Assembly: GCF_014023125.1 (NCBI RefSeq)
Contig: NZ_CP048914.1
Location: 186,001 to 250,000, forward strand
Length of the DNA stretch: 64,000 nt
DNA from: Candidatus Xianfuyuplasma coldseepsis
GTDB taxonomy: Bacteria; Bacillota_I; Bacilli_A; Izemoplasmatales; Izemoplasmataceae
Reading direction: 5' to 3'
In this document: piece after piece, positions 1 to 64,000 of the stretch
Position numbering within the stretch: position 1 is the first letter of the stretch
Layout of the letters: each line of letters starts with the position of its first letter
Program-made: the position numbers and the translations under genes
The notes under the pieces: generated by a model
Seen by the model: only the letters and a program-made list of their open reading frames with translations
Database searches by the model: none
Told to the model about the DNA's origin: nothing

Positions 1-16
1 ATACTTCTCAATCGAT

Positions 17-1276
17 TTAATGATTGTTTTTTCGCTTTCGATGAACATTATATTGATCTAACCGGATTGTCGATGTTAATTCCGGATCAAACACACCTTC
101 TCGAGCGGCGACACAGTCTTCGCACTCACATTCATTATCGTAATGTGTAGGGCCATAATAGGTTGTAATCATACCTTCATAATTACGCAGAATCGTTCTC
201 CCAGGAGCTTGTGAGATAATATAGTTCGGCATTACTGGGATTTTTCCACCACCACCGGGTGCATCTACAACAAATGTTGGAACTGCAATTCCACTTATAT
301 GTCCTCGTAAACCTTCTATGATTTCAATACCTTTTGTAACTGGAGTTCTAAAGTGAGCAATTCCTTTCGATAAATCACATTGATAGATATAGTATGGCCG
401 TACGCGTAACTGGATTAACCGTTTGACAAGTTTCTTCATTATATTCACACAATCATTCACACCTTTAAGTAATACCGATTGATTGCCTAAAGGAATCCCA
501 GCGTTTGCCATCCGTGCTAACGCTGCTTGAACATCCGGTGTCAACTCTTTGGAGTGATTAAAGTGCGTATTTACCCAAATCGGGTGATACTTTTGTAGCA
601 TATCAACGAGTTCCTGAGTAATTCGTTGGGGCATTACAACTGGTGTTCTACTACCAATTCGAATAACGCCTACATGTTCAATTTTACGTAACTCGCTGAT
701 GATGTATTCTAGACGAGCATCACTGACCAAAAAAGCATCTCCACCACTTAGTAGCACATCATTTACTTCGGGATGATTGCGGATGTATTCCAATGCTTTG
801 TCAACATAATCCATCTTTGATCCAGAATCTTGTTGGCCAGCAAATCGACGTCTGGTACAATGACGACAGTACATACTACACATATCCGTAATCAAGAATA
901 ATACGCGATCAGGATAGCGATGTGTCAATCCAGGAACAACCATATCCCCATCTTCATGAAGGGGATCATCCAAATCATGAAGTCCAACGTACATTTCATC
1001 TACTGCAGGTACTGCTTGTAAGCGTACGGGATCTTTTTTGTTATCCGGGTTGATTAATGTTAGGTAATAGGGTGTAATTGCCATGCGAAACTGTCCTAAA
1101 ACACTGGCAATAACGTCTTTTTCCTTTTTATCTAATGGAAAATACTGCTCCAACTCTTCAACACTAGTGATTCGATTACGTACCTGCCAGTGCCAGTCAT
1201 TCCACTCTGCATCTGTAACATGGGGAAAGTATTGTTGACGACGAGCAAGATGTTTCGTATATAGTTTAACAGCCAT
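17..1276 (-). CDS. kamA: L-lysine 2,3-aminomutase
   Basis: Radical-SAM, PLP-dependent enzyme converting L-lysine to L-beta-lysine, the first step of lysine fermentation. At 419 aa it has family length. The cluster motif CxxxCxxC is visible as DMCSMYCRHCTRRR (about residues 131-144). A lysine in LLKGVND fits the PLP site, and the Cys-rich tail NECECEDC fits the zinc-binding C-terminal region. The start ATG is preceded by AGGAGG. It is the last gene of the lysine operon visible here, 9 bp after kdd. The lysine 5,6-aminomutase subunits (kamD/kamE) needed next in the pathway are not in the window and would lie beyond base 1 if they are in the operon. Assignment is firm because of both motif and neighbours. 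Confidence 0.95.
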   Translation of the reverse strand: MAVKLYTKHLARRQQYFPHVTDAEWNDWHWQVRNRITSVEELEQYFPLDKKEKDVIASVLGQFRMAITPYYLTLINPDNKKDPVRLQAVPAVDEMYVGLHDLDDPLHEDGDMVVPGLTHRYPDRVLFLITDMCSMYCRHCTRRRFAGQQDSGSKMDYVDKALEYIRNHPEVNDVLLSGGDAFLVSDARLEYIISELRKIEHVGVIRIGSRTPVVMPQRITQELVDMLQKYHPIWVNTHFNHSKELTPDVQAALARMANAGIPLGNQSVLLKGVNDCVNIMKKLVKRLIQLRVRPYYIYQCDLSKGIAHFRTPVTKGIEIIEGLRGHISGIAVPTFVVDAPGGGGKIPVMPNYIISQAPGRTILRNYEGMITTYYGPTHYDNECECEDCVAAREGVFDPELTSTIRLDQYNVHRKRKNNH

Positions 1277-1285
1277 ATGAACCTC

Positions 1286-2314
1286 CTAGGTATACAAGCG
1301 TTCAAACAACGCTTTTATTTTTGGAGCATGTTGAATTAAGTCCAATGTTAGTTCTGCGTGACCCTTGGTATATCCATTTCCAATAATCATCGTTACATCA
1401 CTACCAATACCTTCAGCACCAAGTGCAGCTTTGGTAAATGATGTTGCCATACTAAAGAAATAGACAATGCCAGTGTCTTTCGTACTTAATACACAACTCA
1501 TTTCCGTATTAGGCACATTCACTACATTAATGGTAACATCGCATAGTTCAGGTACAATATCTTGGACCTTGTGATATACCTCCATCGCTTTTGTTGCATC
1601 TGCAAGAATTATGGCATCACACAACCCAAGTTCTTGAAGTAAAGCTATTTGAGATTCCTCATTAACCAATCCGATAACACGACCAGTTGGACCGACTTTT
1701 TGTTTCGCTTGATATGCACAAAGCACACCAGATTTTCCTGCAGCACCCACAATTAATACGGTATCGCCATTTTTAACAAGCTTATCTACTTGTGCCGGAG
1801 CCCCAGCTACATCAAGAGCTGCTAACACAAGATGCTGATCCATATTTTCTGGTATAACTGCATAAATTCCAGACTCAAACAAAATCGCTTCTCCTGTAAT
1901 ATGAACTTGATCATTCTCGATACTAATGGAGTGGATAGTTTCGATTTTGAGCGGTGTAAGCGATAAGGACACAAGGGTAGCAATCGTTTGACCAATATCT
2001 AATTCTTGATTAGGAAAATCCTTTCCAATCTTCTTAACTTTGCCAATCAACATCCCACCACTACCAGTGACCGGATTCTGCATTTTACCTCGTTGATGAA
2101 CAATTTCTTCAATCATCGTTTTCATCCGCTCTAAATCATTATCACATGCTTGTTTTATCTGAGTAAACGACGCGCTATCGATATTCAAAGTAATCACATC
2201 AATCAATAACTCATTATCCTGAATCCTCATCTCATTATTGATTTTCAGTGCTGCTTGTGGCAACACGCCGAGGGGTTCAATCACACGATGTGTTCCATAT
2301 TTACATGGTGTCAT
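1286..2314 (-). CDS. kdd: L-erythro-3,5-diaminohexanoate dehydrogenase
   Basis: Oxidatively deaminates L-erythro-3,5-diaminohexanoate to 5-amino-3-oxohexanoate in lysine fermentation. The 342-aa protein has the family's opening (YGTHRVIEPLGVLPQAA) and a nucleotide-binding glycine stretch near residue 190 (VLIVGAAGKSGVL), like a zinc-alcohol-dehydrogenase Rossmann fold. It sits between kce and kamA; its start overlaps the end of kce by 14 bp and is preceded by AAAGGAG. The specific function rests on family resemblance plus its fixed place in lysine-fermentation operons. Confidence 0.92.
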   Translation of the reverse strand: MTPCKYGTHRVIEPLGVLPQAALKINNEMRIQDNELLIDVITLNIDSASFTQIKQACDNDLERMKTMIEEIVHQRGKMQNPVTGSGGMLIGKVKKIGKDFPNQELDIGQTIATLVSLSLTPLKIETIHSISIENDQVHITGEAILFESGIYAVIPENMDQHLVLAALDVAGAPAQVDKLVKNGDTVLIVGAAGKSGVLCAYQAKQKVGPTGRVIGLVNEESQIALLQELGLCDAIILADATKAMEVYHKVQDIVPELCDVTINVVNVPNTEMSCVLSTKDTGIVYFFSMATSFTKAALGAEGIGSDVTMIIGNGYTKGHAELTLDLIQHAPKIKALFERLYT

Positions 2315-3140
2315 GATGTTTCTCCTTTATTCCAAGTATTTGTCGTGCTTCATTTGGTGATGCAATATCTCGGTTGTATTCCTTGGCTATAGCAACAATC
2401 TGTTGTACTAATTCACCATTCCCTTGTGCTAATATACCCTTTGATATATATAAGTTATCTTCCAATCCAACCCGTACATGTCCTCCGTGTTTGATCGCTA
2501 GTTTTGCAAGAGGAAACTCATATCGTCCGATTCCAGCAACACTAAATGTCGCATCTTCAGGAATCGACTCTCGTAAGAAATGAAAATCTCGTTCCATTCC
2601 TGTTTGTCCTCCAGGAACACCGAGAACAAAACTAAAATGGAGGGGCTTTTTAAGGTGCCCTTTTTGATGCAATCTCAGCACCTGGTCAATATGGGATTTA
2701 CCGAAACATTCCAATTCAGGAAAAATATTCTTTTCATAAATTTTTTCACTGAAATAAATGATGTCAGCTTCGGTATTGATGAATACTTCATCACCACCAA
2801 AGTTTACACTTCCACAATCTAGCGTACACATTTCGGGATACAACTCCGTCGGTTGTAAGCGTTCGTCTCTAGACATCCCTACTGCTCCGCCTGTTGAGGG
2901 TTGAATAATAACATCTGGACATGCTTTTTTTATCGCTTCAATTGCTTCAAGAAAGCGATCCTTTGATTGCGTAGGTGTGCCATCATCGTCACGTACATGA
3001 AGATGGATGATACTCGCTCCCTGATCATATGCAGATTTCGCCTCACGTACTAACTCATCAATTGTATAAGGAACCATAGGATTCTGTTCTTTAGTAACCT
3101 CGGCTCCACAAATTGCACAGGTAATAATTAATTTATCCAT
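2301..3140 (-). CDS. kce: 3-keto-5-aminohexanoate cleavage enzyme
   Basis: Condenses 5-amino-3-oxohexanoate with acetyl-CoA to yield 3-aminobutyryl-CoA and acetoacetate. It belongs to the BKACE family. The metal-binding HLHVRDDDG motif (about residues 46-54) and the downstream glycine-rich GVPGGQTG and RVGLEDN motifs are visible. I place the start at the ATG at 3140 (MDKLII), which overlaps the end of kal by 8 bp; an upstream in-frame ATG at 3167 would extend deeper into kal and lacks a better ribosome site. The resulting 279 aa fits the family. Confidence 0.93.
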
Positions 3141-3522
3141 GATAGCGCTGTTTATCTTTCGGTACAATGCAAGTTCCTGTTGCTTTAGCTACAAATACTC
3201 GTTCATGTAATACTTCTGCAGCTGATTCACTAATATCAGGAAGAGCTTGTATAACTTTGTAGGCAGTGAACGACATCGCTCTAGATGTTGTTCCTATTTT
3301 CGTAATTTCACCCTCAACTTCGATATAATCTCCAGCGTATAAGGGAGCCAAAAACTCAACATTGTCGTACGCTCTGAACAAGCCTTCATCACCATCATTA
3401 CGAATCAACAACTCCGTAGCGACATCACCAAATAATTGCATTACAAATGCACCATCAACAAGATTACCTCCATAGTGCGCATGATGCGCACTAAGTCTCA
3501 TTCGAATAAATGCTTTTTCCAT
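3133..3522 (-). CDS. kal: 3-aminobutyryl-CoA ammonia-lyase
   Basis: Eliminates ammonia from L-3-aminobutyryl-CoA to give crotonyl-CoA. It is a 129-aa hotdog-fold protein opening with [20 protein letters not shown], the characteristic start of the Kal group. An excellent GGAGGT ribosome site precedes the ATG. It is translationally coupled to kce downstream and lies 2 bp after the CoA-transferase beta subunit. Short hotdog proteins can be thioesterases, but operon position and the N-terminal motif favour Kal. Confidence 0.9.
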
Positions 3523-3524
3523 GA

Positions 3525-4187
3525 TTATACCTCCATCTCCATTGGTTTTGGATGATTGATGATTAGCGTTGCTTCAGTCGCTTCAACAATCTCATCAATC
3601 GAAAACTCAGGATTATACTCAATCAGGTGTAGTCCGTCTTCTCTAACGTCAAAAACACCCATCTCTGTAATAATTAAATCAACTTGGTTTTTAGCAGTTA
3701 ACGGCAACGTACAGCGTTTTAAGATCTTTGGTTTTCCTTTGTTTGTATGAGTCATTGCAATAATGACTTTTTTCGCACCCGTCACTAAATCCATTGCACC
3801 ACCCATACCAGGCACCATCTTTCCAGGAATAATCCAATTGGCTAAGCTACCTGTTTCATCAACTTGTAGACTACCTAATACTGTGACATCAACGTGGCCA
3901 CCACGAATGATACCGAATGATGTCGCACTATCAAAGTACATTCCTCCAGGGAGTAGTGTTACCGGTTGACCACCTGCATTAGTTATATCTTTATCGATCG
4001 CATTATCGTCCGGCTTTGGTCCAAGTCCGATTAATCCGTTTTCACTTTGTAAAAATATCTCTACATCATCTGGAACAAAATTACCGACGAGTGTTGGTAA
4101 TCCAATACCTAAATTTACGACATCACCATCATGTAATTCACGGGCAACACGTCGTGCGATAAAGTTTTTTACAGCCATTTTATCCAT
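3525..4187 (-). CDS. atoA: Acetoacetate/butyrate CoA-transferase, beta subunit
   Basis: Catalytic subunit of a class I CoA-transferase that moves CoA between butyryl-CoA (or acetyl-CoA) and acetoacetate, recycling the acetoacetate made by Kce. The active-site glutamate lies in [11 protein letters not shown] (about residue 46). The start chosen is the ATG at 4187 (MDKMAVKNF) behind AGGAGGTG. It overlaps the alpha-subunit gene by 8 bp, consistent with equimolar translation. Length after this choice (220 aa) is normal. Confidence 0.92.
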
Positions 4188-4833
4188 GTTGCACCTCCTG
4201 AATAACATAATCAACAAAAATATGGGGGGTCAATACATGATCAGGGTTAATCGAGTCAACGATTTTGCGCGCTTGACAGATAACCACCTTTGACGCAGTT
4301 GCCATTAATGGGTTAAAATTGCGGGATGTCTTTGTATATGTGACATTCCCATAAGTATCCACTTCATACCCATCAATCAGGGATAGGTCAGCCGTTAATG
4401 CAGGTTCCAAAATGTACTGTTTGCCCCCTTGAGAGAGAACTTGTTTCCCCTCTTCGACAACGGTACCAATCCCAGTTGGAGTTAATATCCCACCCAAACC
4501 AGCACCGCCTGCTCGAATTTGTTCTGCCAAAGTTCCTTGAGGTACCAAGGTTACCTTCATTTCTCCTGAACTCATCAACTGTCCTGCCATTGGATTTAGC
4601 CCAATGTGAGATGCGATTAAATGAGACACTTGACCATTTGCGATTAACTTACCCACACCACGATCAACAAATCCGGCATCATTGCATATAATTGTCAAGT
4701 CTTTTACGTTGATTCGAACCAGTTCATCAATCAATCCTTCTGGTGTGCCAACTGCCATGAATCCACCAACCATAATCGACATTCCATCAAACACATGATT
4801 GTTTAATTGTTCCAGTGGTATTTTCTTTTTCAT
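4180..4833 (-). CDS. atoD: Acetoacetate/butyrate CoA-transferase, alpha subunit
   Basis: Alpha subunit partner of the preceding beta subunit. The family glycine motif [12 protein letters not shown] (about residues 110-121) and the opening [19 protein letters not shown] match the group. 217 aa. Its ATG overlaps the MaoC stop by 4 bp (ATGA) and has AAGGAGATG upstream. Substrate preference cannot be read from sequence; in this operon the acetoacetate/butyryl-CoA pair is the logical one. Confidence 0.92.
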
Positions 4834-5261
4834 TGATCCATCTCCTTGTTCGGTGGCATCATTTCCGCAGTACCTGTAATAACTACCTCACCGTGTTGGT
4901 TTGTGGCAACACAATCAAAGAATACACGATTTCGCTCTTCGTTCTTATCCGTGACAATGACTTTAGCAGTGATTGTATCATCAATATATACCGGTCGTTT
5001 AAATCGTAAACTTTGGCTGATATAAATCGTACCTTCTCCCGGTAGTTGCATACCGAACACTTTGCTAAATAGCGATCCAATATACATACCATGGGCAATA
5101 CGGTGTTTAAATATCGTCTTTTGTGCATACTCCTCGTTAAAATGCACAGGATTTACATCATTGGTGATTTCACCAAAGACCTCAATCTTACTCGCTTCGA
5201 TTAACACCGTCTGTTCTGCGTGATCACCAATGGCAATTTGATCAATTGTTTTGTATGTCAT
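4830..5261 (-). CDS. MaoC-like (R)-specific enoyl-CoA hydratase
   Basis: A 143-aa hotdog protein with the MaoC/PhaJ hydratase motif: FGEITNDVNPVHFNEEYA (residues ~29-46, catalytic Asp and His) followed by HGMYIGSLFSKVFG. Enzymes of this type hydrate crotonyl-CoA to (R)-3-hydroxybutyryl-CoA. It is the first gene of the lysine operon, directly after the riboswitch, with an AAAGGAGG ribosome site. Crotonyl-CoA is the product of Kal, so this enzyme could divert it towards 3-hydroxybutyrate instead of, or next to, reduction to butyryl-CoA. That role is inference; the fold assignment is solid. Confidence 0.82.
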   Translation of the reverse strand: MTYKTIDQIAIGDHAEQTVLIEASKIEVFGEITNDVNPVHFNEEYAQKTIFKHRIAHGMYIGSLFSKVFGMQLPGEGTIYISQSLRFKRPVYIDDTITAKVIVTDKNEERNRVFFDCVATNQHGEVVITGTAEMMPPNKEMDQ

Positions 5262-5280
5262 CGTATCCTCCTTTTCAAAA

Positions 5281-5312
5281 TAAAAAGCCGTTTATGATTT
5301 CTCATAAACAGC
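5281..5312 (-). terminator. Riboswitch-controlled intrinsic terminator
   Basis: On the minus strand an 11-pair stem (5312-5302 with 5297-5287, one G-U pair) with a GAAA tetraloop is followed by TTTTTA. It lies between the lysine aptamer and the first operon gene. Its 5' arm contains the 3' strand of aptamer P1. Confidence 0.9.
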
Positions 5313-5470
5313 TCATCATATACATGACAATGAATCCGGCGTTCCCGGAATCATCAAACGCTACATTGTGAACGAATGCATCGTTTTCGGCGTTTTTGTC
5401 CTTCAATGAAATGATTCAGTGTTCATCCCGTTAACACATTCCATTTACACGCAAATACGCTCCTCTGTTT
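5306..5470 (-). ncRNA. Lysine riboswitch aptamer (predicted ON switch)
   Basis: Read on the minus strand, the 165-nt segment carries lysine-aptamer landmarks. After the 5' P1 strand AAACAG (5470-5465) comes AGGAGCG, matching the conserved AGAGGNGC. Further on is GAAGGACAAAAACGCCGAA (cf. ...AAGG...GCCGAAG), then a P3 hairpin, a CCGG-stemmed P4, and a P5 hairpin (TCAT-GTAT-ATGA) leading to GATGAG and the 3' P1 strand CTGTTT (5311-5306). P1 is 6 perfect pairs. The L3 bases GTTCA can pair with TGAAC in P2, as in the known kissing interaction. The 3' P1 strand lies inside the 5' arm of the terminator at 5281-5312, so ligand-bound P1 and the terminator exclude each other. That predicts lysine-induced read-through, fitting a lysine-degradation operon. 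Confidence 0.88.
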
Positions 5471-5488
5471 TTGTCCCTTAACGTAGTA

Positions 5489-5518
5489 ATTATACTGTAC
5501 GATGTAAGCGCTTGTCAA
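5489..5518 (-). promoter_or_regulatory. Lysine operon promoter
   Basis: Perfect -35 TTGACA (5518-5513) and -10 TATAAT (5494-5489) with an 18-nt spacer on the minus strand. Transcription would begin about 12 nt before the aptamer P1 strand. A consensus promoter in front of an attenuator suits control at the level of termination. Confidence 0.85.
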
Positions 5519-5542
5519 TTCATTTTTAGAATCTTTTTCAAT

Positions 5543-5572
5543 TAAAAAAACAGGGAAGAATTTTCCCTGTTT
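5543..5572 (-). terminator. Terminator of the galactoside operon
   Basis: Minus-strand hairpin AAACAGGGAA / TTCCCTGTTT with a 5-nt loop and a T-run, overlapping the stop codon of the GH2 gene. It separates the galactoside operon from the lysine promoter. Confidence 0.85.
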
Positions 5573-7922
5573 AGATAATTGTAATGTTCACAGACTTCGT
5601 TTTAAAACGAGCGGATGAAATATGGAGAGTTCCTTCCCCTTTTTGCAACATCGATTTAACGTATATCGCAAGGACACCGCCTGTTAAAGGGACGAGCTTT
5701 GGACCTATGATTTCAATAGGACCGTTGGTCGACAATTGGAGAACTTCGTTACTATAGCGCTTGATTGTACCGTGATGATCCATGTGTCGAACCACAATTC
5801 GTGACGTTTCGTACGTCGAGGATTCGGTAATGGTTGAATTATCGACGGTCACATCAAGTATTTCTTCATGTGAAGTACCCACGGTTTTTGAAACGACAAG
5901 TAACTGATCGTTATAGCCATCGAATCGATAAGTTAATGATTCCAAGCCCCATTTTCCAACATACGTTTCATACAGTTTCGCTGCCTGCGCATAGCTGAGT
6001 TTGTATTTGTACATAACCCAAGCCATTTGTAATTTCTTTCGTAGTGGTAAACGAAAACCATGTTTCATAATGTAGAGTAAGATGGATTTAATCGTATCCG
6101 CATCTTTTGCGGAGAACGACTCGTGTTCGTGAATCAATTGTCCAATGAAGTCATCAATAATAATGGGTGGATGAGGTAGGGCTTTATACTCATGAGATGG
6201 TGTGTATTCACCAATATATTCATCATTGATATAGAACTTGATGAGATCGAGATTTGTAAGAATCATCACCTCTTTGATTTCACTGGCTTCACGATCGCCG
6301 ATATGTAGGGCAGATGTGATGTGCATAAACGGTTCCTTACGTCCGATACTCGCGTACACATAGGCCGCATCTTTTTCAATACGGAACATGTCCATAACAC
6401 CGTGGTAACAAACACGATCACCGCTACCAAAATCCTTATGCGTATTGTAATCGTTCATACACCAGCCAATCGCTCCTGAAATATGAACATTTGAAAAGTT
6501 TGCCTCTTGCACAGTTAAATGGCGTTTTACGTGTTCAATCCGATGTGCTTCATCATCAAAGGATTTTGTTGGGAACATATGACCGTTGTATTCGGTGACC
6601 AAATACGGGTGGGATTTCTTCGTAATTTTATGCGGTTGTTCAAGACCTTGATTATCCCCATGGTGTACGAAATCATTGTAGGTATACACGTCTTCTAAGA
6701 ACTCACTCTTAGCGAAATTGCGCACACCTCCCGTTGCTCGATAGGGATCGAGTTCTTTGGCTATTTGATTGGTCGTTGTATACAACTCATGATCATCACC
6801 GGATTCATTGATTCGAACCCCCCAAATGATAATGGAAGGATGATTGTAATGATGGAGTATCATATCGCGTACATCTTGTTCTACTTGTTGTTTCCATTGG
6901 TCATCGCCAATGTATTGCCACCCGGGAATCTCACAGAAAACAAGTAATCCCAGTTCATCACAGCGGTCTAGAAAGTGGCGACTTGGTGGATAGTGACTAC
7001 TGCGGACAATATTCACACCGAGACGCTCCTTCAACATTTCTGCATCACGCTTTTGCTCCGTCGATGGCATCGCATATCCGACATACGGATACGCTTGATG
7101 ACGGTTTAAACCAACAAGTTTGATTGGTGTATTGTTTAATGAAAATCCATTCGTTGCAAAAACAGCTGTACGGTTCGCAAACGTGCTGCGATAAACGACC
7201 TCTTCTTCAACAACAATTTCCAACTCGTAAAGGTGTGGTTCTTCCAGACTCCATTCGTCGAGATAGACCTTTTCCTTGACGATAATATCGTTTTTTTGCA
7301 GATTGTATTCCCGTTCAAAGAAATAAACAAGCTGTTTGTCTTTGTAAATATTAAATGCAAATACCGTGTCTTTCGCTTGTTTCACATCGAGTAACAACCG
7401 TACTTGAAGCTGATCGTCGACGACGTCAATTAACGCATATTCAATGTAGTTTTGTGGTTGTTCTTCTAGATACACTTCACGGTAAATACCACCGTACGTT
7501 AAAAAGTCTACAACATTCCCATAGGGTGGTATATTATTGCTTTCACGGCTATCGACACGAACTACGATCTCATTCTCACCACTCTTCAATTGTGCTGTCA
7601 CATCAACATGAAATGCGGTGTAACCACCTTGATGGGTACAGACATGCGTCTTATTCACATAGACATCACAACTATTCATCACCCCTTCAAAATGTAAGAT
7701 ATAGCGTTTTTGTCGTTTTTTTGATAGGGTGAACTGGTTGTGATAGGCACTGATGAATTGATATTCTTTTTCACTAAAATTATTGAGCGGTAAAACCGTA
7801 TTCGTATGAGGAATATGAACCATTTCGCCCTCGGGAAATTGAGACACGAAGGACTCCTCAAACGATGGTACATACGTCCAATGATCGTTCAGAAACGTTG
7901 TATGAATCAACTCTTTACCCAT
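5571..7922 (-). CDS. Glycoside hydrolase family 2 (beta-galactosidase-like)
   Basis: Cytoplasmic GH2 enzyme, 783 aa, no signal peptide. An N-terminal jelly-roll sugar-binding domain (about 1-150) and Ig-like domain (150-255) precede a TIM barrel (255-550). The acid/base glutamate is in IIIWGVRINESGDD and the nucleophile glutamate in LVTEYNGHMFP. A helical, Lys/Tyr-rich segment (about 610-665) follows the barrel and is not part of the minimal GH2 fold. I start at the ATG at 7922; an in-frame TTG lies one codon earlier. As the last gene of a Leloir-pathway operon, beta-galactosidase is the most likely activity. GH2 also includes beta-glucuronidases and mannosidases, so the substrate is inferred from context. 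Confidence 0.85.
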   Translation of the reverse strand: MGKELIHTTFLNDHWTYVPSFEESFVSQFPEGEMVHIPHTNTVLPLNNFSEKEYQFISAYHNQFTLSKKRQKRYILHFEGVMNSCDVYVNKTHVCTHQGGYTAFHVDVTAQLKSGENEIVVRVDSRESNNIPPYGNVVDFLTYGGIYREVYLEEQPQNYIEYALIDVVDDQLQVRLLLDVKQAKDTVFAFNIYKDKQLVYFFEREYNLQKNDIIVKEKVYLDEWSLEEPHLYELEIVVEEEVVYRSTFANRTAVFATNGFSLNNTPIKLVGLNRHQAYPYVGYAMPSTEQKRDAEMLKERLGVNIVRSSHYPPSRHFLDRCDELGLLVFCEIPGWQYIGDDQWKQQVEQDVRDMILHHYNHPSIIIWGVRINESGDDHELYTTTNQIAKELDPYRATGGVRNFAKSEFLEDVYTYNDFVHHGDNQGLEQPHKITKKSHPYLVTEYNGHMFPTKSFDDEAHRIEHVKRHLTVQEANFSNVHISGAIGWCMNDYNTHKDFGSGDRVCYHGVMDMFRIEKDAAYVYASIGRKEPFMHITSALHIGDREASEIKEVMILTNLDLIKFYINDEYIGEYTPSHEYKALPHPPIIIDDFIGQLIHEHESFSAKDADTIKSILLYIMKHGFRLPLRKKLQMAWVMYKYKLSYAQAAKLYETYVGKWGLESLTYRFDGYNDQLLVVSKTVGTSHEEILDVTVDNSTITESSTYETSRIVVRHMDHHGTIKRYSNEVLQLSTNGPIEIIGPKLVPLTGGVLAIYVKSMLQKGEGTLHISSARFKTKSVNITII

Positions 7923-7973
7923 CAAATCACCTCTCTTCTACTTCCATCATAGCACACATCGAGCATATTGTGT

Positions 7974-10301
7974 TTAGTCATTGATTTTTTCAAACCGATA
8001 TAAGCGCGAACCAAAATCTTCTAGTATCATATCATGTTCACCATGATCGGTCCCCGTAAAGGGATGGGGCAGAATGAATCCTTGTTCTTCTAGTTGAATC
8101 GAATCCACCGTGCAGTCCACGGTTTCAATTGGGAAGAGATAGCGATTCGCAATCGCATTGTGCAACCACGAGTTCACGCGTAAATGAATCGGTAATGCAC
8201 GATTCACTAGACTACCGAAATGGCGAATATTCATCGCTTGTTCCCGGTTGGTAATACGGTATTTTCCTGATTCAAGTCCAGTAACACGAATCACATCGAT
8301 GCGATCATTAGGTCGAAACAACTGCTGAAAATACAACACCTGTGCATCATCTTCATTATCAACCATCCACACGGTATGATTTTGATCCTGTAAACTGTGT
8401 AATCGTGAAAACCGTCCGAATTGAAACAACGTGCGGTGTTCTTTGTAATACTCAATTTGTCGCGTAATTAACCGTCGTTCAAACGGTGTCAATGCCGTCA
8501 CATCCAGTTCATATCCCAAAATCCCAAAACAAGCCACATTGAATCGGCTTTCAAGCGGTACATGACGGAAGGTTTGATGCGAGCGATTGCCACTGACATG
8601 ATTGCTTATTGTTGACAGTGGATAAAGCAAACTCGTCCCTTCTTGAATCGTGGTGCGTTCATACGCATCGGTGTTGTCACTGGTCCATGTTTGTGGCATA
8701 TAATAGAGCATCCCCAAATCAAAACGATTACCACCACTACTACAACTTTCAAACAATATCGTTGGAAATGTGGTTTTTAAGTGGTCTAACACATGGTACA
8801 AACCACAGATGTAATCATGGTGAAAACGACCTTGTTCATCGGCTTTATAATGCGGGGAATAGACATCGCTAATATTGCGATTCATATCCCACTTCACATA
8901 GGTTATATTCGCACTTTGAAACAAGGTGGTTAATGTTGATTTGAGATGTTCGACCACGTCCGGATTGGTTAAATCGAGCATCCATTGGTGACGTCCTTGA
9001 GAAGGTTCATGATGTGGTGTGCGAATCACCCAAGATGGATGCGCACGATACATTTCACTGTTCTCACTCACCATCTCCGGTTCTACCCAGAGACCAAAAT
9101 CAAGTCCAATCTTATTGATTTTAGATGCCAATGATTGAAGTCCATGTTTGATTTTTTTGGGATTGTATGTCCAATCGCCTAGCGATGACGTATCATCGTC
9201 TCGATTGCCAAACCAGCCATCGTCTAGGCACAACAGTTCAATCCCTAACCGTTTTGCTTGTTTCGCGATGGCGAGGAGCTTTTTTTCATTGAAATCAAAA
9301 TACGTCGCTTCCCAATTATTTATCACAATCGGGCGTTCTTTATATCGAAATTCTTTGCTAACAATATGATCGTTAATGCATTGATGAAATTGTTGAGTTA
9401 GTTGATTTAACCCTTTGTTGGAGTAGGTTAATAACACTTCTGGGGTGATAAAACTACGTCCTGCTTCAACCTTATAACGGAAATCAAACGAGTTGATTCC
9501 CATATTGATACGAAGCATGTCATGGGGATTAATTTCGACCGATGTTTCGTAGTTACCGCTATAGATCAATGCGGCTCCATAGGCACGACCAAACTCATCT
9601 GTTGTATGCGGTTCTTTTAACACAAAGAACGGATTATGATTGCTACTGGACACTCCTTTTTTACTGTCGAAACGAACGGTTCCATACAGTAATGGTGTAT
9701 CATGGATATGACGTTCGCGTATCCACGCTCCATCGAGTTTTGACAGGAGATAGGAATTGTTGGGCATATCAAGATTCATACTAAGGATTTTGTCCAATAT
9801 GATTGGAGAATCATTACGGTTGTACAGTCGCATGTTACGGACAATCATATTCGATGCTTCAAGCACTGTATAAAATAGTTCTAGCTCAATGTTCGTTGTT
9901 TTGTCTTCAAGGGTAATCACTAACGTCTCATCTTTATCGGCTTGGGGAAGACCTTGGAAGGATAAACTCTTCGCAATGCTGTGACGTACATAGGTTAAAT
10001 CCACAGTCCTTGAACCATCCGGTAATTCGAGATGAATCGTCGGTTCACGGTAATCACCTTTGCCGTACGAAGATACTTCAAGCGGTTTTTCATTGAGCAT
10101 GACACCTCTGGTTTCTTTGCTGTAAGATGTTGCGCTACCATATTCAAAATCAGATTGAAAACGAAGGGTGTTATAGTCGATGGTTTCGTCTAATTTTGCA
10201 CCGTAATACAGATGCTCCAAATGACCTTGTTCATCGATCATGAAACCATAGGTTGTATCCATTGAATCTAGAAAAAAGACACGATCTTTTATACGAATCA
10301 T
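7974..10301 (-). CDS. Alpha-galactosidase, GH36
   Basis: Hydrolyses terminal alpha-galactosides such as melibiose and raffinose. 775 aa, typical of long bacterial GH36 enzymes, with no signal peptide, so it acts on imported sugars. The nucleophile aspartate is in YVKWDMNRNISD and the acid/base aspartate in WTSDNTDAYER. GGNRFDLGMLYY and LCLDDGWFGNRDDD are further family blocks. The start ATG follows GGAGTG. It lies 4 bp after galM. The galactose released would enter the galK-galT-galE route encoded upstream. Confidence 0.93.
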   Translation of the reverse strand: MIRIKDRVFFLDSMDTTYGFMIDEQGHLEHLYYGAKLDETIDYNTLRFQSDFEYGSATSYSKETRGVMLNEKPLEVSSYGKGDYREPTIHLELPDGSRTVDLTYVRHSIAKSLSFQGLPQADKDETLVITLEDKTTNIELELFYTVLEASNMIVRNMRLYNRNDSPIILDKILSMNLDMPNNSYLLSKLDGAWIRERHIHDTPLLYGTVRFDSKKGVSSSNHNPFFVLKEPHTTDEFGRAYGAALIYSGNYETSVEINPHDMLRINMGINSFDFRYKVEAGRSFITPEVLLTYSNKGLNQLTQQFHQCINDHIVSKEFRYKERPIVINNWEATYFDFNEKKLLAIAKQAKRLGIELLCLDDGWFGNRDDDTSSLGDWTYNPKKIKHGLQSLASKINKIGLDFGLWVEPEMVSENSEMYRAHPSWVIRTPHHEPSQGRHQWMLDLTNPDVVEHLKSTLTTLFQSANITYVKWDMNRNISDVYSPHYKADEQGRFHHDYICGLYHVLDHLKTTFPTILFESCSSGGNRFDLGMLYYMPQTWTSDNTDAYERTTIQEGTSLLYPLSTISNHVSGNRSHQTFRHVPLESRFNVACFGILGYELDVTALTPFERRLITRQIEYYKEHRTLFQFGRFSRLHSLQDQNHTVWMVDNEDDAQVLYFQQLFRPNDRIDVIRVTGLESGKYRITNREQAMNIRHFGSLVNRALPIHLRVNSWLHNAIANRYLFPIETVDCTVDSIQLEEQGFILPHPFTGTDHGEHDMILEDFGSRLYRFEKIND

Positions 10302-10305
10302 CGAA

Positions 10306-11319
10306 TCACTCCTCTACGGAAAATGCAAATATGGTTTTGTGATAATACCGCTCATGGGGTCGTAAAATACTGGATTCAACACCCTCGACATAGATTCCAT
10401 TGGGCGGATTCTGTGTTTCAAAACAAACCCCCATATGAAGCACATTATCCCGATCAAACGCCAGTGCATCATCTTGTGGAAAATTATCGGTATAGCAAAC
10501 AACACAAGGATAGGTTGTATACACATCTAGCCGTCGTTTACTCACCGGGTCTTGTACGGTTGCGGCAATGGTATCTAGACCAACGTGATCCAACATATAG
10601 GGATCATCAATCCCTGGGAATCCCGGTTTTTGGATTGGCTGCATATCTGTATAATCGTAGATGGTATCGGTTATCGATTCCACTGCGTAGGGAATCATCT
10701 CATCATCCAATGCCAACTTTGTGGATGCATGAATCTGCATCTCGTGATTCATAATCGTCGAACGAAGATTTCCACTGAGATTGAAATACGCATGATTCGT
10801 CAAGTTAATCACCGTTGGTGTATCGGTTTTAGCGATAAATTCAATGGTGATGTTCAGTCCTTCTATTGTATACACAATCTCGTATTCTTGATTGCCTGGA
10901 TACTGTTGAAAATATTGTTTCTTGACCGTTTTAAAAGTCACTTGAACCCGTTCTTCCTCCTCCAATAGTTCAAAATCAAAGAACGTATAACTAAGCGCAT
11001 CAACCCCACCGTGAAGAGTGTGCTTTTTTAAGAAGTTTTGATCCAGTTGAATCGTGGTATCATCAATGGTATATACACCGTTTTGGATACGACCTGCGGT
11101 CGGACCAATGGATGCGTTTAGATGCCGTTTATTTTCAAGGTATTGCTGCATATTTTGATATTGCAATACCACGGTTTCTTTGTGTCCATCTTTATCCGGG
11201 ACTTGTAGATCGTATATTGCTGCCCCGTAATCGATGAATGAAATATCTAATTGTGGGGTGTTCACGGTAATCATTGTTAGTACTTGATCACCGACGGGGA
11301 TTTTCTTTATGGAATACAT
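10306..11319 (-). CDS. galM: Aldose 1-epimerase (mutarotase)
   Basis: Interconverts beta- and alpha-galactose so that galactokinase can act. The catalytic histidine region NLTNHAYFNLSG and the glutamate in CFETQNPPNG are present. I choose the ATG at 11319 (MYSIKKIPVG), behind GGAGGT, over the longer frame reaching back to 11388. The chosen start overlaps the end of galT by 32 bp. 337 aa matches the family. Confidence 0.92.
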   Translation of the reverse strand: MYSIKKIPVGDQVLTMITVNTPQLDISFIDYGAAIYDLQVPDKDGHKETVVLQYQNMQQYLENKRHLNASIGPTAGRIQNGVYTIDDTTIQLDQNFLKKHTLHGGVDALSYTFFDFELLEEEERVQVTFKTVKKQYFQQYPGNQEYEIVYTIEGLNITIEFIAKTDTPTVINLTNHAYFNLSGNLRSTIMNHEMQIHASTKLALDDEMIPYAVESITDTIYDYTDMQPIQKPGFPGIDDPYMLDHVGLDTIAATVQDPVSKRRLDVYTTYPCVVCYTDNFPQDDALAFDRDNVLHMGVCFETQNPPNGIYVEGVESSILRPHERYYHKTIFAFSVEE

Positions 11320-12784
11320 CTCGTACCTCCTTGAAAAATTGATCAAATGCGGCTTGACCTTGTGAGGTTTGTTTAAAGACACCCGCATCTTCTAATACTT
11401 TGGTGAATTTTAACGCTACTTGTTCCTCGACAAACTGATCGATGTCATCATAGGTTTGTTGTTGTAAAAAGGTAAACCATTCCTGATGTAATTTGTACTG
11501 TTTAGGCAACTCGTTATTGGATTGTAAAGCATCTTTGATTGCATCAAGTTCTCCTTGAAGACGAGCCGGTAAAACGGCAAGCCCCATCACTTCAATTAAG
11601 CCAATGTTCTCTTTTTTTATGTGATGGTGTGATGGGTGGGGATGAAATATTCCAAGCGGGAAGTCCGACGATGTGCGGTTGTTACGAAGGGTGATATCAA
11701 GCTCATACACCTCTCCTTTTTTCCGGGCGATGGGTGTGATGGCGTTATGCGGGGTTGTGTCAGTTGTGGCGTAAATCTCGCAATCGGCATTGTTATAGGT
11801 CACCCAGTAGTTGTATAAGTCCATGGCTTTTCGGACTAACTCCCTTCTATTTTTCGAGCGAAGACGGATGACTGAAAGGGGCCAATAAAGTTGCTCAACA
11901 GTGATCCCGTTGTGCTCAAAGGAATGGAGTACTTTGGCCTGTTCAATCGGAAATTGATAGCGTCCTCCTTGATAGTGTTCATGAGCTAAAATACTTCCGC
12001 CGACAATTGGTAATCCAGCGTTACTTCCAAGGAAATAATGGGGAAACTGATCCACAAAATCAAACAACCGTTGAAATGTTTTTTCACTGACGTTCATAGG
12101 GATGTGTTCTTCATGTAGTACGATGCAATGTTCGTTGTAATAGACATAGGGCGAATACTGAAAGTAAAATGGTTCATTGTTTAATGTCAAGGGAATTATC
12201 CGGTGATTGGTTCGGCCAATCCCTGTCGAAGCCCCATTGTATCCGACGTTTTCTTTGCAGAGCAAGCATTTTGGATATTTCACGCTTGTTTGGCTTCCTT
12301 GCAAGATAATATCTTTGGGATCTTTTTCGGGTTTGCTAAGATTTATTGTTATGTCCATCTCACCATATGGCGTTGGAGCATGATAGACAATATTCTTATT
12401 GGTTCGACTAGTCTTGATGTAATTGGTTTGTTTGGAAAAATGATAGAAAAAGTTGGTTTTATATAAGGGGTTGTCAATCGCTTGAAACTGGTGAATTACT
12501 TCTTGGGGTCGTGGAATGACAATATCCATGATTTTCGCTTCAAATAGATCGCGTTGTTTTACCGTATCAACAGCAATTAATCCTTTTGCGACCGCCTCAT
12601 CTAACAGCGGTTGTAAGATGATACTAGGTTCTTCTGGTATATCTGTAACGGACGGTTGGTTACAGGTGTCGATTTGCAACAAATCATGTAATTTATTATA
12701 GGCATAATCTTCATCATATGGTGCGAGCAACTGATGGGCTTTCGCATACGCAATCAAGGTGTGAATCGCATCGCATGTCGTCAT
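11288..12784 (-). CDS. galT: Galactose-1-phosphate uridylyltransferase, class II
   Basis: Exchanges UMP between UDP-glucose and galactose-1-phosphate. About 498 aa, the Bacillus/Lactobacillus-type GalT2 rather than the ~350-aa E. coli form. Family blocks include GRTNHRIIPLTLN, GSILAHEHYQGGRYQFP and FHPHPSHHHIKKENIGLIE, with the histidine cluster of the nucleotidylated site. The ATG at 12784 follows AAGGAGGGG and lies one base after the galE stop, so expression is coupled. Confidence 0.94.
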   Translation of the reverse strand: MTTCDAIHTLIAYAKAHQLLAPYDEDYAYNKLHDLLQIDTCNQPSVTDIPEEPSIILQPLLDEAVAKGLIAVDTVKQRDLFEAKIMDIVIPRPQEVIHQFQAIDNPLYKTNFFYHFSKQTNYIKTSRTNKNIVYHAPTPYGEMDITINLSKPEKDPKDIILQGSQTSVKYPKCLLCKENVGYNGASTGIGRTNHRIIPLTLNNEPFYFQYSPYVYYNEHCIVLHEEHIPMNVSEKTFQRLFDFVDQFPHYFLGSNAGLPIVGGSILAHEHYQGGRYQFPIEQAKVLHSFEHNGITVEQLYWPLSVIRLRSKNRRELVRKAMDLYNYWVTYNNADCEIYATTDTTPHNAITPIARKKGEVYELDITLRNNRTSSDFPLGIFHPHPSHHHIKKENIGLIEVMGLAVLPARLQGELDAIKDALQSNNELPKQYKLHQEWFTFLQQQTYDDIDQFVEEQVALKFTKVLEDAGVFKQTSQGQAAFDQFFKEVRDVFHKENPRR

Positions 12785-12785
12785 A

Positions 12786-13769
12786 TTAATACCCCTCCTT
12801 ATGGGATTGATGGAACACCCATGCACTGCGAATAATATCTTCTACATTGGGATACTTTCTACTCCACCCTAGGGTTGCTTCAATTTTGGTACTTGAGGCA
12901 ATCAATCTCGCCGGATCCCCAGCTCTTCGCGGTGCTACTTTTGCAGGAATTGGGTGTCCGGTTACACGACGTGCCGCCTCAATCATTTCTTTGACACTAT
13001 ATCCGGAACCGCTACCGAGATTAAAGACATCACTTTGCCGATGTTCAATCAGATGAATCATCGCTAAAATATGCGCTTCAATCAAGTCTTCTATGTGGAT
13101 GTAATCACGAATGCATGTGCCATCTGGTGTATCATAATCATCCCCAAATATATGGATGAATTCCCGTTGGTTATTAGGAACTTGTAAAATCAGTGGAATC
13201 AAGTGCGTTTCGGGATTGTGAGCTTCTCCGATCACTCCACTTGCATGAGCTCCAGCAACGTTAAAATATCTCAGTGCGATGTATTTTACACCATGGGCTT
13301 GATCCACCCATTTCATCATTTGTTCCATTGCCAATTTCGTTTGGCCATAGGTATTGGTGGGTTCCTCTGCATACGCTTCGGTGATTGGCATCGTTTCATG
13401 TTCACCGTATACCGCAGCTGTACTGCTAAATACAATCGACTTGACATTGGCTTCCACCATCGCATCTAGTAGGACTTTGGTTCCATATACGTTATTGTCA
13501 TAGTATTTTAACGGGCGTTTCATACTCTCCCCAACGAGGCTGAATGCGGCGAAATGAATCACAACTTCGATTGCTTGTTGCTTCAAAATCGAGACGAGTT
13601 GTTCTTTGTTTTTGATATCCCCTTTATAGAATGTTGCTCTCGCATCGACGGCCGCTTCATATCCGGTGGATAAGTTATCGATTACCGTCACGCTATATCC
13701 ACGATCAAGTAAGATTCTCGTGCAGTGGCTTCCAATGTAGCCCGCCCCTCCGGTTACTAAGATTTTCAT
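12786..13769 (-). CDS. galE: UDP-glucose 4-epimerase
   Basis: NAD-dependent short-chain dehydrogenase family member of 327 aa. It begins with the Rossmann motif KILVTGGAGYIGSH and carries the catalytic YGQTK (YxxxK) near residue 148, plus SSTAAVYG. It regenerates UDP-glucose for GalT. Its ATG overlaps the galK stop by 4 bp. Confidence 0.95.
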   Translation of the reverse strand: MKILVTGGAGYIGSHCTRILLDRGYSVTVIDNLSTGYEAAVDARATFYKGDIKNKEQLVSILKQQAIEVVIHFAAFSLVGESMKRPLKYYDNNVYGTKVLLDAMVEANVKSIVFSSTAAVYGEHETMPITEAYAEEPTNTYGQTKLAMEQMMKWVDQAHGVKYIALRYFNVAGAHASGVIGEAHNPETHLIPLILQVPNNQREFIHIFGDDYDTPDGTCIRDYIHIEDLIEAHILAMIHLIEHRQSDVFNLGSGSGYSVKEMIEAARRVTGHPIPAKVAPRRAGDPARLIASSTKIEATLGWSRKYPNVEDIIRSAWVFHQSHKEGY

Positions 13770-14944
13770 ACAAGTACCTCCTTTGTGATTTCATGTGTAC
13801 CATCACTGGTTTCACAAATGTAAAATGCTGGTTGATAAGTAGTATTGGATTGATAGGTTGTTTGCACTGTATCAATAATCGCTGAGACGTTCTCTTTGGC
13901 AACAATCGCAACAACGCATCCACCAAAGCCCGCTCCTGTCATTCGCGCTCCTTTTGCTCCGGCATCAACGAACGCTTGAGCCATAACATCCAGTTCACGA
14001 CACGATACTTCATAATCATCACGCAAGGATTGATGCGATGCATTGAGCAACTCACCAAAGCGCATTAAATCCTGTTTTTCTAAAGCCTGAACAGCCTCTT
14101 CGGTCCGTTGTTGTTCATGTACGGCATGATGAACGCGGCGATAAATAATATGATTGTCAAACGATGACTGTATCCGTTCTAACTGTTCTGATGTGACCTC
14201 ACAAAGCGCTGAAATATCAGGGTAGTGTTCTTGGACAATCCGTAATCCAATATCACATTCTTTGCGTCGTTGATTGTATTGACTATCGGCTAGTGATCGC
14301 TTTTTATTAGTGTTGGCAATAACAATCACATCGTTTTGCAATTCCAGTGGTACCAACTTATATTCAAGGGTATTGGTATTCAGATAGATTGCATGATTGT
14401 TTTGTCCCATACCCACTGCGAATTGATCCATAATGCCACAGTGGACACCAATGTATTCATTTTCAACTCGCTGTGCCATTTGAACCAGTTCAACTCGCTG
14501 GATGGGGTGGTGATATACTGTCTCAATGACAACCCCCATCAATACTTCCAAACTTGCGCTAGAAGACAATCCAGCTCCATTGGGCAATGTACCATAAATC
14601 AACACATTTAGCCCGAAAGGATAGGTCACTCCCCGTTTCGCAAAAGCTTCCAGCATCCCGACGGGATAGTTCGCCCAATTGCGTTCTTCTTTATATTCAA
14701 GATCATCCGCTTGCACAATCTTTGGTGCAAACTGCGAAAAATTATCGGATAAAAAGTGAAATTCTCGATCCTCACGTATCGTTACAAATGCGTACGTCCC
14801 TAAACTGATCGCGGTGGGAAATACATTCCCTCCTAAATAATCAATATGTTCACCAATTAAATTTACTCGTCCGGGAGAAAAGAATATTTGTGGTGTCTTT
14901 TGAAGGAACGTTTGATGCTTTTTAATTATTTTTTGAAGAGTCAT
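13766..14944 (-). CDS. galK: Galactokinase
   Basis: GHMP-family kinase phosphorylating galactose at C1; 392 aa. The galactokinase signature GRVNLIGEHIDYLGG (about 24-38), the ATP-binding LPNGAGLSSSASLEV (about 116-130) and the C-terminal GAGFGGCVVAIV are all present. An AGTAGGTGAT ribosome site precedes the ATG. It is the first enzyme gene after the regulator, with a 22-bp gap, so both probably share one transcript. Confidence 0.95.
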   Translation of the reverse strand: MTLQKIIKKHQTFLQKTPQIFFSPGRVNLIGEHIDYLGGNVFPTAISLGTYAFVTIREDREFHFLSDNFSQFAPKIVQADDLEYKEERNWANYPVGMLEAFAKRGVTYPFGLNVLIYGTLPNGAGLSSSASLEVLMGVVIETVYHHPIQRVELVQMAQRVENEYIGVHCGIMDQFAVGMGQNNHAIYLNTNTLEYKLVPLELQNDVIVIANTNKKRSLADSQYNQRRKECDIGLRIVQEHYPDISALCEVTSEQLERIQSSFDNHIIYRRVHHAVHEQQRTEEAVQALEKQDLMRFGELLNASHQSLRDDYEVSCRELDVMAQAFVDAGAKGARMTGAGFGGCVVAIVAKENVSAIIDTVQTTYQSNTTYQPAFYICETSDGTHEITKEVLV

Positions 14945-14966
14945 ATTATCACCTACTAATTTTTTA

Positions 14967-15962
14967 CTAAATACTATCTCTTTTTACTAGTGTTGTTGGG
15001 ATTATTTTTTTTAATGCTATATGACGACCATTGGTTTGTTCAATCATACTTAGAAGTGCTTGTTCCCCCATGAATTCAGTAAATACTCTTACTGTTGTAA
15101 GCGGTGGAAATGTATAGGCACTATTGGGATGATCGTTAAATCCAACTAGGGCAATATCGCCTGGTATATCAAGCCCAGCTTCACGTATGGCACGCATTGC
15201 GCCAAAGGCGATGGAATCGTTGGCACAGAAGTATGCATCAGCATGGTCTTTTTTACCCAATGCATCTTTCATTAACTGATACCCACTCTCGACAGAAAAG
15301 CTACCAACATGTATGTATTTTGTATGTAATTTATTTCGTTGGTAGAGAAAATCACGAAATACAAGCTCACGTCGTTCACCTAAACGGATATGTTTACTCA
15401 CATATTCCACTCCACCAAGGTAGCCAATCTTGTTGTAACCTTCTTGAAGCAGTAATTGCAATACTTCTCTAACCGCTGAATGAAAGTCTATAACAATACT
15501 ATCATACAACTCTTCTTCAGGAGATGAATCGACAAATACTAAGTGATTGGTCAAACGATTAAACTGTTCAATTTGAGCACTGGAGAACTTACCTACACAA
15601 ATTAATCCATCAACTTTTCCAAGAGTTTGAATGCGATATTCATCTTGATTTCTATATAATAGTACGGTTTCAATTTCGGATTTCATTGCCAGTTGTTCGA
15701 TACCACGACGAATCTGCATATAATATGGATCATCGATTTCTTCTTGTACGTCATACCACATGATAATTCCGATTCGAAGTTTCTTTTTGACGGTAACTTT
15801 GGACCGATTTCGTGGTGTTTTATAGTGTAATTTTTGAGCTACCTCAAAAATTTTCCGTCGTAAATCATCGGAAATAGATAAACTTTTGTCATAGTTTAGC
15901 ACGCGTGAAACGGTGGTTATTGATGTCTCTGCTTGACGAGCAATATCTTTCATCGTTGCCAT
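14967..15962 (-). CDS. galR: LacI/GalR-family transcriptional regulator
   Basis: 331 aa with an N-terminal helix-turn-helix (MKDIARQAETSITTVSRVLN, residues 4-23) and a periplasmic-binding-protein-like sensor domain (65-331). The CANDSIAFGAMRAI and VGFNDHPNSAYTFPPLTTV blocks are typical of the GalR subfamily. As the first gene of the galactose operon it is the likely repressor. Its own start lies 18 bp downstream of a palindrome that overlaps a TATAAT box. Confidence 0.88.
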   Translation of the reverse strand: MATMKDIARQAETSITTVSRVLNYDKSLSISDDLRRKIFEVAQKLHYKTPRNRSKVTVKKKLRIGIIMWYDVQEEIDDPYYMQIRRGIEQLAMKSEIETVLLYRNQDEYRIQTLGKVDGLICVGKFSSAQIEQFNRLTNHLVFVDSSPEEELYDSIVIDFHSAVREVLQLLLQEGYNKIGYLGGVEYVSKHIRLGERRELVFRDFLYQRNKLHTKYIHVGSFSVESGYQLMKDALGKKDHADAYFCANDSIAFGAMRAIREAGLDIPGDIALVGFNDHPNSAYTFPPLTTVRVFTEFMGEQALLSMIEQTNGRHIALKKIIPTTLVKRDSI

Positions 15963-15979
15963 GGAATCACCTCATAAAA

Positions 15980-16018
15980 AATCTTCAGTAAAATTATACT
16001 ATATTTTCACTGAAGATT
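15980..16018 (-). promoter_or_regulatory. Palindrome over a -10 box: galR operator or exonuclease terminator
   Basis: Ten-base perfect inverted arms AATCTTCAGT (15980-15989) and ACTGAAGATT (16009-16018) can extend to about 14 pairs. On the minus strand the hairpin is followed by TTTTTT, as in an intrinsic terminator for the upstream exonuclease gene. Its loop holds TATAAT (15998-15993), a plausible -10 box for galR and the operon. Both readings are compatible; I cannot decide from sequence alone. Confidence 0.6.
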
Positions 16019-16027
16019 AAAGGTTTT

Positions 16028-16909
16028 TTACTTATATTTTTTCGTATCAACACGACGCTTGTGATTGACAACATCTCGAAATCCCTTAAATATTTTGAAG
16101 GTCGCAAGGGCATCTTCGTAAGCATTGTGCGCTTGATCTTTCTCTGTTGGATAATACAGATTTAACGCATTGAATAATCCAAGGTCGTTTTTGAGATTGT
16201 AATAATTTTTATGTAGTTTTAGTAGATTGATATAACGAGTTTTTCGATCTAAATTGGGTAACTTGTTAAATCGATACGCATCACGTAACGCTAAAAAGTC
16301 ATTTCTACCCCATACGATGATTGCTGGATTGTACATGTTAAGGACATTATGGAAATGCTCATAAAAATCATGGAATGATAATCCATTGTCAACATCCTCT
16401 TGTGACAAGTCAAGGAATCTTGTGGTTCGTTTGGTAAGGCGTTTGTGAATTGTCGGTTGAATCACTTGATCGTATGTTTCTATGATCGTATCATTCTTAT
16501 CTACTAGGATATAGCCTACTTGAATAATTTCTTGCTTAAAGGATTTGTCGACTTTATAAGGATGCATCGACATTTCTAAATCCAAAAACATTTTGTTATC
16601 CAGATTGTTAATCAGGTGTTTCGTTCCACGCTTAATATTTTTGATATCATAATAGATGATATTTTTACGATAACGAATTTCCATAATCTTCACGATGTAA
16701 TCAATGGTGTGGACTTTGTGTCGTTTATAGATGCGGATTTCATTGGTTACGGTAAACTGGATAAATCGATTAATTTCAATGTACTTACTGATTCGATTTA
16801 ATAAGGATCGTTGGATATAGAAATATCGGATACGATCACGGCACCGAATCGTTATGATACGTAGGGTTTCATCATATGTCAGAATGCGACCGGATACAAT
16901 GGTCATCAT
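16028..16909 (-). CDS. DEDD-family 3'-5' exonuclease (KapD/RNase T-like)
   Basis: 293 aa. An N-terminal 100 residues of unknown role, rich in Ile/Arg/Tyr, precedes a DnaQ-like exonuclease domain. Exo I is FLDLEMS (about 109-115), exo II includes WGRNDFLALRDA, and exo III is AHNAYEDALATFKIF with the catalytic His and Asp. This layout resembles KapD-type exonucleases of Firmicutes. Substrate (RNA or DNA) cannot be told. It begins 4 bp after the uvrC stop and is probably cotranscribed with it. Confidence 0.8.
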   Translation of the reverse strand: MMTIVSGRILTYDETLRIITIRCRDRIRYFYIQRSLLNRISKYIEINRFIQFTVTNEIRIYKRHKVHTIDYIVKIMEIRYRKNIIYYDIKNIKRGTKHLINNLDNKMFLDLEMSMHPYKVDKSFKQEIIQVGYILVDKNDTIIETYDQVIQPTIHKRLTKRTTRFLDLSQEDVDNGLSFHDFYEHFHNVLNMYNPAIIVWGRNDFLALRDAYRFNKLPNLDRKTRYINLLKLHKNYYNLKNDLGLFNALNLYYPTEKDQAHNAYEDALATFKIFKGFRDVVNHKRRVDTKKYK

Positions 16910-16913
16910 AAAA

Positions 16914-18677
16914 TCACCTGTCTTTGGATAAGTATTCGAGTAAATTTTGAGCTTGGATATCGGTTAATCCTAACTCTTTTAGTTCTTCAAGTGGTGCCAA
17001 TTTCATTAATTGAACCGACTTGTATTTCTGCAGTAGTTTCTGTTTTGTTACAGGACCAATTTTTGGAATGTCATCCAGGATCGAATGAAACAGTCCTTTG
17101 GATCGAACTTGCTTATGATAATTTATGGCAAAGCGATGCGCTTCATCTTGAATTCGAGTAATGAAATGGAACACATCGGATGTCTTATCGAGTTCGATCT
17201 CTTGAAGATCTTTTGTGAGTAAGTGATTGGTATTGTGCTTGGTATCTTTAACAAGCCCTGCTAGAGGAATATCTAAGTCCAATGAATCAAGAACTTCGTT
17301 TGCGGCGTTTATTTGTTGTAAACCACCATCGACTAATATTAATCCTGGGTGGTCCAAATTATCCATTAATACACGATAATAACGACGATATAGAATTTCC
17401 TTCATCGTGTGGTAATCAGAGGCTTTGTTATCCAGCGTTTTCACCTTGAATTTGCGATATTCTTTTCGTGCCGGTTTTCCATTGATAAAGACCACCATCG
17501 AGCTAACGGCATTTTCACCAAATAGATTCGAGTTATCAAAGGCTTCAATACGGTATGGTGTGCTAATGTTAAGCAACTCACCAAGAGTCTCCATACTAAC
17601 CGTCGTTCGCTCAATATCACGTTTGACAATTTCCGTTTTCTCTTGCAGGGATTGTTCGGCATTTAAAATGGCCAAATTAAGTAGTTTACGCTTTGCACCA
17701 CGTTGCGGTTTGACGATGTTTGTATCAAGATATCGATGGAGTACATCCCCATGAAGTTCTTCCTGTACGAAAATCTCTTTCGGTACAGGTTCCTTACTAT
17801 AAAACTGCGCCAAGTAATTTTCAACGGTTTCTGCAGGATCATCGTAATATTCAAATAATTTCTGATGACGAGCACTGATCTTCCCATTGCGAATGAAAAA
17901 GATTTCAATCGATAATAGATAGTCATTATAATAGAATCCAATGATATCACGATCTTTCATATCATTCAGATTAATCTTTTGACGATTGGTAGTTGTCTTG
18001 ATGCTTTCAATCGTTTTTTTATATTCCTGGGCCCGTTCAAACTCCAGTCGTTCACTCGCCATCAACATCTGTTCCTCTAGTTGTGTAATCGTATGACTAA
18101 TATCCCCACGTAAGAATTGTTTGATTTGTTGAATAATCGGCGCATAATCCTCTTTGGTAATCGACTTAATACATGGTGCGAGACATTGGCCCATGTGATA
18201 ATACAAACACGCTTGTTTTGGCATTGTATCGCATTTCCTGAGAGGATAAATCTTATTCAATAATTTGACGGTATCACGTGCTGCTTTTACATTAGGATAT
18301 GGACCAAATAGAGCCCTCGATTTCTTTTTAATATTTCGTGTTACGACCACTTTGGGGTGTCGTTCATTGGTAATTTCTATGTAGGGATACGTTTTATCAT
18401 CTGTAAGCATGATATTGTATCGTGGATTGTATTTTTTAATCAGATTTAGTTCCAGTAACAACGCATCGAGTTCACTCGATGTCACAATGTATTCAATATC
18501 GGCTATATTCATGATTAAACGCGATGTCTTCGTATCATGGGAACCCGTGAAATACGACGACACTCGTTTTTTTAAACTCTTCGCTTTTCCGACATAGATG
18601 ACAACACCATTCTTATCTTTAAACTGGTAAGAGCCAGGTGCATCCGGCATCATCTTAACTTTGTCTTTGAATGACAT
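16914..18677 (-). CDS. uvrC: UvrABC excinuclease subunit C
   Basis: Nucleotide-excision repair nuclease that cuts on both sides of a lesion. The N-terminal GIY-YIG domain (PGSYQFKDKNGVVIYVGKAK) is followed by a four-cysteine region (CDTMP..CLYYHMGQCLAPC), a UVR motif near 200, the RNase H-like endonuclease domain (RIEAFDNSN, ILVDGGLQQ) and C-terminal helix-hairpin-helix repeats. About 587 aa, normal length. I prefer the ATG at 18677, seven bases after AGGTGA, over a GTG at 18686. Confidence 0.96.
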   Translation of the reverse strand: MSFKDKVKMMPDAPGSYQFKDKNGVVIYVGKAKSLKKRVSSYFTGSHDTKTSRLIMNIADIEYIVTSSELDALLLELNLIKKYNPRYNIMLTDDKTYPYIEITNERHPKVVVTRNIKKKSRALFGPYPNVKAARDTVKLLNKIYPLRKCDTMPKQACLYYHMGQCLAPCIKSITKEDYAPIIQQIKQFLRGDISHTITQLEEQMLMASERLEFERAQEYKKTIESIKTTTNRQKINLNDMKDRDIIGFYYNDYLLSIEIFFIRNGKISARHQKLFEYYDDPAETVENYLAQFYSKEPVPKEIFVQEELHGDVLHRYLDTNIVKPQRGAKRKLLNLAILNAEQSLQEKTEIVKRDIERTTVSMETLGELLNISTPYRIEAFDNSNLFGENAVSSMVVFINGKPARKEYRKFKVKTLDNKASDYHTMKEILYRRYYRVLMDNLDHPGLILVDGGLQQINAANEVLDSLDLDIPLAGLVKDTKHNTNHLLTKDLQEIELDKTSDVFHFITRIQDEAHRFAINYHKQVRSKGLFHSILDDIPKIGPVTKQKLLQKYKSVQLMKLAPLEELKELGLTDIQAQNLLEYLSKDR

Positions 18678-18686
18678 AACGTTCAC

Positions 18687-19277
18687 CTACAATAAACTAC
18701 GATCCTCAAACAAGGCAATATATACACTACGGAATGCACTGAGATAAATGCGGACAAGTTGCGTTGCCGATTCTTCTTTGCCACTGCGGTGCCACCGTGA
18801 TAATAACGTCCAAGTACTACTCGCCATAATGTCAATGATGTAATCTTCGGTTTTTTTATTGGTTTTTAGTAATTGATAGAACCGTTCCTTATAATATTCT
18901 ATAATCTGAACAATGCCCTCTACCATGGTATATTCTAAATTGGTTTTAATGACTGTGTCAATGACTTTTTCTTCTTCATCAATCTTTTTAAAAAAAGCCT
19001 GGATCAGATAAATTTCATCCGTCGTTGCCGGATCATCAAACGCATCCACCAAATCCTGATGAAATTCTTGAAACATCATTCGCACTTTGATGATGACAAT
19101 ATCATCTTTATTTTTGAAATTACGATAAAATGTCGCCCGAGAGATTCCGGCTTTGGCAATAATTTCCGATATCTTGATTTGGTTATAGGGGGTGTGTTCC
19201 AGCAGTTTACTCAACGCCTCAAACGTCCACTCTCTAGTGTACTTCACACGCATATCTATTTTCTCATTATGCAACAT
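18687..19277 (-). CDS. TetR-family transcriptional regulator
   Basis: 196 aa with an N-terminal TetR helix-turn-helix (IKISEIIAKAGISRATFYRN, about 35-54) and a helical ligand domain. It is divergent from the RND pump gene; the 124-bp intergenic region holds two identical 14-bp boxes that could be its operators. A local repressor of the pump is the natural reading. The ATG follows AAGGAGG. Confidence 0.85.
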   Translation of the reverse strand: MLHNEKIDMRVKYTREWTFEALSKLLEHTPYNQIKISEIIAKAGISRATFYRNFKNKDDIVIIKVRMMFQEFHQDLVDAFDDPATTDEIYLIQAFFKKIDEEEKVIDTVIKTNLEYTMVEGIVQIIEYYKERFYQLLKTNKKTEDYIIDIMASSTWTLLSRWHRSGKEESATQLVRIYLSAFRSVYIALFEDRSLL

Positions 19278-19305
19278 AACCGGCCTCCTTGTATCATTAC
19301 TTTTA

Positions 19306-19367
19306 AAACAATTGTATCAAAACTATATTCATTATATCATAAAGGTAGAAGTGAAACAATTGTATCA
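19306..19367. promoter_or_regulatory. Two direct 14-bp repeats, candidate TetR operators
   Basis: AAACAATTGTATCA occurs at 19306-19319 and again at 19354-19367 between the divergent tetR and RND genes. Each copy contains the palindromic hexamer CAATTG. A position on both sides of the intergenic centre suits one site per divergent promoter. Confidence 0.55.
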
Positions 19368-19401
19368 TATTTATATTTTTGTCACAAAAAAGGTGATGTC
19401 T

Positions 19402-22400
19402 ATGAAGTTCTTTTTAGAGCAATTATTTTTACGCAAAAAGCTCTTCTTAATGTTGAGTGTATTTTTATTTATCTGGGGAATCTATAGCTATCTTGTCATT
19501 CCAAAACAGGATATGCCCCAAATCGATACCCCGTATATGGCAATCAGTGTAATCTCTCCTGGATCCTCTGCATCGTTTATCCAAGATCATGCGGTGGTCG
19601 CCATCGAGAACGTTGTCTTACCGTATGAAGATGTTATGGAAGTCCGTAGTTATGTCTATGATAACTACGCACTTATTTATACCGTGTTTTCATATTCCAG
19701 TGACGATCCAGATGCCTTAAGTGAGGATATCTATTCCAAGATTCAATCCTTATCGTTTGATGAGAGCATCACCGATATTACCTATTCGTCTGGTTTCGAT
19801 GATCCACATATCATCTTTAGTGTTCATAGTGATACCTTGACACCAACACAGCTAGAGCAAGTTGCCGCTTCATTCCAAAACACATTATATACAATTGATG
19901 AAATTCAATCGGTAGAAATAAATACCGCCTTCTCCGACGAGGTGGTTATTACATTGAATCAAACACTACTGTCAACCTATCAATTAACGATACTGGACAT
20001 CTATCAGTACCTTTATGCAAATAGTTACAATATTCCTCTTGGTGGAATCAATACGGACGATGGTACAATTACCATCTCTGGCTATCATGTCTACTCGTCC
20101 TTTGAGGAACTTCAGGAACTCATCATTATCCCCTCATCCCCATTGTTGCCAATGGATGTTACATTGGGTGACATCGCTACCATCGACCTTGTGGACACTG
20201 CAGATAAAACGTATCTATTCGATGATGAACAGGCCGTTTTTCTTAGTGTTCAGTTTCATAAAGATATTGATTTTACGACACTCGGAGATGAAGTACTTGC
20301 TGTCAAGCAGGAGTTTTTATCCACAACCGATGCGAGTATTGATGAAATGCTCTTCTTACCCGATTACGTCAACGCTCAAATCAACAGTGTCTTTTACAGT
20401 TTACTGCTCGCCATCGGGATTGTCATGGTCGTCGTCCTCATCGGAATTGGTTTCCGCAATAGTTTACTCGTTGTCATGACCATACCAGTCATCGTATTTG
20501 GTACACTTGGAATCTTATTTATCGCCAATTTTGAGTTGCATAAAATGACGATTGTCGGATTGATCATCTCGATTGGGATGATTGTCGACAACAGCATCGT
20601 CATCACCGAAGGCATCAAGCACAATATCGATTATGGGATGGAGAAAATCAGTGGTGCCAAACAAGCTATTAAAGAGAATATTTTTCCCATCTTAACCTCA
20701 TCATTAACGACGATGGCAGCCTTCTTTGTTATTGTCTTACTGCCTGGATTCTTAGGTCGTATTGTCAGTAGTATGCCGATTACGGTAATTATTACATTAT
20801 CGCTTAGTTTCTTGACAAGTATGATTCTATCTCCTATTCTCGCCGTCTTATTCCTCAAACCAAGCAAACGATTAAAAGTACTCCCATCCATTCATTCTCA
20901 GCGGATATCACAGATGATTGCCAATACGATTCGATTTCCGTATATATGGATTGCATTCAGTATCCTTGTTACAGCAGTATGTACCTACATCGCATTTACC
21001 ACACAACCGATTGATATGTACCCCAATGATGAACGAGCGATGCTTTATGTCGATATTGAGAATGATGTTGTAAATGACAAAACATCAACCCAAGAGATTG
21101 TTGCCGATATCACCGCATTCATTGAAACCAATGCTCAGACCACTCATATTGCCAGCAGTGTTGGTGGCGATCTACCTCACTTTCATTTCAGTGCCCCATG
21201 GGTTACAACGTTGCCTCAATTTGCCCGTATTTTTGTCTCTCTTGATGCAACCGAACAAGAACTACTAGATTATGTCGACGCGCTTGAAATCGCCTTAGAG
21301 GATATCACAGATGTGAAAACAGCCGTTCACATCTTAGAACTAAGTCCTCCCACACCGCCTTTGCGCGTGATGATTTCAGGGGATGACATCGACGAAGTCA
21401 CCACAACGAGCGCATCTCTTTTTGCGGAATTACAAACGTTAGAAGAAGTCAAATCGGATCTAGTTGTTGCCAACGACACCACAGATAAATACGTCGTGGT
21501 TTATGATACCGAGGAAATGGCCCGTTCCTATCTCACCAAAGCAGAAATTGATGGGTTTATTGCCGCCAATGTGAACGGTCTTGATCTTGCTGCATACGAA
21601 TCCAATGATGATATTGTAAACATTCATTTATCAACGTCTTTAACCTCCATTGAAGCATTGCTTCAGCTATCGATCCAAAGCCGTATTACAGATGAATGGA
21701 TCGTACTAGATAACCTGGTTGATATCAACACGATCACCGATTATCATATCATAACACGATACAATGGTGACATTGTCTCGTACATCGATTTATACAATAC
21801 CAATGATGCTTCTATCGATCAACTTCACACCGCAGTGAACGACGTGATTAATGAGACCGATATCAATGGACTTACCATCTCGTACAGTGGTGAGAATGAT
21901 TTATTCCGTGATATTCAAGGAGACTTGATTCAAGCCGCCTTAATCGCTTTATTACTCATTTTCATTATCTTATTTATTCAGTTTAACAATATCGTGAAAC
22001 CACTCATCGTATTAACAACGATCCCTCTATCCTTTTGTGGTAGTTTCTTGTTCTTGCTTATTTTCAATGTTCCGATTACCGCAACCAGTTTAATTGGTAT
22101 GATCAGTTTAATGGGGGTCACCGTAAACACCGGGATTCTCCTCGTCGAGTACATCAGTCGGTTTCACGCCAAGGGATATAGCGTTACCGATGCCTGCGTC
22201 CATGCAGTATTACGTCGTTTCCGACCGATTATGCTCACCAGCATGACGACAATATTGGGATTAATTCCATTATTAATCACTGGCGGTAACTTCTTCCAAC
22301 CGATGGCCATTACCTTTATGGGGGGAATGATTACCTCAACCTTAATTACGATTTTCTTTGTTCCGAGTTTATATACGCTTTTATATCACAAAAAAGACGC

Positions 22401-22404
22401 CTAA
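19402..22404 (+). CDS. RND-family efflux pump (HAE1/SwrC-like)
   Basis: About 1000 aa proton-driven exporter of the AcrB/SwrC type. One N-terminal membrane helix, a large extracytoplasmic loop, a helix cluster (about 330-540) with the motif GMIVDNSIVITEG, a second large loop, and a C-terminal cluster (about 850-1000) with GVTVNTGILLVEYI. The repeated halves are characteristic of RND pumps. I take the ATG at 19402 (MKFFLEQLF) behind AAAGGTGATG. No membrane-fusion or outer-membrane partner is nearby, as in other Gram-positive-type RND pumps. Substrates are unknown. Confidence 0.9.
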   Translation: MKFFLEQLFLRKKLFLMLSVFLFIWGIYSYLVIPKQDMPQIDTPYMAISVISPGSSASFIQDHAVVAIENVVLPYEDVMEVRSYVYDNYALIYTVFSYSSDDPDALSEDIYSKIQSLSFDESITDITYSSGFDDPHIIFSVHSDTLTPTQLEQVAASFQNTLYTIDEIQSVEINTAFSDEVVITLNQTLLSTYQLTILDIYQYLYANSYNIPLGGINTDDGTITISGYHVYSSFEELQELIIIPSSPLLPMDVTLGDIATIDLVDTADKTYLFDDEQAVFLSVQFHKDIDFTTLGDEVLAVKQEFLSTTDASIDEMLFLPDYVNAQINSVFYSLLLAIGIVMVVVLIGIGFRNSLLVVMTIPVIVFGTLGILFIANFELHKMTIVGLIISIGMIVDNSIVITEGIKHNIDYGMEKISGAKQAIKENIFPILTSSLTTMAAFFVIVLLPGFLGRIVSSMPITVIITLSLSFLTSMILSPILAVLFLKPSKRLKVLPSIHSQRISQMIANTIRFPYIWIAFSILVTAVCTYIAFTTQPIDMYPNDERAMLYVDIENDVVNDKTSTQEIVADITAFIETNAQTTHIASSVGGDLPHFHFSAPWVTTLPQFARIFVSLDATEQELLDYVDALEIALEDITDVKTAVHILELSPPTPPLRVMISGDDIDEVTTTSASLFAELQTLEEVKSDLVVANDTTDKYVVVYDTEEMARSYLTKAEIDGFIAANVNGLDLAAYESNDDIVNIHLSTSLTSIEALLQLSIQSRITDEWIVLDNLVDINTITDYHIITRYNGDIVSYIDLYNTNDASIDQLHTAVNDVINETDINGLTISYSGENDLFRDIQGDLIQAALIALLLIFIILFIQFNNIVKPLIVLTTIPLSFCGSFLFLLIFNVPITATSLIGMISLMGVTVNTGILLVEYISRFHAKGYSVTDACVHAVLRRFRPIMLTSMTTILGLIPLLITGGNFFQPMAITFMGGMITSTLITIFFVPSLYTLLYHKKDA

Positions 22405-22411
22405 GCGTCTT
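22389..22411 (-). terminator. Terminator of the DUF2500-like gene
   Basis: Hairpin AAGACGC-CTAA-GCGTCTT spans the RND stop codon. On the minus strand it ends in a T-run, so it mainly serves the convergent gene. Confidence 0.7.
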
Positions 22412-23175
22412 CACCATTTATGGAACTCTGGATGATATTTCGCAATGATATCCTCTCCTTTAAAGAAGGTTTCAATCACATCTTTTACGGTTTCAATATC
22501 GTAAAAAACAGCTTGATAGGATCCTTCTTTTTTCGGATCTGGAATATCCATTACAATATCGGTGCTGTAGCCATCGTTTGCGAACTGAATCACTTGTCGC
22601 TCATTATCCAGTCCACAAAAGTTATCGGTGCTATTATCGTAGATTTGCTCGATGACAGTGAAGATTTGGTCCTTGTTGGCTTTGATGGCTTGATCGGTTG
22701 GGATTATCATATTAATCGAAGGCATACTCACATAGAAATATACGTCACTGGATACATCACCCTCTAGATACGGTGCATCCGCAATCCGTTGTTGGCGCCT
22801 CGCTTCTTCATGTTGTGGAAGATGCGTAAACGACAGCAATTTGTTCCCATGATACCGTAAATCCCCATACATCCCTTGAATCAAACGATACAAGTCTTTT
22901 TGCTTTACATTGAGTTTAATGTACTGATCTTTATCCGTATGAAAAATGATACTTAAACGACTCGCTCCGAGATGATGGGGATCATAGATTTGTGCTCCTT
23001 CTGGCAGTTGTCCCTGTTCTCCGATGACTTCTGCACGAATCGTGACGGGTTCAATTGCATTGATTTTTGAACTGTTTTTCATCATAACAACGACCGCAAT
23101 CATCACCGCTGCGATACTCACAATGAAGACAAAACCAGCAAGATATAATAACCACATATCAATCACATCCTTCAT
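22411..23175 (-). CDS. Membrane-anchored DUF2500-like protein
   Basis: 254 aa. One N-terminal membrane helix (about 7-31) is followed by a beta-rich region resembling DUF2500 (IRAEVIGEQ..., SRLSIIFHTDKDQYIKLNV, GDLRYHGNKLLSFT). The C-terminal half (about 130-254) I do not recognise. It stands alone between the RND pump and a MATE exporter, convergent with the first. Function unknown. Confidence 0.6.
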   Translation of the reverse strand: MKDVIDMWLLYLAGFVFIVSIAAVMIAVVVMMKNSSKINAIEPVTIRAEVIGEQGQLPEGAQIYDPHHLGASRLSIIFHTDKDQYIKLNVKQKDLYRLIQGMYGDLRYHGNKLLSFTHLPQHEEARRQQRIADAPYLEGDVSSDVYFYVSMPSINMIIPTDQAIKANKDQIFTVIEQIYDNSTDNFCGLDNERQVIQFANDGYSTDIVMDIPDPKKEGSYQAVFYDIETVKDVIETFFKGEDIIAKYHPEFHKW

Positions 23176-23276
23176 GATTTATTATACGCTATTTTAATTT
23201 CTTTTTAAAATTGTTTCTAATTAGTTTACAAAGATTTTATCAGTGTTATAATTATGTATTGAAAGAGGTACTGCTT

Positions 23277-24689
23277 ATGACGACTGATGATAAAAAACGA
23301 TATTTGATATTAAAAGACCCGAATATAGTAAAAGGGATTCTTTTGCTATCCTTACCGTTAATGATTAATAATTTTATGCGTGTCTTCCATGATCTGGTAG
23401 ATACGTATTTTGTTGGAAAAATTCCGGGTTATTCAGCGGAAGCAATTAGTTCGATTAGTGCAACCTTTCCGATTACATTTACCTATGTTGCCCTTGGTAT
23501 TGGTCTTAGTATTGCTGGAACGGCACTCATTTCCCAGTATTATGGGAATGGCCAATTTGATACAGCTCGAAAATATGCGACAAACCTACTCGTTATTAGC
23601 TTAGGTATCGGTTTATTCTTAAATGTTGTATCGTACTTCTTGGCTCCCTACATCTTTGATTGGATGGGGACAACCGGTTATGTCTACGACAATTCGGTAA
23701 AATACATCCAAATTCGATCGTTTGAGTTGGTGCCAATCTTTATCTTTTTTGCCTTTCGTGCAATTCGTCAAGCGAGTGGTGATACGATTATTCCGACGTA
23801 TCTCGGAGTTAGCGCAATTGTTCTAAATATCATTTTGACACCCATACTGGTACTCGATCAAATTTCGTTGTTTGATAGTTTAACGATAACTGGAGCTGGT
23901 TTAGGTGTTCCTGGAGCTGCATACGCAACGTTAATCGCCAATACGTTATTACTTCCAATTGGAATTGTCATCTTGTTCAAATCCAAAACAGGTGTAACGA
24001 TTACGATGCAGTATGCAATTCCCGAACGCTTGGCTTCCAAAGACATTATTACCACGGCAATTCCTGCTTCCTTAGGACAGGCATTGACAGCGATTGGGTT
24101 TGCTGTGTTAAATACCTTTATTATCGATTATGGGGTCAATACCTATTCCGCCTTTAGTGTTGGTAACCGGATCAGTAGTCTCTTCTTGATGCCGGTTATG
24201 GCCATCGGTGGAATCATGAGTAGTTACATCGGCCAAAATATCGGGAACTTCAATCCCGAACGAGCAAAAAAAGCATTCCGTCAGGGAATGCTGGCCTCGA
24301 TTATCATTATGGCTGTGCTTAGTGTCATTGGCTTAACAATACGAAGTACAATGGTCTCTTGGTTCTTAGCCGAAGAACCAGAAGCCATGGCATTATCCAT
24401 CGAGTATACACTATACTTGTTTATGGGTCTACCGTTGATGGCGATTTTCCAAGCATACATCGGTTTATACAATGGATCAGGATTAACCATCTATACGTTA
24501 CTAATTGGGATTTCTCGATTATGGGGTTTGCGGATTCCATTCATTGTCTTGTTCAAAAACTTCACCGACTTAGGTCCGAGTGGAATCTGGTATGCAATGT
24601 TACTCAGTAATTTGTTTATCGCCTTTATTGGATACTTCTTTATGAAACGAATCAAATACGAACCAAAAATTCGAGCTGCAGTTACCTAA
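23277..24689 (+). CDS. MATE-family multidrug/sodium exporter
   Basis: About 470 aa with twelve predicted membrane helices in two homologous halves. The opening KGILLLSLPLMINNFMRVFHDLVDTYFVG is the standard MATE start, and the halves repeat SGDTIIPTYLGV/NGSGLTIYT-type motifs. The start is the ATG at 23277 (MTTDDKKRY) behind AAAGAGG. It probably exports cationic compounds using an ion gradient; substrate not inferable. Confidence 0.92.
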   Translation: MTTDDKKRYLILKDPNIVKGILLLSLPLMINNFMRVFHDLVDTYFVGKIPGYSAEAISSISATFPITFTYVALGIGLSIAGTALISQYYGNGQFDTARKYATNLLVISLGIGLFLNVVSYFLAPYIFDWMGTTGYVYDNSVKYIQIRSFELVPIFIFFAFRAIRQASGDTIIPTYLGVSAIVLNIILTPILVLDQISLFDSLTITGAGLGVPGAAYATLIANTLLLPIGIVILFKSKTGVTITMQYAIPERLASKDIITTAIPASLGQALTAIGFAVLNTFIIDYGVNTYSAFSVGNRISSLFLMPVMAIGGIMSSYIGQNIGNFNPERAKKAFRQGMLASIIIMAVLSVIGLTIRSTMVSWFLAEEPEAMALSIEYTLYLFMGLPLMAIFQAYIGLYNGSGLTIYTLLIGISRLWGLRIPFIVLFKNFTDLGPSGIWYAMLLSNLFIAFIGYFFMKRIKYEPKIRAAVT

Positions 24690-24710
24690 CCCACAAATGT
24701 GGGTTTTTTT
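24688..24710 (+). terminator. Terminator after the MATE gene
   Basis: Stem AACCCACA-aa-TGTGGGTT followed by seven T residues, directly at the stop codon. Confidence 0.85.
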
Positions 24711-24766
24711 ATTGGGTGTAATTCAGTTTTCTGTGATATAATAAAGGGAAATCGGAGGTGAATCCA

Positions 24767-25519
24767 ATGTTTTTTGAAACGTTTTTCGGACATGATATTG
24801 ACTTTAGTAAGGCAGCAACAATGTTTTCCATTCACCATGCGATTTATATGTTTTCTGCAGTATTGACGATTGTCTTTATTAAAAAGTATGCGAAGAAAAT
24901 TAGAAATCATCCAAGAGAACCACAAATTCGCAAGATAGTTGTATGGTTCTTGATTTTCATGGAAATCGTCTATCATCTCCATAATTGGAGTTATCCACGA
25001 TTTAGTATCCCTCTGCACATCTGTAGTTTTGCGGTGTTCATGAGTATTTATGTCCTTAATACCAACAGTAAAAAAGTGTATAACTACTTATTCTTCTTTG
25101 GAACACTTGGTGGGATTATGGCCCTCACATTCCCTAATTCATGGGGCTATACGTATCTGAATTTTCGTTATTATCATTTCTTAATCTTACATAATGTATT
25201 AATCGGTGTATCGCTCTATTACTATTTTGCCTATGATTATCGTATTACCTATCGCACGTTACTTAATGTCTATCGAACGGTATTGATTCTTGCTATATTC
25301 ATTCATTTATTCAATCTCACATTTATTCATTTCGGGTATGATTCGAACTACTGGTTCATTACCTATATCCCTCAAGTTGTCGATGGATTCTTTACCAATT
25401 ATCCCGTCTACATACTCACATTTTTATCGGCTGTTTTTGTATCGATGAACATATTATTCTTTGTCACCCATCAAGATCAAATTCCCTTATTATTCCAAAA
25501 AAAATCACTCGACGAGTGA
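24767..25519 (+). CDS. YwaF/TMEM164-type integral membrane protein
   Basis: About 250 aa with six to seven predicted membrane helices. A central HLHNWSYPRFSIPLHICSFA block carries the histidines and conserved Pro-Leu-His-x-Cys seen in the YwaF (TIGR02206) and eukaryotic TMEM164 group. Function in bacteria is not established. The ATG at 24767 is used, behind CGGAGGTG. An extended -10 (TGATATAAT, ending 24742) precedes it. It is convergent with rbfA. Confidence 0.75.
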   Translation: MFFETFFGHDIDFSKAATMFSIHHAIYMFSAVLTIVFIKKYAKKIRNHPREPQIRKIVVWFLIFMEIVYHLHNWSYPRFSIPLHICSFAVFMSIYVLNTNSKKVYNYLFFFGTLGGIMALTFPNSWGYTYLNFRYYHFLILHNVLIGVSLYYYFAYDYRITYRTLLNVYRTVLILAIFIHLFNLTFIHFGYDSNYWFITYIPQVVDGFFTNYPVYILTFLSAVFVSMNILFFVTHQDQIPLLFQKKSLDE

Positions 25520-25530
25520 TTTTTATTTTT
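25497..25530. terminator. Bidirectional terminator between ywaF-like gene and rbfA
   Basis: AAAAATCACTCG paired with CGAGTGATTTTT has A/T tracts on both sides, serving both convergent genes. Confidence 0.8.
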
Positions 25531-25861
25531 TTAGAACGTTTTTTAATCCTTGTTCAATACGATTCCCATACTCCAATGATTCATCATACTTGAACATCAA
25601 TTCCGGTACTTTGCGCATCTTAACTCTTTGCGCCAATTTGGAACGGACAAAGCCTTTGGAGCGTTCTAACGCTTTATGTGCCGCTTGTTTCTTTTCGTCT
25701 TTTCCTAAGATTGTATAGTAGATTGTTAAGTAACTATAATCATTGGTTAAGCGTACTTCGGTAATCGTCATGAAGCCAATGGCGTCATCTTTTACTTCTC
25801 GCCGATAAATATCGGTTAAACTGCGAAGGATTGTGGTTTGTAGATGTTCGAGTTTACTCAC
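25523..25861 (-). CDS. rbfA: Ribosome-binding factor A
   Basis: 112-aa KH-fold 30S maturation factor. The [19 protein letters not shown]-terminal block and [23 protein letters not shown] are characteristic. It starts at a GTG that overlaps the infB stop by 4 bp and ends the operon. Confidence 0.93.
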
Positions 25862-27678
25862 TTACGAGGAATCTCTCGTTCAACCGATGCCTCAATGACA
25901 TCGCCGACTTTTACGTCGTTGAATTTTTCAATCATGATTCCACATTCATATCCTTCACGTACTTCTTTGACATCATCTTTAAATCGTTTTAAGGATGACA
26001 TTTGGCCTTCAAAGATAACCACTCCATCACGCAGAACACGGACTAAACTATTGCGTTCAATCGTACCATCGGTGACGTAACATCCAGCGACGGTTCCGAC
26101 TTTCGATATTTTAAACGTATCGCGAACTTCCGCTTGTCCGGTAACCACTTCTTCAAAGATGGGATCGAGCATACCTGTTAGTGCGGCCTCAACTTCTTCT
26201 AAGGCTTTATATATAATATTGTACAGGCGAATGTCGACGCCTTTTTCTTTGGCTAAATCACGGACACTTGAGCGTGGACGCACATTGAATCCCATAATGA
26301 TAGCGTTACTCGCAAGAGCAAGCGTGACATCGGTTTCTGTGATGGTTCCAACACTACTGCGGATAATATCAATTTTAGCACCCTCTACTTCAATTTTTTC
26401 AAGGGAAGCTTTTAAGGCTTCAATACTTCCGTGGGTGTCTCCTTTAATGACGATCCGCAATTCTTTTAAGTCGCCTTCACTCATTTGACTGAAAAGTTCT
26501 TCTAAGGATACGGCTTTTCCGACACCGCGTTCTTCGGCCCATGCACGATGCGTTCTCTCTTCCGAAATCAAGCGAGCGCGACGTTCATCTTGGAATACCA
26601 TGAACGAGTCTCCCGCCTGGGGAACATCGTTTAGTCCAGTAACCTCAACGGCTTTACTTGGCATCGCCACATCCATTCGGACATTTTGATCGTCCACCAT
26701 TGCCCGAACACGACCATAGGTATTTCCGGCCACTAAAATGTCGCCAACTTTCAATGATCCATTGGCAACCAATAACGTTGCGACCGGTCCTTTTCCTTTA
26801 TCGAGTTTGGATTCGATAACGGTACCGCTTGCTAAGCGATTCGGATTGGCTTTGTATTCTTCCATCTCCGCGGTTAATTGAATCATCTCAAGCAGATTAT
26901 CGACACCTTCACCTGTCAAGGCGGATAAATTACAGAATATCGTTTCTCCTCCCCATTCTTCAGGGACAAGGTTGTATTCGGTTAACTCTTGTTTGACTTT
27001 GTCGGGGTTGACACCGACTTTGTCGATTTTATTAACAGCAACAATGATCGGAACATCCGCTGCTTTGGCATGGTCGATGGCTTCTTTGGTTTGTGGCATC
27101 ACACCATCATCTGCAGCAACGACTAAAATCGTTATATCGGTAACCTGGGCACCGCGTGCACGCATTTCGGTAAATGCCGCATGTCCTGGGGTATCAATAA
27201 ACGTAATTAACTTGCCATTTTTCTTGACTTGATATGCTCCAATATGTTGAGTAATCCCACCCGCTTCACCTTCGGTAACACGGCTGTTTCGGATGGTATC
27301 TAATAATGTCGTTTTCCCATGGTCTACATGTCCCATGATGGTAACAACAGGAGGTCTCTCAACGAGATCCTCTTCGGTATCGACGATGTCGATTTCATCA
27401 AAACGAGTTAAGTCCGTTACTTGTTCGTCTTCGAGTTCACGTCCGAACTCAATTGCGAGTAATTCTACGGTTTCTCGATCGACAGTTTGGGTTTGATTAG
27501 CCATAATCCCCGCCATCATAAGTTTCTTGATGACAGCAGATGTTTTTACGCCCAACCCTTCCGCGATATCGGCAACCGTCATATCCGGTGAATAATATAG
27601 TACACCTTCTGTTTTTTCCTGCGTAGCAACCGGTATGTTCGATTTACGCGAATCTTGTTTTTTTGACTTTCTAGCCAT
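25858..27678 (-). CDS. infB: Translation initiation factor IF-2
   Basis: GTPase that brings initiator tRNA to the 30S subunit. The order is a short basic N-terminus, an IF2_N domain (about 30-80), the G domain with [12 protein letters not shown] (about 116), DTPGHAAF and NKIDK, then domains II-IV. 606 aa is short compared with about 700 in Bacillus, because the long variable N-terminal extension is almost absent, as in Mollicutes and relatives. Confidence 0.97.
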
Positions 27679-27699
27679 ACAAACACCTCTTTTTCTTTA

Positions 27700-28002
27700 T
27701 CACATTAGGTAGTCCTTACACGTGTTGCTAAATCCCTTGTCAGTAATCAGTACAACTTTGACATGCTCTTTCCCCAATGCTTGTGACAAGGCATCCGAAT
27801 CAACTGATTGAACAATCGTCAATCCGAAACTCGTTGCCTTATTGGTAATCTTTTTCGTAATATTTTCCCCGGCATCACTGGCGAGAAATACAACATTGCC
27901 AGGATGTTTATGACAGGCAGGTAGAACCAGGTTCTCCCCAACCAGTAATTTTCGTGCCCGAAGTGCGAGTCCGAGCAGGTTCAACAGCTTATTGTTGTTC
28001 AA
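27700..28002 (-). CDS. ylxQ: L7Ae-family protein YlxQ
   Basis: 100-aa L7Ae/L30e-fold K-turn-binding RNA protein found in nusA operons. It opens LLNLLGLALRARKLLVGEN and carries VFLASDAGENITKKI. The start appears to be a TTG overlapping the last codons of ylxR, which implies translational coupling at low efficiency. Confidence 0.85.
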   Translation of the reverse strand: MNNNKLLNLLGLALRARKLLVGENLVLPACHKHPGNVVFLASDAGENITKKITNKATSFGLTIVQSVDSDALSQALGKEHVKVVLITDKGFSNTCKDYLM

Positions 28003-28255
28003 TAATCTGGAGTAGTTCGTCGTAGATCTCTTCGGGGACGGAGACCTCTAAATGACGATCTAATTTTTTCGTTTTCTTTGCCTTTAGAATGACTTGCTTG
28101 GTTTTACTAACATAAGCCCCACGGCCATTTTTCTTTCCTGTCAAATCCACTTCAACCTGTCCTTCTGGAGTGCGGACAACACGAATCAGTTCCTTTTTGG
28201 GAACACGTTCATTGGTAATCACACACTTGCGAAGTGGTATTTTACGCTGTTTCAT
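27989..28255 (-). CDS. ylxR: YlxR family RNA-binding protein
   Basis: 88 aa with RKCVITNERVPKKELIRVV and KKNGRGAYV, the YlxR signature. I use the ATG at 28255 (MKQRKIPLRK) which overlaps the nusA end by 14 bp; a longer frame extends 57 bases further inside nusA and is unlikely. Confidence 0.88.
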   Translation of the reverse strand: MKQRKIPLRKCVITNERVPKKELIRVVRTPEGQVEVDLTGKKNGRGAYVSKTKQVILKAKKTKKLDRHLEVSVPEEIYDELLQIIEQQ

Positions 28256-29318
28256 CGATCCGACGGTAACGAATACCTTTTTCTTTGGCTTCGGATAATG
28301 GGACGATGTCAATTTTCCAACCGATGGCGTGGGATGCCAATTTTACATTTTGTCCCCGGACACCAATGGCACTGGTTAAATCTTTATCGTAGACAATAAC
28401 CGTTGCTTCTTTTTTCTTTTTATTGGGATTGACAGCAAGAATTTTCGCTGGGTTTAGTGAGTTCACAATCAAATCAATTGGTTCTTTTGACCATTCAAAT
28501 ACGTCAATTTTTTCACCTTGCAAGGCATCCAAGACTTCCATGATCCGTGATCCTTTGTATCCAACAACCGATCCAATCGGATCGACGTTTTCATCATGAG
28601 AATATACTGCAATCTTACAACGATCACCTGGATCGCGTGAGATTCCCATAATTTCGACGGTACCATCTTGAATTTCTGGACATACTTGTTCAACGAGACG
28701 TTTGACAAGATTTTTATCGGTCCGTGAGACAAATACTTTCGGTCCTTTGGTCGTCATATCGACTTTTGTGATATAGACACGAAGGCGTGCCCCTTCATAA
28801 ACTTCATCGCTTTTTAATAATTCTTTTCGTGGTAAGCTGGTTTCCATGTTGTGACCGAGGTCCAAGGTGACGAAATCACGATTATACGATACGATTTCCG
28901 TATTGATCATTTCGTTTTCACGACCTTTAAATTCCTCGTAGGCTTTTTCACGTTCCAGTTGTTTAAGTCCCTGGGTGAGAATTTGCTTCGCACTACTGAC
29001 GGCAATCCGACCAAATTCCTTAGGTGATTCTTTCATCGTAATCGTATCACCAATCTTAATCGTTTTCCGTTTTTTACGGGCATCTTTTAATGAGATTTCA
29101 CCAGGATTCTCCACGGTTTCTACCACAAGATAATCGGCGGATAATTGAATCTCATTTTTTTCGGTATTGAACTCAATTTTCGCATTATCACTTGTGTAAT
29201 GATCCTTTTTGTAAGCATTTAGGATTCCGCGTCCCATAACATCTAGAATCTTTTCTTTGTCGATCCCGCGTTCTTCAGCAAGAACTTCAAGGGCACGGAA
29301 AAAATCTTTACTAATCAT
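28242..29318 (-). CDS. nusA: Transcription termination/antitermination factor NusA
   Basis: 358 aa: N-terminal RNA-polymerase-binding domain (1-125), S1 domain (about 130-200), then two KH domains with GYKGSRI and GVRGQNVKLAS. No C-terminal acidic repeats, as in Firmicutes. ATG behind GGAGGAC, 11 bp after rimP. It may autoregulate through the hairpin in the operon leader at 29786-29807. Confidence 0.96.
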   Translation of the reverse strand: MISKDFFRALEVLAEERGIDKEKILDVMGRGILNAYKKDHYTSDNAKIEFNTEKNEIQLSADYLVVETVENPGEISLKDARKKRKTIKIGDTITMKESPKEFGRIAVSSAKQILTQGLKQLEREKAYEEFKGRENEMINTEIVSYNRDFVTLDLGHNMETSLPRKELLKSDEVYEGARLRVYITKVDMTTKGPKVFVSRTDKNLVKRLVEQVCPEIQDGTVEIMGISRDPGDRCKIAVYSHDENVDPIGSVVGYKGSRIMEVLDALQGEKIDVFEWSKEPIDLIVNSLNPAKILAVNPNKKKKEATVIVYDKDLTSAIGVRGQNVKLASHAIGWKIDIVPLSEAKEKGIRYRRIDETA

Positions 29319-29329
29319 TATTTGTCCTC

Positions 29330-29761
29330 CTATAGAACGACTGTCAATCGGATGTGATTGATGTCCATTTCATTAATCGTTGTCGTTTTTTTGTTTTTAA
29401 AATGCAAGGTTAGTTCCCCGTTTTTATAGGCTAAAAGCTTCGCTGTCAACTTCTGTTCAAAGGTCTCGATGTAGACCCATTTATTAATGGCACGGGCAAT
29501 TTCATCTGCTGTCCGTAGTTCCCGCTCCGCACCGGCACTAGTAACCTCTAAATTATAGGGGTCGGTAAACGGATCATCTTGGTCCAACATCTCACCAATT
29601 TTATGACTGACTATGACACAATCATCCAAGGTGATTTCGGTATCATTATCAATCAAAATCCGCAACACTTGTTCACCGTGTTCTTTGACGTATTCCATAT
29701 CGTATAAATAATACTTTAACTCCGTTAACAATGTTTCGATTCGTTGACGTAATTTATCCAT
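29330..29761 (-). CDS. rimP: Ribosome maturation factor RimP
   Basis: 143 aa 30S assembly factor, first gene of the operon. YLYDMEYVKEHGEQVLRILID and YNLEVTSAGAERELRT match the family. AAAAGGAGC ribosome site. Confidence 0.94.
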   Translation of the reverse strand: MDKLRQRIETLLTELKYYLYDMEYVKEHGEQVLRILIDNDTEITLDDCVIVSHKIGEMLDQDDPFTDPYNLEVTSAGAERELRTADEIARAINKWVYIETFEQKLTAKLLAYKNGELTLHFKNKKTTTINEMDINHIRLTVVL

Positions 29762-29776
29762 ATTATGCTCCTTTTA

Positions 29777-29807
29777 TCAAACAAAAGAGTGGGGGTTGAC
29801 CCACTCT
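29777..29807 (-). terminator. Leader hairpin before rimP, possible attenuator
   Basis: On the minus strand AGAGTGGG (29807-29800) pairs with CCCACTCT (29793-29786) over a 6-nt loop, followed by TTTTGTTTG, between the promoter and rimP. It looks like an intrinsic terminator within the 5' leader. Confidence 0.7.
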
Positions 29808-29826
29808 CTAACTCATATGCATTAGT

Positions 29827-29855
29827 ATTGTATCATATGAAAAATGAAAAATCAA
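29827..29855 (-). promoter_or_regulatory. rimP-nusA-infB operon promoter
   Basis: Minus strand -35 TTGATT (29855-29850), 17-nt spacer, -10 TACAAT (29832-29827). Start of transcription would be about 10 nt upstream of the leader hairpin. Confidence 0.7.
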
Positions 29856-29873
29856 GCACAATAGATACGTTTA

Positions 29874-30587
29874 TTAGGATAATTTCTTCTGTAATTCATA
29901 CATGATAATACTACCGGCAACACCAACGTTTAAACTTTCAGTTTGAATCATCGGAATCGTAATATTTTTCGTCGTTTTCCGAAGGATATGTTCATTCACT
30001 CCTGCGCCTTCATTTCCGAGGATTATACCGAAAGGTGGCATGGTGGAAAACGCTTGGATAGGTACCCCAGTCATTGCTGTTCCATAATAGAGAATCCAGT
30101 TGTATTTCTCCATAAACTCAAGGATGGAGGAATGAATGAAATTCAACTTAAAAATGGCTCCCTGGGTACTACGTAATACTTTGTCGTTATACACATCAAC
30201 CGTATTATCGAGTACAATTGTCGTAAAGCCAAACGCCAAGGCACTGCGCAACAACGTTCCGAGATTTCCTGGATCTTGTATGTGATCCAATAGAAGAATT
30301 TGATCACTTGGTTCTTGTGCATCCACTTTCTGACAAACAGTAACAACTCCCTGGGGGTTTTTCGCATCCGATAGTTTCTGCAGAACAGCTTCATTAACGT
30401 AGATGACATCCTCGCCAACAATCGCATGATCTGTAGTAAACACTTGAACAACATTGCCAACCGTTCGTGCTTCTTCATAGAGGTGATATCCTTCCACGAG
30501 AAAATGACCAAACTGATCGCGATATTTCTTTTGATGCAGTTTCGTGGTCTCTTTTATTAGTTTATTTTGGACGCTTGTAATCTCCAT
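29874..30587 (-). CDS. SpoU/TrmH-family RNA 2'-O-methyltransferase
   Basis: 237 aa. An N-terminal substrate-binding domain (1-75) and a SPOUT domain follow each other, with LLLDHIQDPGNLGTLLRSA, GIILGNEGAGV and IPMIQTESLNVGVAGSIIMYE, the three knot motifs. Most like RlmB/TsnR-type rRNA methyltransferases. The exact nucleotide is unknown. Confidence 0.9.
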   Translation of the reverse strand: MEITSVQNKLIKETTKLHQKKYRDQFGHFLVEGYHLYEEARTVGNVVQVFTTDHAIVGEDVIYVNEAVLQKLSDAKNPQGVVTVCQKVDAQEPSDQILLLDHIQDPGNLGTLLRSALAFGFTTIVLDNTVDVYNDKVLRSTQGAIFKLNFIHSSILEFMEKYNWILYYGTAMTGVPIQAFSTMPPFGIILGNEGAGVNEHILRKTTKNITIPMIQTESLNVGVAGSIIMYELQKKLS

Positions 30588-30632
30588 AGTATCACCTCGT
30601 TTATCATTATACCGTAATTACAGATGAAACAA

Positions 30633-30663
30633 AATAAAAACAGAGAAACTATACGGTTTCTCC
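30633..30663 (-). terminator. Terminator of the rhodanese lipoprotein gene
   Basis: GAGAAAC-cgtata-GTTTCTC on the minus strand followed by TGTTTTTATTTT. The stop codon TAG lies in the loop. Confidence 0.8.
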
Positions 30664-31035
30664 GTCCCATCCTTGAATACCTTTGGTTACATTATAGACT
30701 TCCGTAAATCCTTCTTTGACAAAAATCTCTGCTGCACTCGCACTCCGATTTCCACTGTTACACATAATAATAACCGGTCGTGAACGATCGAGATCATCAA
30801 GCATACTGTAATCCTCTTCTAAATGGTAGTAATCGATATTCATTGTAAATTCTTCGATGTGTTCTTCGTAATATTCTTTTGATGTACGTACATCGATATA
30901 GTAGTAATTAACATCACTGTCAAACATCTCACGTAATTCGTCGTTGGAGATATTTGTATACCCTTTATCCGTGTTACATGCAGCTAGGGCAAAGATCATC
31001 ACAACAGCAGAAATTACGACAGCTACTCGCTTCAT
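30649..31035 (-). CDS. Rhodanese-like lipoprotein
   Basis: 128 aa. A lipoprotein signal with lipobox LAAC (cysteine ~20) is followed by a rhodanese domain whose active-site loop CNSGNRS holds the catalytic cysteine (about 92). It should act on the outer face of the membrane, handling sulfane sulfur. Stands alone between thiI and the methyltransferase; exact role unknown. Confidence 0.85.
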   Translation of the reverse strand: MKRVAVVISAVVMIFALAACNTDKGYTNISNDELREMFDSDVNYYYIDVRTSKEYYEEHIEEFTMNIDYYHLEEDYSMLDDLDRSRPVIIMCNSGNRSASAAEIFVKEGFTEVYNVTKGIQGWDGETV

Positions 31036-31086
31036 TCTATCACCTCGAATACAGTATACTAAATTGTTAGTTCGTTTACAAACATT

Positions 31087-32331
31087 TTACTCCTTGGGAA
31101 TGGTTAACTTCGGAGGTATTTCCGCGATTGTAAATCCTTCTAAGGTTATGTCTCGAGACGATCCTGCTTCAATCACAAATGTTTTGGTGTCCCTGACGGC
31201 CTTATCAATAATGGGCTTATAATCAAACAATGTTTCATAATACTCACAGCGATATACTTTCGGTGAAGTGGTTGGTTTTTTTGGTACATAGACAGTACAA
31301 CAATCTTCAAACGGTTTGACACTAATATCATAGCAATCAATCTTGTTTGAAATGTCGATGATATCTAGTTTATCATACGTCACTAAAGGACGTAATACCG
31401 GCATCGTCGTTACATCGTTGATCGCGACCATACTTTGGAGTGTTTGCGATGCAACTTGGCCTACACTCTCCCCATTGATGAGAACGAGACATCTGTGTTT
31501 TGCCGCAATTTGTTCACTGATACGATACATCATGCGTCGCATGATCGTAATATTATATGCTTCTGGTACGTATTCCAATAATTGCTCGTGTAATTCTTTG
31601 AACGGTACCATATGTAAATTGATTTTATTTTTTGGAGCAAAATGACTTAATTTTTCGGTTAAATCAATGACTTTTTGTGCCGATTCGATACTTGTTAAAG
31701 GTGTCGATTCAAAATGAATACACTCGATTTCAATACCTTGCTTCATCGCTAAGAATCCCGCCACCGGAGAATCAATTCCACCACTCATCATCAACAATCC
31801 TTTTCCGGCTACACCAACTGGAAATCCACCCATTCCTTTCATCTTATTACAATATAAATACGCCCCGTGATGACGGACTTCGATAAATAATGTTAACTCG
31901 GGATTATGGACATCCACAAGCAACGTTTCCGTATTCCGTAACACATGACCGGCGATTTCTTTGGAAATCTCTGGAGACTGTAATGGATAGGTCTTATCAG
32001 CTCGTTTCGTTTCGACTTTAAACGTCACGACTTTATCGCCTAGCTCCCCTTGAACAACCTCCAAAGCTTTGGCTTTGATGCTTTCCATGTCACGACTTGT
32101 TTTCGAGATAAAACTATAACTTGAAAGACCACTTACTTTGTCCAAACTAGCAATAATCTCTTCGTGATGTTCACCATTTAAGACAATGTATAAGCGATCA
32201 TGATTTTTCTCATATTTGACATGTGGGTTATTGACTTTTTCCCGAATCAATTGATTCACTCGTTCGACAAACACCTTTTTGTTTTTTCCTTTTAAGGTTA
32301 AATCACCATATCGAACCAATATACGTTCATA
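31087..32331 (-). CDS. thiI: tRNA 4-thiouridine synthase ThiI
   Basis: Uses ATP to activate U8 of tRNA for sulfur insertion, and in many bacteria supports thiazole synthesis. A ferredoxin-like/THUMP region (1-165) precedes the PP-loop MMSGGIDSPVAGF (about 180-192). 414 aa without the C-terminal rhodanese domain, as in Firmicutes, so sulfur must come from a partner protein. The ATG at 32331 (MYERILVRYG) follows TAGGAGTGG. Confidence 0.94.
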   Translation of the reverse strand, partial: YERILVRYGDLTLKGKNKKVFVERVNQLIREKVNNPHVKYEKNHDRLYIVLNGEHHEEIIASLDKVSGLSSYSFISKTSRDMESIKAKALEVVQGELGDKVVTFKVETKRADKTYPLQSPEISKEIAGHVLRNTETLLVDVHNPELTLFIEVRHHGAYLYCNKMKGMGGFPVGVAGKGLLMMSGGIDSPVAGFLAMKQGIEIECIHFESTPLTSIESAQKVIDLTEKLSHFAPKNKINLHMVPFKELHEQLLEYVPEAYNITIMRRMMYRISEQIAAKHRCLVLINGESVGQVASQTLQSMVAINDVTTMPVLRPLVTYDKLDIIDISNKIDCYDISVKPFEDCCTVYVPKKPTTSPKVYRCEYYETLFDYKPIIDKAVRDTKTFVIEAGSSRDITLEGFTIAEIPPKLTIPKE

Positions 32332-32410
32332 CATAGAACCACTCCTAATCAACGTTATCATACCACAAATGGTTCAAAAATTCATTATAGAATGAAAATA
32401 ATCAATCCTT

Positions 32411-32439
32411 TTGCACCACTAGGTCTCTTATGCTATACT
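32411..32439 (+). promoter_or_regulatory. Promoter of the free-Met sulfoxide reductase gene
   Basis: -35 TTGCAC (32411-32416), 17-nt spacer, -10 TATACT (32434-32439), divergent from thiI. Confidence 0.65.
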
Positions 32440-32468
32440 AGGAGTACCAAAAATAGGGGGGTTATCCC

Positions 32469-32951
32469 ATGTTTACAGAAATTCCCAAAGGTCAATCCAA
32501 AGGTGAAAACTATCAACTCTTATTACAACATCTTGATCACTTCTTGGTGAAAGATGACGCACTGATTACAAGCTTAAGCAATCTCAGCGCCTATTTAAAC
32601 TACTTTCTAGATGATATCAACTGGGTTGGGTTTTATCTATATGACGGAGAAAAGCTCTTCTTAGGACCCTTTCAAGGTCTTCCAGCTTGTACGACAATCG
32701 CCTTCGGTAGTGGTGTCTGTGGCACCGCAGCGAAGACTCGTAAAACCATTGTAGTCGAGGATGTCGATCAATTCGAAGGACACATTGCTTGTGACGCCAA
32801 CAGCAAGTCGGAAATCGTTGTTCCAATCATCAACAATACCCTATTATTTGGCGTTTTAGATATCGATTCTCCCGTACCTTCTCGGTTCGATCAAACGGAC
32901 CATTATTACTTAGAGGAAGTAATCAACAAATTTGTTGACATTGTACTGTAG
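32469..32951 (+). CDS. msrC: Free methionine-(R)-sulfoxide reductase (GAF domain)
   Basis: 160-aa GAF-domain enzyme reducing free Met-R-sulfoxide. The three family cysteines are at PACTTIAFG, GVCGTAA and IACDANSKSEIV. Its 3' end contains the -35 element of the rpsD promoter, so the two genes are physically interlocked. Confidence 0.9.
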   Translation: MFTEIPKGQSKGENYQLLLQHLDHFLVKDDALITSLSNLSAYLNYFLDDINWVGFYLYDGEKLFLGPFQGLPACTTIAFGSGVCGTAAKTRKTIVVEDVDQFEGHIACDANSKSEIVVPIINNTLLFGVLDIDSPVPSRFDQTDHYYLEEVINKFVDIVL

Positions 32952-32963
32952 TTTCTATATAAT
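32935..32963 (+). promoter_or_regulatory. rpsD promoter
   Basis: TTGACA (32935-32940), 17-nt spacer, TATAAT (32958-32963). Perfect consensus boxes; the -35 lies in the end of the preceding gene. Confidence 0.85.
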
Positions 32964-32969
32964 ATACAT

Positions 32970-33132
32970 TGCGCATGTGTAATAATGGCAGCTAAATAAT
33001 GAGTTTCATTACCTTTAGAATGTTCCGCAACCAGGGTTGTTAGTAGTCTTTGCTGACAAGGTGAACACATTAAAACATTCGAACTAATAAATCATTATTA
33101 CTCACGTAAATTTAATAAAGGAGGAATACACA
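32970..33132 (+). ncRNA. rpsD 5' leader, probable S4 autoregulatory RNA
   Basis: About 160 nt between promoter and rpsD. Firmicute rpsD genes carry an S4-binding leader at this place that represses translation. I see several short complementary segments but did not confirm the known fold. A GGAGG ribosome site ends the leader. Confidence 0.5.
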
Positions 33133-33732
33133 ATGGCACGTTATACAGGACCTAGTTGGAAAATTTCAAGACGTTTAAAATACTCAATCAGCGAAAGTGG
33201 TAAGGAACTTGGAAAACGCCCTTACGCACCAGGACAACACGGACAACGTCGTGGAAAATTAAGTGAATACGGAATCCAACTTCATGAAAAACAAAAAGTA
33301 CGTTTCACCTATGGTGTAAACGAAAAACAATTCCGTAAAACCTTCAACGAAGCGAAAAAAATGCCTGGTAAACAAGGTGAAAACTTCTTGTTCTTATTAG
33401 AATCAAGATTAGACAACCTCGTTTTCCGCGCTGGATTAGCACGTACTCGTCGTCAAGCTCGTCAGCTTGTCAACCATGGACATGTTTATGTCGACAAAAA
33501 ACGTACGGACATCCCATCTTATCGCGTCGTCCCTGGACAACTCATTACCTTAAGCGAAAAAGCTCAAAAATTTGACATCGTCAAAGATGCGCTTGAAGCA
33601 TTGGTTACCCGTCCAGAATTCGTTAGCTTTGATGACAACAAATTTGAAGTCACATACGTTCGTTTACCTGAACGCGGTGAAATCTTATCTGAAATCAAAG
33701 AAAACCTCATCGTTGAATATTACAACAGATAA
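33133..33732 (+). CDS. rpsD: 30S ribosomal protein S4
   Basis: 199-aa primary 16S rRNA-binding protein of the small subunit. [15 protein letters not shown] opening, [12 protein letters not shown], and the S4 domain [20 protein letters not shown]. Standalone transcription unit with its own promoter, leader and terminator. Confidence 0.98.
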
Positions 33733-33737
33733 CAATC

Positions 33738-33761
33738 AAAACCACCAAACGGTGGTTTTTT
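33738..33761 (+). terminator. rpsD terminator
   Basis: AAACCACC-aaac-GGTGGTTT followed by TTT-rich sequence. Confidence 0.85.
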
Positions 33762-33811
33762 GTTTACCCATAGCATTCCTCATTATGATATAATAGATGC
33801 AAGGTGGTGAA

Positions 33812-35257
33812 ATGATGGTAAAAAGCACACGATCGGACGAACGCGTAACGCCTTCTATGGCAATCCTCAATGGACTTGCCAAAGATGGCGGACTCTATGT
33901 CTTTGAATCCATTCCAAAAATCGACATCAAACAACTTACTAATGCATCGTATACCGATGTGGCAAAAGTTGTATTTGGTCTATTGCTAGATGATTTTTCA
34001 CAAGAGCGTTTGAATGATATCATCGATCAAACATACAACTCAAACCTGTTTCATCCAGCCCCCATCACCATGACACACCACAAGAACCACTCCTATTTAA
34101 ATCTCTATCATGGCGAAACCCTCGCCTTTAAAGATATGGCATTATCAATATTGCCAAAATTGATTCAAGAAGCCAAACAGATTAACGGTATTGACAAACC
34201 AAGTATTGTCTTAACCGCAACCAGTGGTGATACCGGTAGTGCGGCCTTGGCAGGCTTTCAACAAAACAAAGACGATTATGTGTTTGTTCTCTATCCGACA
34301 CAAGGTGTATCGTCCTTTCAAGAAAAGCAAATGAATCAACTCCAAAACGACCAATGTACCGTATATGCAATTGATGGTAATTTTGACGATTGTCAAACCA
34401 TTGTTAAAACACTATTTCAATCCATTACGTTAACAAACACAACGCTCGTCAGTGCAAACTCGATTAATATTGGGCGTTTGGTTCCGCAGATAACATACTA
34501 CGTCTATGCCTATACTAAATTGGTTCAAGATCACGTCATCCCACAACTAGAACCCATCGATGTCGTTGTTCCAACCGGAAATTTCGGTAACATTTACGCG
34601 GCATATATCGCCAAACAAATGGGTGTACCGTTTGATACATTGACGATTGCATCCAATACCAATAACGTTCTTCACGATTTCTTCCAAACCGGAAGTTATA
34701 CCATCAAAAGACCCTTATACAAAACGATATCACCAAGTATGGACATCATCATCTCGTCCAACCTAGAACGGTACTTATATACATTATTCAATCATGATGC
34801 ATCGGCTTTACAGCAAGCAATGACAACCCTACAGTCCACAGGTGAATTACATATCGATGTCGTTAAACATCAAACCACCTTTGATTCTGGTATGGCTACC
34901 GAACAAGAAACTTTACAAACCATTAAGGATACCTTTCTCAATCAAGGTACTGTGATTGATCCTCACACTGCAGTTGGTACCTATGTCTACCATCATACAC
35001 CCCACAATCATCACACGATTATCGTTGCTACTGCATCCCCATTCAAGTTCATCGATGCAATGGAAGATGCATTGGATATAGAACCTTCAGGTGATTTGCA
35101 ATCACGATTACAACGATTCGCTGGTCATGTACACATTCCCTTTCCAGCACGAATCAACCACATAGCATCCTATACCTTGGAACAGAAACAGATACTCACA
35201 AAAGATGAGGCGATGACTATTATCCGCCAGAAAGTTGGTATTATTGATGAAAATTAG
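33812..35257 (+). CDS. thrC: Threonine synthase
   Basis: PLP enzyme converting O-phosphohomoserine to threonine; about 481 aa, the long (E. coli/yeast-like) class. The PLP lysine is in GETLAFKDMALS, and ATSGDTGSAALAG binds phosphate. The N-terminal RSDERVTPSMAILNGLAKDGGLYV is diagnostic. Start near 33812 follows AAGGTGGTG. Its end overlaps thrB by 8 bp. Confidence 0.94.
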   Translation: MMVKSTRSDERVTPSMAILNGLAKDGGLYVFESIPKIDIKQLTNASYTDVAKVVFGLLLDDFSQERLNDIIDQTYNSNLFHPAPITMTHHKNHSYLNLYHGETLAFKDMALSILPKLIQEAKQINGIDKPSIVLTATSGDTGSAALAGFQQNKDDYVFVLYPTQGVSSFQEKQMNQLQNDQCTVYAIDGNFDDCQTIVKTLFQSITLTNTTLVSANSINIGRLVPQITYYVYAYTKLVQDHVIPQLEPIDVVVPTGNFGNIYAAYIAKQMGVPFDTLTIASNTNNVLHDFFQTGSYTIKRPLYKTISPSMDIIISSNLERYLYTLFNHDASALQQAMTTLQSTGELHIDVVKHQTTFDSGMATEQETLQTIKDTFLNQGTVIDPHTAVGTYVYHHTPHNHHTIIVATASPFKFIDAMEDALDIEPSGDLQSRLQRFAGHVHIPFPARINHIASYTLEQKQILTKDEAMTIIRQKVGIIDEN

Positions 35258-36107
35258 TGTCCCGGCCACATCGGCTAATCTCGGGATTGGCTTTGACGCC
35301 ATTGGATTATCCCTTAGTCTATACAATACATTTAGCTTTACCAAGAGTCGAAACGATCACATTGTGAGCTACAGTGGGGAACTCGACGATCACCTAGTAT
35401 ATCAAGCTTATAAGGCATTCTTTACCTACCATAGACGCCCTCATTTACCAATCACAATCGAAGTCGAGCAACAAGAGATTCCCATCTCCAGAGGACTTGG
35501 TAGTAGTGCAGCGTGTATACTAGCCGGCGTGTTTGCGGCCAATACACTCGGTCATTTAAACGCTTCATTCGACGAATGCGTTGCTTTTAGCGCATCGCTA
35601 GAAGGACATCCTGACAACATCTATCCAGCAGCTTACGGTGGATTGGTGGCCACCTACCAAGACAACGATATCTATTATCACCAATCATTTCCAGTTCATT
35701 CATCGTTACAATTTACTCTTCTCATTCCGGACCAACACACCTCAACAAGTGATCTGCGTAATGCGATTCCCACGACGATTAAACATCAGGATGCTGTCCA
35801 TAATGTCGCTCGGGTTCTTCATTTACCCAGTGCGTTTAAAACAGGCAATCTCCAAACATTGCGCCGGATATTGAACGACAAACTACATGAACCCTATCGT
35901 TATCCATTTATTCCAAAATCCAATGAAATACTCACCTTAAAGCGTCACAAAGAACTCGCGATTGTAATCAGTGGGTCTGGTAGTTCATTGTTGTTTATCT
36001 CAAAAAAACCAATTGATGCATATTTAACCGATTCCATTAAAAGCGTCTACCGTGTTGTACCTGTGCAGCCCGAGGCAAAACTAACAATGGATAAAAAAAC
36101 GATCTGA
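35250..36107 (+). CDS. thrB: Homoserine kinase
   Basis: GHMP kinase phosphorylating homoserine. VPATSANLGIGFDAIGLSLS opens the protein and PISRGLGSSAACILAG is the ATP-binding motif. 285 aa from the ATG at 35250, whose codon overlaps the end of thrC, so translation is coupled. Confidence 0.94.
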   Translation, partial: KISVPATSANLGIGFDAIGLSLSLYNTFSFTKSRNDHIVSYSGELDDHLVYQAYKAFFTYHRRPHLPITIEVEQQEIPISRGLGSSAACILAGVFAANTLGHLNASFDECVAFSASLEGHPDNIYPAAYGGLVATYQDNDIYYHQSFPVHSSLQFTLLIPDQHTSTSDLRNAIPTTIKHQDAVHNVARVLHLPSAFKTGNLQTLRRILNDKLHEPYRYPFIPKSNEILTLKRHKELAIVISGSGSSLLFISKKPIDAYLTDSIKSVYRVVPVQPEAKLTMDKKTI

Positions 36108-36123
36108 AATCAGATCGTTTTAT
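36094..36123. terminator. Bidirectional terminator between thrB and HSD-AK
   Basis: AAAACGATCTGA and TCAGATCGTTTT form a long stem with A/T tracts on both sides, serving the convergent threonine genes. Confidence 0.85.
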
Positions 36124-36124
36124 A

Positions 36125-38602
36125 TTAATCAATATTGACGTCTTCACCAAGCTGGAAATACTCATGAATGCGATTAATTGCGACGTCCACATCTTTGTTT
36201 TCAACAATACAGGAAATCTTAATTTCCGATGTACTGATCATCTGGATATTGATCCCGGACTCGTACAACGCTTTAAAGAATAAGGAGGCAACTTTGCTTC
36301 CACCAGCCATGCCAATCCCGACAATCGAGAGTTTGACAACATTGTTGTCGACTGCAACCTTACCTGTGTGAATGTCTTTGACATACACCTGACATGCATC
36401 TAAGGTTTGATCCAAGTCTTTTGCATGAACGGTAAACGAGATATCATTGACATTTTCTCGTCCAATCGATTGAATAATCATATCAATGGAGACATTACGC
36501 TCAGCCAGTAAATCAAATAGATGAAATGCAATTCCTGGTTTATCGGGAACTTCCACAATTGATACCTTAACAATATCTTGATCGTGTGTGACACCACGAA
36601 CCACTACTTTTTCAATCATATTTGCCTCCTTAATCACCGTTCCAGGCCCTTCAATGAAGGTCGATTTTATTGTCAATTTAACGTTGTATTTTTTCGCGAG
36701 TTCGATACTTCTAGGGTGCATCACTCCCGCTCCTAAATGAGACAACTCCAGCATCTCATCATAGCTGATTTCATCCCATCGTTTCGCAGATGAAACAATA
36801 CGTGGATCGGCGGTATAGACCCCCTCAACATCGGTATATATATCACATCGTTCAGCTCGTAATACCGCACTTAACGCTACTGCTGTAGTGTCGCTTCCAC
36901 CACGACCAAGTGTGGTGATATCCAGTGTTGTTGTCAGACCTTGAAAACCAGGGATAACGACAATTTTGTGATTCGCCAACTCCTGTTTTAAACGTTTGGC
37001 ATTCACTTTAATAATTCGTGCATCGTTGTAGATGTCATCGGTAATGATTCCAGTTTGTGTCGAAGATAATGCGATTGCCTCCTCACCGGCTTCTTGTAAC
37101 GCCATTGTGAGTAAACTAATCGACATCTGTTCACCGGTTGCAAGCAGTAAATCCATTTCTCGTTTTTGAGGAATCCGACTGATTTTTTGTGCCATTTCGA
37201 CCAACTCATCCGTACGTTTTCCCATCGCACTAACAACAACGACAACATCGTTTCCTTGTTGCTTGGTATCAATGATTTTTTGTGCAACATGTTTGATATT
37301 ATCCAATGATCCGACCGAGGTTCCCCCGAACTTCATGACAATCAAATTGCGAGGGTTCGATGTGAATGTGTGCGAATATGCACCGTCCTCTATCCGGATA
37401 TAAATCGCATATTTCGGATGAAAAACAGACATAAAATCGCGCATAACAGAGGCTGCTACAACGTCGGTAATAATAACTAATTGATTGGTCCGATATACAA
37501 CATCATAGGTCAATCCCGACGCATCAAACTTCTGTAAGATTTGATCTTCCTGATAGTTATTTAGGTTGAATCGACAATAATACATACCAGATACGTAGTC
37601 ATCGGATTGATAGGACATTGATTGATGTTGATGTAAACGAATCGGTTGTACACCTGAAAGGATATCGACGATATCAGAAACCATCGAGTTACCGGTTGAT
37701 AATTTCCCTGCTCCCGGTCCATAAAACTGTAATTCGCCAACATGATTACCAGTGATACTGACAATATTATTCGATAGTTGGACGGTATTATATATGGATT
37801 GTTCACTGAACAAAACCGGCTCAACACTTGCAGTGATTCCGTCTTTGGTTGTCAAACTGATTCCGATTAGTTTGGGAATCAAGTGGAGATCCTTGATATA
37901 ATCCATATCCTCTTTTGTAATATTTGATATTCCGCGACAAGGAATATCATCCTCCTCGATTCTTGTTCTATACGCCAAATTTGATAGAATAACAAGTTTC
38001 CGTAATGCATCATATCCTTCAACATCATCGGTTGGATCATGTTCTGCATACCCTATCTCTTGTGCAAGTGTAAGTGCATCTTTATAGGAGGATCTATCAG
38101 TATACATTTTAGAAAGAATATAGTTCGTTGTTCCATTGAGTATTGCATTAATCTTGGTTATCTGATTCGTCTGTAATACTTGCAACATCGGTTTGATTAT
38201 AGGGACTCCACCAGCCACAGTTGCTTCGACGTAAAGTCCACAATTATTGGTTTCGGCAAGAGTAAATAATTCCGTATAGTATTTTGAAATCACTGCTTTG
38301 GATGCAGTGACAACGTTAATACCACGCGAAAGTGCACGCGTAATAATCATATATGCTTGGTCGGTATTGGTAATCGCTTCTGCAATGATATCAAAATCAT
38401 GTGTAAAAAAGTCGTCTACATCATCGGTAAACAAGGTCTTTGAAACCCTTGGATCTCGTGGCTTATTAATGTTATTAATGAGGATTTTTGTAATCCGTAC
38501 ATCATCGTTTGCGACTGCATCTAAATGATGTTTTCGCATTGTAACAATTTCATATACACCGGAGTTCACCATTCCAAATCCTACTAGACCAATTGTAATC
38601 AC
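36125..38602 (-). CDS. Bifunctional homoserine dehydrogenase-aspartate kinase (HSD-AK order)
   Basis: One 825-aa frame carries homoserine dehydrogenase first (GLVGFGMVNSGVYEI Rossmann start; ATVAGGVPIIKPMLQ, LNGTTNYILSKM, YAEHDPTDDVEGYDALRKL; through about 330 plus an ACT-like segment to about 410). Aspartate kinase follows (VMKFGGTSVGSLDNI near 420; LGRGGSDTTAVAL; YTADPRIV) and two ACT domains end the protein. E. coli-type ThrA has the opposite order (AK-HSD). It supplies homoserine for the convergent thrC-thrB pair and is presumably threonine-inhibited through the ACT domains. I prefer a GTG start at 38602, eight bases after GGAGG. Confidence 0.93.
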   Translation of the reverse strand: MITIGLVGFGMVNSGVYEIVTMRKHHLDAVANDDVRITKILINNINKPRDPRVSKTLFTDDVDDFFTHDFDIIAEAITNTDQAYMIITRALSRGINVVTASKAVISKYYTELFTLAETNNCGLYVEATVAGGVPIIKPMLQVLQTNQITKINAILNGTTNYILSKMYTDRSSYKDALTLAQEIGYAEHDPTDDVEGYDALRKLVILSNLAYRTRIEEDDIPCRGISNITKEDMDYIKDLHLIPKLIGISLTTKDGITASVEPVLFSEQSIYNTVQLSNNIVSITGNHVGELQFYGPGAGKLSTGNSMVSDIVDILSGVQPIRLHQHQSMSYQSDDYVSGMYYCRFNLNNYQEDQILQKFDASGLTYDVVYRTNQLVIITDVVAASVMRDFMSVFHPKYAIYIRIEDGAYSHTFTSNPRNLIVMKFGGTSVGSLDNIKHVAQKIIDTKQQGNDVVVVVSAMGKRTDELVEMAQKISRIPQKREMDLLLATGEQMSISLLTMALQEAGEEAIALSSTQTGIITDDIYNDARIIKVNAKRLKQELANHKIVVIPGFQGLTTTLDITTLGRGGSDTTAVALSAVLRAERCDIYTDVEGVYTADPRIVSSAKRWDEISYDEMLELSHLGAGVMHPRSIELAKKYNVKLTIKSTFIEGPGTVIKEANMIEKVVVRGVTHDQDIVKVSIVEVPDKPGIAFHLFDLLAERNVSIDMIIQSIGRENVNDISFTVHAKDLDQTLDACQVYVKDIHTGKVAVDNNVVKLSIVGIGMAGGSKVASLFFKALYESGINIQMISTSEIKISCIVENKDVDVAINRIHEYFQLGEDVNID

Positions 38603-38681
38603 GCTACTCACCTCCCAAGCTGTTTTCTATATTGTATCACAAAACCAATTAAAAAAAATCCAAATTTCCGTCAAATTGATA

Positions 38682-38709
38682 TTCACAAATACCCGAATTA
38701 TGATATAAT
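38682..38709 (+). promoter_or_regulatory. tRNA-Val promoter
   Basis: TTCACA (38682-38687), 16-nt spacer, TATAAT (38704-38709) with an upstream TGA extension. Transcription would start just before the tRNA. Confidence 0.6.
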
Positions 38710-38719
38710 GATACTACTT

Positions 38720-38795
38720 GGAGGGTTAGCTCAGTAGGGAGAGCACTTGCTTGACGTGCAAGGGGTCGCTGGTTCGAGCCCAGTACTCTCCACCA
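38720..38795 (+). tRNA. tRNA-Val (anticodon GAC)
   Basis: 76 nt with encoded CCA. Acceptor stem GGAGGGT/ACTCTCC, D arm GCTC-AGTAGGGA-GAGC, anticodon stem CTTGC/GCAAG around loop TTGACGT (anticodon GAC), T arm with GGTTCGAGCCC. Its last 13 bases are the shared attachment core repeated through the region downstream. Confidence 0.95.
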
Positions 38796-38808
38796 TTTTA
38801 GTCCGTAT

Positions 38809-38859
38809 CCCGAGAATTTGAGAGGTTTTATATACCTACAATCAATTCTCGGGTTTTTG
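38809..38859 (+). terminator. Terminator-like hairpin at left end of module 1
   Basis: CCCGAGAATT (38809-38818) pairs with AATTCTCGGG (38844-38853), then TTTTTGT. Ends tRNA-Val transcription. An almost identical hairpin follows the last core at 48530-48580. The rest of 38860-39084 holds the left-end box at 38899-38920 and no gene I can support. Confidence 0.85.
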
Positions 38860-39084
38860 TATGCTTATAATTCGGAAAAATCAACACAATTTAAAATTCA
38901 TCAGACATGTCGTAATAGGGATTTCTTGACAACTTAGAAAATAATTTACATGCATCTTTCTTTATGTTTTATAAATGATTTTTCAAGTGTCGGTGTATTA
39001 ATGACCGTAATTACTGTTAAGTAACGATAAGTGTCTAGGATATCGTTTGTGAATGTGCTATATTATATTCAAGAGGTGATGAGA

Positions 39085-39882
39085 ATGAGTGTCGGTGAAA
39101 ATATCAAACAGTTACGATTACAAAATAATTTGACACAAGAGGAATTGGCTTCCAAAATTTTTGTAACGAGAAATGCAGTTTCTAAATGGGAAACGAACAA
39201 AGGAATTCCAAGTATAGATAATCTAAAACAACTAGCTTCTCTGTTTAAAGTATCTTTAGACCAAATTGTAAATGAGGAGGATAGAATCATCATGGCTATG
39301 GTAAACACTGAGAAAATTCAAAGTTTCAGGGATGTGCTATCAAGTATAGGAATATTTCTAACCTATACTACAAATGGAATATTAATCCCTTATATTTTTC
39401 TAAATATTGATGAATTTAATGAAACTGCAATTAACTATATTTTGTTACCATTTATCTATATGCTTTTTGGTCTATTTACAGTATTAGGAGATATTCCGAG
39501 AAAGTATTTTCTTATTGGATCTTCTCTTGCGCTTATTCCAATCTATGTACTATATGATGTTTTGTTGCCTGAATATACATTGGGATTAATTGGTATACTG
39601 CATTATACCCTATTTGTTCTTTCATACTTCTTGTTAAATTTATTTATCAAGTTTTTATATCACTTCGAGCCAATTAAACTACAGAAAATATTTATGTATC
39701 TTGCGGTGCTGATAACAATCATTTATATCCTACATACAACAATCGCTTCCATATCACTTTATAATTGTGTTGTTTGTAGTGCACCGTGGTATCTTGAAAT
39801 CGTAGTGAATACTATTCTATATGCAATACCAATTGCAATACCAACAATACTTTATTTTCACTTTAAAAAGAGTACATTCTAG
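39085..39882 (+). CDS. XRE-family HTH protein with C-terminal membrane domain
   Basis: 265 aa. A Cro/cI-type helix-turn-helix occupies 1-65 (IKQLRLQNNLTQEELASKIF, NAVSKWETNKGIPS). About six hydrophobic helices follow from residue 85 to 260. Such HTH-membrane fusions occur in Firmicutes, but I know no assigned function. A membrane-tethered regulator or immunity-like role is possible. ATG at 39085 behind AGAGGTG. First cargo gene of module 1. Confidence 0.75.
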   Translation: MSVGENIKQLRLQNNLTQEELASKIFVTRNAVSKWETNKGIPSIDNLKQLASLFKVSLDQIVNEEDRIIMAMVNTEKIQSFRDVLSSIGIFLTYTTNGILIPYIFLNIDEFNETAINYILLPFIYMLFGLFTVLGDIPRKYFLIGSSLALIPIYVLYDVLLPEYTLGLIGILHYTLFVLSYFLLNLFIKFLYHFEPIKLQKIFMYLAVLITIIYILHTTIASISLYNCVVCSAPWYLEIVVNTILYAIPIAIPTILYFHFKKSTF

Positions 39883-39901
39883 TAAAAAATACACTTACAT
39901 T

Positions 39902-39926
39902 AAAGGAACATTCGTGTTCCTTTTTC
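39902..39926 (+). terminator. Terminator inside module 1
   Basis: AAAGGAACA-TTCG-TGTTCCTTT stem followed by TTT, separating the membrane HTH gene from the toxin-antitoxin pair. Confidence 0.85.
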
Positions 39927-39972
39927 AGTTAATTAATCTGTTGTAGAAAGAATATCGATTACGACATTCTTC

Positions 39973-40001
39973 TTGTATTACCACTCATTGGGTGGTATAA
40001 T
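39973..40001 (+). promoter_or_regulatory. Promoter with overlapping palindrome for the MNT-HEPN pair
   Basis: TTGTAT (39973-39978), 17-nt spacer, TATAAT (39996-40001). ACCAC (39980-39984) and GTGGT (39992-39996) form an inverted repeat between the boxes. This would suit autorepression by the HTH domain of the encoded antitoxin. Confidence 0.6.
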
Positions 40002-40019
40002 AATATGCAAGGTGATATT

Positions 40020-40511
40020 ATGGAATTTAAAATTAAAGAAGCTAGAGCAGAGTATCATGTTACACAAAAGGAACTCAGTGAAATCACTGAAATTCCTTTG
40101 CGTACCATTGAAAACTGGGAATCAGGCAAGAGAAAACCTAGCCCATGGGTTGAAAAACTGATAGATTCTCACTTAAAACAATTCCCAAAAAATGAGCGTG
40201 GAATCATCACTATGCGTAAAAACACGTATAATATAGATCAGATAAAAGAAGCTGTTTTACCTGTTACATTGAAATATGATATCAATCGTATTATCCTGTT
40301 TGGTTCTTATTCAAAAGGAATTGAGGATGAATTAAGCGATATCGATATTGCCGTTGATACAAACGCGCGAGGTCTTACATTCTTAGGAATTGTAGATGAA
40401 ATTTGTACAGCATTAGTAAAGGATGTAGATGTGATTAATTTTCGTGATATCGTTAAAGATTCTGATTTTATGAAGGATGTATTAAAAGGAGTCGTTCTAT
40501 ATGAACGATAG
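40020..40511 (+). CDS. HTH-MNT antitoxin (nucleotidyltransferase)
   Basis: 163 aa. N-terminal XRE-type helix-turn-helix (1-55: YHVTQKELSEITEIPLRTIE) fused to a minimal nucleotidyltransferase domain with GSYSKGIEDELSDIDIA (GSx-DxD catalytic motif, about 92-108). In MntA-HepT (type VII) systems the MNT protein neutralises the HEPN toxin by adding AMP residues. The fused HTH suggests it also regulates its own promoter. It overlaps the toxin gene by 11 bp. ATG at 40020 behind AAGGTGA. Confidence 0.87.
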   Translation: MEFKIKEARAEYHVTQKELSEITEIPLRTIENWESGKRKPSPWVEKLIDSHLKQFPKNERGIITMRKNTYNIDQIKEAVLPVTLKYDINRIILFGSYSKGIEDELSDIDIAVDTNARGLTFLGIVDEICTALVKDVDVINFRDIVKDSDFMKDVLKGVVLYER

Positions 40512-40842
40512 AGATCAAAAGACCTTACGTAAAATCATGACTCATATTAAACGAATTAGAATGTATCTGAAAGATTTAGATTCACTTGATGATTTTGAGA
40601 ATGACGATAAGACAAAGGATGCAATTGTCTTCAACTTATTACAAATAGGTGAGTTATCCAATCACAAGCTTACTAATACCTTTAAAAAGTCTTATACAGC
40701 CATACCATGGCAGAAAATATATGGCTTACGCAATCGAATTGTTCATGATTATGACAATATTCATTCATCTTGGGTTTATCAAATTATCAAAGAAGATCTT
40801 ATAGACTTATATGATGAGATTACAATATTACAAAATGAATAA
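40501..40842 (+). CDS. HEPN toxin (HepT/DUF86-like)
   Basis: 113-aa all-helical HEPN protein with the RNase motif Rx4HxY visible as RNRIVHDY (about 80-87) and IPWQKIYGLR before it. Expected to cleave RNA when not modified by the neighbouring MNT antitoxin. Translationally coupled to it. Last cargo gene of module 1. Confidence 0.87.
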   Translation: MNDRDQKTLRKIMTHIKRIRMYLKDLDSLDDFENDDKTKDAIVFNLLQIGELSNHKLTNTFKKSYTAIPWQKIYGLRNRIVHDYDNIHSSWVYQIIKEDLIDLYDEITILQNE

Positions 40843-40875
40843 TATGAACATTTTAGCGTTAATCTGTCCATAAAA

Positions 40876-40996
40876 CTTGCACCCTGCCTAAAAACCTCAG
40901 AACAGCTCAGTTAAAGTCCGTAAATCCATTTTCGAAAAGCAAAAGGATACGGGTAAACTTCGAGGTGGGTACTCTCCACCATTTTAGTCCGTATCC
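40876..40996 (+). repeat. Module junction B: right-end element plus core
   Basis: Right-end element of module 1 leading into core GTACTCT (40969-40975). GGATACGG (40945-40952) and CCGTATCC (40989-40996) form an 8-bp outer inverted repeat; GGTGG (40964-40968) and CCACC (40976-40980) form an inner one around the 7-bp core. About 105 bp align with junctions C and E. Confidence 0.8.
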
Positions 40997-41044
40997 GGAG
41001 AAGAATGCAGATTGTCTTACCACTGCGATATTCTCCGGTTTTTT
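40995..41044 (+). terminator. Terminator-like hairpin at left end of module 2
   Basis: CCGGAGAA (40995-41002) pairs with TTCTCCGG (41031-41038), then six T. The same position after core D2 has a decayed counterpart (around 44332-44378). Confidence 0.75.
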
Positions 41045-41255
41045 GTTAGCAAAAAAGTGCTCTTTTCAACTTTTTTTTAATGATAATTTGTACCCTTAGA
41101 GCATGTTCTAATAGGAAAACCCTATTGAGACTGCAAATGGAATTTTGAGATTTCGTTGTACGGGAGGAGTTAGGGCTTTTACTATGCCATTATTGTCCAC
41201 TCAACATAGCTTTACACATTCACCCAAAACTAGCGTTTGTTATTCATAACTTCAA

Positions 41256-41546
41256 ATGGTAAAATATATGGATAATACATTCTTGGCTACGAAAGTCATT
41301 TTTTGTAATGAAATGTATGATTATTGTGAAAAAATGTGAATAGATTACAATAAAGTTCGTGAAATCTGGACAGCTGATCCTCGCATAGGAAAAAGTCATA
41401 TATTTGTATATAAAGACAAACGAGGATATGGGAGAAGCTGTTTGCCCAAAGACATATCATCTCTCGAGAGACAAGCTCAAGAAATTGGATCAGATACCTC
41501 ATTGATTTCTTTAGTAATCAGCAAAAACAAAGTTTATAAGAAGTAG
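41256..41546 (+). pseudogene. UDP-glucose dehydrogenase fragment (ugd remnant)
   Basis: Reading from ATG at 41256, the frame gives MDNTFLATKVIFCNEMYDYC, then CEKM, an in-frame TGA, and continues IDYNKVREIWTADPRIGKSH, DKRGYGRSCLPKDISSLERQ and DTSLISLVISKNKVYKK to TAG. These are the central blocks of UDP-glucose 6-dehydrogenase, including the catalytic-cysteine motif (C in RSCLPKD; usually GGxCxPKD). The N-terminal NAD domain and the C-terminus are missing and the TGA replaces what is normally a glycine codon. It is therefore a decayed fragment, captured or left in module 2 ahead of the SHOCT gene. Confidence 0.85.
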
Positions 41547-41738
41547 ACTATTACTTTATTCAATAATTTTGAGGTAGCAAAGGTAGTAAAGGTAGAATAA
41601 CGAACTCGCTTTTCTTGAAAATGGAACTATGATATAATTTCTATATGTATGAATGGATGTTTTCAGGTTTACAAGACTTTTCATTCTACTTGTTTCTTTA
41701 TGACGAACTATATTATAAAAATATATAAGATTGGATTG

Positions 41739-43136
41739 ATGTATATGAATGAGATTTCTAGAAGTCAATTAAACGAAGCACGTGAAAAGATAGTTTTTTC
41801 TAAAAAGGAAGCTTTGAAGAGCTTAATTGTATTTTTACCACTTGCCACATTAAGTTTCTTATCTTTTTTTGGAGTAATTGGCATACATGGTTTTTTTCTT
41901 GTCATACTCGTACTTGGAATGATATTCTTTGGGATTGTATTTTCAGCACTTCTGTATAAATATAAAACTAGAGTAAAAGAATACAACTCAATGCAAGCAG
42001 ATTTAGAGTATCAAAATACTGATGACTATAAGATAAGAAAACAAAAAGAATTTCAGAAAGCAATTGATGCCCAAAAGAGAGCTGAAGAAGCTGAAATAGA
42101 AAAGAAAAACAACAATATTAAAAGCTTCAGGAGTGAAGTTGAGAGTCAAAGAGATAGTCAAAACTACTTATACATTTACAAAAAAGAAGAGTATTTAAAA
42201 CAAGACTCACTTGATTTTATTAGAGAAGGCATTCAGAATCGTTCAATAAATTATGATAACATCGACGTAGAAATAATTGATTATGTTTCAGAACTTACAC
42301 TTATTGAAACTGATAATATATTGATTGAGAATGATATGAAAAACTATGGTGTAGTCGAAATATCTAGGACTACAAACGTGAACATTGATGCGGATACTTA
42401 CTTCTATGTATTAGAAAATGATGGCACATTTAAATTAATGAAAGCACCATTTGTAAATGATCAAGTACAGATTGGTGATAAACTCTATCACTATATCGCA
42501 TTCGACAAAACTAAATATGAAGAGGCAATAAAAAGCAAGGTAGTTATCGATTCAAAACAAATAAGAGACTACACAGTTTTCGGTACTGAGTTGATGGAAA
42601 CTAGTATATCTATTTCAAAAACACAAGAGCACATGGGAAACAATGTAGATGATTTAAAATCGGATAGCATAAATAAAGTTTCAATTTCTGGTGCGTTTTT
42701 CTCAGAATTATTTTTTGGACAATCTTACACAATGCTAAAAGGTGTAAATAATATGGTTAAAGGTATAACCGATAAACTAGTTGAAGGAAATAACAGAATC
42801 GTAAACTCCATCAAAGACTCTTTTACTGCTTTGAATGAAACCCTAAGTAGTTTAAGCTCCAATCACAGAATAGTAGATACAAGACTTATACAGGTAATAT
42901 TTGATGACTCAACGGATATTGAACTTGTGGGTGTATCAATTATATACGAGTTCAATCGTAAAATTGGTTCAAAGAGACGAAATGAAACGAAAAAAGTAAT
43001 CGAACAACCTGTTCATTTAAAGGAGCATAAAAACAGCTATATCGAAGAGTTAAAACAACTTAAGGAACTACTTGATGCTGGTATTATTTCTGAGGAAGAG
43101 TTCAATGCCAAAAAAACGAAGTTGCTTGATTTATAG
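41739..43136 (+). CDS. Membrane protein with C-terminal SHOCT domain
   Basis: About 465 aa. Two hydrophobic helices (about 25-72), then a Lys/Glu-rich coiled-coil stretch (75-140), a middle region of unknown type and a C-terminal SHOCT motif (YIEELKQLKELLDAGIISEE). SHOCT domains are short oligomerisation modules. Starts at ATG 41739 or 41745; neither has a strong ribosome site. A TGATATAAT-type -10 lies near 41633. Function unknown; the only intact gene of module 2. Confidence 0.7.
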   Translation: MYMNEISRSQLNEAREKIVFSKKEALKSLIVFLPLATLSFLSFFGVIGIHGFFLVILVLGMIFFGIVFSALLYKYKTRVKEYNSMQADLEYQNTDDYKIRKQKEFQKAIDAQKRAEEAEIEKKNNNIKSFRSEVESQRDSQNYLYIYKKEEYLKQDSLDFIREGIQNRSINYDNIDVEIIDYVSELTLIETDNILIENDMKNYGVVEISRTTNVNIDADTYFYVLENDGTFKLMKAPFVNDQVQIGDKLYHYIAFDKTKYEEAIKSKVVIDSKQIRDYTVFGTELMETSISISKTQEHMGNNVDDLKSDSINKVSISGAFFSELFFGQSYTMLKGVNNMVKGITDKLVEGNNRIVNSIKDSFTALNETLSSLSSNHRIVDTRLIQVIFDDSTDIELVGVSIIYEFNRKIGSKRRNETKKVIEQPVHLKEHKNSYIEELKQLKELLDAGIISEEEFNAKKTKLLDL

Positions 43137-43159
43137 ACATTTCATATTCAAAGTACAAA

Positions 43160-43267
43160 AAACTTGTATCCTTACATAAAACCCCATAACAACACACCTA
43201 AGGTCTGTAAGCCCATTTTAGAAAGGCAAAAGGATACGGGTAAACTTCGGGGTGGGTACTCTCCACT
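43160..43267 (+). repeat. Module junction C: right-end element plus core
   Basis: Right end of module 2: GGATACGG at 43232-43239, GGTGG at 43251-43255, core GTACTCT at 43256-43262, then CCACT instead of CCACC. The CCGTATCC half is absent on the downstream side, so the left end of module 3 is eroded. Confidence 0.75.
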
Positions 43268-43336
43268 AAAACAACAACACACATTGAATCAACAAATCAT
43301 GGACTAGTGCAATAATTGCGTATATGAATATTATAA

Positions 43337-43389
43337 ATATGCAATTTTTGCATTTTTTATTTTCATTAATATGCAAAACGTGTTATAAT
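43337..43389 (+). promoter_or_regulatory. Promoter region of second MNT-HEPN pair
   Basis: TATAAT at 43384-43389 with two direct ATATGCAA boxes at 43337-43344 and 43369-43376 upstream. The boxes may bind the HTH domain of the antitoxin. Confidence 0.5.
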
Positions 43390-43407
43390 TGAGTAGGTGG
43401 TGATACT

Positions 43408-43878
43408 ATGTCTATTAAAGAATTACGTAAATCATTAGATTTAACACAAAAACAAGTTTCCGAATTGGTGAAAATACCTTTGAGAACATATTTGAATTAT
43501 GAAAATGATGAAACCAAAAAAGGTACTATTAAATATAACTATATTATGGATAAGTTAGAGGAATATGGTTATATTGATGAAGAACACGGATTGTTAACGA
43601 TTGAAAAAATAAAAACAATAGTTTCATCTGTACTATCTAAGTATGAAGCAGAGTACTGTTATTTGTTTGGATCATATGCGAAAGAAACTGCTACAGAAAA
43701 AAGTGATGTTGATTTATTGTTATCATCTTCTGTTACTGGGATGAAGTTCTATGGACTAGTAGAGGAACTTAGAGAGCAACTCAAAAAGAAGGTAGAAGTT
43801 ATCCCAGTTTCTTCATTAGAAGGTAATGTAGAGTTACTTAATGAGATACTAAAGGATGGGATAAAGATATATGGATAA
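43408..43878 (+). CDS. HTH-MNT antitoxin, second copy
   Basis: 156 aa with the same architecture as the module 1 antitoxin: XRE helix-turn-helix (LRKSLDLTQKQVSELVKIPL) then an MNT domain with GSYAKETATEKSDVDLL (about 91-107). The two proteins share layout and motifs but diverge strongly elsewhere, so this is not a recent duplication. It overlaps its toxin gene by 8 bp. Confidence 0.86.
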   Translation: MSIKELRKSLDLTQKQVSELVKIPLRTYLNYENDETKKGTIKYNYIMDKLEEYGYIDEEHGLLTIEKIKTIVSSVLSKYEAEYCYLFGSYAKETATEKSDVDLLLSSSVTGMKFYGLVEELREQLKKKVEVIPVSSLEGNVELLNEILKDGIKIYG

Positions 43879-44206
43879 TAAGAAGAACAATGAGTACTAT
43901 ATTAATAAGATTCTCGTAGATTTAGAATTTTTAATCAAACATACAAAAGGTATATCAAAAGACGAGTTTGGGAATAATGAATTACTACTAGATTCGATTA
44001 TGTTTCGTTTTATTCAAATATCAGAACACATAAAAAAATTATCAATAGCTTTTAGGAATGAACATCCAAATATTCCATGGAGAGATATTATAGGGTTAAG
44101 AAATCGTATTGTACATGAGTATGGGAATGTTGATTTAGAGATCATTTATGATGCTGTTAAAGAGGATATTTATATTATTGAAAAGCTATTTAGATCAATT
44201 GATTAA
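43871..44206 (+). CDS. HEPN toxin, second copy
   Basis: 111 aa HEPN/DUF86-type protein with IPWRDIIGLRNRIVHEYGNV, giving the Rx4HxY motif RNRIVHEY. Predicted RNase controlled by the preceding MNT protein. Sole cargo of module 3 together with it. Confidence 0.86.
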   Translation: MDNKKNNEYYINKILVDLEFLIKHTKGISKDEFGNNELLLDSIMFRFIQISEHIKKLSIAFRNEHPNIPWRDIIGLRNRIVHEYGNVDLEIIYDAVKEDIYIIEKLFRSID

Positions 44207-44240
44207 ATAGCCTTTTTTATTACTATGTTTTATATTGTTT

Positions 44241-44332
44241 GGATACGAGGTAATTTGGTGTAGACACTCTCCACCATTATGAGTCGCGACTTTACTTCGG
44301 GGACAATACTCTCCACCATTTCAGTTTGCATC
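44241..44332 (+). repeat. Module junctions D1 and D2, 42 bp apart
   Basis: D1 (44241-44275) is a degenerate right end: GGATACG, then ACACTCT and CCACC. D2 (44306-44317) is ATACTCT and CCACC followed by CAGTTTGCATC, the same left-end start as after junction E. Between them lies a 42-bp stretch with the palindrome AGTCGCGACT, too short for a gene. The remainder of 44333-44629 holds a decayed hairpin, the left-end box at 44427-44450 and a -10 (TATAAT, 44609-44614). Confidence 0.7.
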
Positions 44333-44629
44333 TGATGAAGAATGCAGTTGAGCTTACTACGTCGATATTCTCGGTTTATTTTGCAAAAAGTTTAACTTTT
44401 TTTAGCAGTTTTTCATTTTTTTGAACCCTCAGATATTGTTGTAATAAGGGTTTTGCACGAGCTCGAAAAATTGAAATTTTCTAGTTATCCGTATTTGTTT
44501 GCGAAAGACAGTAACTCAATTCTAAATCAACTAATCTATAAAGAAAGACCAGTGAAAACCTCATAGAAAAATATCATTGTATCATTATGAATCTCAAATA
44601 GTACATAGTATAATGATGTTGGTGATACT

Positions 44630-45250
44630 ATGAAGAAATATTGTAAACATTGTATATATGAGACAATAATGCATGGTGTAGTTACATTTCGTCAAGGACA
44701 ACAAATATTTTTAGAGGGTTCTTCTTTAACAAGTGTTTATCGTATACGAAAGGGTCTTGTAAAAATCAATCGGATTCATCACAGTGGTGATGAAAAGATT
44801 TTTGATATTTTAGGACCCGATGACTACATAGCACTTCTCGCGGTGCTACAAGGTAAGAATGAGTATGTAGCTAGTGCAATCGCATTAACTGAAGTTACAG
44901 TAACTCAAATGAGTACATCAGATGTCCTCCAAGCTTATCAGTCCAACAATATTTTTCAAGCAACCTGTTTACAGTGTGCTGTAACAAGATCTACGATGTT
45001 TCAAGATAAATTGTTTCACACCACAAATATTGATATTGAAGAAAAAATACTCGCAACTTTGCAACTCCTAGCTAAAAAATTTGGTACTATTGAAAAGGGG
45101 AGCGTCTTACTCAAACTTCCATTTACCAAAACAGTTTTAGCAAGTATTGTTGGCATTCGAAGAGAAACACTATCTAGAAAATTATCTGATATGCAACATA
45201 AAAATATTATTCAAGTTGACAAAAACATTTATAAATTTGATCGTTTGTGA
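44630..45250 (+). CDS. CRP/FNR-family regulator with two CxxC pairs
   Basis: 206 aa. Cyclic-nucleotide-binding-like barrel (about 17-115), dimer helix and C-terminal winged helix (VLASIVGIRRETLSRKLSDM). Cysteines at 5/8 (CKHC) and 113/116 (CLQC) could bind a metal or Fe-S cluster; this spacing is not the exact FNR pattern. The E-x2-SR recognition helix predicts a TGTGA/TTGAT-type site. A TGTGA-N6-TCACA palindrome lies across its stop codon, in front of the hemerythrin gene. Likely senses oxygen or nitric oxide for the genes downstream. Confidence 0.82.
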   Translation: MKKYCKHCIYETIMHGVVTFRQGQQIFLEGSSLTSVYRIRKGLVKINRIHHSGDEKIFDILGPDDYIALLAVLQGKNEYVASAIALTEVTVTQMSTSDVLQAYQSNNIFQATCLQCAVTRSTMFQDKLFHTTNIDIEEKILATLQLLAKKFGTIEKGSVLLKLPFTKTVLASIVGIRRETLSRKLSDMQHKNIIQVDKNIYKFDRL

Positions 45251-45289
45251 TTTCAATCACAGACGATTTTTTATTTTCATGAGATACTA
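45245..45289 (+). promoter_or_regulatory. FNR/CRP-type palindrome and promoter; also terminator-like
   Basis: TGTGATTTCAATCACA at 45245-45260 is a perfect TGTGA-N6-TCACA site. A -10 TACTAT at 45284-45289 places its centre about 41-43 bases upstream of the expected start, the class II activator position. The same bases form a 10-pair hairpin (from 45241) followed by ATTTTTTATTTT, so it may also end the regulator's transcript. The regulator's stop codon lies inside it. Confidence 0.7.
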
Positions 45290-45314
45290 TACCTGAAAAC
45301 AAGGAGGTATCACA

Positions 45315-46514
45315 ATGAGTGAATTAATAAACAATAGACAAGAGCAGTTAAAAGCAATTATAAAACAAATCCATAATGGGTTACCACTAGATCAAGCTAA
45401 ATCAATCTTTAAAGAGCAGTTTGGTACGGTTACTACCGAAGAAATCACGTCAATGGAGCATTCCCTCATTGAAGAAGGAATGGACATCGCAGAAGTTCAA
45501 AAATTATGTGATGTACACGCTGCTGTGTTTGATGGGGCGATTTCAGATATCCATAAAGCACAAGATATTACGGACATTCCTGGTCATCCGGCGCAGGTTT
45601 TACGTGAGGAAAACGACCAAATTCAAACCGTATTAGAAGTTGAAATCAAGCCATATCTAGACAAATTAGATAAAACGTCAATTCTGATGCTTTCCATTGG
45701 TTTTGAGCGTTTAAGTGAAATTAACAATCACTACACACGAAAGGAAAATCTGTTCTTCCCAGGCTTAGAAAAAAGAGGTGTTACATCGATTCCAAAAGTA
45801 ATGTGGGGTGTTGATAATGAAATACGTTTAGCTATTAAAAATGTTCTCTCACAATTACGTTCTACTCAACGAATAGATGATAATGAACTCCAGCTCTTAA
45901 TGAAATCAACCGTTTCACGTGTAGAGGACATGATTGTTAAAGAAAACAATATCCTTTTACCGTTATTATCTGACACACTTTCTTTGTATGATTGGATTTT
46001 AGCTGATGAAGGCTCTGAAGAAATTGGTTACTTTTTGGAAAAACCTAGTACTTCCTGGAAACAAATCTCAGTGAAACCCGTTCCTGAACAAGACACAAAC
46101 ACAGAAATTCAATCCGTTCAATTTGATGCCGGAGAGCTGTTACCCCAGGAATTAAATGCCATTCTAAATACCGTTCCATTTGACATGACCTTCATTGATA
46201 AAGATGGACACGTTAAATACTTTACTCAAGGTAAAGAACGAATCTTTGATCGACCTAAAACAATCCTTGGTCGACACGTCAATATGTGTCACCCACCACA
46301 AAGTGTTCATATCGTAGATGCTATCGTAAACAGTTTTAAAGATGGCTCAAAGGACCAAGAAGATTTTTGGATTGATTTCCACAAGATGTTTGTCCACATA
46401 CGATATTATGCAATACGTGACAAAAACGGTGAATACTTAGGCACACTTGAAGTCACGCAAGATGTTAAACCAATTCGGGAATTACAAGGTGAGAAACGAT
46501 TGATGGATCAATGA
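45315..46514 (+). CDS. DUF438-hemerythrin-PAS protein
   Basis: 399 aa. DUF438 (about 8-75: LCDVHAAVFDGAI), hemerythrin-like HHE region (about 88-235: NNHYTRKENLFFPGLEKRG, DMIVKENNILLPLL) and a C-terminal PAS domain (280-390) with MCHPPQSVHIV. Hemerythrin domains bind a di-iron centre reacting with oxygen or nitric oxide; PAS here probably senses a ligand. First gene of an operon after the FNR-type site, with AGGAGGT before the ATG. Confidence 0.85.
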   Translation: MSELINNRQEQLKAIIKQIHNGLPLDQAKSIFKEQFGTVTTEEITSMEHSLIEEGMDIAEVQKLCDVHAAVFDGAISDIHKAQDITDIPGHPAQVLREENDQIQTVLEVEIKPYLDKLDKTSILMLSIGFERLSEINNHYTRKENLFFPGLEKRGVTSIPKVMWGVDNEIRLAIKNVLSQLRSTQRIDDNELQLLMKSTVSRVEDMIVKENNILLPLLSDTLSLYDWILADEGSEEIGYFLEKPSTSWKQISVKPVPEQDTNTEIQSVQFDAGELLPQELNAILNTVPFDMTFIDKDGHVKYFTQGKERIFDRPKTILGRHVNMCHPPQSVHIVDAIVNSFKDGSKDQEDFWIDFHKMFVHIRYYAIRDKNGEYLGTLEVTQDVKPIRELQGEKRLMDQ

Positions 46515-46855
46515 GAGAACTCTGGATTTTATTGGGATTACTTTCGATGGGATTGGGGATTATTGGGATTGTTCTACCAATCTTACCGACTACTCCATTC
46601 TTCTTGGTGACAGCATATTCATTCACAAGAGGGTCTGACCGCTTTTCCAACTGGTTTCATAATATCCCACTTGTTCAAAAACACCTTACATCCCTGGCGA
46701 TGACAAAACGTAAAAAATGGACACTTAACATTGCTGTTGATACAATTCTCATCACATACTTTTTTCTGTTCGACACCACGGTGGTAAGAATCACACTGAT
46801 TGCATTGATTCTTATAAAACACATTGTTTTCTTTAAATACGTGAAAACGGAATAA
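46511..46855 (+). CDS. ybaN: YbaN-family (DUF454) membrane protein
   Basis: 114 aa, membrane helices near 5-35 and 75-108. ILPTTPFFLVTAYSFTRGSD and the following FSNWFHN are the DUF454 signature. Overlaps the previous gene by 4 bp. Function unknown; often seen beside hemerythrin or hybrid-cluster genes. Confidence 0.85.
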   Translation: MRELWILLGLLSMGLGIIGIVLPILPTTPFFLVTAYSFTRGSDRFSNWFHNIPLVQKHLTSLAMTKRKKWTLNIAVDTILITYFFLFDTTVVRITLIALILIKHIVFFKYVKTE

Positions 46856-46878
46856 GGACAAATAAAAGGAGGACACCT

Positions 46879-48063
46879 ATGGAACTCTTAAAGAATCAAG
46901 AAAAAATCATCGCTATACACAATTTCATGATGGAACTAGAAGACCGCAATCATTCTTTAACCAAGCCAGAAATTTACCGCAAATACGAATCCGTTTTATC
47001 AGAAATTACTCCAATTGATATCTTTTTCTTGCCAATGTACCAAAACAATACTTCATTCTCTATTGATGACATTAAGGAAACCGCTGGTAAATTTGTTAAT
47101 GTCTTTTATCATGGACTAGAACAACATCAACCATCATCCTATGATTCTAATTTGTTAATCTATTTACTTCGAGAAAATGATGCTATTGAAAAGCACCTAA
47201 ATAAAATAAAGCCCTATTTTAAGAGAAGTGAAATATTAGAACACAAAGAAGAAATTTTGACAACAATTGAACAATGCATGCAGTTTGAACGTAAGTTTCT
47301 CAAACGTGAAATGATATTATTCTCTGTATTAGAACACCATCTCCCTACAACAAAACCGTTAGAAGTATTGTGGTCGCTACATGATGATGCAAGATCTACA
47401 CTAAAACTTTTATTACAGGAATTAAGACAACAACAACCCGATATCACAAGTCTTATATTCCTCATAGGTGATTACTATAATTTAATATATGGTATTAATA
47501 CAAAAGAGAAATTAATTCTATTTCCTGTAGCGAACCAAGTACTGTCAACCGAAGAAAAACAGAACATTTTTGAAGAATCAAAAGAATATGGTTATGTATT
47601 TATCGATGACATTCCTAAACCAAGTAGTGATACAAATAATGATGTTATTTTAGATGGTTTTATCAAGACATCAACCGGTGAATTATCGATACAAGAGTTC
47701 GATGGAATCATGAGATATATTCCGATTGATATCACGTTTGTCGACAAGGACGACAAAGTACGATATTTCAACAATCGCAAGGAACGTCACTTCCCTCGTA
47801 ATCCTAGCATAATTGGTCGCTTAGTTAAACACTGTCACCCACCAAAAAGCGTTCATATCGTTGAACAAATCGTAACAGCATTCAAAAAAGGTGACAAAGA
47901 TATCGCAGAATTTTGGATCACATTTAATAACATGTTCTTGTATATTACCTATTATGCTGTTCGATTAAAAAAGGGTGAATATCTAGGAACACTTGAAGTA
48001 TCACAAGACGTCACTCGTATTAGAACTTTAGAAGGACAACAACGCCTACTAGACTGGGCATAA
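46879..48063 (+). CDS. Divergent hemerythrin/PAS paralogue
   Basis: 394 aa. The C-terminal PAS region (about 285-390) closely parallels that of the 45315 protein, including HCHPPKSVHIV, FWI and YLGTLEVSQDV. The N-terminal 270 residues are helical and only weakly similar, with few of the expected hemerythrin histidines (EHHLP, LHDDAR). It may have lost iron binding and act as a partner or sensor. Confidence 0.72.
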   Translation: MELLKNQEKIIAIHNFMMELEDRNHSLTKPEIYRKYESVLSEITPIDIFFLPMYQNNTSFSIDDIKETAGKFVNVFYHGLEQHQPSSYDSNLLIYLLRENDAIEKHLNKIKPYFKRSEILEHKEEILTTIEQCMQFERKFLKREMILFSVLEHHLPTTKPLEVLWSLHDDARSTLKLLLQELRQQQPDITSLIFLIGDYYNLIYGINTKEKLILFPVANQVLSTEEKQNIFEESKEYGYVFIDDIPKPSSDTNNDVILDGFIKTSTGELSIQEFDGIMRYIPIDITFVDKDDKVRYFNNRKERHFPRNPSIIGRLVKHCHPPKSVHIVEQIVTAFKKGDKDIAEFWITFNNMFLYITYYAVRLKKGEYLGTLEVSQDVTRIRTLEGQQRLLDWA

Positions 48064-48080
48064 AAAAAGGAGAATAGAAA

Positions 48081-48404
48081 ATGATAGAAACAGTTTATAA
48101 TTTATACCAAGGGAATGAAAAAAAGATTGAAAAATTAGTAATGAAGGAAAATGGGCAGTATATTCATATGGTGTTCCCAAAAGGTGAGGGATTACCAACT
48201 CACATGTCCAACGCTGAATTATTTATGACAGTTTTACAAGGCACTTTAACGCTTGGTCTTAACGATTTAAATACCAACAAATACACTCTAGGTACCATGC
48301 TTAATATCCCGTATCAATCAAAAATGTATGTTCGCAATGAAGATGAGGATATTTTAGAGTTGCTTGTGATAAAGATTGTGCCTGAAGGTAACGAAAAAAT
48401 ATAG
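48081..48404 (+). CDS. Small cupin protein
   Basis: 107 aa single cupin barrel: IHMVFPKGEGLPTHMSNAE and VLQGTLTLGLND, with a reduced metal-ligand set (one clear His). Last gene of module 4. Cupins of this size accompany DUF438/YbaN genes in Firmicutes; role unknown. Confidence 0.75.
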   Translation: MIETVYNLYQGNEKKIEKLVMKENGQYIHMVFPKGEGLPTHMSNAELFMTVLQGTLTLGLNDLNTNKYTLGTMLNIPYQSKMYVRNEDEDILELLVIKIVPEGNEKI

Positions 48405-48410
48405 ATTAAA

Positions 48411-48530
48411 TCAGTACCCAAAATCAAAATCCCGAATCAGCACACTTATAAACCCGTAACCCCATTTTGAAAACCGATTTGATGCGGGTATACTTCGGGG
48501 TGGGTACTCTCCACCATTTCAGTTTGCATC
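48411..48530 (+). repeat. Module junction E: right-end element plus core
   Basis: Right end of module 4: GATGCGG (48481-48487), GGTGG (48499-48503), core GTACTCT (48504-48510), CCACC (48511-48515), then CAGTTTGCATC. GATGC pairs with GCATC where junction B has GGATAC/GTATCC, a paired change that preserves the outer inverted repeat. Confidence 0.8.
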
Positions 48531-48580
48531 CCGAGAATTTGAGAGGTTAGTATATACCTACAATCAATTCTCGGGTTTTT
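48530..48580 (+). terminator. Hairpin after the last core
   Basis: CCCGAGAATT / AATTCTCGGG then TTTTT, nearly identical over about 60 bp to the hairpin following tRNA-Val. Marks the right boundary of the array. From here to 48713 I see no gene. Confidence 0.8.
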
Positions 48581-48713
48581 GTATGTAAAAAACATGTACG
48601 TATTTATGTGAGGGTAACAATCCGATCAAGAAATTGTTTAAACATATATATCCAGTATTGATAAGATGAACGTCGTATGCTACCATTTTTATATATTTAT
48701 AGTGGAGGCTCTT

Positions 48714-49754
48714 ATGAACAATATGATTGGTAATACTCCCTTACTTTCGATTACGTATCGATACAAAGGGGAAGAAAGAATCATTTACGCAAAAGCAGAG
48801 TTCTACAATCTCACTGGTAGTATTAAAGACCGGATGGCTCAGCATATCATTATGGAATCCTACAAGGATGGAACCTTGCAACGGGGGATGCCAATCATAG
48901 AAGCAACAAGCGGTAATACCGGAATCGCCTTTAGTGCACTGGGCGCTATGTATGAACATCCTGTACACATTTTTATGCCAGAATGGATGACAACAGAACG
49001 AAAGCAAATGATTCGAAAGTACGGTGCAACGTTACATGAAGTTACCAAAGAACAGGGTGGATTTGAAGGGTGTGTCCTCCTAGCTAATCAACTAGCAGAG
49101 TCGATCAATGGGTTTCGACCACAACAGTTCTATAATCCTTATAATATGGATGCTCACTTCAAGACTACCGGCCTGGAAATCTGTACCCAACTAGACAAAC
49201 TAGGCGTTATTCCCGATGCATTTGTCGCAGGGGTAGGTACTGGTGGTACCATAATGGGTGTAGGGAAACGATTGCATGTTCGCTATCCACACGTGAAATT
49301 ATTTCCCGTAGAACCAGCGCAATCACCGGTCATGAGTACCGGCAACAAAGGACTAGACCACCGGATTCAAGGAATTGGGGATGGATTTATCCCCGAACTC
49401 ATAGATATGAGAAAGTTGGATGAAGTCATTGTTATTTCCGATGGAGATGCCATTATTATGGCGCAATTACTCGCCAAAAAACTAGGACTTGGGGTTGGAA
49501 TTTCCAGTGGAGCAAACTTTCTAGCTGCCGTTTCTGTGCAAAATAAATATGGAAAAGATTTTAATGTGATCACCGTATTCTCTGATGATTCGAAAAAATA
49601 TCTATCCTCCGACTTAACAAAAATCGAACCCATTCAAGAAGGATATTACAGTCCTCACATTGAACTTATTGAGATGGATGGAGAGTGTATCTGTGATGTC
49701 CGTATTCATACCGGTACATGTGTCAAGTTTATGGATTTGGAAACTTATAATTGA
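48714..49754 (+). CDS. Cysteine synthase-family PLP enzyme
   Basis: 346 aa fold type II PLP enzyme: NLTGSIKDRMAQ holds the PLP lysine, EATSGNTGIAFSALG binds the substrate carboxylate, and GVGTGGTIMGVGKRL the phosphate. It resembles CysK/CBS but carries a C-terminal extension (about 300-346) with the three cysteines of GECICDVRIHTGTC that CysK lacks. O-acetylserine sulfhydrylase or a related beta-replacement is likely. ATG at 48714 behind GGAGG. Confidence 0.8.
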   Translation: MNNMIGNTPLLSITYRYKGEERIIYAKAEFYNLTGSIKDRMAQHIIMESYKDGTLQRGMPIIEATSGNTGIAFSALGAMYEHPVHIFMPEWMTTERKQMIRKYGATLHEVTKEQGGFEGCVLLANQLAESINGFRPQQFYNPYNMDAHFKTTGLEICTQLDKLGVIPDAFVAGVGTGGTIMGVGKRLHVRYPHVKLFPVEPAQSPVMSTGNKGLDHRIQGIGDGFIPELIDMRKLDEVIVISDGDAIIMAQLLAKKLGLGVGISSGANFLAAVSVQNKYGKDFNVITVFSDDSKKYLSSDLTKIEPIQEGYYSPHIELIEMDGECICDVRIHTGTCVKFMDLETYN

Positions 49755-49880
49755 ATCTAGTTCCAATAAGATTGAACTTAATCGTACACCGAAAAATCAA
49801 CCCACTTTAAATTCATGGTATACCTTTTGTTTAGAATCCTTTATAATATAACTATATAATAAGTGAAAAGAGGGGTACAT

Positions 49881-50762
49881 ATGAAAAAATTTGCATTACT
49901 ATCAATTGCTACAATTAGTGTATTACTATTCAGTGGTTGTGGACTATCAACCAATGAAGTGACATTTGATATCGGTGATGGAACAACCATCGTTCAAGAT
50001 GTTGCCGAGGGAGAAACCGCTACTGCACCAAGTGATCCTGAAGTTCTAGGATTTGAATTTCTAGGATGGTTTACCGATGTTGAGATGACCGAAGAATTTG
50101 ATTTCTCCTCTGAAATCAACGAAGCGACTGTAATCTATGCGGGGTGGCAATATCTATTTACACCATTAACAGGTATTACTCAAACCGTCATGGATGAAAT
50201 TTCTGCTGGTGATCAATTATGGTATCGCATCAATGTTCCTGAAGCGATGCGTTTAAGCATCTACACGACTGGAAATACCGATACGTATGGATATATTCTT
50301 GATGAAGATGAAAACATCATTGAAGAAGATGATGATTCCTTTGACTTTGACAAAAACTTCCAGTTTGTCGTTGATTTTGAGCCAGGCATTCATTACATTG
50401 CTGTTGAAGGATACGACGAAACAACTGCTGGAACATTCAACTTAGAAATCCGTGAAGTTCCTGAACTATTATCTGTATCAGCAATAGATGATATGCTTGA
50501 AGCAGGAAATGCTTGGGTGTATGATTTTGAAGTAACCACAGCTGGTACCTTCCACATCTATACCGCAGGGGATACCGATACCTATGGATATCTCATGGAT
50601 GATATGGATAACATTTTACTCGAAGATGATGATATGGGATCCGGTGGTAACTTCTATATCATTGCGACATTAGGCGTTGGTTCCTATCAAATTCAAGTCG
50701 AAGGATATGACGAAACAACCGTCGGTGCATATTCCATTATCGTTGATCAAGAAGTAGAGTAA
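49881..50762 (+). CDS. Lipoprotein with InlB-type repeat and two PPC-like domains
   Basis: 293 aa. Lipobox FSGC, then a Listeria-Bacteroides/InlB-type beta repeat (about 30-90: FEFLGWFTDVEMTEEFDF), then two domains of about 95 aa resembling bacterial pre-peptidase C-terminal modules (QLWYRINVPE...DTYGYILDED; AWVYDFEVTT...DTYGYLMDDM). Highly acidic. Surface exposed, probably ligand or polymer binding. ATG at 49881 (MKKFALL). Confidence 0.75.
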   Translation: MKKFALLSIATISVLLFSGCGLSTNEVTFDIGDGTTIVQDVAEGETATAPSDPEVLGFEFLGWFTDVEMTEEFDFSSEINEATVIYAGWQYLFTPLTGITQTVMDEISAGDQLWYRINVPEAMRLSIYTTGNTDTYGYILDEDENIIEEDDDSFDFDKNFQFVVDFEPGIHYIAVEGYDETTAGTFNLEIREVPELLSVSAIDDMLEAGNAWVYDFEVTTAGTFHIYTAGDTDTYGYLMDDMDNILLEDDDMGSGGNFYIIATLGVGSYQIQVEGYDETTVGAYSIIVDQEVE

Positions 50763-50775
50763 TTCTACTTCTTTT
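50751..50775 (+). terminator. Hairpin between the two lipoprotein genes
   Basis: GAAGTAGA-gtaat-TCTACTTC then TTTTC, over the stop codon. May lower read-through into the binding-protein gene. Confidence 0.65.
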
Positions 50776-50802
50776 CAATAGTAGATAGAAACGGGTGATA
50801 TC

Positions 50803-52155
50803 GTGAAACAACTACAACGTATGATCTTCTTTACAATACTGGTGCTTCTCAGTGCATGTAACATCGTTACCGTCCCATCTCTTACACAGTACGAGGTGTC
50901 TTTTATCGGATATGATGGCACTACTATTTCATCCACAGATATTATCAATGGAAATCCAGTAACACCATTGAGTCCGCCCACTGTAGAAGGTTATGTATTT
51001 ATTGGGTGGTTTACAGATGATACCTATACCACATCCTTTAATTTTGACGAACCAATCACACAAGATACTATGATTTATGGTTGGTGGGATAAACCGGTTG
51101 CACTAGAACCTTATATCATCGGTTATATCGGTCCTTTGTCGGGAGAACTGGGAACAATTGGAAACGAGACCCTTAACGGCATTGATCTTGCCGTGGAAGA
51201 ACTCAATCAAGCGGGTGGTATCCTTGGACATACCGTACAAGTTCTGGCCTATGATAGTGGTAGTGATGGGTCAAATGCAATGTCCAACTACAATACGCTA
51301 AAAGGCAATGAGAATCTCATTGCTATCATTGCCGGTGGCCTCTACGATGACATCTATGACGTTCAAGTTGCAGCAGATATTGATGGTATTGCCTTTATCT
51401 CTACGGCAGTTACCGATGAACGTAATGAGAATGATACCACACCCGCCTATATTATCGCAGCAAGCAATCAACTGCGAATGCGTCTTGGAATTACGCAGGC
51501 GATATTAAACATCACCACAGACCATCCCGGATTCATTTACGATAATCTAGCTGAGGATGCTGCTACGACACGTTCTGCCATCATCCAAGCCGCACAAGCA
51601 ATGGGTGTTCAAATGTATGAAATCGGCCATCTAGAGAACTTCACCGATACCGAGTGGAATCATGTGGCCATCAGTAGTTGGGATTTTCGTGGTGTTGATT
51701 ATGTGATATCGGTAGGTACGGGTGTCTATATGCCTGCCATTTTTACCAAAGCCGCATCGATGGATGTGGATTGGAACTACCTCAGTGTTGATCAATGGAA
51801 CTATCAAGCCACTGAAATCCTCGATGGACATTACATAGATGAATATTCTACTTCGGATACCAGTTCGTATGTTCAAGCATTCACAACCAATTATGCTAAT
51901 GAGTACAGTGAGCAAGCAACTCGTTATGCTGCTCTTGGGTACGATAGTATATACATCCTGTATGAAACGATGAACAATATGAACAATATAACTCCAGCTA
52001 CTGTAAAACAAAACATAATAAATGTGGAAATAGCTCAATCGATTACGGGATTCAAGGGATTTGATGCGTATGGAAATGCAATTAAAGAACTTGTTCTTGT
52101 CTATCGTAATGATGGTACCGAACAGGTTGAAGCGCGATTACAAGAAGACGAATAA
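50803..52155 (+). CDS. Lipoprotein: InlB-type repeat fused to ABC ligand-binding domain
   Basis: 450 aa from a GTG start. Lipobox LSAC (about 16-19), an InlB-type repeat (30-97: YVFIGWFTDDTYTTSFNF), then a type I periplasmic-binding fold (100-450) of the branched-chain amino-acid/amide group (IGYIGPLSGELGTIG, GIDLAVEELNQAGGILG, LGYDSIYILYE). No permease or ATPase gene is adjacent, so it may work as a sensor or with a transporter elsewhere. The repeat fusion is unusual. Confidence 0.8.
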   Translation: MKQLQRMIFFTILVLLSACNIVTVPSLTQYEVSFIGYDGTTISSTDIINGNPVTPLSPPTVEGYVFIGWFTDDTYTTSFNFDEPITQDTMIYGWWDKPVALEPYIIGYIGPLSGELGTIGNETLNGIDLAVEELNQAGGILGHTVQVLAYDSGSDGSNAMSNYNTLKGNENLIAIIAGGLYDDIYDVQVAADIDGIAFISTAVTDERNENDTTPAYIIAASNQLRMRLGITQAILNITTDHPGFIYDNLAEDAATTRSAIIQAAQAMGVQMYEIGHLENFTDTEWNHVAISSWDFRGVDYVISVGTGVYMPAIFTKAASMDVDWNYLSVDQWNYQATEILDGHYIDEYSTSDTSSYVQAFTTNYANEYSEQATRYAALGYDSIYILYETMNNMNNITPATVKQNIINVEIAQSITGFKGFDAYGNAIKELVLVYRNDGTEQVEARLQEDE

Positions 52156-52167
52156 GGAGTGATTCAT

Positions 52168-52656
52168 GTGAAACAACTTTATATGATTGGCGTTGGAGGT
52201 AACACTGTTCAATCCAATATTGAAGTTCACGATATGCAGTTTGTCTATGCTGAAACACTCGAAGATTGTTACGCAGTACTACAACATCGTTGGTATGGCG
52301 ACAGTCTTCATATTGATAGTTATGTACCATTACAATACATCGACGGCTATGAACTAGATTTTTCTAGCACGTCATCACAACAACTGTACATGATTGTATA
52401 TGGGGGTTACATGTCCTCCATTATCGATGAAATTCATACCTATCATTTTGTGCTAGCTAACACACCCCAAGAAGCCAAAGCCATAGCAAAAAAAGATATG
52501 CCACACTTTACCGATATGAATCATGTGGATGAAATTGTCGATGTGTTCGCCAATGCTGGTATTACATGTGGGTTTAGATCCAGCACAAAAACCTTTCATG
52601 ATAACATTTTGAATCATACCTTTATCAAACTACAAAAACGATCATCACAATCGTAG
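52168..52656 (+). CDS. DUF1543 protein
   Basis: About 162 aa with two copies of the DUF1543 unit (LYMIGVGGNTVQSNIEVHD...; LYMIVYGGYMSSIIDEIHTY...). The first ends HIDSYVPLQYIDGYEL. Function unknown. I prefer the GTG at 52168, seven bases after AAGGAG. Confidence 0.78.
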   Translation: MKQLYMIGVGGNTVQSNIEVHDMQFVYAETLEDCYAVLQHRWYGDSLHIDSYVPLQYIDGYELDFSSTSSQQLYMIVYGGYMSSIIDEIHTYHFVLANTPQEAKAIAKKDMPHFTDMNHVDEIVDVFANAGITCGFRSSTKTFHDNILNHTFIKLQKRSSQS

Positions 52657-52683
52657 AAATGCCCTACAATAGGGCATTTTTTA
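52657..52683 (+). terminator. Terminator after DUF1543 gene
   Basis: AAATGCCCT-acaat-AGGGCATTT with T-run. Confidence 0.85.
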
Positions 52684-52746
52684 TCGGATTTCACAAACAT
52701 TTCACCATATCCTGAAAAATGGTATAATAGAAGTGGAGGTGGTACC

Positions 52747-53271
52747 GTGAATATTATCCTTTGTTGTAACGAAGAAGACCAGTCATTGTATCTACAAAAA
52801 ATCAAGGATTCAAAACATAAAATCCTCTTTTCTTCATGTGATCAATTAGAAGAAAGTCTACCGGTAGTCGTGACCTTACCAGATATAAATTTCTATGGAC
52901 ATGTATCTCCGAAACGACTACCAGAATTGTTCCATAATAGTGCGGATGATCTCAAAATTCAAACCTCACGGTTATATGATGTTGAAATGGAAAAGTACTT
53001 ATCGGAATCCCAATATCGGAAAGTAGTCATTGCCTTGCAACACCGACTCGAGGATCTTACTTCATGGACTCTTGAATCATTGCAACGAACTCTTGATGAC
53101 TTTCTACAAACCCAATCGATGCAATCCCACATTGTCATTGAAACCATAAAAATGGCATTGATTAAAACGACCAAGGGTCCGGATGTCATTTCACTTCTTT
53201 ATGGTCTAGGACAACAAGAGTCGCTTCGACGTATGTCTCACTACTTGCAATATTATAAGCATAAAATATAA
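52747..53271 (+). CDS. Orphan protein resembling the GltX C-terminal anticodon-binding domain
   Basis: 174 aa, GTG start behind GGAGGTGG. The region after about residue 90 reads like the helical C-terminal domain of glutamyl-tRNA synthetase (HRLEDLTSWTLESLQRTLDD, KTTKGPDVISLLYGLGQQES, then LRRM). The catalytic Rossmann domain (HIGH, KMSKS) is absent. It might bind tRNA or be a relic of a gltX duplication. I do not recognise the first 85 residues. Confidence in the resemblance is moderate. Confidence 0.55.
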   Translation: MNIILCCNEEDQSLYLQKIKDSKHKILFSSCDQLEESLPVVVTLPDINFYGHVSPKRLPELFHNSADDLKIQTSRLYDVEMEKYLSESQYRKVVIALQHRLEDLTSWTLESLQRTLDDFLQTQSMQSHIVIETIKMALIKTTKGPDVISLLYGLGQQESLRRMSHYLQYYKHKI

Positions 53272-53322
53272 GACTTCATCAAATACATTGTATACTATAC
53301 CTACGAAAGTTGAGGTAGACCT

Positions 53323-53691
53323 ATGACTGTATTTGATGATTTTTTATTGGCAATCGACAATCCAACGCATCGACAAAAACTTCATGATGTATTTGATTGG
53401 ATACACGAAACCTATCCAAAGCTCGTTGGTGAAATCAAATGGAATCAGCCAATGTTCACCCACCACGGCACTTTTATCATTGCGTTTAGTGTCGCCAAAA
53501 AACACTTCAGCATCGCACCGGAAAAAGCAACAATGATCGCTTTTAAAGAACGGATCGATGCATCGGGTTACGGACAGAGCATGATGTTGTTTCGGATTAA
53601 ATGGACCGATGAAATCGACTATCCATTACTGAGAGATATGATTGATACGAATATTCGTGAAAAAGCAGAAACAACTAGTTTCTGGCGTTAA
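53323..53691 (+). CDS. DUF1801/YdhG-like protein
   Basis: 122 aa with IKWNQPMFTHHGTFIIAFS and KKHFSIAPE, the DUF1801 pattern; members are called putative iron chaperones without firm biochemical proof. Single gene with its own downstream hairpin. Confidence 0.8.
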   Translation: MTVFDDFLLAIDNPTHRQKLHDVFDWIHETYPKLVGEIKWNQPMFTHHGTFIIAFSVAKKHFSIAPEKATMIAFKERIDASGYGQSMMLFRIKWTDEIDYPLLRDMIDTNIREKAETTSFWR

Positions 53692-53712
53692 GACATCGCT
53701 GATGTCTTTTTT
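53691..53712 (+). terminator. Terminator after DUF1801 gene
   Basis: AGACATC-gct-GATGTCT followed by T-run. Confidence 0.85.
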
Positions 53713-53762
53713 TATATTCGTTATCAATCGAGTATGATATAATCGAATCAAGGAGGTATATT

Positions 53763-54191
53763 ATGAAAAAATTCTTTAATGAATTCAAGAAATTCATCAG
53801 CAAGGGCAACGTTATGGATTTGGCAGTTGCATTCATCATTGGTGTATCGTTTAAAGCCATTGTAACAAGTTTGGTAAACGACCTAATTATGCCACTTGTC
53901 AGTCTTGTTGTTGGGGAACAAGGATTCGGTAATTACAAGTATGTGATTACCGCAGCCGATGAAGCCAATGGTATCGTTGAAAATGCTATTTACTACGGCC
54001 GATTTATTCAGAGTGTTCTCGACTTCTTCATTGTCGCATTTGTGGTATTCTTAATGGTACGAACGATAAACGATGTCAAAGATGCCCTCGATGGTGAAGA
54101 AGAAATCGCAGTTGCAGCTGCACCACCAAAACCAACTACAGAAGACATTTTACTCGATATTAAACAACTCTTGATTGAACAAAAAAAATAA
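53763..54191 (+). CDS. mscL: Large-conductance mechanosensitive channel
   Basis: 142 aa, two membrane helices. NVMDLAVAFIIGVSFKAIV is the pore-lining TM1, and DILLDIKQLL the C-terminal bundle helix. Opens on hypo-osmotic shock. AAGGAGG ribosome site. Confidence 0.96.
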   Translation: MKKFFNEFKKFISKGNVMDLAVAFIIGVSFKAIVTSLVNDLIMPLVSLVVGEQGFGNYKYVITAADEANGIVENAIYYGRFIQSVLDFFIVAFVVFLMVRTINDVKDALDGEEEIAVAAAPPKPTTEDILLDIKQLLIEQKK

Positions 54192-54217
54192 CACCCAAAT
54201 TACTGGGTGTTTTTTTC
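54190..54217. terminator. Terminator between mscL and plsY
   Basis: ACACCC / GGGTGT hairpin flanked by A and T tracts, serving both convergent genes. Confidence 0.8.
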
Positions 54218-54832
54218 AACGCGAATTTGATCTTTATTTCGATGGAACTTACGCAGTCCCACTTCCTCTTTGTTCCAAATACGACGATAGTTTTCAAAAT
54301 GTTTACTAAATGATATAAATGAAAATACCAGCATCAACAACACGGAGATCCAATGAAAGCCCATAAGGTACAATACGATTGGTGTAAGCACAATCGCCAC
54401 CAATGTCGATAACGCAATGTAATCGGTTAAATATAATACAAGGGCGAACAATAATAACAATCCCACTGCATACAGTGGTACGGTTGCAAATAACACACCA
54501 CCGAACGTTGCGGTTCCTTTACCACCTTTAAATTGATATAATACCGGGTATATATGTCCCAAAATCGCCCCTAGTCCACTGACAAACCATAAGATATCAT
54601 TCTCGGGATAGACAAGCCGAACAATCAAAGCAGGAACCAATCCCTTTAAAATATCCATCAACAGGACAAAGATTCCCCATCGATAGCCAATCGTCATCGT
54701 AACATTCGATGTCCCGGCATTTTTACTGTTAATCTCACGGATATCAATCCCACGTCGCCAACGGCTAACTAAAATAGCTGGATTAATATGGCCAACCAAA
54801 TAACTTGCGAGAAATAGGAGTGCATAAATCAT
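54200..54832 (-). CDS. plsY: Acyl-phosphate glycerol-3-phosphate acyltransferase
   Basis: 210 aa polytopic enzyme making lysophosphatidate from acyl-phosphate and G3P. INSKNAGTSNVTMTIGYRWG and QFKGGKGTATFGGVLFA are PlsY motifs. Start at ATG 54832 (MIYALLFLAS) behind GGAGGTC; a longer frame to 54910 is unlikely. Confidence 0.94.
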   Translation of the reverse strand: MIYALLFLASYLVGHINPAILVSRWRRGIDIREINSKNAGTSNVTMTIGYRWGIFVLLMDILKGLVPALIVRLVYPENDILWFVSGLGAILGHIYPVLYQFKGGKGTATFGGVLFATVPLYAVGLLLLFALVLYLTDYIALSTLVAIVLTPIVLYLMGFHWISVLLMLVFSFISFSKHFENYRRIWNKEEVGLRKFHRNKDQIRVEKNTQ

Positions 54833-54918
54833 AATACGACCTCCAATCATATTATTCACATTATATATAATTATGATAGGAAATGTAAAGAAAAAAACAA
54901 CCCAATACACATATGTCT

Positions 54919-54956
54919 CACAAACAAAAGAGAATCAACATACGATTCTCTTTTGT
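54919..54956 (-). terminator. Terminator of the purine operon
   Basis: Thirteen-pair stem ACAAAAGAGAATC / GATTCTCTTTTGT just after the last operon gene on the minus strand, with T-rich 3' flank. Confidence 0.75.
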
Positions 54957-54958
54957 GT

Positions 54959-55423
54959 TTAGTATTGTGTCTTATCCTCTTTTTGTTTCCATTCTTTAAA
55001 CGGTTCATTGCAATGATCACAATCGATAATCCGCGTATGAACTTGTTCATGATCTGCGGTTTTATTAATCACATCATAAATGTATTGATCATCAAAACCA
55101 ATATCAGCAGCATCCTCACGAGATGCACCAAAATAGAGACTTTTCATCTTTGCCCAATGAATGGCGGCAAAACACATCGGACAGGGTTCACATGACGAAT
55201 ATATTTCACAGTCCGACAAATCAAAGCGTCCCAGTTTTTTCGTCGCTTGGCGAATCGCATTGATTTCAGCATGCATGGTTGGATCGTTGGTTTTAATCAC
55301 TTCATTATGTGCTTGAGCAATGATTTCTCCATCCTTGACGATGACGGCTCCAAACGGACCACCATCACCTTTTCTCATTCCAGTAAATGCTTCTTCTACG
55401 GCTATTTTCATATATTTATTCAT
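54959..55423 (-). CDS. guaD: Guanine deaminase-like CDA-fold deaminase
   Basis: 154 aa cytidine-deaminase fold: HAEINAIRQA (zinc His and catalytic Glu) and CEPCPMCFAAIHWA (zinc cysteines), closest in layout to Bacillus GuaD. It would convert guanine to xanthine, feeding the xanthine dehydrogenase encoded upstream. A tadA-type role is less likely given the operon. ATG at 55423. Confidence 0.87.
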   Translation of the reverse strand: MNKYMKIAVEEAFTGMRKGDGGPFGAVIVKDGEIIAQAHNEVIKTNDPTMHAEINAIRQATKKLGRFDLSDCEIYSSCEPCPMCFAAIHWAKMKSLYFGASREDAADIGFDDQYIYDVINKTADHEQVHTRIIDCDHCNEPFKEWKQKEDKTQY

Positions 55424-55435
55424 CACTAGTTCCTC

Positions 55436-56419
55436 CTATTTATCCCCCATAGTCATCACCATGACAGCTTTTGCCGTATGAAGCCGGTTCTCCGCTTCAG
55501 GATAGACAATGGAATGGGGTCCATCAATCACCGAATCTTCCACTTCATTGCCACGGTCTGCTGGTAAAGCATGCATGTAATGAACGGTTGGTTTCGCAAG
55601 TGCCATCATCTCTTCTGTACATTTCCAAGACTTATACGACTCGAGCAAGTCATCGACAACTTCATTGGATTGGTTGTTCACCCAACTACCCCAGTTTTTC
55701 GGAATGACAATATCCGCATCGGTATAGGCTTCTTCCATATTATGTGTAATCCGGAATGACCCATTATGGTCTTTGGCATGTTGTTTCGCTTGTGCAATCG
55801 CCCAGTCCGGTAAATCGTATCCTTCCGGATAAGCGAGCGTAACATCCATCCCATATCGCGGAAACAGCAAAATTTGGGTTAACGGTACACTAATTGGTTT
55901 TTTATGTGACGTAGCGTATGCCCAAATGATCGATACTTTAAGGTGTGATGTATCGGGATGATATTCCTGAATCGTCATTAAATCAGCGAGTCCCTGCATT
56001 GGATGATACAAGTCACATTGCAAGTTCATAATCGGCACAGTAGAATGTTTCGCCATATCATTTAAGAACTTGTTTCCAATCTCCCAGAAGCAATTACGGC
56101 AAGCAATTCCATGTCCATAGGATGACAAGATAACTGCTGTATCTTTGGCACTTTCTCCATGGGATATTTGCATTGTCGATGTATCTAAGAAATTCGCATG
56201 TCCTCCGAGTTGTGCAATTCCGGCTTCCATGGAATTACGCGTTCGTGTCGATTGTTCAAAGAACATAAGAAACGATGTTTTATTCTTTAGATAGTCCGTC
56301 TCCTCATTGTTGTAAAATTTTGTTTTTAGCTCTTTCGATACCTTGAGCAAGGTATCAATTTCATCCCTTTTCCAATCTTCGAGGGTGATGAAGTGTTTTC
56401 CTTTAAATAATGGTTTCAT
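55436..56419 (-). CDS. ygeW: YgeW-like carbamoyltransferase
   Basis: 327 aa of the aspartate/ornithine carbamoyltransferase fold. [15 protein letters not shown] is the phosphate loop, [12 protein letters not shown] the carbamoyl site, and HALPADRG replaces the HCLP ornithine motif. This matches the knotted YgeW group of purine-degradation clusters, not arginine-pathway OTC. In such clusters it is thought to release carbamoyl phosphate. Overlaps ygeY by 4 bp. Confidence 0.88.
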
Positions 56420-57639
56420 AGCGTCTCCTTTGATAACGTATTGAGATAAGTTAAGGGAATGCTCGCATACATTGCCGCTGCAGCAACCAACTCACTCTTC
56501 CAGGTTCGTTCGTTCGGGGCATGAGCTTCTTCTTCATGCCCAGGACCAAAACCAATACAGGGAATATGGTAACGTCCCATAATCGATACGGCATTGGTTG
56601 AAAAGGTCCATTTATCAACTTTTGGTGGTAATTTAAACAGTTCTTGATATGCTTTGACAGTTGCCTGACAGACAACGTGATTCTCTGGTAGTACCCAGGT
56701 TGGGAAAAAGGCTTTAGTCGGATACACAAGTCCGGTATAGGATGGTCGCATGTAATCATACATTGTAACGACTGCGTTGGCCTTTTGTACCGACGGTAAT
56801 GCACGAATCTCTTCCAACGCACTTTCGTATGTTTCGCCATGCGTTAAACGGCGATCAATCGAAATCGAACAACCATCTGCAACGGCACACCGCGAAGGGG
56901 ATGAATACATAATTTCCGATACAGTTAAACTTCCCTTACCTAAAAATGGGTCATCCTTCAATTGAGGATGTAATTGTTGTAACTCGAGTAAAATTGGTGC
57001 CATTTTAAAGATCGCGTTATCTCCTCGTTCTGGTGCACTTCCATGACAACTGACTCCACCAACAGCAACGTTTATCTCCATCCGTCCACGATGGCCACGA
57101 TAAATGTTGAGACTGGTTGGTTCGGTAATCACGACAAATTCTGGCTTGATATGGTCTTCTTCAATAATGTACTGCCAGCATAATCCATCGCAATCTTCTT
57201 CTTGAACAGTTCCCGTAATGAGAAGGGTATAATTTCCATGTAAATCCAAATCATTAATAATCTTGGCGGCATACACCATTGATGCCATTCCACCTTCTTG
57301 ATCACTACCACCACGACCATAGATGATGTCGCCATCTTCATGGCCTTGATAGGGATCGTGGATCCAATTTGCACTCTCACCAACACCAACGGTGTCGATG
57401 TGGGCATCCATTGCAATCAAATGATCGCCATGACCAAGATACCCTAATATATTTCCCATCGGATCAATCTCAATCCGATCAAATCCCACGTGTTCCATTT
57501 CTTGTTTGATTCGCAAAATAACCTGCTCTTCGTTACAACTCTCACTGGGAATCGCGATCATGTCCCGAAGGAATGCCGTGATATCATGCTTATAAAACTC
57601 CGCTCGTTCTTGAATTTTATCGTATGGAATCGTGATCAT
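56416..57639 (-). CDS. ygeY: YgeY-like M20 family metallohydrolase
   Basis: 407 aa. Metal motifs [25 protein letters not shown] and [10 protein letters not shown], with a dimerisation insert around 180-290. This form belongs to the YgeY/selenium-dependent hydroxylase-associated group found in anaerobic purine degradation. Likely deacylates or hydrolyses a ureido intermediate; substrate not established by sequence. Overlaps both neighbours by 4 bp. Confidence 0.87.
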
Positions 57640-58997
57640 GACTTTTCACGCAACTTCTTGATTAATTCGTTATAATGCTTTATTTTTTCATATTCTTGAT
57701 CCCAGAATGATTGATCCTTCATCGAATCCAAATACGCTTTACTGTAGCCAAATTTGAGCCAATCTTTTTCTTTTTGATGGAACAGTTGTTCCTTTTTTTG
57801 TGGAGAACGGAAGTCAAACACATCTTCCTCACCTATTTTACGGAAGATATCATTAAACCAACGTCGCAAGACAAAATCTTCGGTTTCGAGATAGCGTCGT
57901 TCCAAATCTTCTAACACACTATTATAACGATCAAACCCATCGGTTGCGATGGTGACAACGTTGTCCTCAGGACCGAGTCTTAAATACTTCGCCATTTTGA
58001 TTGCCCCGATGATGTTGCATAGTCCTGAAGGTCCAAACGATTCTTGTAAAACAAGTGCTTGTTCCTTGGTGATACCCTGTTCTTGTAAGATATCGATACC
58101 ATCATGGATAATTTTCAATCCTTTAATCGTATCATCATCTTTGATCAAGGCCACAAAGTCCGTATTTAGCACATTGTGAATCAAGGTACACATTTTATCA
58201 CCAATACCTTCAATGCGGTGTTGCCCGCGGCCACCATTGGTTAGTGTAGAACACTCATACGGTTCTAATGCGATGACTTTTGCTTCGGGGAATGCTTGCT
58301 TAATTTGATCACCTGCTGCGATTGTTCCCGCACTACCGACGGCGCTTGTAAAAGCAGCAATGCGTCCATTACCAATGTCTTTCACCGCTTCAATACAGCT
58401 ATTTCCTGTAACGTGACGATGGAATCGATAGTTCGGCAACAGTTCAAACTGGGCAAGTGAGGCATTCTTGGGATCTTTCTTTAGTTCAAAAGTCCGTTCC
58501 AACGTCAGTATAACGTCACTCTCTGTCCCTGGGGTTAAATCTAATGTAGCTCCATACTTTTCAATTCGTTCATAGCGTTCTTTGGACATATTATCCGGCA
58601 TAATAACAATCGAATCATACCCCATTAAATTGGTGATATACGCTACACCTATTCCGAAGTTTCCGGTTGATGGTCCTAAAATCGTATGTTCACCCGGTAC
58701 AATGGTCTGATCGACACATCCCTCAATAAGCGTTGAATACGCCGGTCCGACTTTGTGACTTCCCGATGGAAAATACTTCCCTAATAAGACGACAATATTG
58801 GCCTCTACCCCAGTCAGTTCTTTGGGCAAGACAATCTTATGAATCTGATTGTCTTCATTACGCCACGTGATATTAAATAAGTTCATCGGATCGAGTTCTT
58901 GTTGTTTTGCTTGTAGTGCTTGTTGACGAATGGCTGGATCCACTTTTGATGGGTGTAACATCTCTTCATAGGTAGGTCCAAATGGTATTTTACTCAT
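57636..58997 (-). CDS. PLP-dependent lyase (cysteine synthase-like, purine cluster)
   Basis: About 453 aa fold type II PLP enzyme. [11 protein letters not shown] holds the PLP lysine, [15 protein letters not shown] and [15 protein letters not shown] bind substrate and phosphate. It is longer than CysK, with a C-terminal helical extension from about 350. It occupies the place where other purine clusters have the diaminopropionate ammonia-lyase YgeX. A beta-elimination releasing ammonia is plausible. ATG at 58997 behind GAGGTG. Confidence 0.78.
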
Positions 58998-60270
58998 GTC
59001 TTTCACCTCTTGTATGTATTGTATGTAAGAACCCTTCTATGGTTGGATTGTCCTTCATACTATGCGCTTCAGATGGATTTATCTGAAATAATTTGTCTTG
59101 TACAATATCAGCAACACTATTTGGGTCTTTCAACCCGTTTCCGGTGATGAGAACGACAATTACATCATCCTTTTGTATCACACCTTGTCGCTGATGTTTG
59201 ATGAGACCTGCTAGGGCTGTTGCCCCTGCAGGTTCCGCAAAGATTCCTTCGCTTTTTCCGAGAAGAATCATTGCATCTTTGATCTCTTGATCACGTACGG
59301 TGAGAAATGTTCCTTTACTCTTCGTAACGGCTTGTAAGGCTTTGATTGGATTACGTGGTTTTCCAACTGCTATGGAATCGGCAAAGGTATCTTCCGTGGT
59401 TTCTTCAACGTCTTTTTGATTGAAAAAGGCATCGTATAATGGGGCACAGCCTTCGGCTTGAACACCGATGATTTTTGGAATTGTGTCGATGAAGCCTAGT
59501 TGCTTAAAGTCATAGAATCCTTTATATACGCCACCAATCGTGCACCCATCACCAACGGATACATAGACATAATCAATTGGTGAAAACTCCAGTTGTTCGG
59601 CAATTTCTAGTGCCACTGTTTTCTTTCCTTCGACCAGATGGGGATTAATCGCTGCATTGCGATTGTACATATTATACGTGTCAATCGCTTGTTGTGACAA
59701 TTCAAATGTTTGCTTGTAATCACCTTGTACTTGAATAACACGACTGCCGTACATAACGAGTTGTGTCAACTTCCCAATCGGTGCTCGTTTGGGTACAAAA
59801 ATGACGGACTCTAAACCACATTTTGCGGCATTTCCTGCAAGTGATGATGCCGCATTTCCGGTTGAACTACAACAGACGGTGTTTTGTCCTTCTTCGATGG
59901 CTCGCAAACATGCGATTAAACTCGCTCGATCTTTTAAAGACGCCGTCGGATTGACAGTTTCATCCTTAAAATAAAGATGGTTTAACCCGTGTGCAGGTCC
60001 GATGGATGTTGAAGGATACAGTGGGGTGTTTCCCACCTGTAAATACGGTTGTTTTGGTGGTTCAATCGGCAGTAATGGTAAATATCGAAGCATCGTCGCA
60101 TCTGAGTTATTTGCCAATGTTTCTTTTGTAAACGTCTGTTGGATTTGATTGTAATCGTATCGGACGTCTAATATCCCCGTATCCCCACAGTTTGGACATG
60201 TATTGAGTGGTTTCTCATTGGAAAATGTTGTATGGCATAAGGTACACTGATATCCGTTAACATACGTCAT
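58990..60270 (-). CDS. Threonine synthase-like PLP enzyme with zinc ribbon
   Basis: About 426 aa. N-terminal zinc ribbon CTLCHTTF...CPNCGD, then a fold type II domain with TVNPTASLKDRASLIA (PLP lysine) and CCSSTGNAASSLAG. Related to short threonine synthases. Since a true thrC lies at 33812 and this gene is inside the purine operon, it more likely acts on a diamino-acid intermediate. Overlaps ade by 14 bp. Confidence 0.8.
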   Translation of the reverse strand: MTYVNGYQCTLCHTTFSNEKPLNTCPNCGDTGILDVRYDYNQIQQTFTKETLANNSDATMLRYLPLLPIEPPKQPYLQVGNTPLYPSTSIGPAHGLNHLYFKDETVNPTASLKDRASLIACLRAIEEGQNTVCCSSTGNAASSLAGNAAKCGLESVIFVPKRAPIGKLTQLVMYGSRVIQVQGDYKQTFELSQQAIDTYNMYNRNAAINPHLVEGKKTVALEIAEQLEFSPIDYVYVSVGDGCTIGGVYKGFYDFKQLGFIDTIPKIIGVQAEGCAPLYDAFFNQKDVEETTEDTFADSIAVGKPRNPIKALQAVTKSKGTFLTVRDQEIKDAMILLGKSEGIFAEPAGATALAGLIKHQRQGVIQKDDVIVVLITGNGLKDPNSVADIVQDKLFQINPSEAHSMKDNPTIEGFLHTIHTRGERHE

Positions 60271-61984
60271 CGTCATTCACCTCAATTGTAGTTGGTTGAA
60301 AGGCAACGACGTCAAATAAGCCTTTGTCTGTTAATTTCAAATCGGGGATAACCGGTAACGCCATAAAAGCGAGAGTTAAGAATGGATCATCTACGTTGGT
60401 ATTCACACCAAGTTTCAATGCTGCTTGTTCGAGATGATGGAGTTTTTCTTGAACGACTTCATAGTCTTCATTCGTCATGATTCCAGCAATTTCAAGTGGC
60501 AAGGTATCGATTACGTGTCCGTCGTGAACAATCGTGATACCTCCTTGATGATCCCGCAATTCTTTGATCGCAACGAGCATATCTTTGTCGTTGTCTCCAA
60601 CAACGATTAAATTATGGGAATCATGTGCGATGGTCATCGCAATGGCACCATCTTTTAAACCGTAACCTTCCAATAACCCGACACCGACATTTTTCGTATA
60701 ATGATGTCGCTCGACAACAGCAATCTTTAAAATGTCATCGTCTGGATTATTAAAGTACAGACCATTTTTCACAGTGACGTCCCGAATTACTTGGCTGGTT
60801 GTCACATTGTTTTCTACTAGCTGCATAACTTTTACGCGATTCGAAGACAACGGTAAGTCCAGATTGATGTCTTGCATGTTGAACTTGACGGTATCGCGAA
60901 CATGAATACTGTCGTACTTATGGGTTTCAAACAACATCGTTCCGTGGTCGGCGACTAGTTCACCGTCAATGAACACTTTGGTTGGTTGAATGTTTTTCAC
61001 ATCATCAAATACAATGAGATCGGCAACATAACCAGGGGCAATCGCGCCCACGTTAGACAATTGATAGCAGGTTGCGATATTAATCGTTGCCATTTGTATC
61101 GCAACAAGCGGATCAACACCCAGCGAAGTTGCAAGGTTGACGTTATAGTTGATATGTCCTTCGTTAACAATGTCCATTGGGTGTTTGTCATCAGTACAAA
61201 ATAGTAGGCGATGACTGGTTTTTTCAGTAATTCCAGGAACCAATGCTTTAACGTTTCTTGTCGCCGAACCTTCGCGCAGATGAACATACATGCCGCGGGA
61301 TACTTTTTCATCAAGTTCTGCTTTTGTCGTACATTCATGATCGGTTTTTATATGGTGTAACAAATAGGCATTTAAGTCTTTGTTGGTTACTCCAGGAGCG
61401 TGTCCGTCGATTATCGAATCTTGCATGATCGACAGCTTATCAAGCAACGCTTTGTTTCCATGAATGACACCAGGATAATCCATAACTTCACCCAAGCCTA
61501 AAATTCCTTCACGTTTGTGAAGATTGTAGATGTCTTCGGCATCAATGGAAGCCCCTGCTGTCTCAAAAGCGGTGGCTGGTACGCATGATGGAATCATGAT
61601 GTGAACATGTAGTGGAGTATCAAGACTGCTTCTGAGCATGAAGCCCAGTCCTTTCACGCCCTTGACATTGGCAATTTCATGAGGATCAGCAATGACCCGA
61701 GTTGTTCCTTTCGGAACCACCAATTTCGAAAACTCTGATGGCGTTAGCATGCTTGATTCAATGTGCACATGACCATCGATAAAACCGGGAGCGACGTATT
61801 GATTACTACAATCGATTTCCTGAGTTCCACTATAGTCCCCAATACCGACAATAATGCCATCTTGTATCGCAATGTCTGCTATTTCGATGGATTGATTGAA
61901 CACATTGACAATTTGGGCATTCTTTAAAACCAATTCTGCTGGTTTTATACCACGCGCAATGTCACTATGAATGATGTGGTTCAT
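60257..61984 (-). CDS. ade: Adenine deaminase
   Basis: 575 aa amidohydrolase converting adenine to hypoxanthine. PGFIDGHVHIESSMLTPSEF carries the metal histidines; FCTDDKHPMDIV and GGITIVHDGHVIDTLPLEIA are Ade blocks. Fits upstream feeding of xanthine dehydrogenase. AAGGAGGGA ribosome site. Confidence 0.95.
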   Translation of the reverse strand: MNHIIHSDIARGIKPAELVLKNAQIVNVFNQSIEIADIAIQDGIIVGIGDYSGTQEIDCSNQYVAPGFIDGHVHIESSMLTPSEFSKLVVPKGTTRVIADPHEIANVKGVKGLGFMLRSSLDTPLHVHIMIPSCVPATAFETAGASIDAEDIYNLHKREGILGLGEVMDYPGVIHGNKALLDKLSIMQDSIIDGHAPGVTNKDLNAYLLHHIKTDHECTTKAELDEKVSRGMYVHLREGSATRNVKALVPGITEKTSHRLLFCTDDKHPMDIVNEGHINYNVNLATSLGVDPLVAIQMATINIATCYQLSNVGAIAPGYVADLIVFDDVKNIQPTKVFIDGELVADHGTMLFETHKYDSIHVRDTVKFNMQDINLDLPLSSNRVKVMQLVENNVTTSQVIRDVTVKNGLYFNNPDDDILKIAVVERHHYTKNVGVGLLEGYGLKDGAIAMTIAHDSHNLIVVGDNDKDMLVAIKELRDHQGGITIVHDGHVIDTLPLEIAGIMTNEDYEVVQEKLHHLEQAALKLGVNTNVDDPFLTLAFMALPVIPDLKLTDKGLFDVVAFQPTTIEVNDDDVC

Positions 61985-61995
61985 CGTATCCCTCC

Positions 61996-62832
61996 TTATA
62001 GAGATTGGATGTAGTCCTCTAGTAGATTCATCGCCACATGACGGCGATAGTGTTGATTTGAACGTTGGTCATCAATCGGATGAATCAACGCATTGTATTG
62101 CGTTTTAATAGTCATGAGTTGGTGGTGAACTTCTGGTATGGTTAATCCTATCAATTGTTGTTCGATTTCTCGACTGCGAACAACCGTTGGTGCAATAGCA
62201 CCAAAACAGATGCGTATGTCTGAAATAATCGAATGCTTAATCGTCGTTACCGCTGCAAACGATAGTTTACTTATCGCATCGGCTTTACGACCTCCGACTT
62301 TGACAAATGAATGCGTCGTAAAGGACAGAAGTGGAACTTGAATTTCAACAATGATTTCATTGGGTTGAATCGTCGTTTTACGAGGTCCCGTAATAACTGC
62401 TTCGATCGGTAAAATCCGTTTGTTATGAAGACTTTGAACGACGATTTTCGCATCGAGAAGATAGAGGATTGGCAACGTATCTCCTGCTGGAGAAGCATTC
62501 CCAATATTTCCCGCAATTGTTGCGAGGTTCCGCAACGCAGGGGAGGCAATTTCTGCAATCGCATCATGTAAAATCTGCGGCGTATCAGGATGGGCGTAAA
62601 TGTCCGTTAAGGATACAGTTGAACCAATATGCATAACGCCATTCGTAACATCTATTTCTTGAAGTTTTGGAATATGCATGATGTTCATGGTTCCTTCAAA
62701 ATCAGGAACCGTGTTCGCCCAACGACGACGTTGAACCATGAGATCGGTACCACCGGCTATGATATCAAGTGAATGCGTATCGAGTAACGATAGAGCTTCT
62801 TCTAACGTTGTGGGAAGATAATGTTTTACCAT
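61996..62832 (-). CDS. Xanthine dehydrogenase-type FAD-binding subunit
   Basis: 278 aa CoxM/XdhB-like subunit. IIAGGTDLMVQRR and ATIAGNIGNASPAGDTLPIL bind FAD; the C-terminal CO-dehydrogenase flavoprotein domain follows. Start overlaps the iron-sulfur subunit by 7 bp. Confidence 0.92.
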   Translation of the reverse strand: MVKHYLPTTLEEALSLLDTHSLDIIAGGTDLMVQRRRWANTVPDFEGTMNIMHIPKLQEIDVTNGVMHIGSTVSLTDIYAHPDTPQILHDAIAEIASPALRNLATIAGNIGNASPAGDTLPILYLLDAKIVVQSLHNKRILPIEAVITGPRKTTIQPNEIIVEIQVPLLSFTTHSFVKVGGRKADAISKLSFAAVTTIKHSIISDIRICFGAIAPTVVRSREIEQQLIGLTIPEVHHQLMTIKTQYNALIHPIDDQRSNQHYRRHVAMNLLEDYIQSL

Positions 62833-63299
62833 AATCCTTCACCTTCTTTTGCGGCTCGTTTCACCGCATTAATAATCATATTGTAGCCCGTGCAACGACA
62901 AAGATTTCCGGACAATCCAATTTTAATATCAAGATCACTAGGATGAGGGTTTTGTAATAACAATCCGTGGGATGCAATTAACATACCCGGTGTGCAAAAT
63001 CCACATTGGACAGCACCTTCTTTACTGTACGCCGCTTGTAATAGTTGCCCCTGTTTACTAGCAACCAAACCTTCGATCGTCACAACGGATTGATTCATAA
63101 TTGTTCCAACAGGAACCAAACAAGAGTTGACAACCCGATCATTGAGCAACACCGCACAAGCACCGCATTCTCCTTCACCGCATCCTTCTTTGGGTCCGGT
63201 GAGTTTAAAATCATGACGAAGAACATCCAACAATCGTTTCGTTGGATCGATGTCAATGGTGACGTCTTTATGATTTAGTTGAAAGGTAATTTTACTCAT
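62826..63299 (-). CDS. Xanthine dehydrogenase-type [2Fe-2S] subunit
   Basis: 157 aa. Plant-type cluster CGEGECGACAVLL...C (about 39-60) and C-terminal cluster CGFCTPGM...CRCTGY. Carries electrons from the molybdenum centre to FAD. Overlaps the large subunit gene by 8 bp. Confidence 0.95.
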   Translation of the reverse strand: MSKITFQLNHKDVTIDIDPTKRLLDVLRHDFKLTGPKEGCGEGECGACAVLLNDRVVNSCLVPVGTIMNQSVVTIEGLVASKQGQLLQAAYSKEGAVQCGFCTPGMLIASHGLLLQNPHPSDLDIKIGLSGNLCRCTGYNMIINAVKRAAKEGEGLW

Positions 63300-64000
63300 C
63301 CTGCATCAACTCCATAATATATTCGGGAGTAACCGGTATTTTTGTGATGCGTTTATGAATCGCGTTTTCAATCGCAAGGGCAACAGCTGGGGCACCACCA
63401 ACTAAGGTTAACTCCCCTGCTCCTTTCGCACCATAGGGTCCTAATGGGTACGGATTATCCATAAGATAATTGTGCATAATCGGTGTATCAACTGTTGTCG
63501 GAATGATATAGTCCGTCACATTTTTATGTTGAATAATTCCGTCTTTATGCGTCATTTTTTCCATATAGCCATAGCCAAGGCCCTGTAGTTGGCCTCCGTC
63601 GGCTTGACCAAGAATGATTTGTTCATCGATGGCTTTTCCGACATCGTATATATTCCATTCTTCTAGTACGGACACTTCATAGGTGCGTTTATCTACGGCC
63701 ACTTCAACAACGTTGATTCCCCATGAATACGCGGGATAGGCATCCCCGGTGAAGGTTTCTTCGTCCCACTGAATGTACTTGGGTTGTTGGAAGTGTTCGG
63801 TCGTGTGTTGCGCTGTATGTGGTTGCCATGCTTCTTTCATCTTCCGGGCTGCTCGTGCAACCAATCCTCCGACAATCATCATTGTTCGCGATGCAACTGT
63901 CGGTCCCGAATCGGGAACGTAATTGGTATCTGGATGATTGTAGATGACTTGTTCGATGGGAATATCCAAAATCGTTGCAACCAGTTTTCGCATCGTTGTT
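63292..64000 (-). CDS. Xanthine dehydrogenase-type molybdopterin subunit (partial)
   Basis: C-terminal part of the large catalytic subunit; the frame runs past the window end, so about 235 residues are seen out of some 750. PDSGPTVASRTMMIVGGL and YGAKGAGELTLVGGAPAVA (catalytic glutamate) are characteristic. Xanthine, hypoxanthine or nicotinate as substrate cannot be separated here; adenine and guanine deaminases in the operon favour purines. Confidence 0.9.
   Translation of the reverse strand, partial: TTMRKLVATILDIPIEQVIYNHPDTNYVPDSGPTVASRTMMIVGGLVARAARKMKEAWQPHTAQHTTEHFQQPKYIQWDEETFTGDAYPAYSWGINVVEVAVDKRTYEVSVLEEWNIYDVGKAIDEQIILGQADGGQLQGLGYGYMEKMTHKDGIIQHKNVTDYIIPTTVDTPIMHNYLMDNPYPLGPYGAKGAGELTLVGGAPAVALAIENAIHKRITKIPVTPEYIMELMQDE

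What the first reader, a model, noticed from the sequence alone, without database searches (positions are those of the whole stretch)
5281..5520. Lysine riboswitch wired as an ON switch for lysine fermentation
The aptamer's 3' P1 strand (5311-5306) lies within the 5' arm of the terminator (5312-5302). Lysine binding stabilises P1 and should prevent the terminator, turning the operon on. Known lysine riboswitches mostly repress biosynthesis or uptake genes through a separate antiterminator. Here there is no separate antiterminator and the genes degrade lysine. The logic matches substrate induction.
Basis: partly seen in the sequence, partly recalled or inferred. Interest (0 to 1): 0.85.

Follow-up and report, generated by a model that had tools for sequence, protein, structure and literature searches.

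The report
Lysine riboswitch switching on lysine fermentation
An RNA sensor in front of the lysine-fermentation genes of a deep-sea bacterium is built so that lysine should switch the genes on rather than off; the same layout recurs in every relative I could score, but lysine riboswitches of this kind had already been predicted in other bacteria.

Summary
A lysine riboswitch aptamer (RF00168, 73.2 bits, gathering 30) lies at 5475-5301 on the minus strand. The 3' strand of its P1 helix (5311-5306) lies inside the 5' arm of an 11-bp terminator (5312-5302 with 5297-5287, then UUUUUAUUUU). It precedes a lysine-to-butyrate fermentation operon in what is almost certainly Xianfuyuplasma coldseepsis zrk13 (identical genome size).

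I compared 124 lysine riboswitches. All 54 before lysine-fermentation genes with a detectable terminator have P1 embedded in it; 68 of 69 others (uptake or biosynthesis) have a separate terminator. Forming P1 costs a median 8.2 kcal/mol against the terminator in the first group, 0.2 in the second. P1 sequence changes between families, yet both pairings persist. This strongly supports lysine-ON antitermination; no experiment shows it.

It is a new member of a known kind: ON-type lysine riboswitches were noted in 2007 (PMC2258182), and kal/kce riboswitches were called positive regulators in 2017 (PMC5584792). An extra, for which I found no report, is a conserved cre-like motif at the -35 box, suggesting a second input, catabolite repression.

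The parts
5513..5518 (-). -35 box TTGACA
   Evidence: sequence; perfect consensus, 18-bp spacer
5503..5512 (-). cre-like core AGCGCTTACA directly after the -35 box (predicted CcpA-type operator)
   Evidence: core ARCGCTTWCA perfect in 44 of 55 fermentation leaders, 1 of 69 others, about 0.1% of shuffles
5489..5494 (-). -10 box TATAAT
   Evidence: sequence
5301..5475 (-). lysine riboswitch aptamer (RF00168 positions 1-182)
   Evidence: 73.2 bits, gathering 30
5465..5470 (-). P1 5' strand AAACAG
   Evidence: CM alignment
5306..5311 (-). P1 3' strand CUGUUU, shared with terminator
   Evidence: CM alignment
5302..5312 (-). terminator 5' arm GCUGUUUAUGA
   Evidence: -16.3 kcal/mol hairpin
5287..5297 (-). 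terminator 3' arm UCAUAAACGGC
5277..5286 (-). U-tract UUUUUAUUUU
   Evidence: sequence
5267..5273 (-). Shine-Dalgarno AAGGAGG, outside the terminator
   Evidence: sequence
4830..5261 (-). MaoC-like hydratase, first gene of operon
   Evidence: PF01575
4180..4833 (-). CoA-transferase subunit A
   Evidence: PF01144, TIGR02429
3525..4187 (-). CoA-transferase subunit B
   Evidence: TIGR02428
3133..3522 (-). Kal, 3-aminobutyryl-CoA ammonia lyase
   Evidence: NF052388 above cut-off
2301..3137 (-). Kce, 3-keto-5-aminohexanoate cleavage enzyme
   Evidence: NF052387 above cut-off
1286..2314 (-). Kdd, 3,5-diaminohexanoate dehydrogenase
   Evidence: NF052381 above cut-off
17..1276 (-). KamA, lysine 2,3-aminomutase (operon continues outside the window with KamB, KamD, KamE)
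   Evidence: TIGR03820 above cut-off; NF052386, NF052384, NF052385

Best explanation
It is a cis-acting lysine riboswitch that works as a transcriptional ON switch. RNA polymerase starts about 10 nt before the aptamer. Without lysine, P1 (6 bp, two G-C pairs) is weak; once the 3' arm emerges, the 11-bp terminator takes P1's 3' strand and transcription stops at the U-tract before the operon. With lysine, the folded aptamer locks P1 and its junction before the 3' arm is made, the terminator cannot form, and polymerase reads through into the fermentation operon. Shown here: aptamer, shared strand, terminator, operon content, conservation. Inferred: lysine binding, read-through, direction of regulation in the cell. 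A cre-like motif at the -35 box probably adds repression when sugar is available (weaker inference).
For: Aptamer 73.2 bits. Shared strand exact. 0 of 1000 shuffles give such a terminator. 54/54 fermentation leaders with a detected terminator overlap P1, against 1/69 of the others. Ensemble cost of forming P1 rather than the terminator: median 8.2 kcal/mol against 0.2. In the window the balance tips to the terminator only when the 3' end reaches about 5290, some 16 nt after P1 is complete, and ends near 11 kcal/mol. P1 sequence differs by family (ACAG/CUGU, GGUAG/CUACC, GUGG/CCAC, AAUAG/CUAUU) while both pairings persist. The in-genome contrast: L001 before a solute-binding protein has a separate terminator and a -14.1 kcal/mol antiterminator.
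Against: No binding or transcription data. The energy model ignores lysine, tertiary contacts and kinetics. The leaders are related: the aptamer tree needs only two gains or losses and one origin is not rejected (p-AU 0.714), so the count overstates independence; the changes of P1 sequence are the better evidence. Two leaders (L081, L072) were assigned to the fermentation group after I had read their sequence.
Confidence: 0.9

Rival explanations
1. The riboswitch is an ordinary OFF switch: lysine promotes termination through some pairing that was not recognised.
For: The experimentally characterised lysine riboswitches named in the papers I could read are OFF switches, and most members of the class sit before biosynthesis or uptake genes.
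Against: P1, which ligand stabilises in this class, directly consumes the terminator's 5' arm; only 4 nt lie between the terminator arms, so no antiterminator fits there. The genes consume lysine. In the 69 non-fermentation leaders the layout is different.
Confidence: 0.04
2. The aptamer is a relic or senses something other than lysine; the terminator is a constitutive attenuator.
For: The score (73 bits) is below that of many clostridial members (100-134 bits) and one J5/1 base differs from consensus.
Against: The varying J5/1 base also varies in uptake leaders, while the next G is nearly constant. Core GCCGAA and AGAGG are intact. P1 is paired at its four inner positions in 53-54 of 54 leaders although its sequence changes.
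Confidence: 0.05
3. Lysine acts mainly on translation or mRNA decay rather than termination.
For: The lysC riboswitch of E. coli controls translation and RNase E cleavage (PMC5584792).
Against: The Shine-Dalgarno sequence (5273-5267) lies outside the terminator and the hairpin is followed by a tract with nine U in ten; the same hairpin plus U-tract is seen in essentially all fermentation leaders.
Confidence: 0.04

Closest known systems
Lysine riboswitches upstream of kal/kce in Clostridium sticklandii, Fusobacterium nucleatum and Thermoanaerobacter (Mukherjee et al. 2017, PMC5584792)
   Same: Same aptamer class, same pathway, stated to be positive regulators
   Different: That passage gives no expression-platform anatomy and does not name Izemoplasmatales; here P1/terminator overlap is tested over 124 cases
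ON-type lysine riboswitches cited in Barrick and Breaker 2007 (PMC2258182), from Rodionov et al. 2003 (not readable here)
   Same: Ligand binding buries a piece of the terminator stem: the same mechanism
   Different: Other organisms; also, as far as I can tell, a prediction
pbuE-type adenine and gcvT-type glycine ON riboswitches
   Same: Ligand-stabilised aptamer keeps a piece of the terminator from pairing; the glycine type also drives amino-acid degradation (PMC11477304)
   Different: Different aptamers; those are established experimentally (own knowledge)
B. subtilis lysC L-box (OFF)
   Same: Aptamer class RF00168
   Different: Separate terminator and antiterminator; represses biosynthesis

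Membership tests
Lysine riboswitch (RF00168) | Covariance-model score above gathering over the full model | tested here: met
   73.2 bits against 30, positions 1-182
Lysine riboswitch (RF00168) | Conserved five-way-junction core (AGAGG, GCCGAA, J5/1 G) | tested here: met
   alignment; J5/1 survey
Lysine riboswitch (RF00168) | Binds lysine | not testable with these tools
   needs in-line probing or calorimetry
ON-type transcriptional riboswitch with terminator-embedded P1 | P1 3' strand is part of the terminator 5' arm | tested here: met
   54/54 relatives
ON-type transcriptional riboswitch with terminator-embedded P1 | No separate antiterminator | tested here: met
   loop between terminator arms is 4 nt and the 5' arm starts in P1
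ON-type transcriptional riboswitch with terminator-embedded P1 | Ligand increases read-through | not testable with these tools
   needs single-round transcription
L-box OFF switch (lysC type) | Terminator separate from P1, controlled by an antiterminator that uses P1's 3' strand | tested here: not met
   met by L001 of the same genome, not by the window element
CcpA/cre control of the promoter | cre site at the promoter, CcpA and HPr kinase in the genome | tested here: inconclusive
   core motif conserved; in the window a 1-nt shift breaks the full 14-mer; best regulator scores 298 of the 442 bits required for ccpA; HPr kinase 353 bits, above cut-off

The most novel reading that the evidence does not exclude
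The leader is a two-input gate, lysine present AND no preferred sugar: a lysine-ON riboswitch stacked on a cre operator that overlaps the -35 box, a standard design for lysine fermentation across many families of Bacilli, with the operator moved downstream of the -10 box in one family.
Probability: 0.5. Interest if true: 0.5.

Novelty: new member of a known kind. Interest (0 to 1): 0.42.

Why it matters
Lysine riboswitches are the textbook OFF switch. I found no experimental report of a natural ON member in the held library. Here is a set of 55 with a clear anatomy, often matched in the same genome by an OFF member of the same aptamer class, one such pair in a cultured strain. That makes the question of how one aptamer is wired to opposite outputs directly testable, and it offers a simple account of how lysine fermenters avoid burning lysine when it is scarce.

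Tried and rejected
A whole-window cmscan at gathering threshold and one on L001 and L002 found no lysine riboswitch; searches show this was a filter effect. G001 seemed to lack a riboswitch but has one by eye (L072); in G020 (L076) none was found before kce and I did not resolve why. A simple duplex test for antiterminators in the OFF group was significant in only 31% of cases, mostly the transporter type, so OFF logic for the lysA, M20-deacetylase and some clostridial leaders rests on the separate terminator and the gene, not on a shown antiterminator. The single exception among the others (L141) looks like the scan choosing a long hairpin over a small one. L130 failed the U-tract criterion but shows the same layout by eye. 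That ON leaders arose twice (tree) could not be upheld: one clade is not rejected. The J5/1 A-to-U change in 11 leaders, first taken as a possible specificity change, also occurs in non-fermentation leaders. Rodionov 2003 is not held.

Full report
What is there. The minus strand of the window holds, in order, a promoter (TTGACA 5518-5513, 18-bp spacer, TATAAT 5494-5489), a lysine riboswitch aptamer (5475-5301), a terminator (5312-5287 plus U-tract 5286-5277), a Shine-Dalgarno sequence (5273-5267) and an operon. The operon encodes a MaoC-like hydratase, two CoA-transferase subunits, Kal, Kce, Kdd and KamA and continues outside the window with KamB, KamD and KamE, the lysine-to-acetate/butyrate fermentation pathway. 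The genome is 1,958,905 bp, exactly the size published for Xianfuyuplasma coldseepsis zrk13, a cultured deep-sea Izemoplasma (PMC8397711); the identification rests on that match and on the relatives.

The observation. RF00168 scores 73.2 bits against a gathering score of 30. The whole-window scan at gathering threshold did not report it, nor did the same scan on the excised loci; the permissive search and the genome search did. P1 is AAACAG/CUGUUU; the 3' strand, 5311-5306, lies inside the terminator's 5' arm, 5312-5302. In 1000 dinucleotide shuffles of the 35 nt after P1, none formed a hairpin with U-tract at -10 kcal/mol or better using P1's 3' strand; the real one has -16.3.

Comparison within one genome. 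The only other lysine riboswitch found in the genome (L001) precedes a family-3 solute-binding protein and a permease. Its terminator is separate (GAGCGUCC/GGACGCUC), compatible with P1, and P1's 3' strand can instead pair with the terminator's 5' arm in a -14.1 kcal/mol antiterminator. That is the classical OFF layout.

Comparison across genomes. I collected lysine riboswitches from 61 genomes of the order and located Kce and Kal in the same genomes; then from Kce-bearing genomes of other families of the class and of a clostridial phylum (16 riboswitch regions fetched there and in one relative). In that clostridial sample only 2 of about 50 genomes with a full-score Kce have a detected riboswitch next to it; in the order nearly all with intact upstream DNA do, G020 being an unresolved exception. 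Of 124 riboswitches, 55 precede fermentation genes; a terminator was detected in 54 and overlaps P1 in 54. Of 69 others, before solute-binding proteins, lysA, M20 deacetylases, lysC, dapA and similar genes, 68 do not overlap and one is a likely scan artefact (Fisher p about 2e-34, inflated by relatedness). Two of the 55 (L081 at a contig break, L072 missed by the model) were assigned after reading the sequence; dropping them changes nothing of substance. P1 positions 1-4 are paired in 53-54 of 54 and the matching terminator positions in 43-52, although the sequence of P1 changes between families: the shared strand keeps two partners at once.

Energetics. Forcing P1 instead of the terminator costs a median 8.2 kcal/mol in the fermentation group and 0.2 in the others. 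Along the growing transcript of the window element the terminator becomes favoured only when the 3' end reaches about 5290, roughly 16 nt after P1 is complete, and finally by about 11 kcal/mol. So lysine must act in that short interval: the switch is probably kinetic. This is inference from nearest-neighbour energies.

Promoter. Forty-four of 55 fermentation leaders hold a perfect ARCGCTTWCA, against 1 of 69 others and 0.1% of shuffles. In the order and in family f12 it forms part of a cre-like site that overlaps the -35 box (TTGACARCGCTTWCA); in family f10 it lies downstream of the -10 box. In the window the spacing is shifted by one base, so the full 14-mer cre is not matched there. The genome has HPr kinase above cut-off and a LacI-family regulator whose best model is ccpA, below the curated cut-off. 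Catabolite repression is therefore likely but not established.

What is known. Barrick and Breaker state that certain lysine riboswitches with ON logic bury pieces of the terminator stem (PMC2258182). Mukherjee et al. state that kal/kce genes of three genera are positively regulated by lysine riboswitches (PMC5584792). I found no experimental test and no mention of these bacteria in this connection in the held library, which lacks most subscription papers. The finding is real and well supported, but a new member of a predicted kind.

Evolution. ON aptamers need two changes on the aptamer tree, but with P1 left out a single ON clade is not rejected (p-AU 0.714).

Noticed in passing
5518-5503: cre-like core AGCGCTTACA abutting the -35 box of the fermentation operon; the core is conserved in 44 of 55 fermentation leaders, at a different place in family f10.
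   Followed up: partly
5475-5301: Rfam scan of the whole window at gathering threshold misses this 73-bit riboswitch; fast filters probably leave such aptamers unannotated (against 4, 5).
   Followed up: yes
L001 1440-1460 and other transporter leaders: 24 of 69 non-fermentation leaders carry a one-mismatch version of the same core motif (for example AACACTTACA) upstream of the aptamer, against 1.7% of shuffles; regulator unknown.
   Followed up: no
L077 1803-1878: Group II intron fragment upstream of a second, short-contig copy of kal/kce in G059.
   Followed up: no
L089, L091: Two lysine riboswitches within 1.5 kb on the same strand, before lysA-like and M20-deacetylase genes.
   Followed up: no
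L056, L015, L048: In some relatives a gene that reads like a short-chain dehydrogenase stands first in the fermentation operon, behind the riboswitch.
   Followed up: no

Follow-up and report, generated by a model that had tools for sequence, protein, structure and literature searches.

A predicted CRP-type operator that shares its bases with a regulator stop codon and a terminator-like hairpin upstream of a DUF438-hemerythrin operon in Izemoplasmatales

What does a palindrome do that takes in the last codon of a CRP/FNR-family regulator gene, looks like the binding site of such a regulator, looks equally like an intrinsic terminator, and lies directly upstream of a hemerythrin operon? The locus that raises this question is part of a 64,000-nucleotide stretch, referred to as the window throughout, of the genome of Xianfuyuplasma coldseepsis zrk13, which is described as a wall-less, cold-seep anaerobe available in culture and belonging to the order-level group Izemoplasmatales (PMC8397711). 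Its features are as follows, with the extent of the operon inferred from gene spacing:

44630-45250, + strand: CRP/FNR-family regulator gene, 206 aa (Pfam cNMP_binding and HTH_Crp_2)
45239-45278, + strand: terminator-like hairpin with T-rich tail (stem-loop 45239-45268)
45246-45261, no strand assigned: candidate operator TGTGA-N6-TCACA, exact in 18 of 18 orthologous loci
45248-45250, + strand: regulator stop codon TGA, within the first half-site of the operator
45283-45288, + strand: predicted -10 element GATACT, 21 nt past the operator, whose centre is then at -41.5 (class II; the same position recurs across 21 promoters)
45303-45308, + strand: Shine-Dalgarno sequence GGAGGT
45315-46514, + strand: first target gene, DUF438-hemerythrin-PAS protein, 399 aa (Pfam PF04282, PF01814, PF13596)
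46511-46855, + strand: DUF454 membrane protein, overlapping the first target gene by 4 nt
46879-48063, + strand: second hemerythrin-PAS protein, without DUF438
48081-48404, + strand: small cupin-like protein (below the Pfam cut-off, 20.8 vs 27.2 bits), likely end of the operon

The palindrome and the promoter behind it

The first-pass annotation of this DNA had proposed an FNR/CRP-type site spanning the end of the CRP/FNR gene, at class II distance from the -10 element of the hemerythrin operon. The site is indeed there: the sequence at 45246-45261 is TGTGATTTCAATCACA and contains the regulator's TGA. The exact motif TGTGA-N6-TCACA occurs five times in the genome (a single contig of 1,958,905 bases), the other four occurrences being within open reading frames, and the 16-mer given in the annotation is not rare if mismatches are allowed (4 matches with up to 3 mismatches, 1.92 expected). 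What lifts the site above chance is its conservation at orthologous gene ends. The exact motif is found at 18 of 18 of these, compared to 1 of 36,000 shuffled 150-nt zones, and is absent from the remaining 56,777 bases of these 18 loci. All ten half-site bases are invariant, and, measured from the end of the regulator gene, the site starts anywhere from 10 nt before to 36 nt beyond it.

The spacing to the promoter is conserved as well. We aligned 21 promoters on their sites, namely the 18 at regulator gene ends and three upstream of hcp genes, and found a mean match to TATAAT of 4.24 of 6 positions 21 nt past the site; 2000 shuffles gave at most 3.43 at any distance. At 20-22 nt, 17 of the 21 promoters match in at least 5 of 6 positions (1.6 expected), the remainder being the window's GATACT (4), L019 (3) and two hcp promoters (4). 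The best hexamer lies 20-22 nt downstream of the site in 17 of 18 loci; the exception, L015, has it at 26 nt, and another hexamer that matches in 5 of 6 positions at 21 nt. A hexamer at -12 to -7 places the operator centre at -41.5, as expected for class II promoters, this position being read from the -10 profile rather than from a mapped start. The proposed class II distance is thus borne out by the profile, although the window's own element matches in only 4 of 6 positions. No sigma-70 hexamer pair is listed on the + strand between operator and gene start of the window's locus.

Genome-wide, there are 84 other sites with at most one mismatch (86 records were fetched, including two duplicates from overlapping stretches), of which 6 are outside open reading frames of 100 aa or more. 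Sites of the TGTGA-N6-TCACA type number 85, as opposed to 43 for the reversed pattern, but since nearly all of them are within coding sequence, we do not read this excess as a regulon. The only one with a -10-like hexamer of 5 of 6 matches at 20-22 nt is L103, where the hexamer is inside the gene that starts at the site, and we rejected it as a further regulon member. The neighbouring operon is apparently the one convincing class II target predicted in this genome.

The regulator and its occurrence in the order

The regulator belongs to the CRP/FNR superfamily by its Pfam domains, which score above the cut-offs, and by its CRP fold in an AlphaFold model (mean pLDDT 81.9), whose best fold matches in the PDB are chains of CRP, GlxR and NtcA. 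Its recognition helix reads RRETLSR, and it has four cysteines in two CxxC arrangements (5, 8 and 113, 116); residues 1-8, including two of these cysteines, have a pLDDT below 50. In a 12-row alignment of orthologs, R178, E179, R183 and all four cysteines are invariant (12 of 12). In the CRP/FNR recognition code as given by Rodionov et al. (PMC1274295), R180 and E181 pair with G3 and A6, and a helix of this type is expected to recognise a TGTGA motif; matching R178 and E179 to these positions by eye, we find this R/E pair in 12 of 12 regulators and the exact TGTGA motif in 18 of 18 loci, which points to CRP-like specificity.

Assignment to a known subfamily is less straightforward. FNR proper, of the E. 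coli type, was rejected (51 bits with the curated FNR model, cut-off 228), as was the Bacillus type of Fnr, since the chain stops a few residues past the wing of the HTH domain and has no cysteine there. A connection to HcpR is suggested by hcp, the gene that HcpR controls: the exact site, together with a -10 element, precedes all four recoverable hcp genes in regulator-bearing genomes, namely those of G001, G019, G033 and G012, in the last of which it is the site at the regulator end, shared by the two genes (the hcp gene of G033 is truncated by the contig end). Judging by these sites, the regulator would work like HcpR, while the four conserved cysteines speak against placing it there. They resemble those of FNR-type sensors, and we assign the regulator to neither HcpR nor FNR. 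The signal is probably O2, NO or redox state, perceived via these cysteines. In the window's genome, no hcp gene was found. In another, G027 (L057-L060), hcp is apparently broken into pieces with stops and its upstream site is down to one mismatch.

Orthologs of the regulator were found in 18 of 90 genomes of the order, representing 8 of 29 genera and counting the window's own genome; a 106-aa fragment in G013 (L052) was excluded from this set. The bearers are mostly sediment bacteria related to mycoplasmas, and those with names include Izemoplasmatales and Izimaplasma assemblies. The site was present in all 11 named relatives that we checked (among L074-L085), which are largely the same genomes as the 18 and are not counted again. 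Wider searches gave the regulator in 7 of 392 genomes of the phylum at E 1e-35, all within the order, and in 14 of 395 genomes of the class at E 1e-30, one of them outside the order (G103); this last match lacks the N-terminal stretch, and its locus has no site with one mismatch or less.

Across genomes, the presence of the site tracks the adjacent regulator. The gene downstream of the regulator encodes a DUF438-hemerythrin-PAS protein in 17 of the 18 loci, all 17 with the site 60-73 nt before the start codon, and hcp in the remaining one (G012). DUF438 matches were also obtained in 30 genomes that lack the regulator. Nine of these (fragments or weaker matches) were left aside, and the 21 homologs examined, one of which belongs to the window's own genus, had no site in the 300 nt upstream (best 2-4 mismatches). 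G003, of the window's own genus, has kept the DUF438 gene (L176, L220), with one in-frame TAA in the match, and has neither regulator nor operator. Upstream of the regulator itself, the 250 nt before 16 regulator genes contain no match with 0 or 1 mismatch that could serve autoregulation (best 2 to 4 mismatches).

Taken together, the conservation of the site, its spacing to the -10 element, its absence where the regulator is absent, the sites before hcp and the fit of the recognition helix make it very probable that the palindrome serves a dedicated activator as its operator.

Hairpin, stop codon and insulation of the target

The annotation had further held that the same bases form a terminator-like hairpin, which we confirm. 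The stem-loop at 45239-45268 has a 13-bp stem, of which the operator palindrome is the inner part, and a 4-nt loop, and is followed by TTTTATTTTC. The RNA fold of 45225-45285 has an energy of -16.6 kcal/mol (z -3.6), with 2 of 200 shuffles as good. Terminator-like ends occur at 12 of the window's 61 non-overlapping open reading frames of at least 100 aa, and that of the regulator has the lowest stem energy (-15.3 kcal/mol). With a G+C-bearing stem and a subsequent T run, the element has the form of an intrinsic terminator.

That regulator stop, operator and terminator are compressed onto shared bases, as also proposed, is true of the window's locus and not a conserved rule. The regulators fall into two families, the window's with seven loci and a sister family with eleven. 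All loci of the former (7 of 7) have a long stem with a T-rich tail, as opposed to 2 of 11 of the latter, leaving nine of the 18 loci with an operator that lacks the terminator form. The operator is thus universal among the orthologs found, and the terminator form mainly a trait of the window's family. The stop codon lies within the site in 12 of 18 loci, in two phases: the window's family has it as the TGA of the half-site in six of its seven loci (offset -5), the sister family as a TGA or TAA of the spacer in 6 of 11 (offset -10). It is outside in the other six (offsets 0, 1, 9, 9, 14 and 36). These three states require four changes on the tree of 17 regulators, from which L019 was excluded. 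Given these changes and the loci with an outside stop, the overlap arose repeatedly and is dispensable, reflecting tight packing rather than a fixed requirement.

Does the hairpin act as a terminator, or does a palindromic operator in A+T-rich DNA always look like one? The latter alternative, in which hairpin and T-run would have no role in termination, agrees with the nine loci that have the operator without the terminator form. The outer-stem pairs are held through different pair types in the seven loci of the window's family, and the second outer pair, T-A or G-C, is kept in all seven (shuffled partners give 3.5); yet this excess is modest at some positions and absent at position 6 (5 vs 5.1) and position 7 (6 vs 6.0), the 11 sister loci show little or none of it, and pairing in the outer stem may also serve the DNA operator by aiding protein binding. 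Against this stands that all seven loci of the window's family combine the stem with a T-rich tail, and that L016 and L019 of this family have a one-base bulge in the stem, which breaks the symmetry of the DNA and keeps the RNA hairpin. Further, operators beside a separate terminator stay unextended. In G001, such a terminator lies between the upstream gene and the hcp operator, whose hairpin is just 5 bp, and at the DUF438 locus of G069 one lies ahead of the operator, whose hairpin is 5-6 bp. The hcp sites of G019 and G033, by comparison, are 25-30 nt past another gene and have a stem of 12-13 bp with a T-rich tail. The two natural controls, G001 and G069, fit a real terminator, and we consider it unlikely that the hairpin has no such role.

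At L098 and L099, an hcp operator likewise has the form of a terminator-like hairpin; the gene ahead of it is a different one, MerR-like by eye.

In the sister family, folding of the predicted transcripts suggests another form of insulation. In seven loci (L009, L013, L015, L048-L051), the Shine-Dalgarno sequence is 0-6% unpaired in the read-through RNA and 26-68% unpaired in RNA started at the promoter, because a stretch complementary to it sits between the operator and the -10 element and is part of the read-through RNA only. When this stretch was shuffled, no more than 1% of cases came up to the observed value for six loci, and 8% for L015. The opening energy of the ribosome-binding site agrees for six of the seven (0 to 5 of 200 shuffles) and fails for L051 (25 of 200), which has its own terminator. 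Hiding of the ribosome-binding site is suggestive only for L012 (15 of 200) and for the window's locus (16 of 200), and no such signal was seen in the folded read-through RNA of L017; L012 and L017 have neither a terminator nor a significant hairpin of this kind. Among the clear cases, the two forms do not coincide. The split between the families follows the tree (3 changes), so that few independent events stand behind it.

We therefore favour, at a probability of roughly 0.75, the interpretation that the palindrome is the operator of the adjacent regulator, serves class II activation of the DUF438-hemerythrin operon, and is part of an arrangement that insulates the target from the regulator's transcript with either a terminator or a hairpin over the ribosome-binding site. 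A dimer of the regulator would bind at the end of its own gene and recruit polymerase from the class II position to a promoter that has no recognisable -35 element. Since the two genes follow each other head to tail within 64 nt, the target needs protection against transcripts that come from its regulator's gene. In the window's family, extension of the operator palindrome would have produced an intrinsic terminator at which the regulator mRNA ends, and without activation the operon would stay silent, since transcription of the regulator would end there; in most of the sister loci that lack a terminator, a hairpin formed only in read-through RNA would hide the target's ribosome-binding site. 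The same lack of space would have brought the stop codon into the operator. The support comes from conservation, spacing, co-occurrence with the regulator, the helix code and the hairpins, and from these we infer binding, signal, termination and insulation.

A bolder extension, which we regard as improbable, is that the bound regulator blocks polymerase on its own gene so that the stop codon goes uncopied, yielding non-stop mRNA that is subject to tmRNA tagging and destruction, the unbound palindrome acting as an RNA terminator. In 17 of the 18 loci, L051 being the exception, a polymerase halted about 20 nt short of the site would, by the geometry of the offsets, not yet have copied the stop. 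The window's genome encodes a tmRNA, and roadblocks by site-bound regulators are described in PMC10310618 and PMC6237814. If so, one 30-base element would combine activator site, stop codon, terminator and autoregulatory roadblock, and full-length regulator would be made only while the operator is free.

That the palindrome is only the Rho-independent terminator of the regulator gene, and resembles a CRP site by chance, is very improbable: the strong hairpin with its T-rich tail would fit, but the half-site bases are invariant even at the nine loci without terminator form, the spacing to the -10 element is fixed, and the site recurs before hcp and is missing before DUF438 genes that lack the regulator. 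Just as hard to credit is use of the site by another CRP/FNR protein of the cell, for although the genome encodes two more members, these paralogs differ at the specificity positions (recognition helices TPETISR and KRPSLSR), and site presence follows the adjacent regulator across genomes.

Related systems and the surroundings of the module

The proposed operator of the adjacent regulator invites comparison with lacI, whose operator O3 is located near the 3' end of the gene. In both cases regulator gene and target follow each other on the same strand, with an operator at or near the regulator's 3' end; LacI, however, is a repressor, whereas class II activation is proposed here. SsrA-tagged LacI was reportedly described by Abo et al. 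in 2000. Trans-translation of LacI is reviewed in PMC3985003, the relevant part of which is without operator detail.

Closer in function are class II CRP/FNR promoters and HcpR of the Desulfovibrio type, whose sites are given as wTGTGAnnnnnnTCACAw and whose regulons often include hemerythrin-like genes (PMC1274295). The half-site, the -41.5 position and the hcp target in relatives are the same, but the operator here lies within the end of the regulator gene, and the regulator has four conserved cysteines, whereas HcpR-type proteins are described as lacking the FNR cysteine motif (PMC1274295). With Bacillus Fnr, the regulator shares the presence of cysteines in a CRP-fold protein (those of Bacillus Fnr being Fe-S cysteines) and the CRP-like motif reported for Crp2/Fnr orthologs (PMC1274295); the ligand cysteines of Bacillus Fnr are placed in a C-terminal extension (PMC3520743), which is absent from this regulator.

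The controller protein C.Kpn2I also has a site in its own reading frame and controls the neighbouring promoter (PMC6237814). In the account given there, unlike here, the frame contains the site in its first part or its middle, a terminator is not involved and the roadblock was shown (PMC6237814). For the sister loci, a parallel to the predicted hiding of the ribosome-binding site is found in T4 gene e and I-TevI, where long upstream transcripts are described as hiding it and a promoter within the hairpin as yielding free RNA (PMC3014915, PMC2988022). There, insulation is part of the temporal control of a phage, whereas the prediction made here concerns a regulator and its target in bacteria. 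Among open-licence papers, a limited search returned none on DUF438 with hemerythrin, and nothing relevant on an operator or binding site that overlaps a terminator and a stop codon.

If our interpretation is correct, the locus is a small, self-contained module of regulator and target, apparently with a single target in this genome. Few regulators have been characterised in the lineage, which stands between Firmicutes and Mollicutes. The locus and its relatives would illustrate two ways of insulating a head-to-tail pair: the operator is extended to a terminator, or a hairpin that forms only in read-through RNA covers the ribosome-binding site. The 18 loci also provide a natural series for asking whether one stretch of bases can evolve to serve as operator in DNA and as terminator in RNA.

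The surroundings of the module have features of their own. A dispersed intergenic repeat (ACTTCGGGG...TACTCTCCACCATTTCAGTTTGCATC) is found at 38785, 40971, 43212-43266, 44251-44332 and 48460-48530, and copies about 4.2 kb apart flank the regulator-hemerythrin module on both sides; the repeat may mark the boundaries of an insertion or cassette. Upstream of the regulator, at 43408-44206, are overlapping genes, by eye for a nucleotidyltransferase with an HTH and for a HEPN/DUF86-like protein, a pair that is possibly a HEPN-MNT toxin-antitoxin system.
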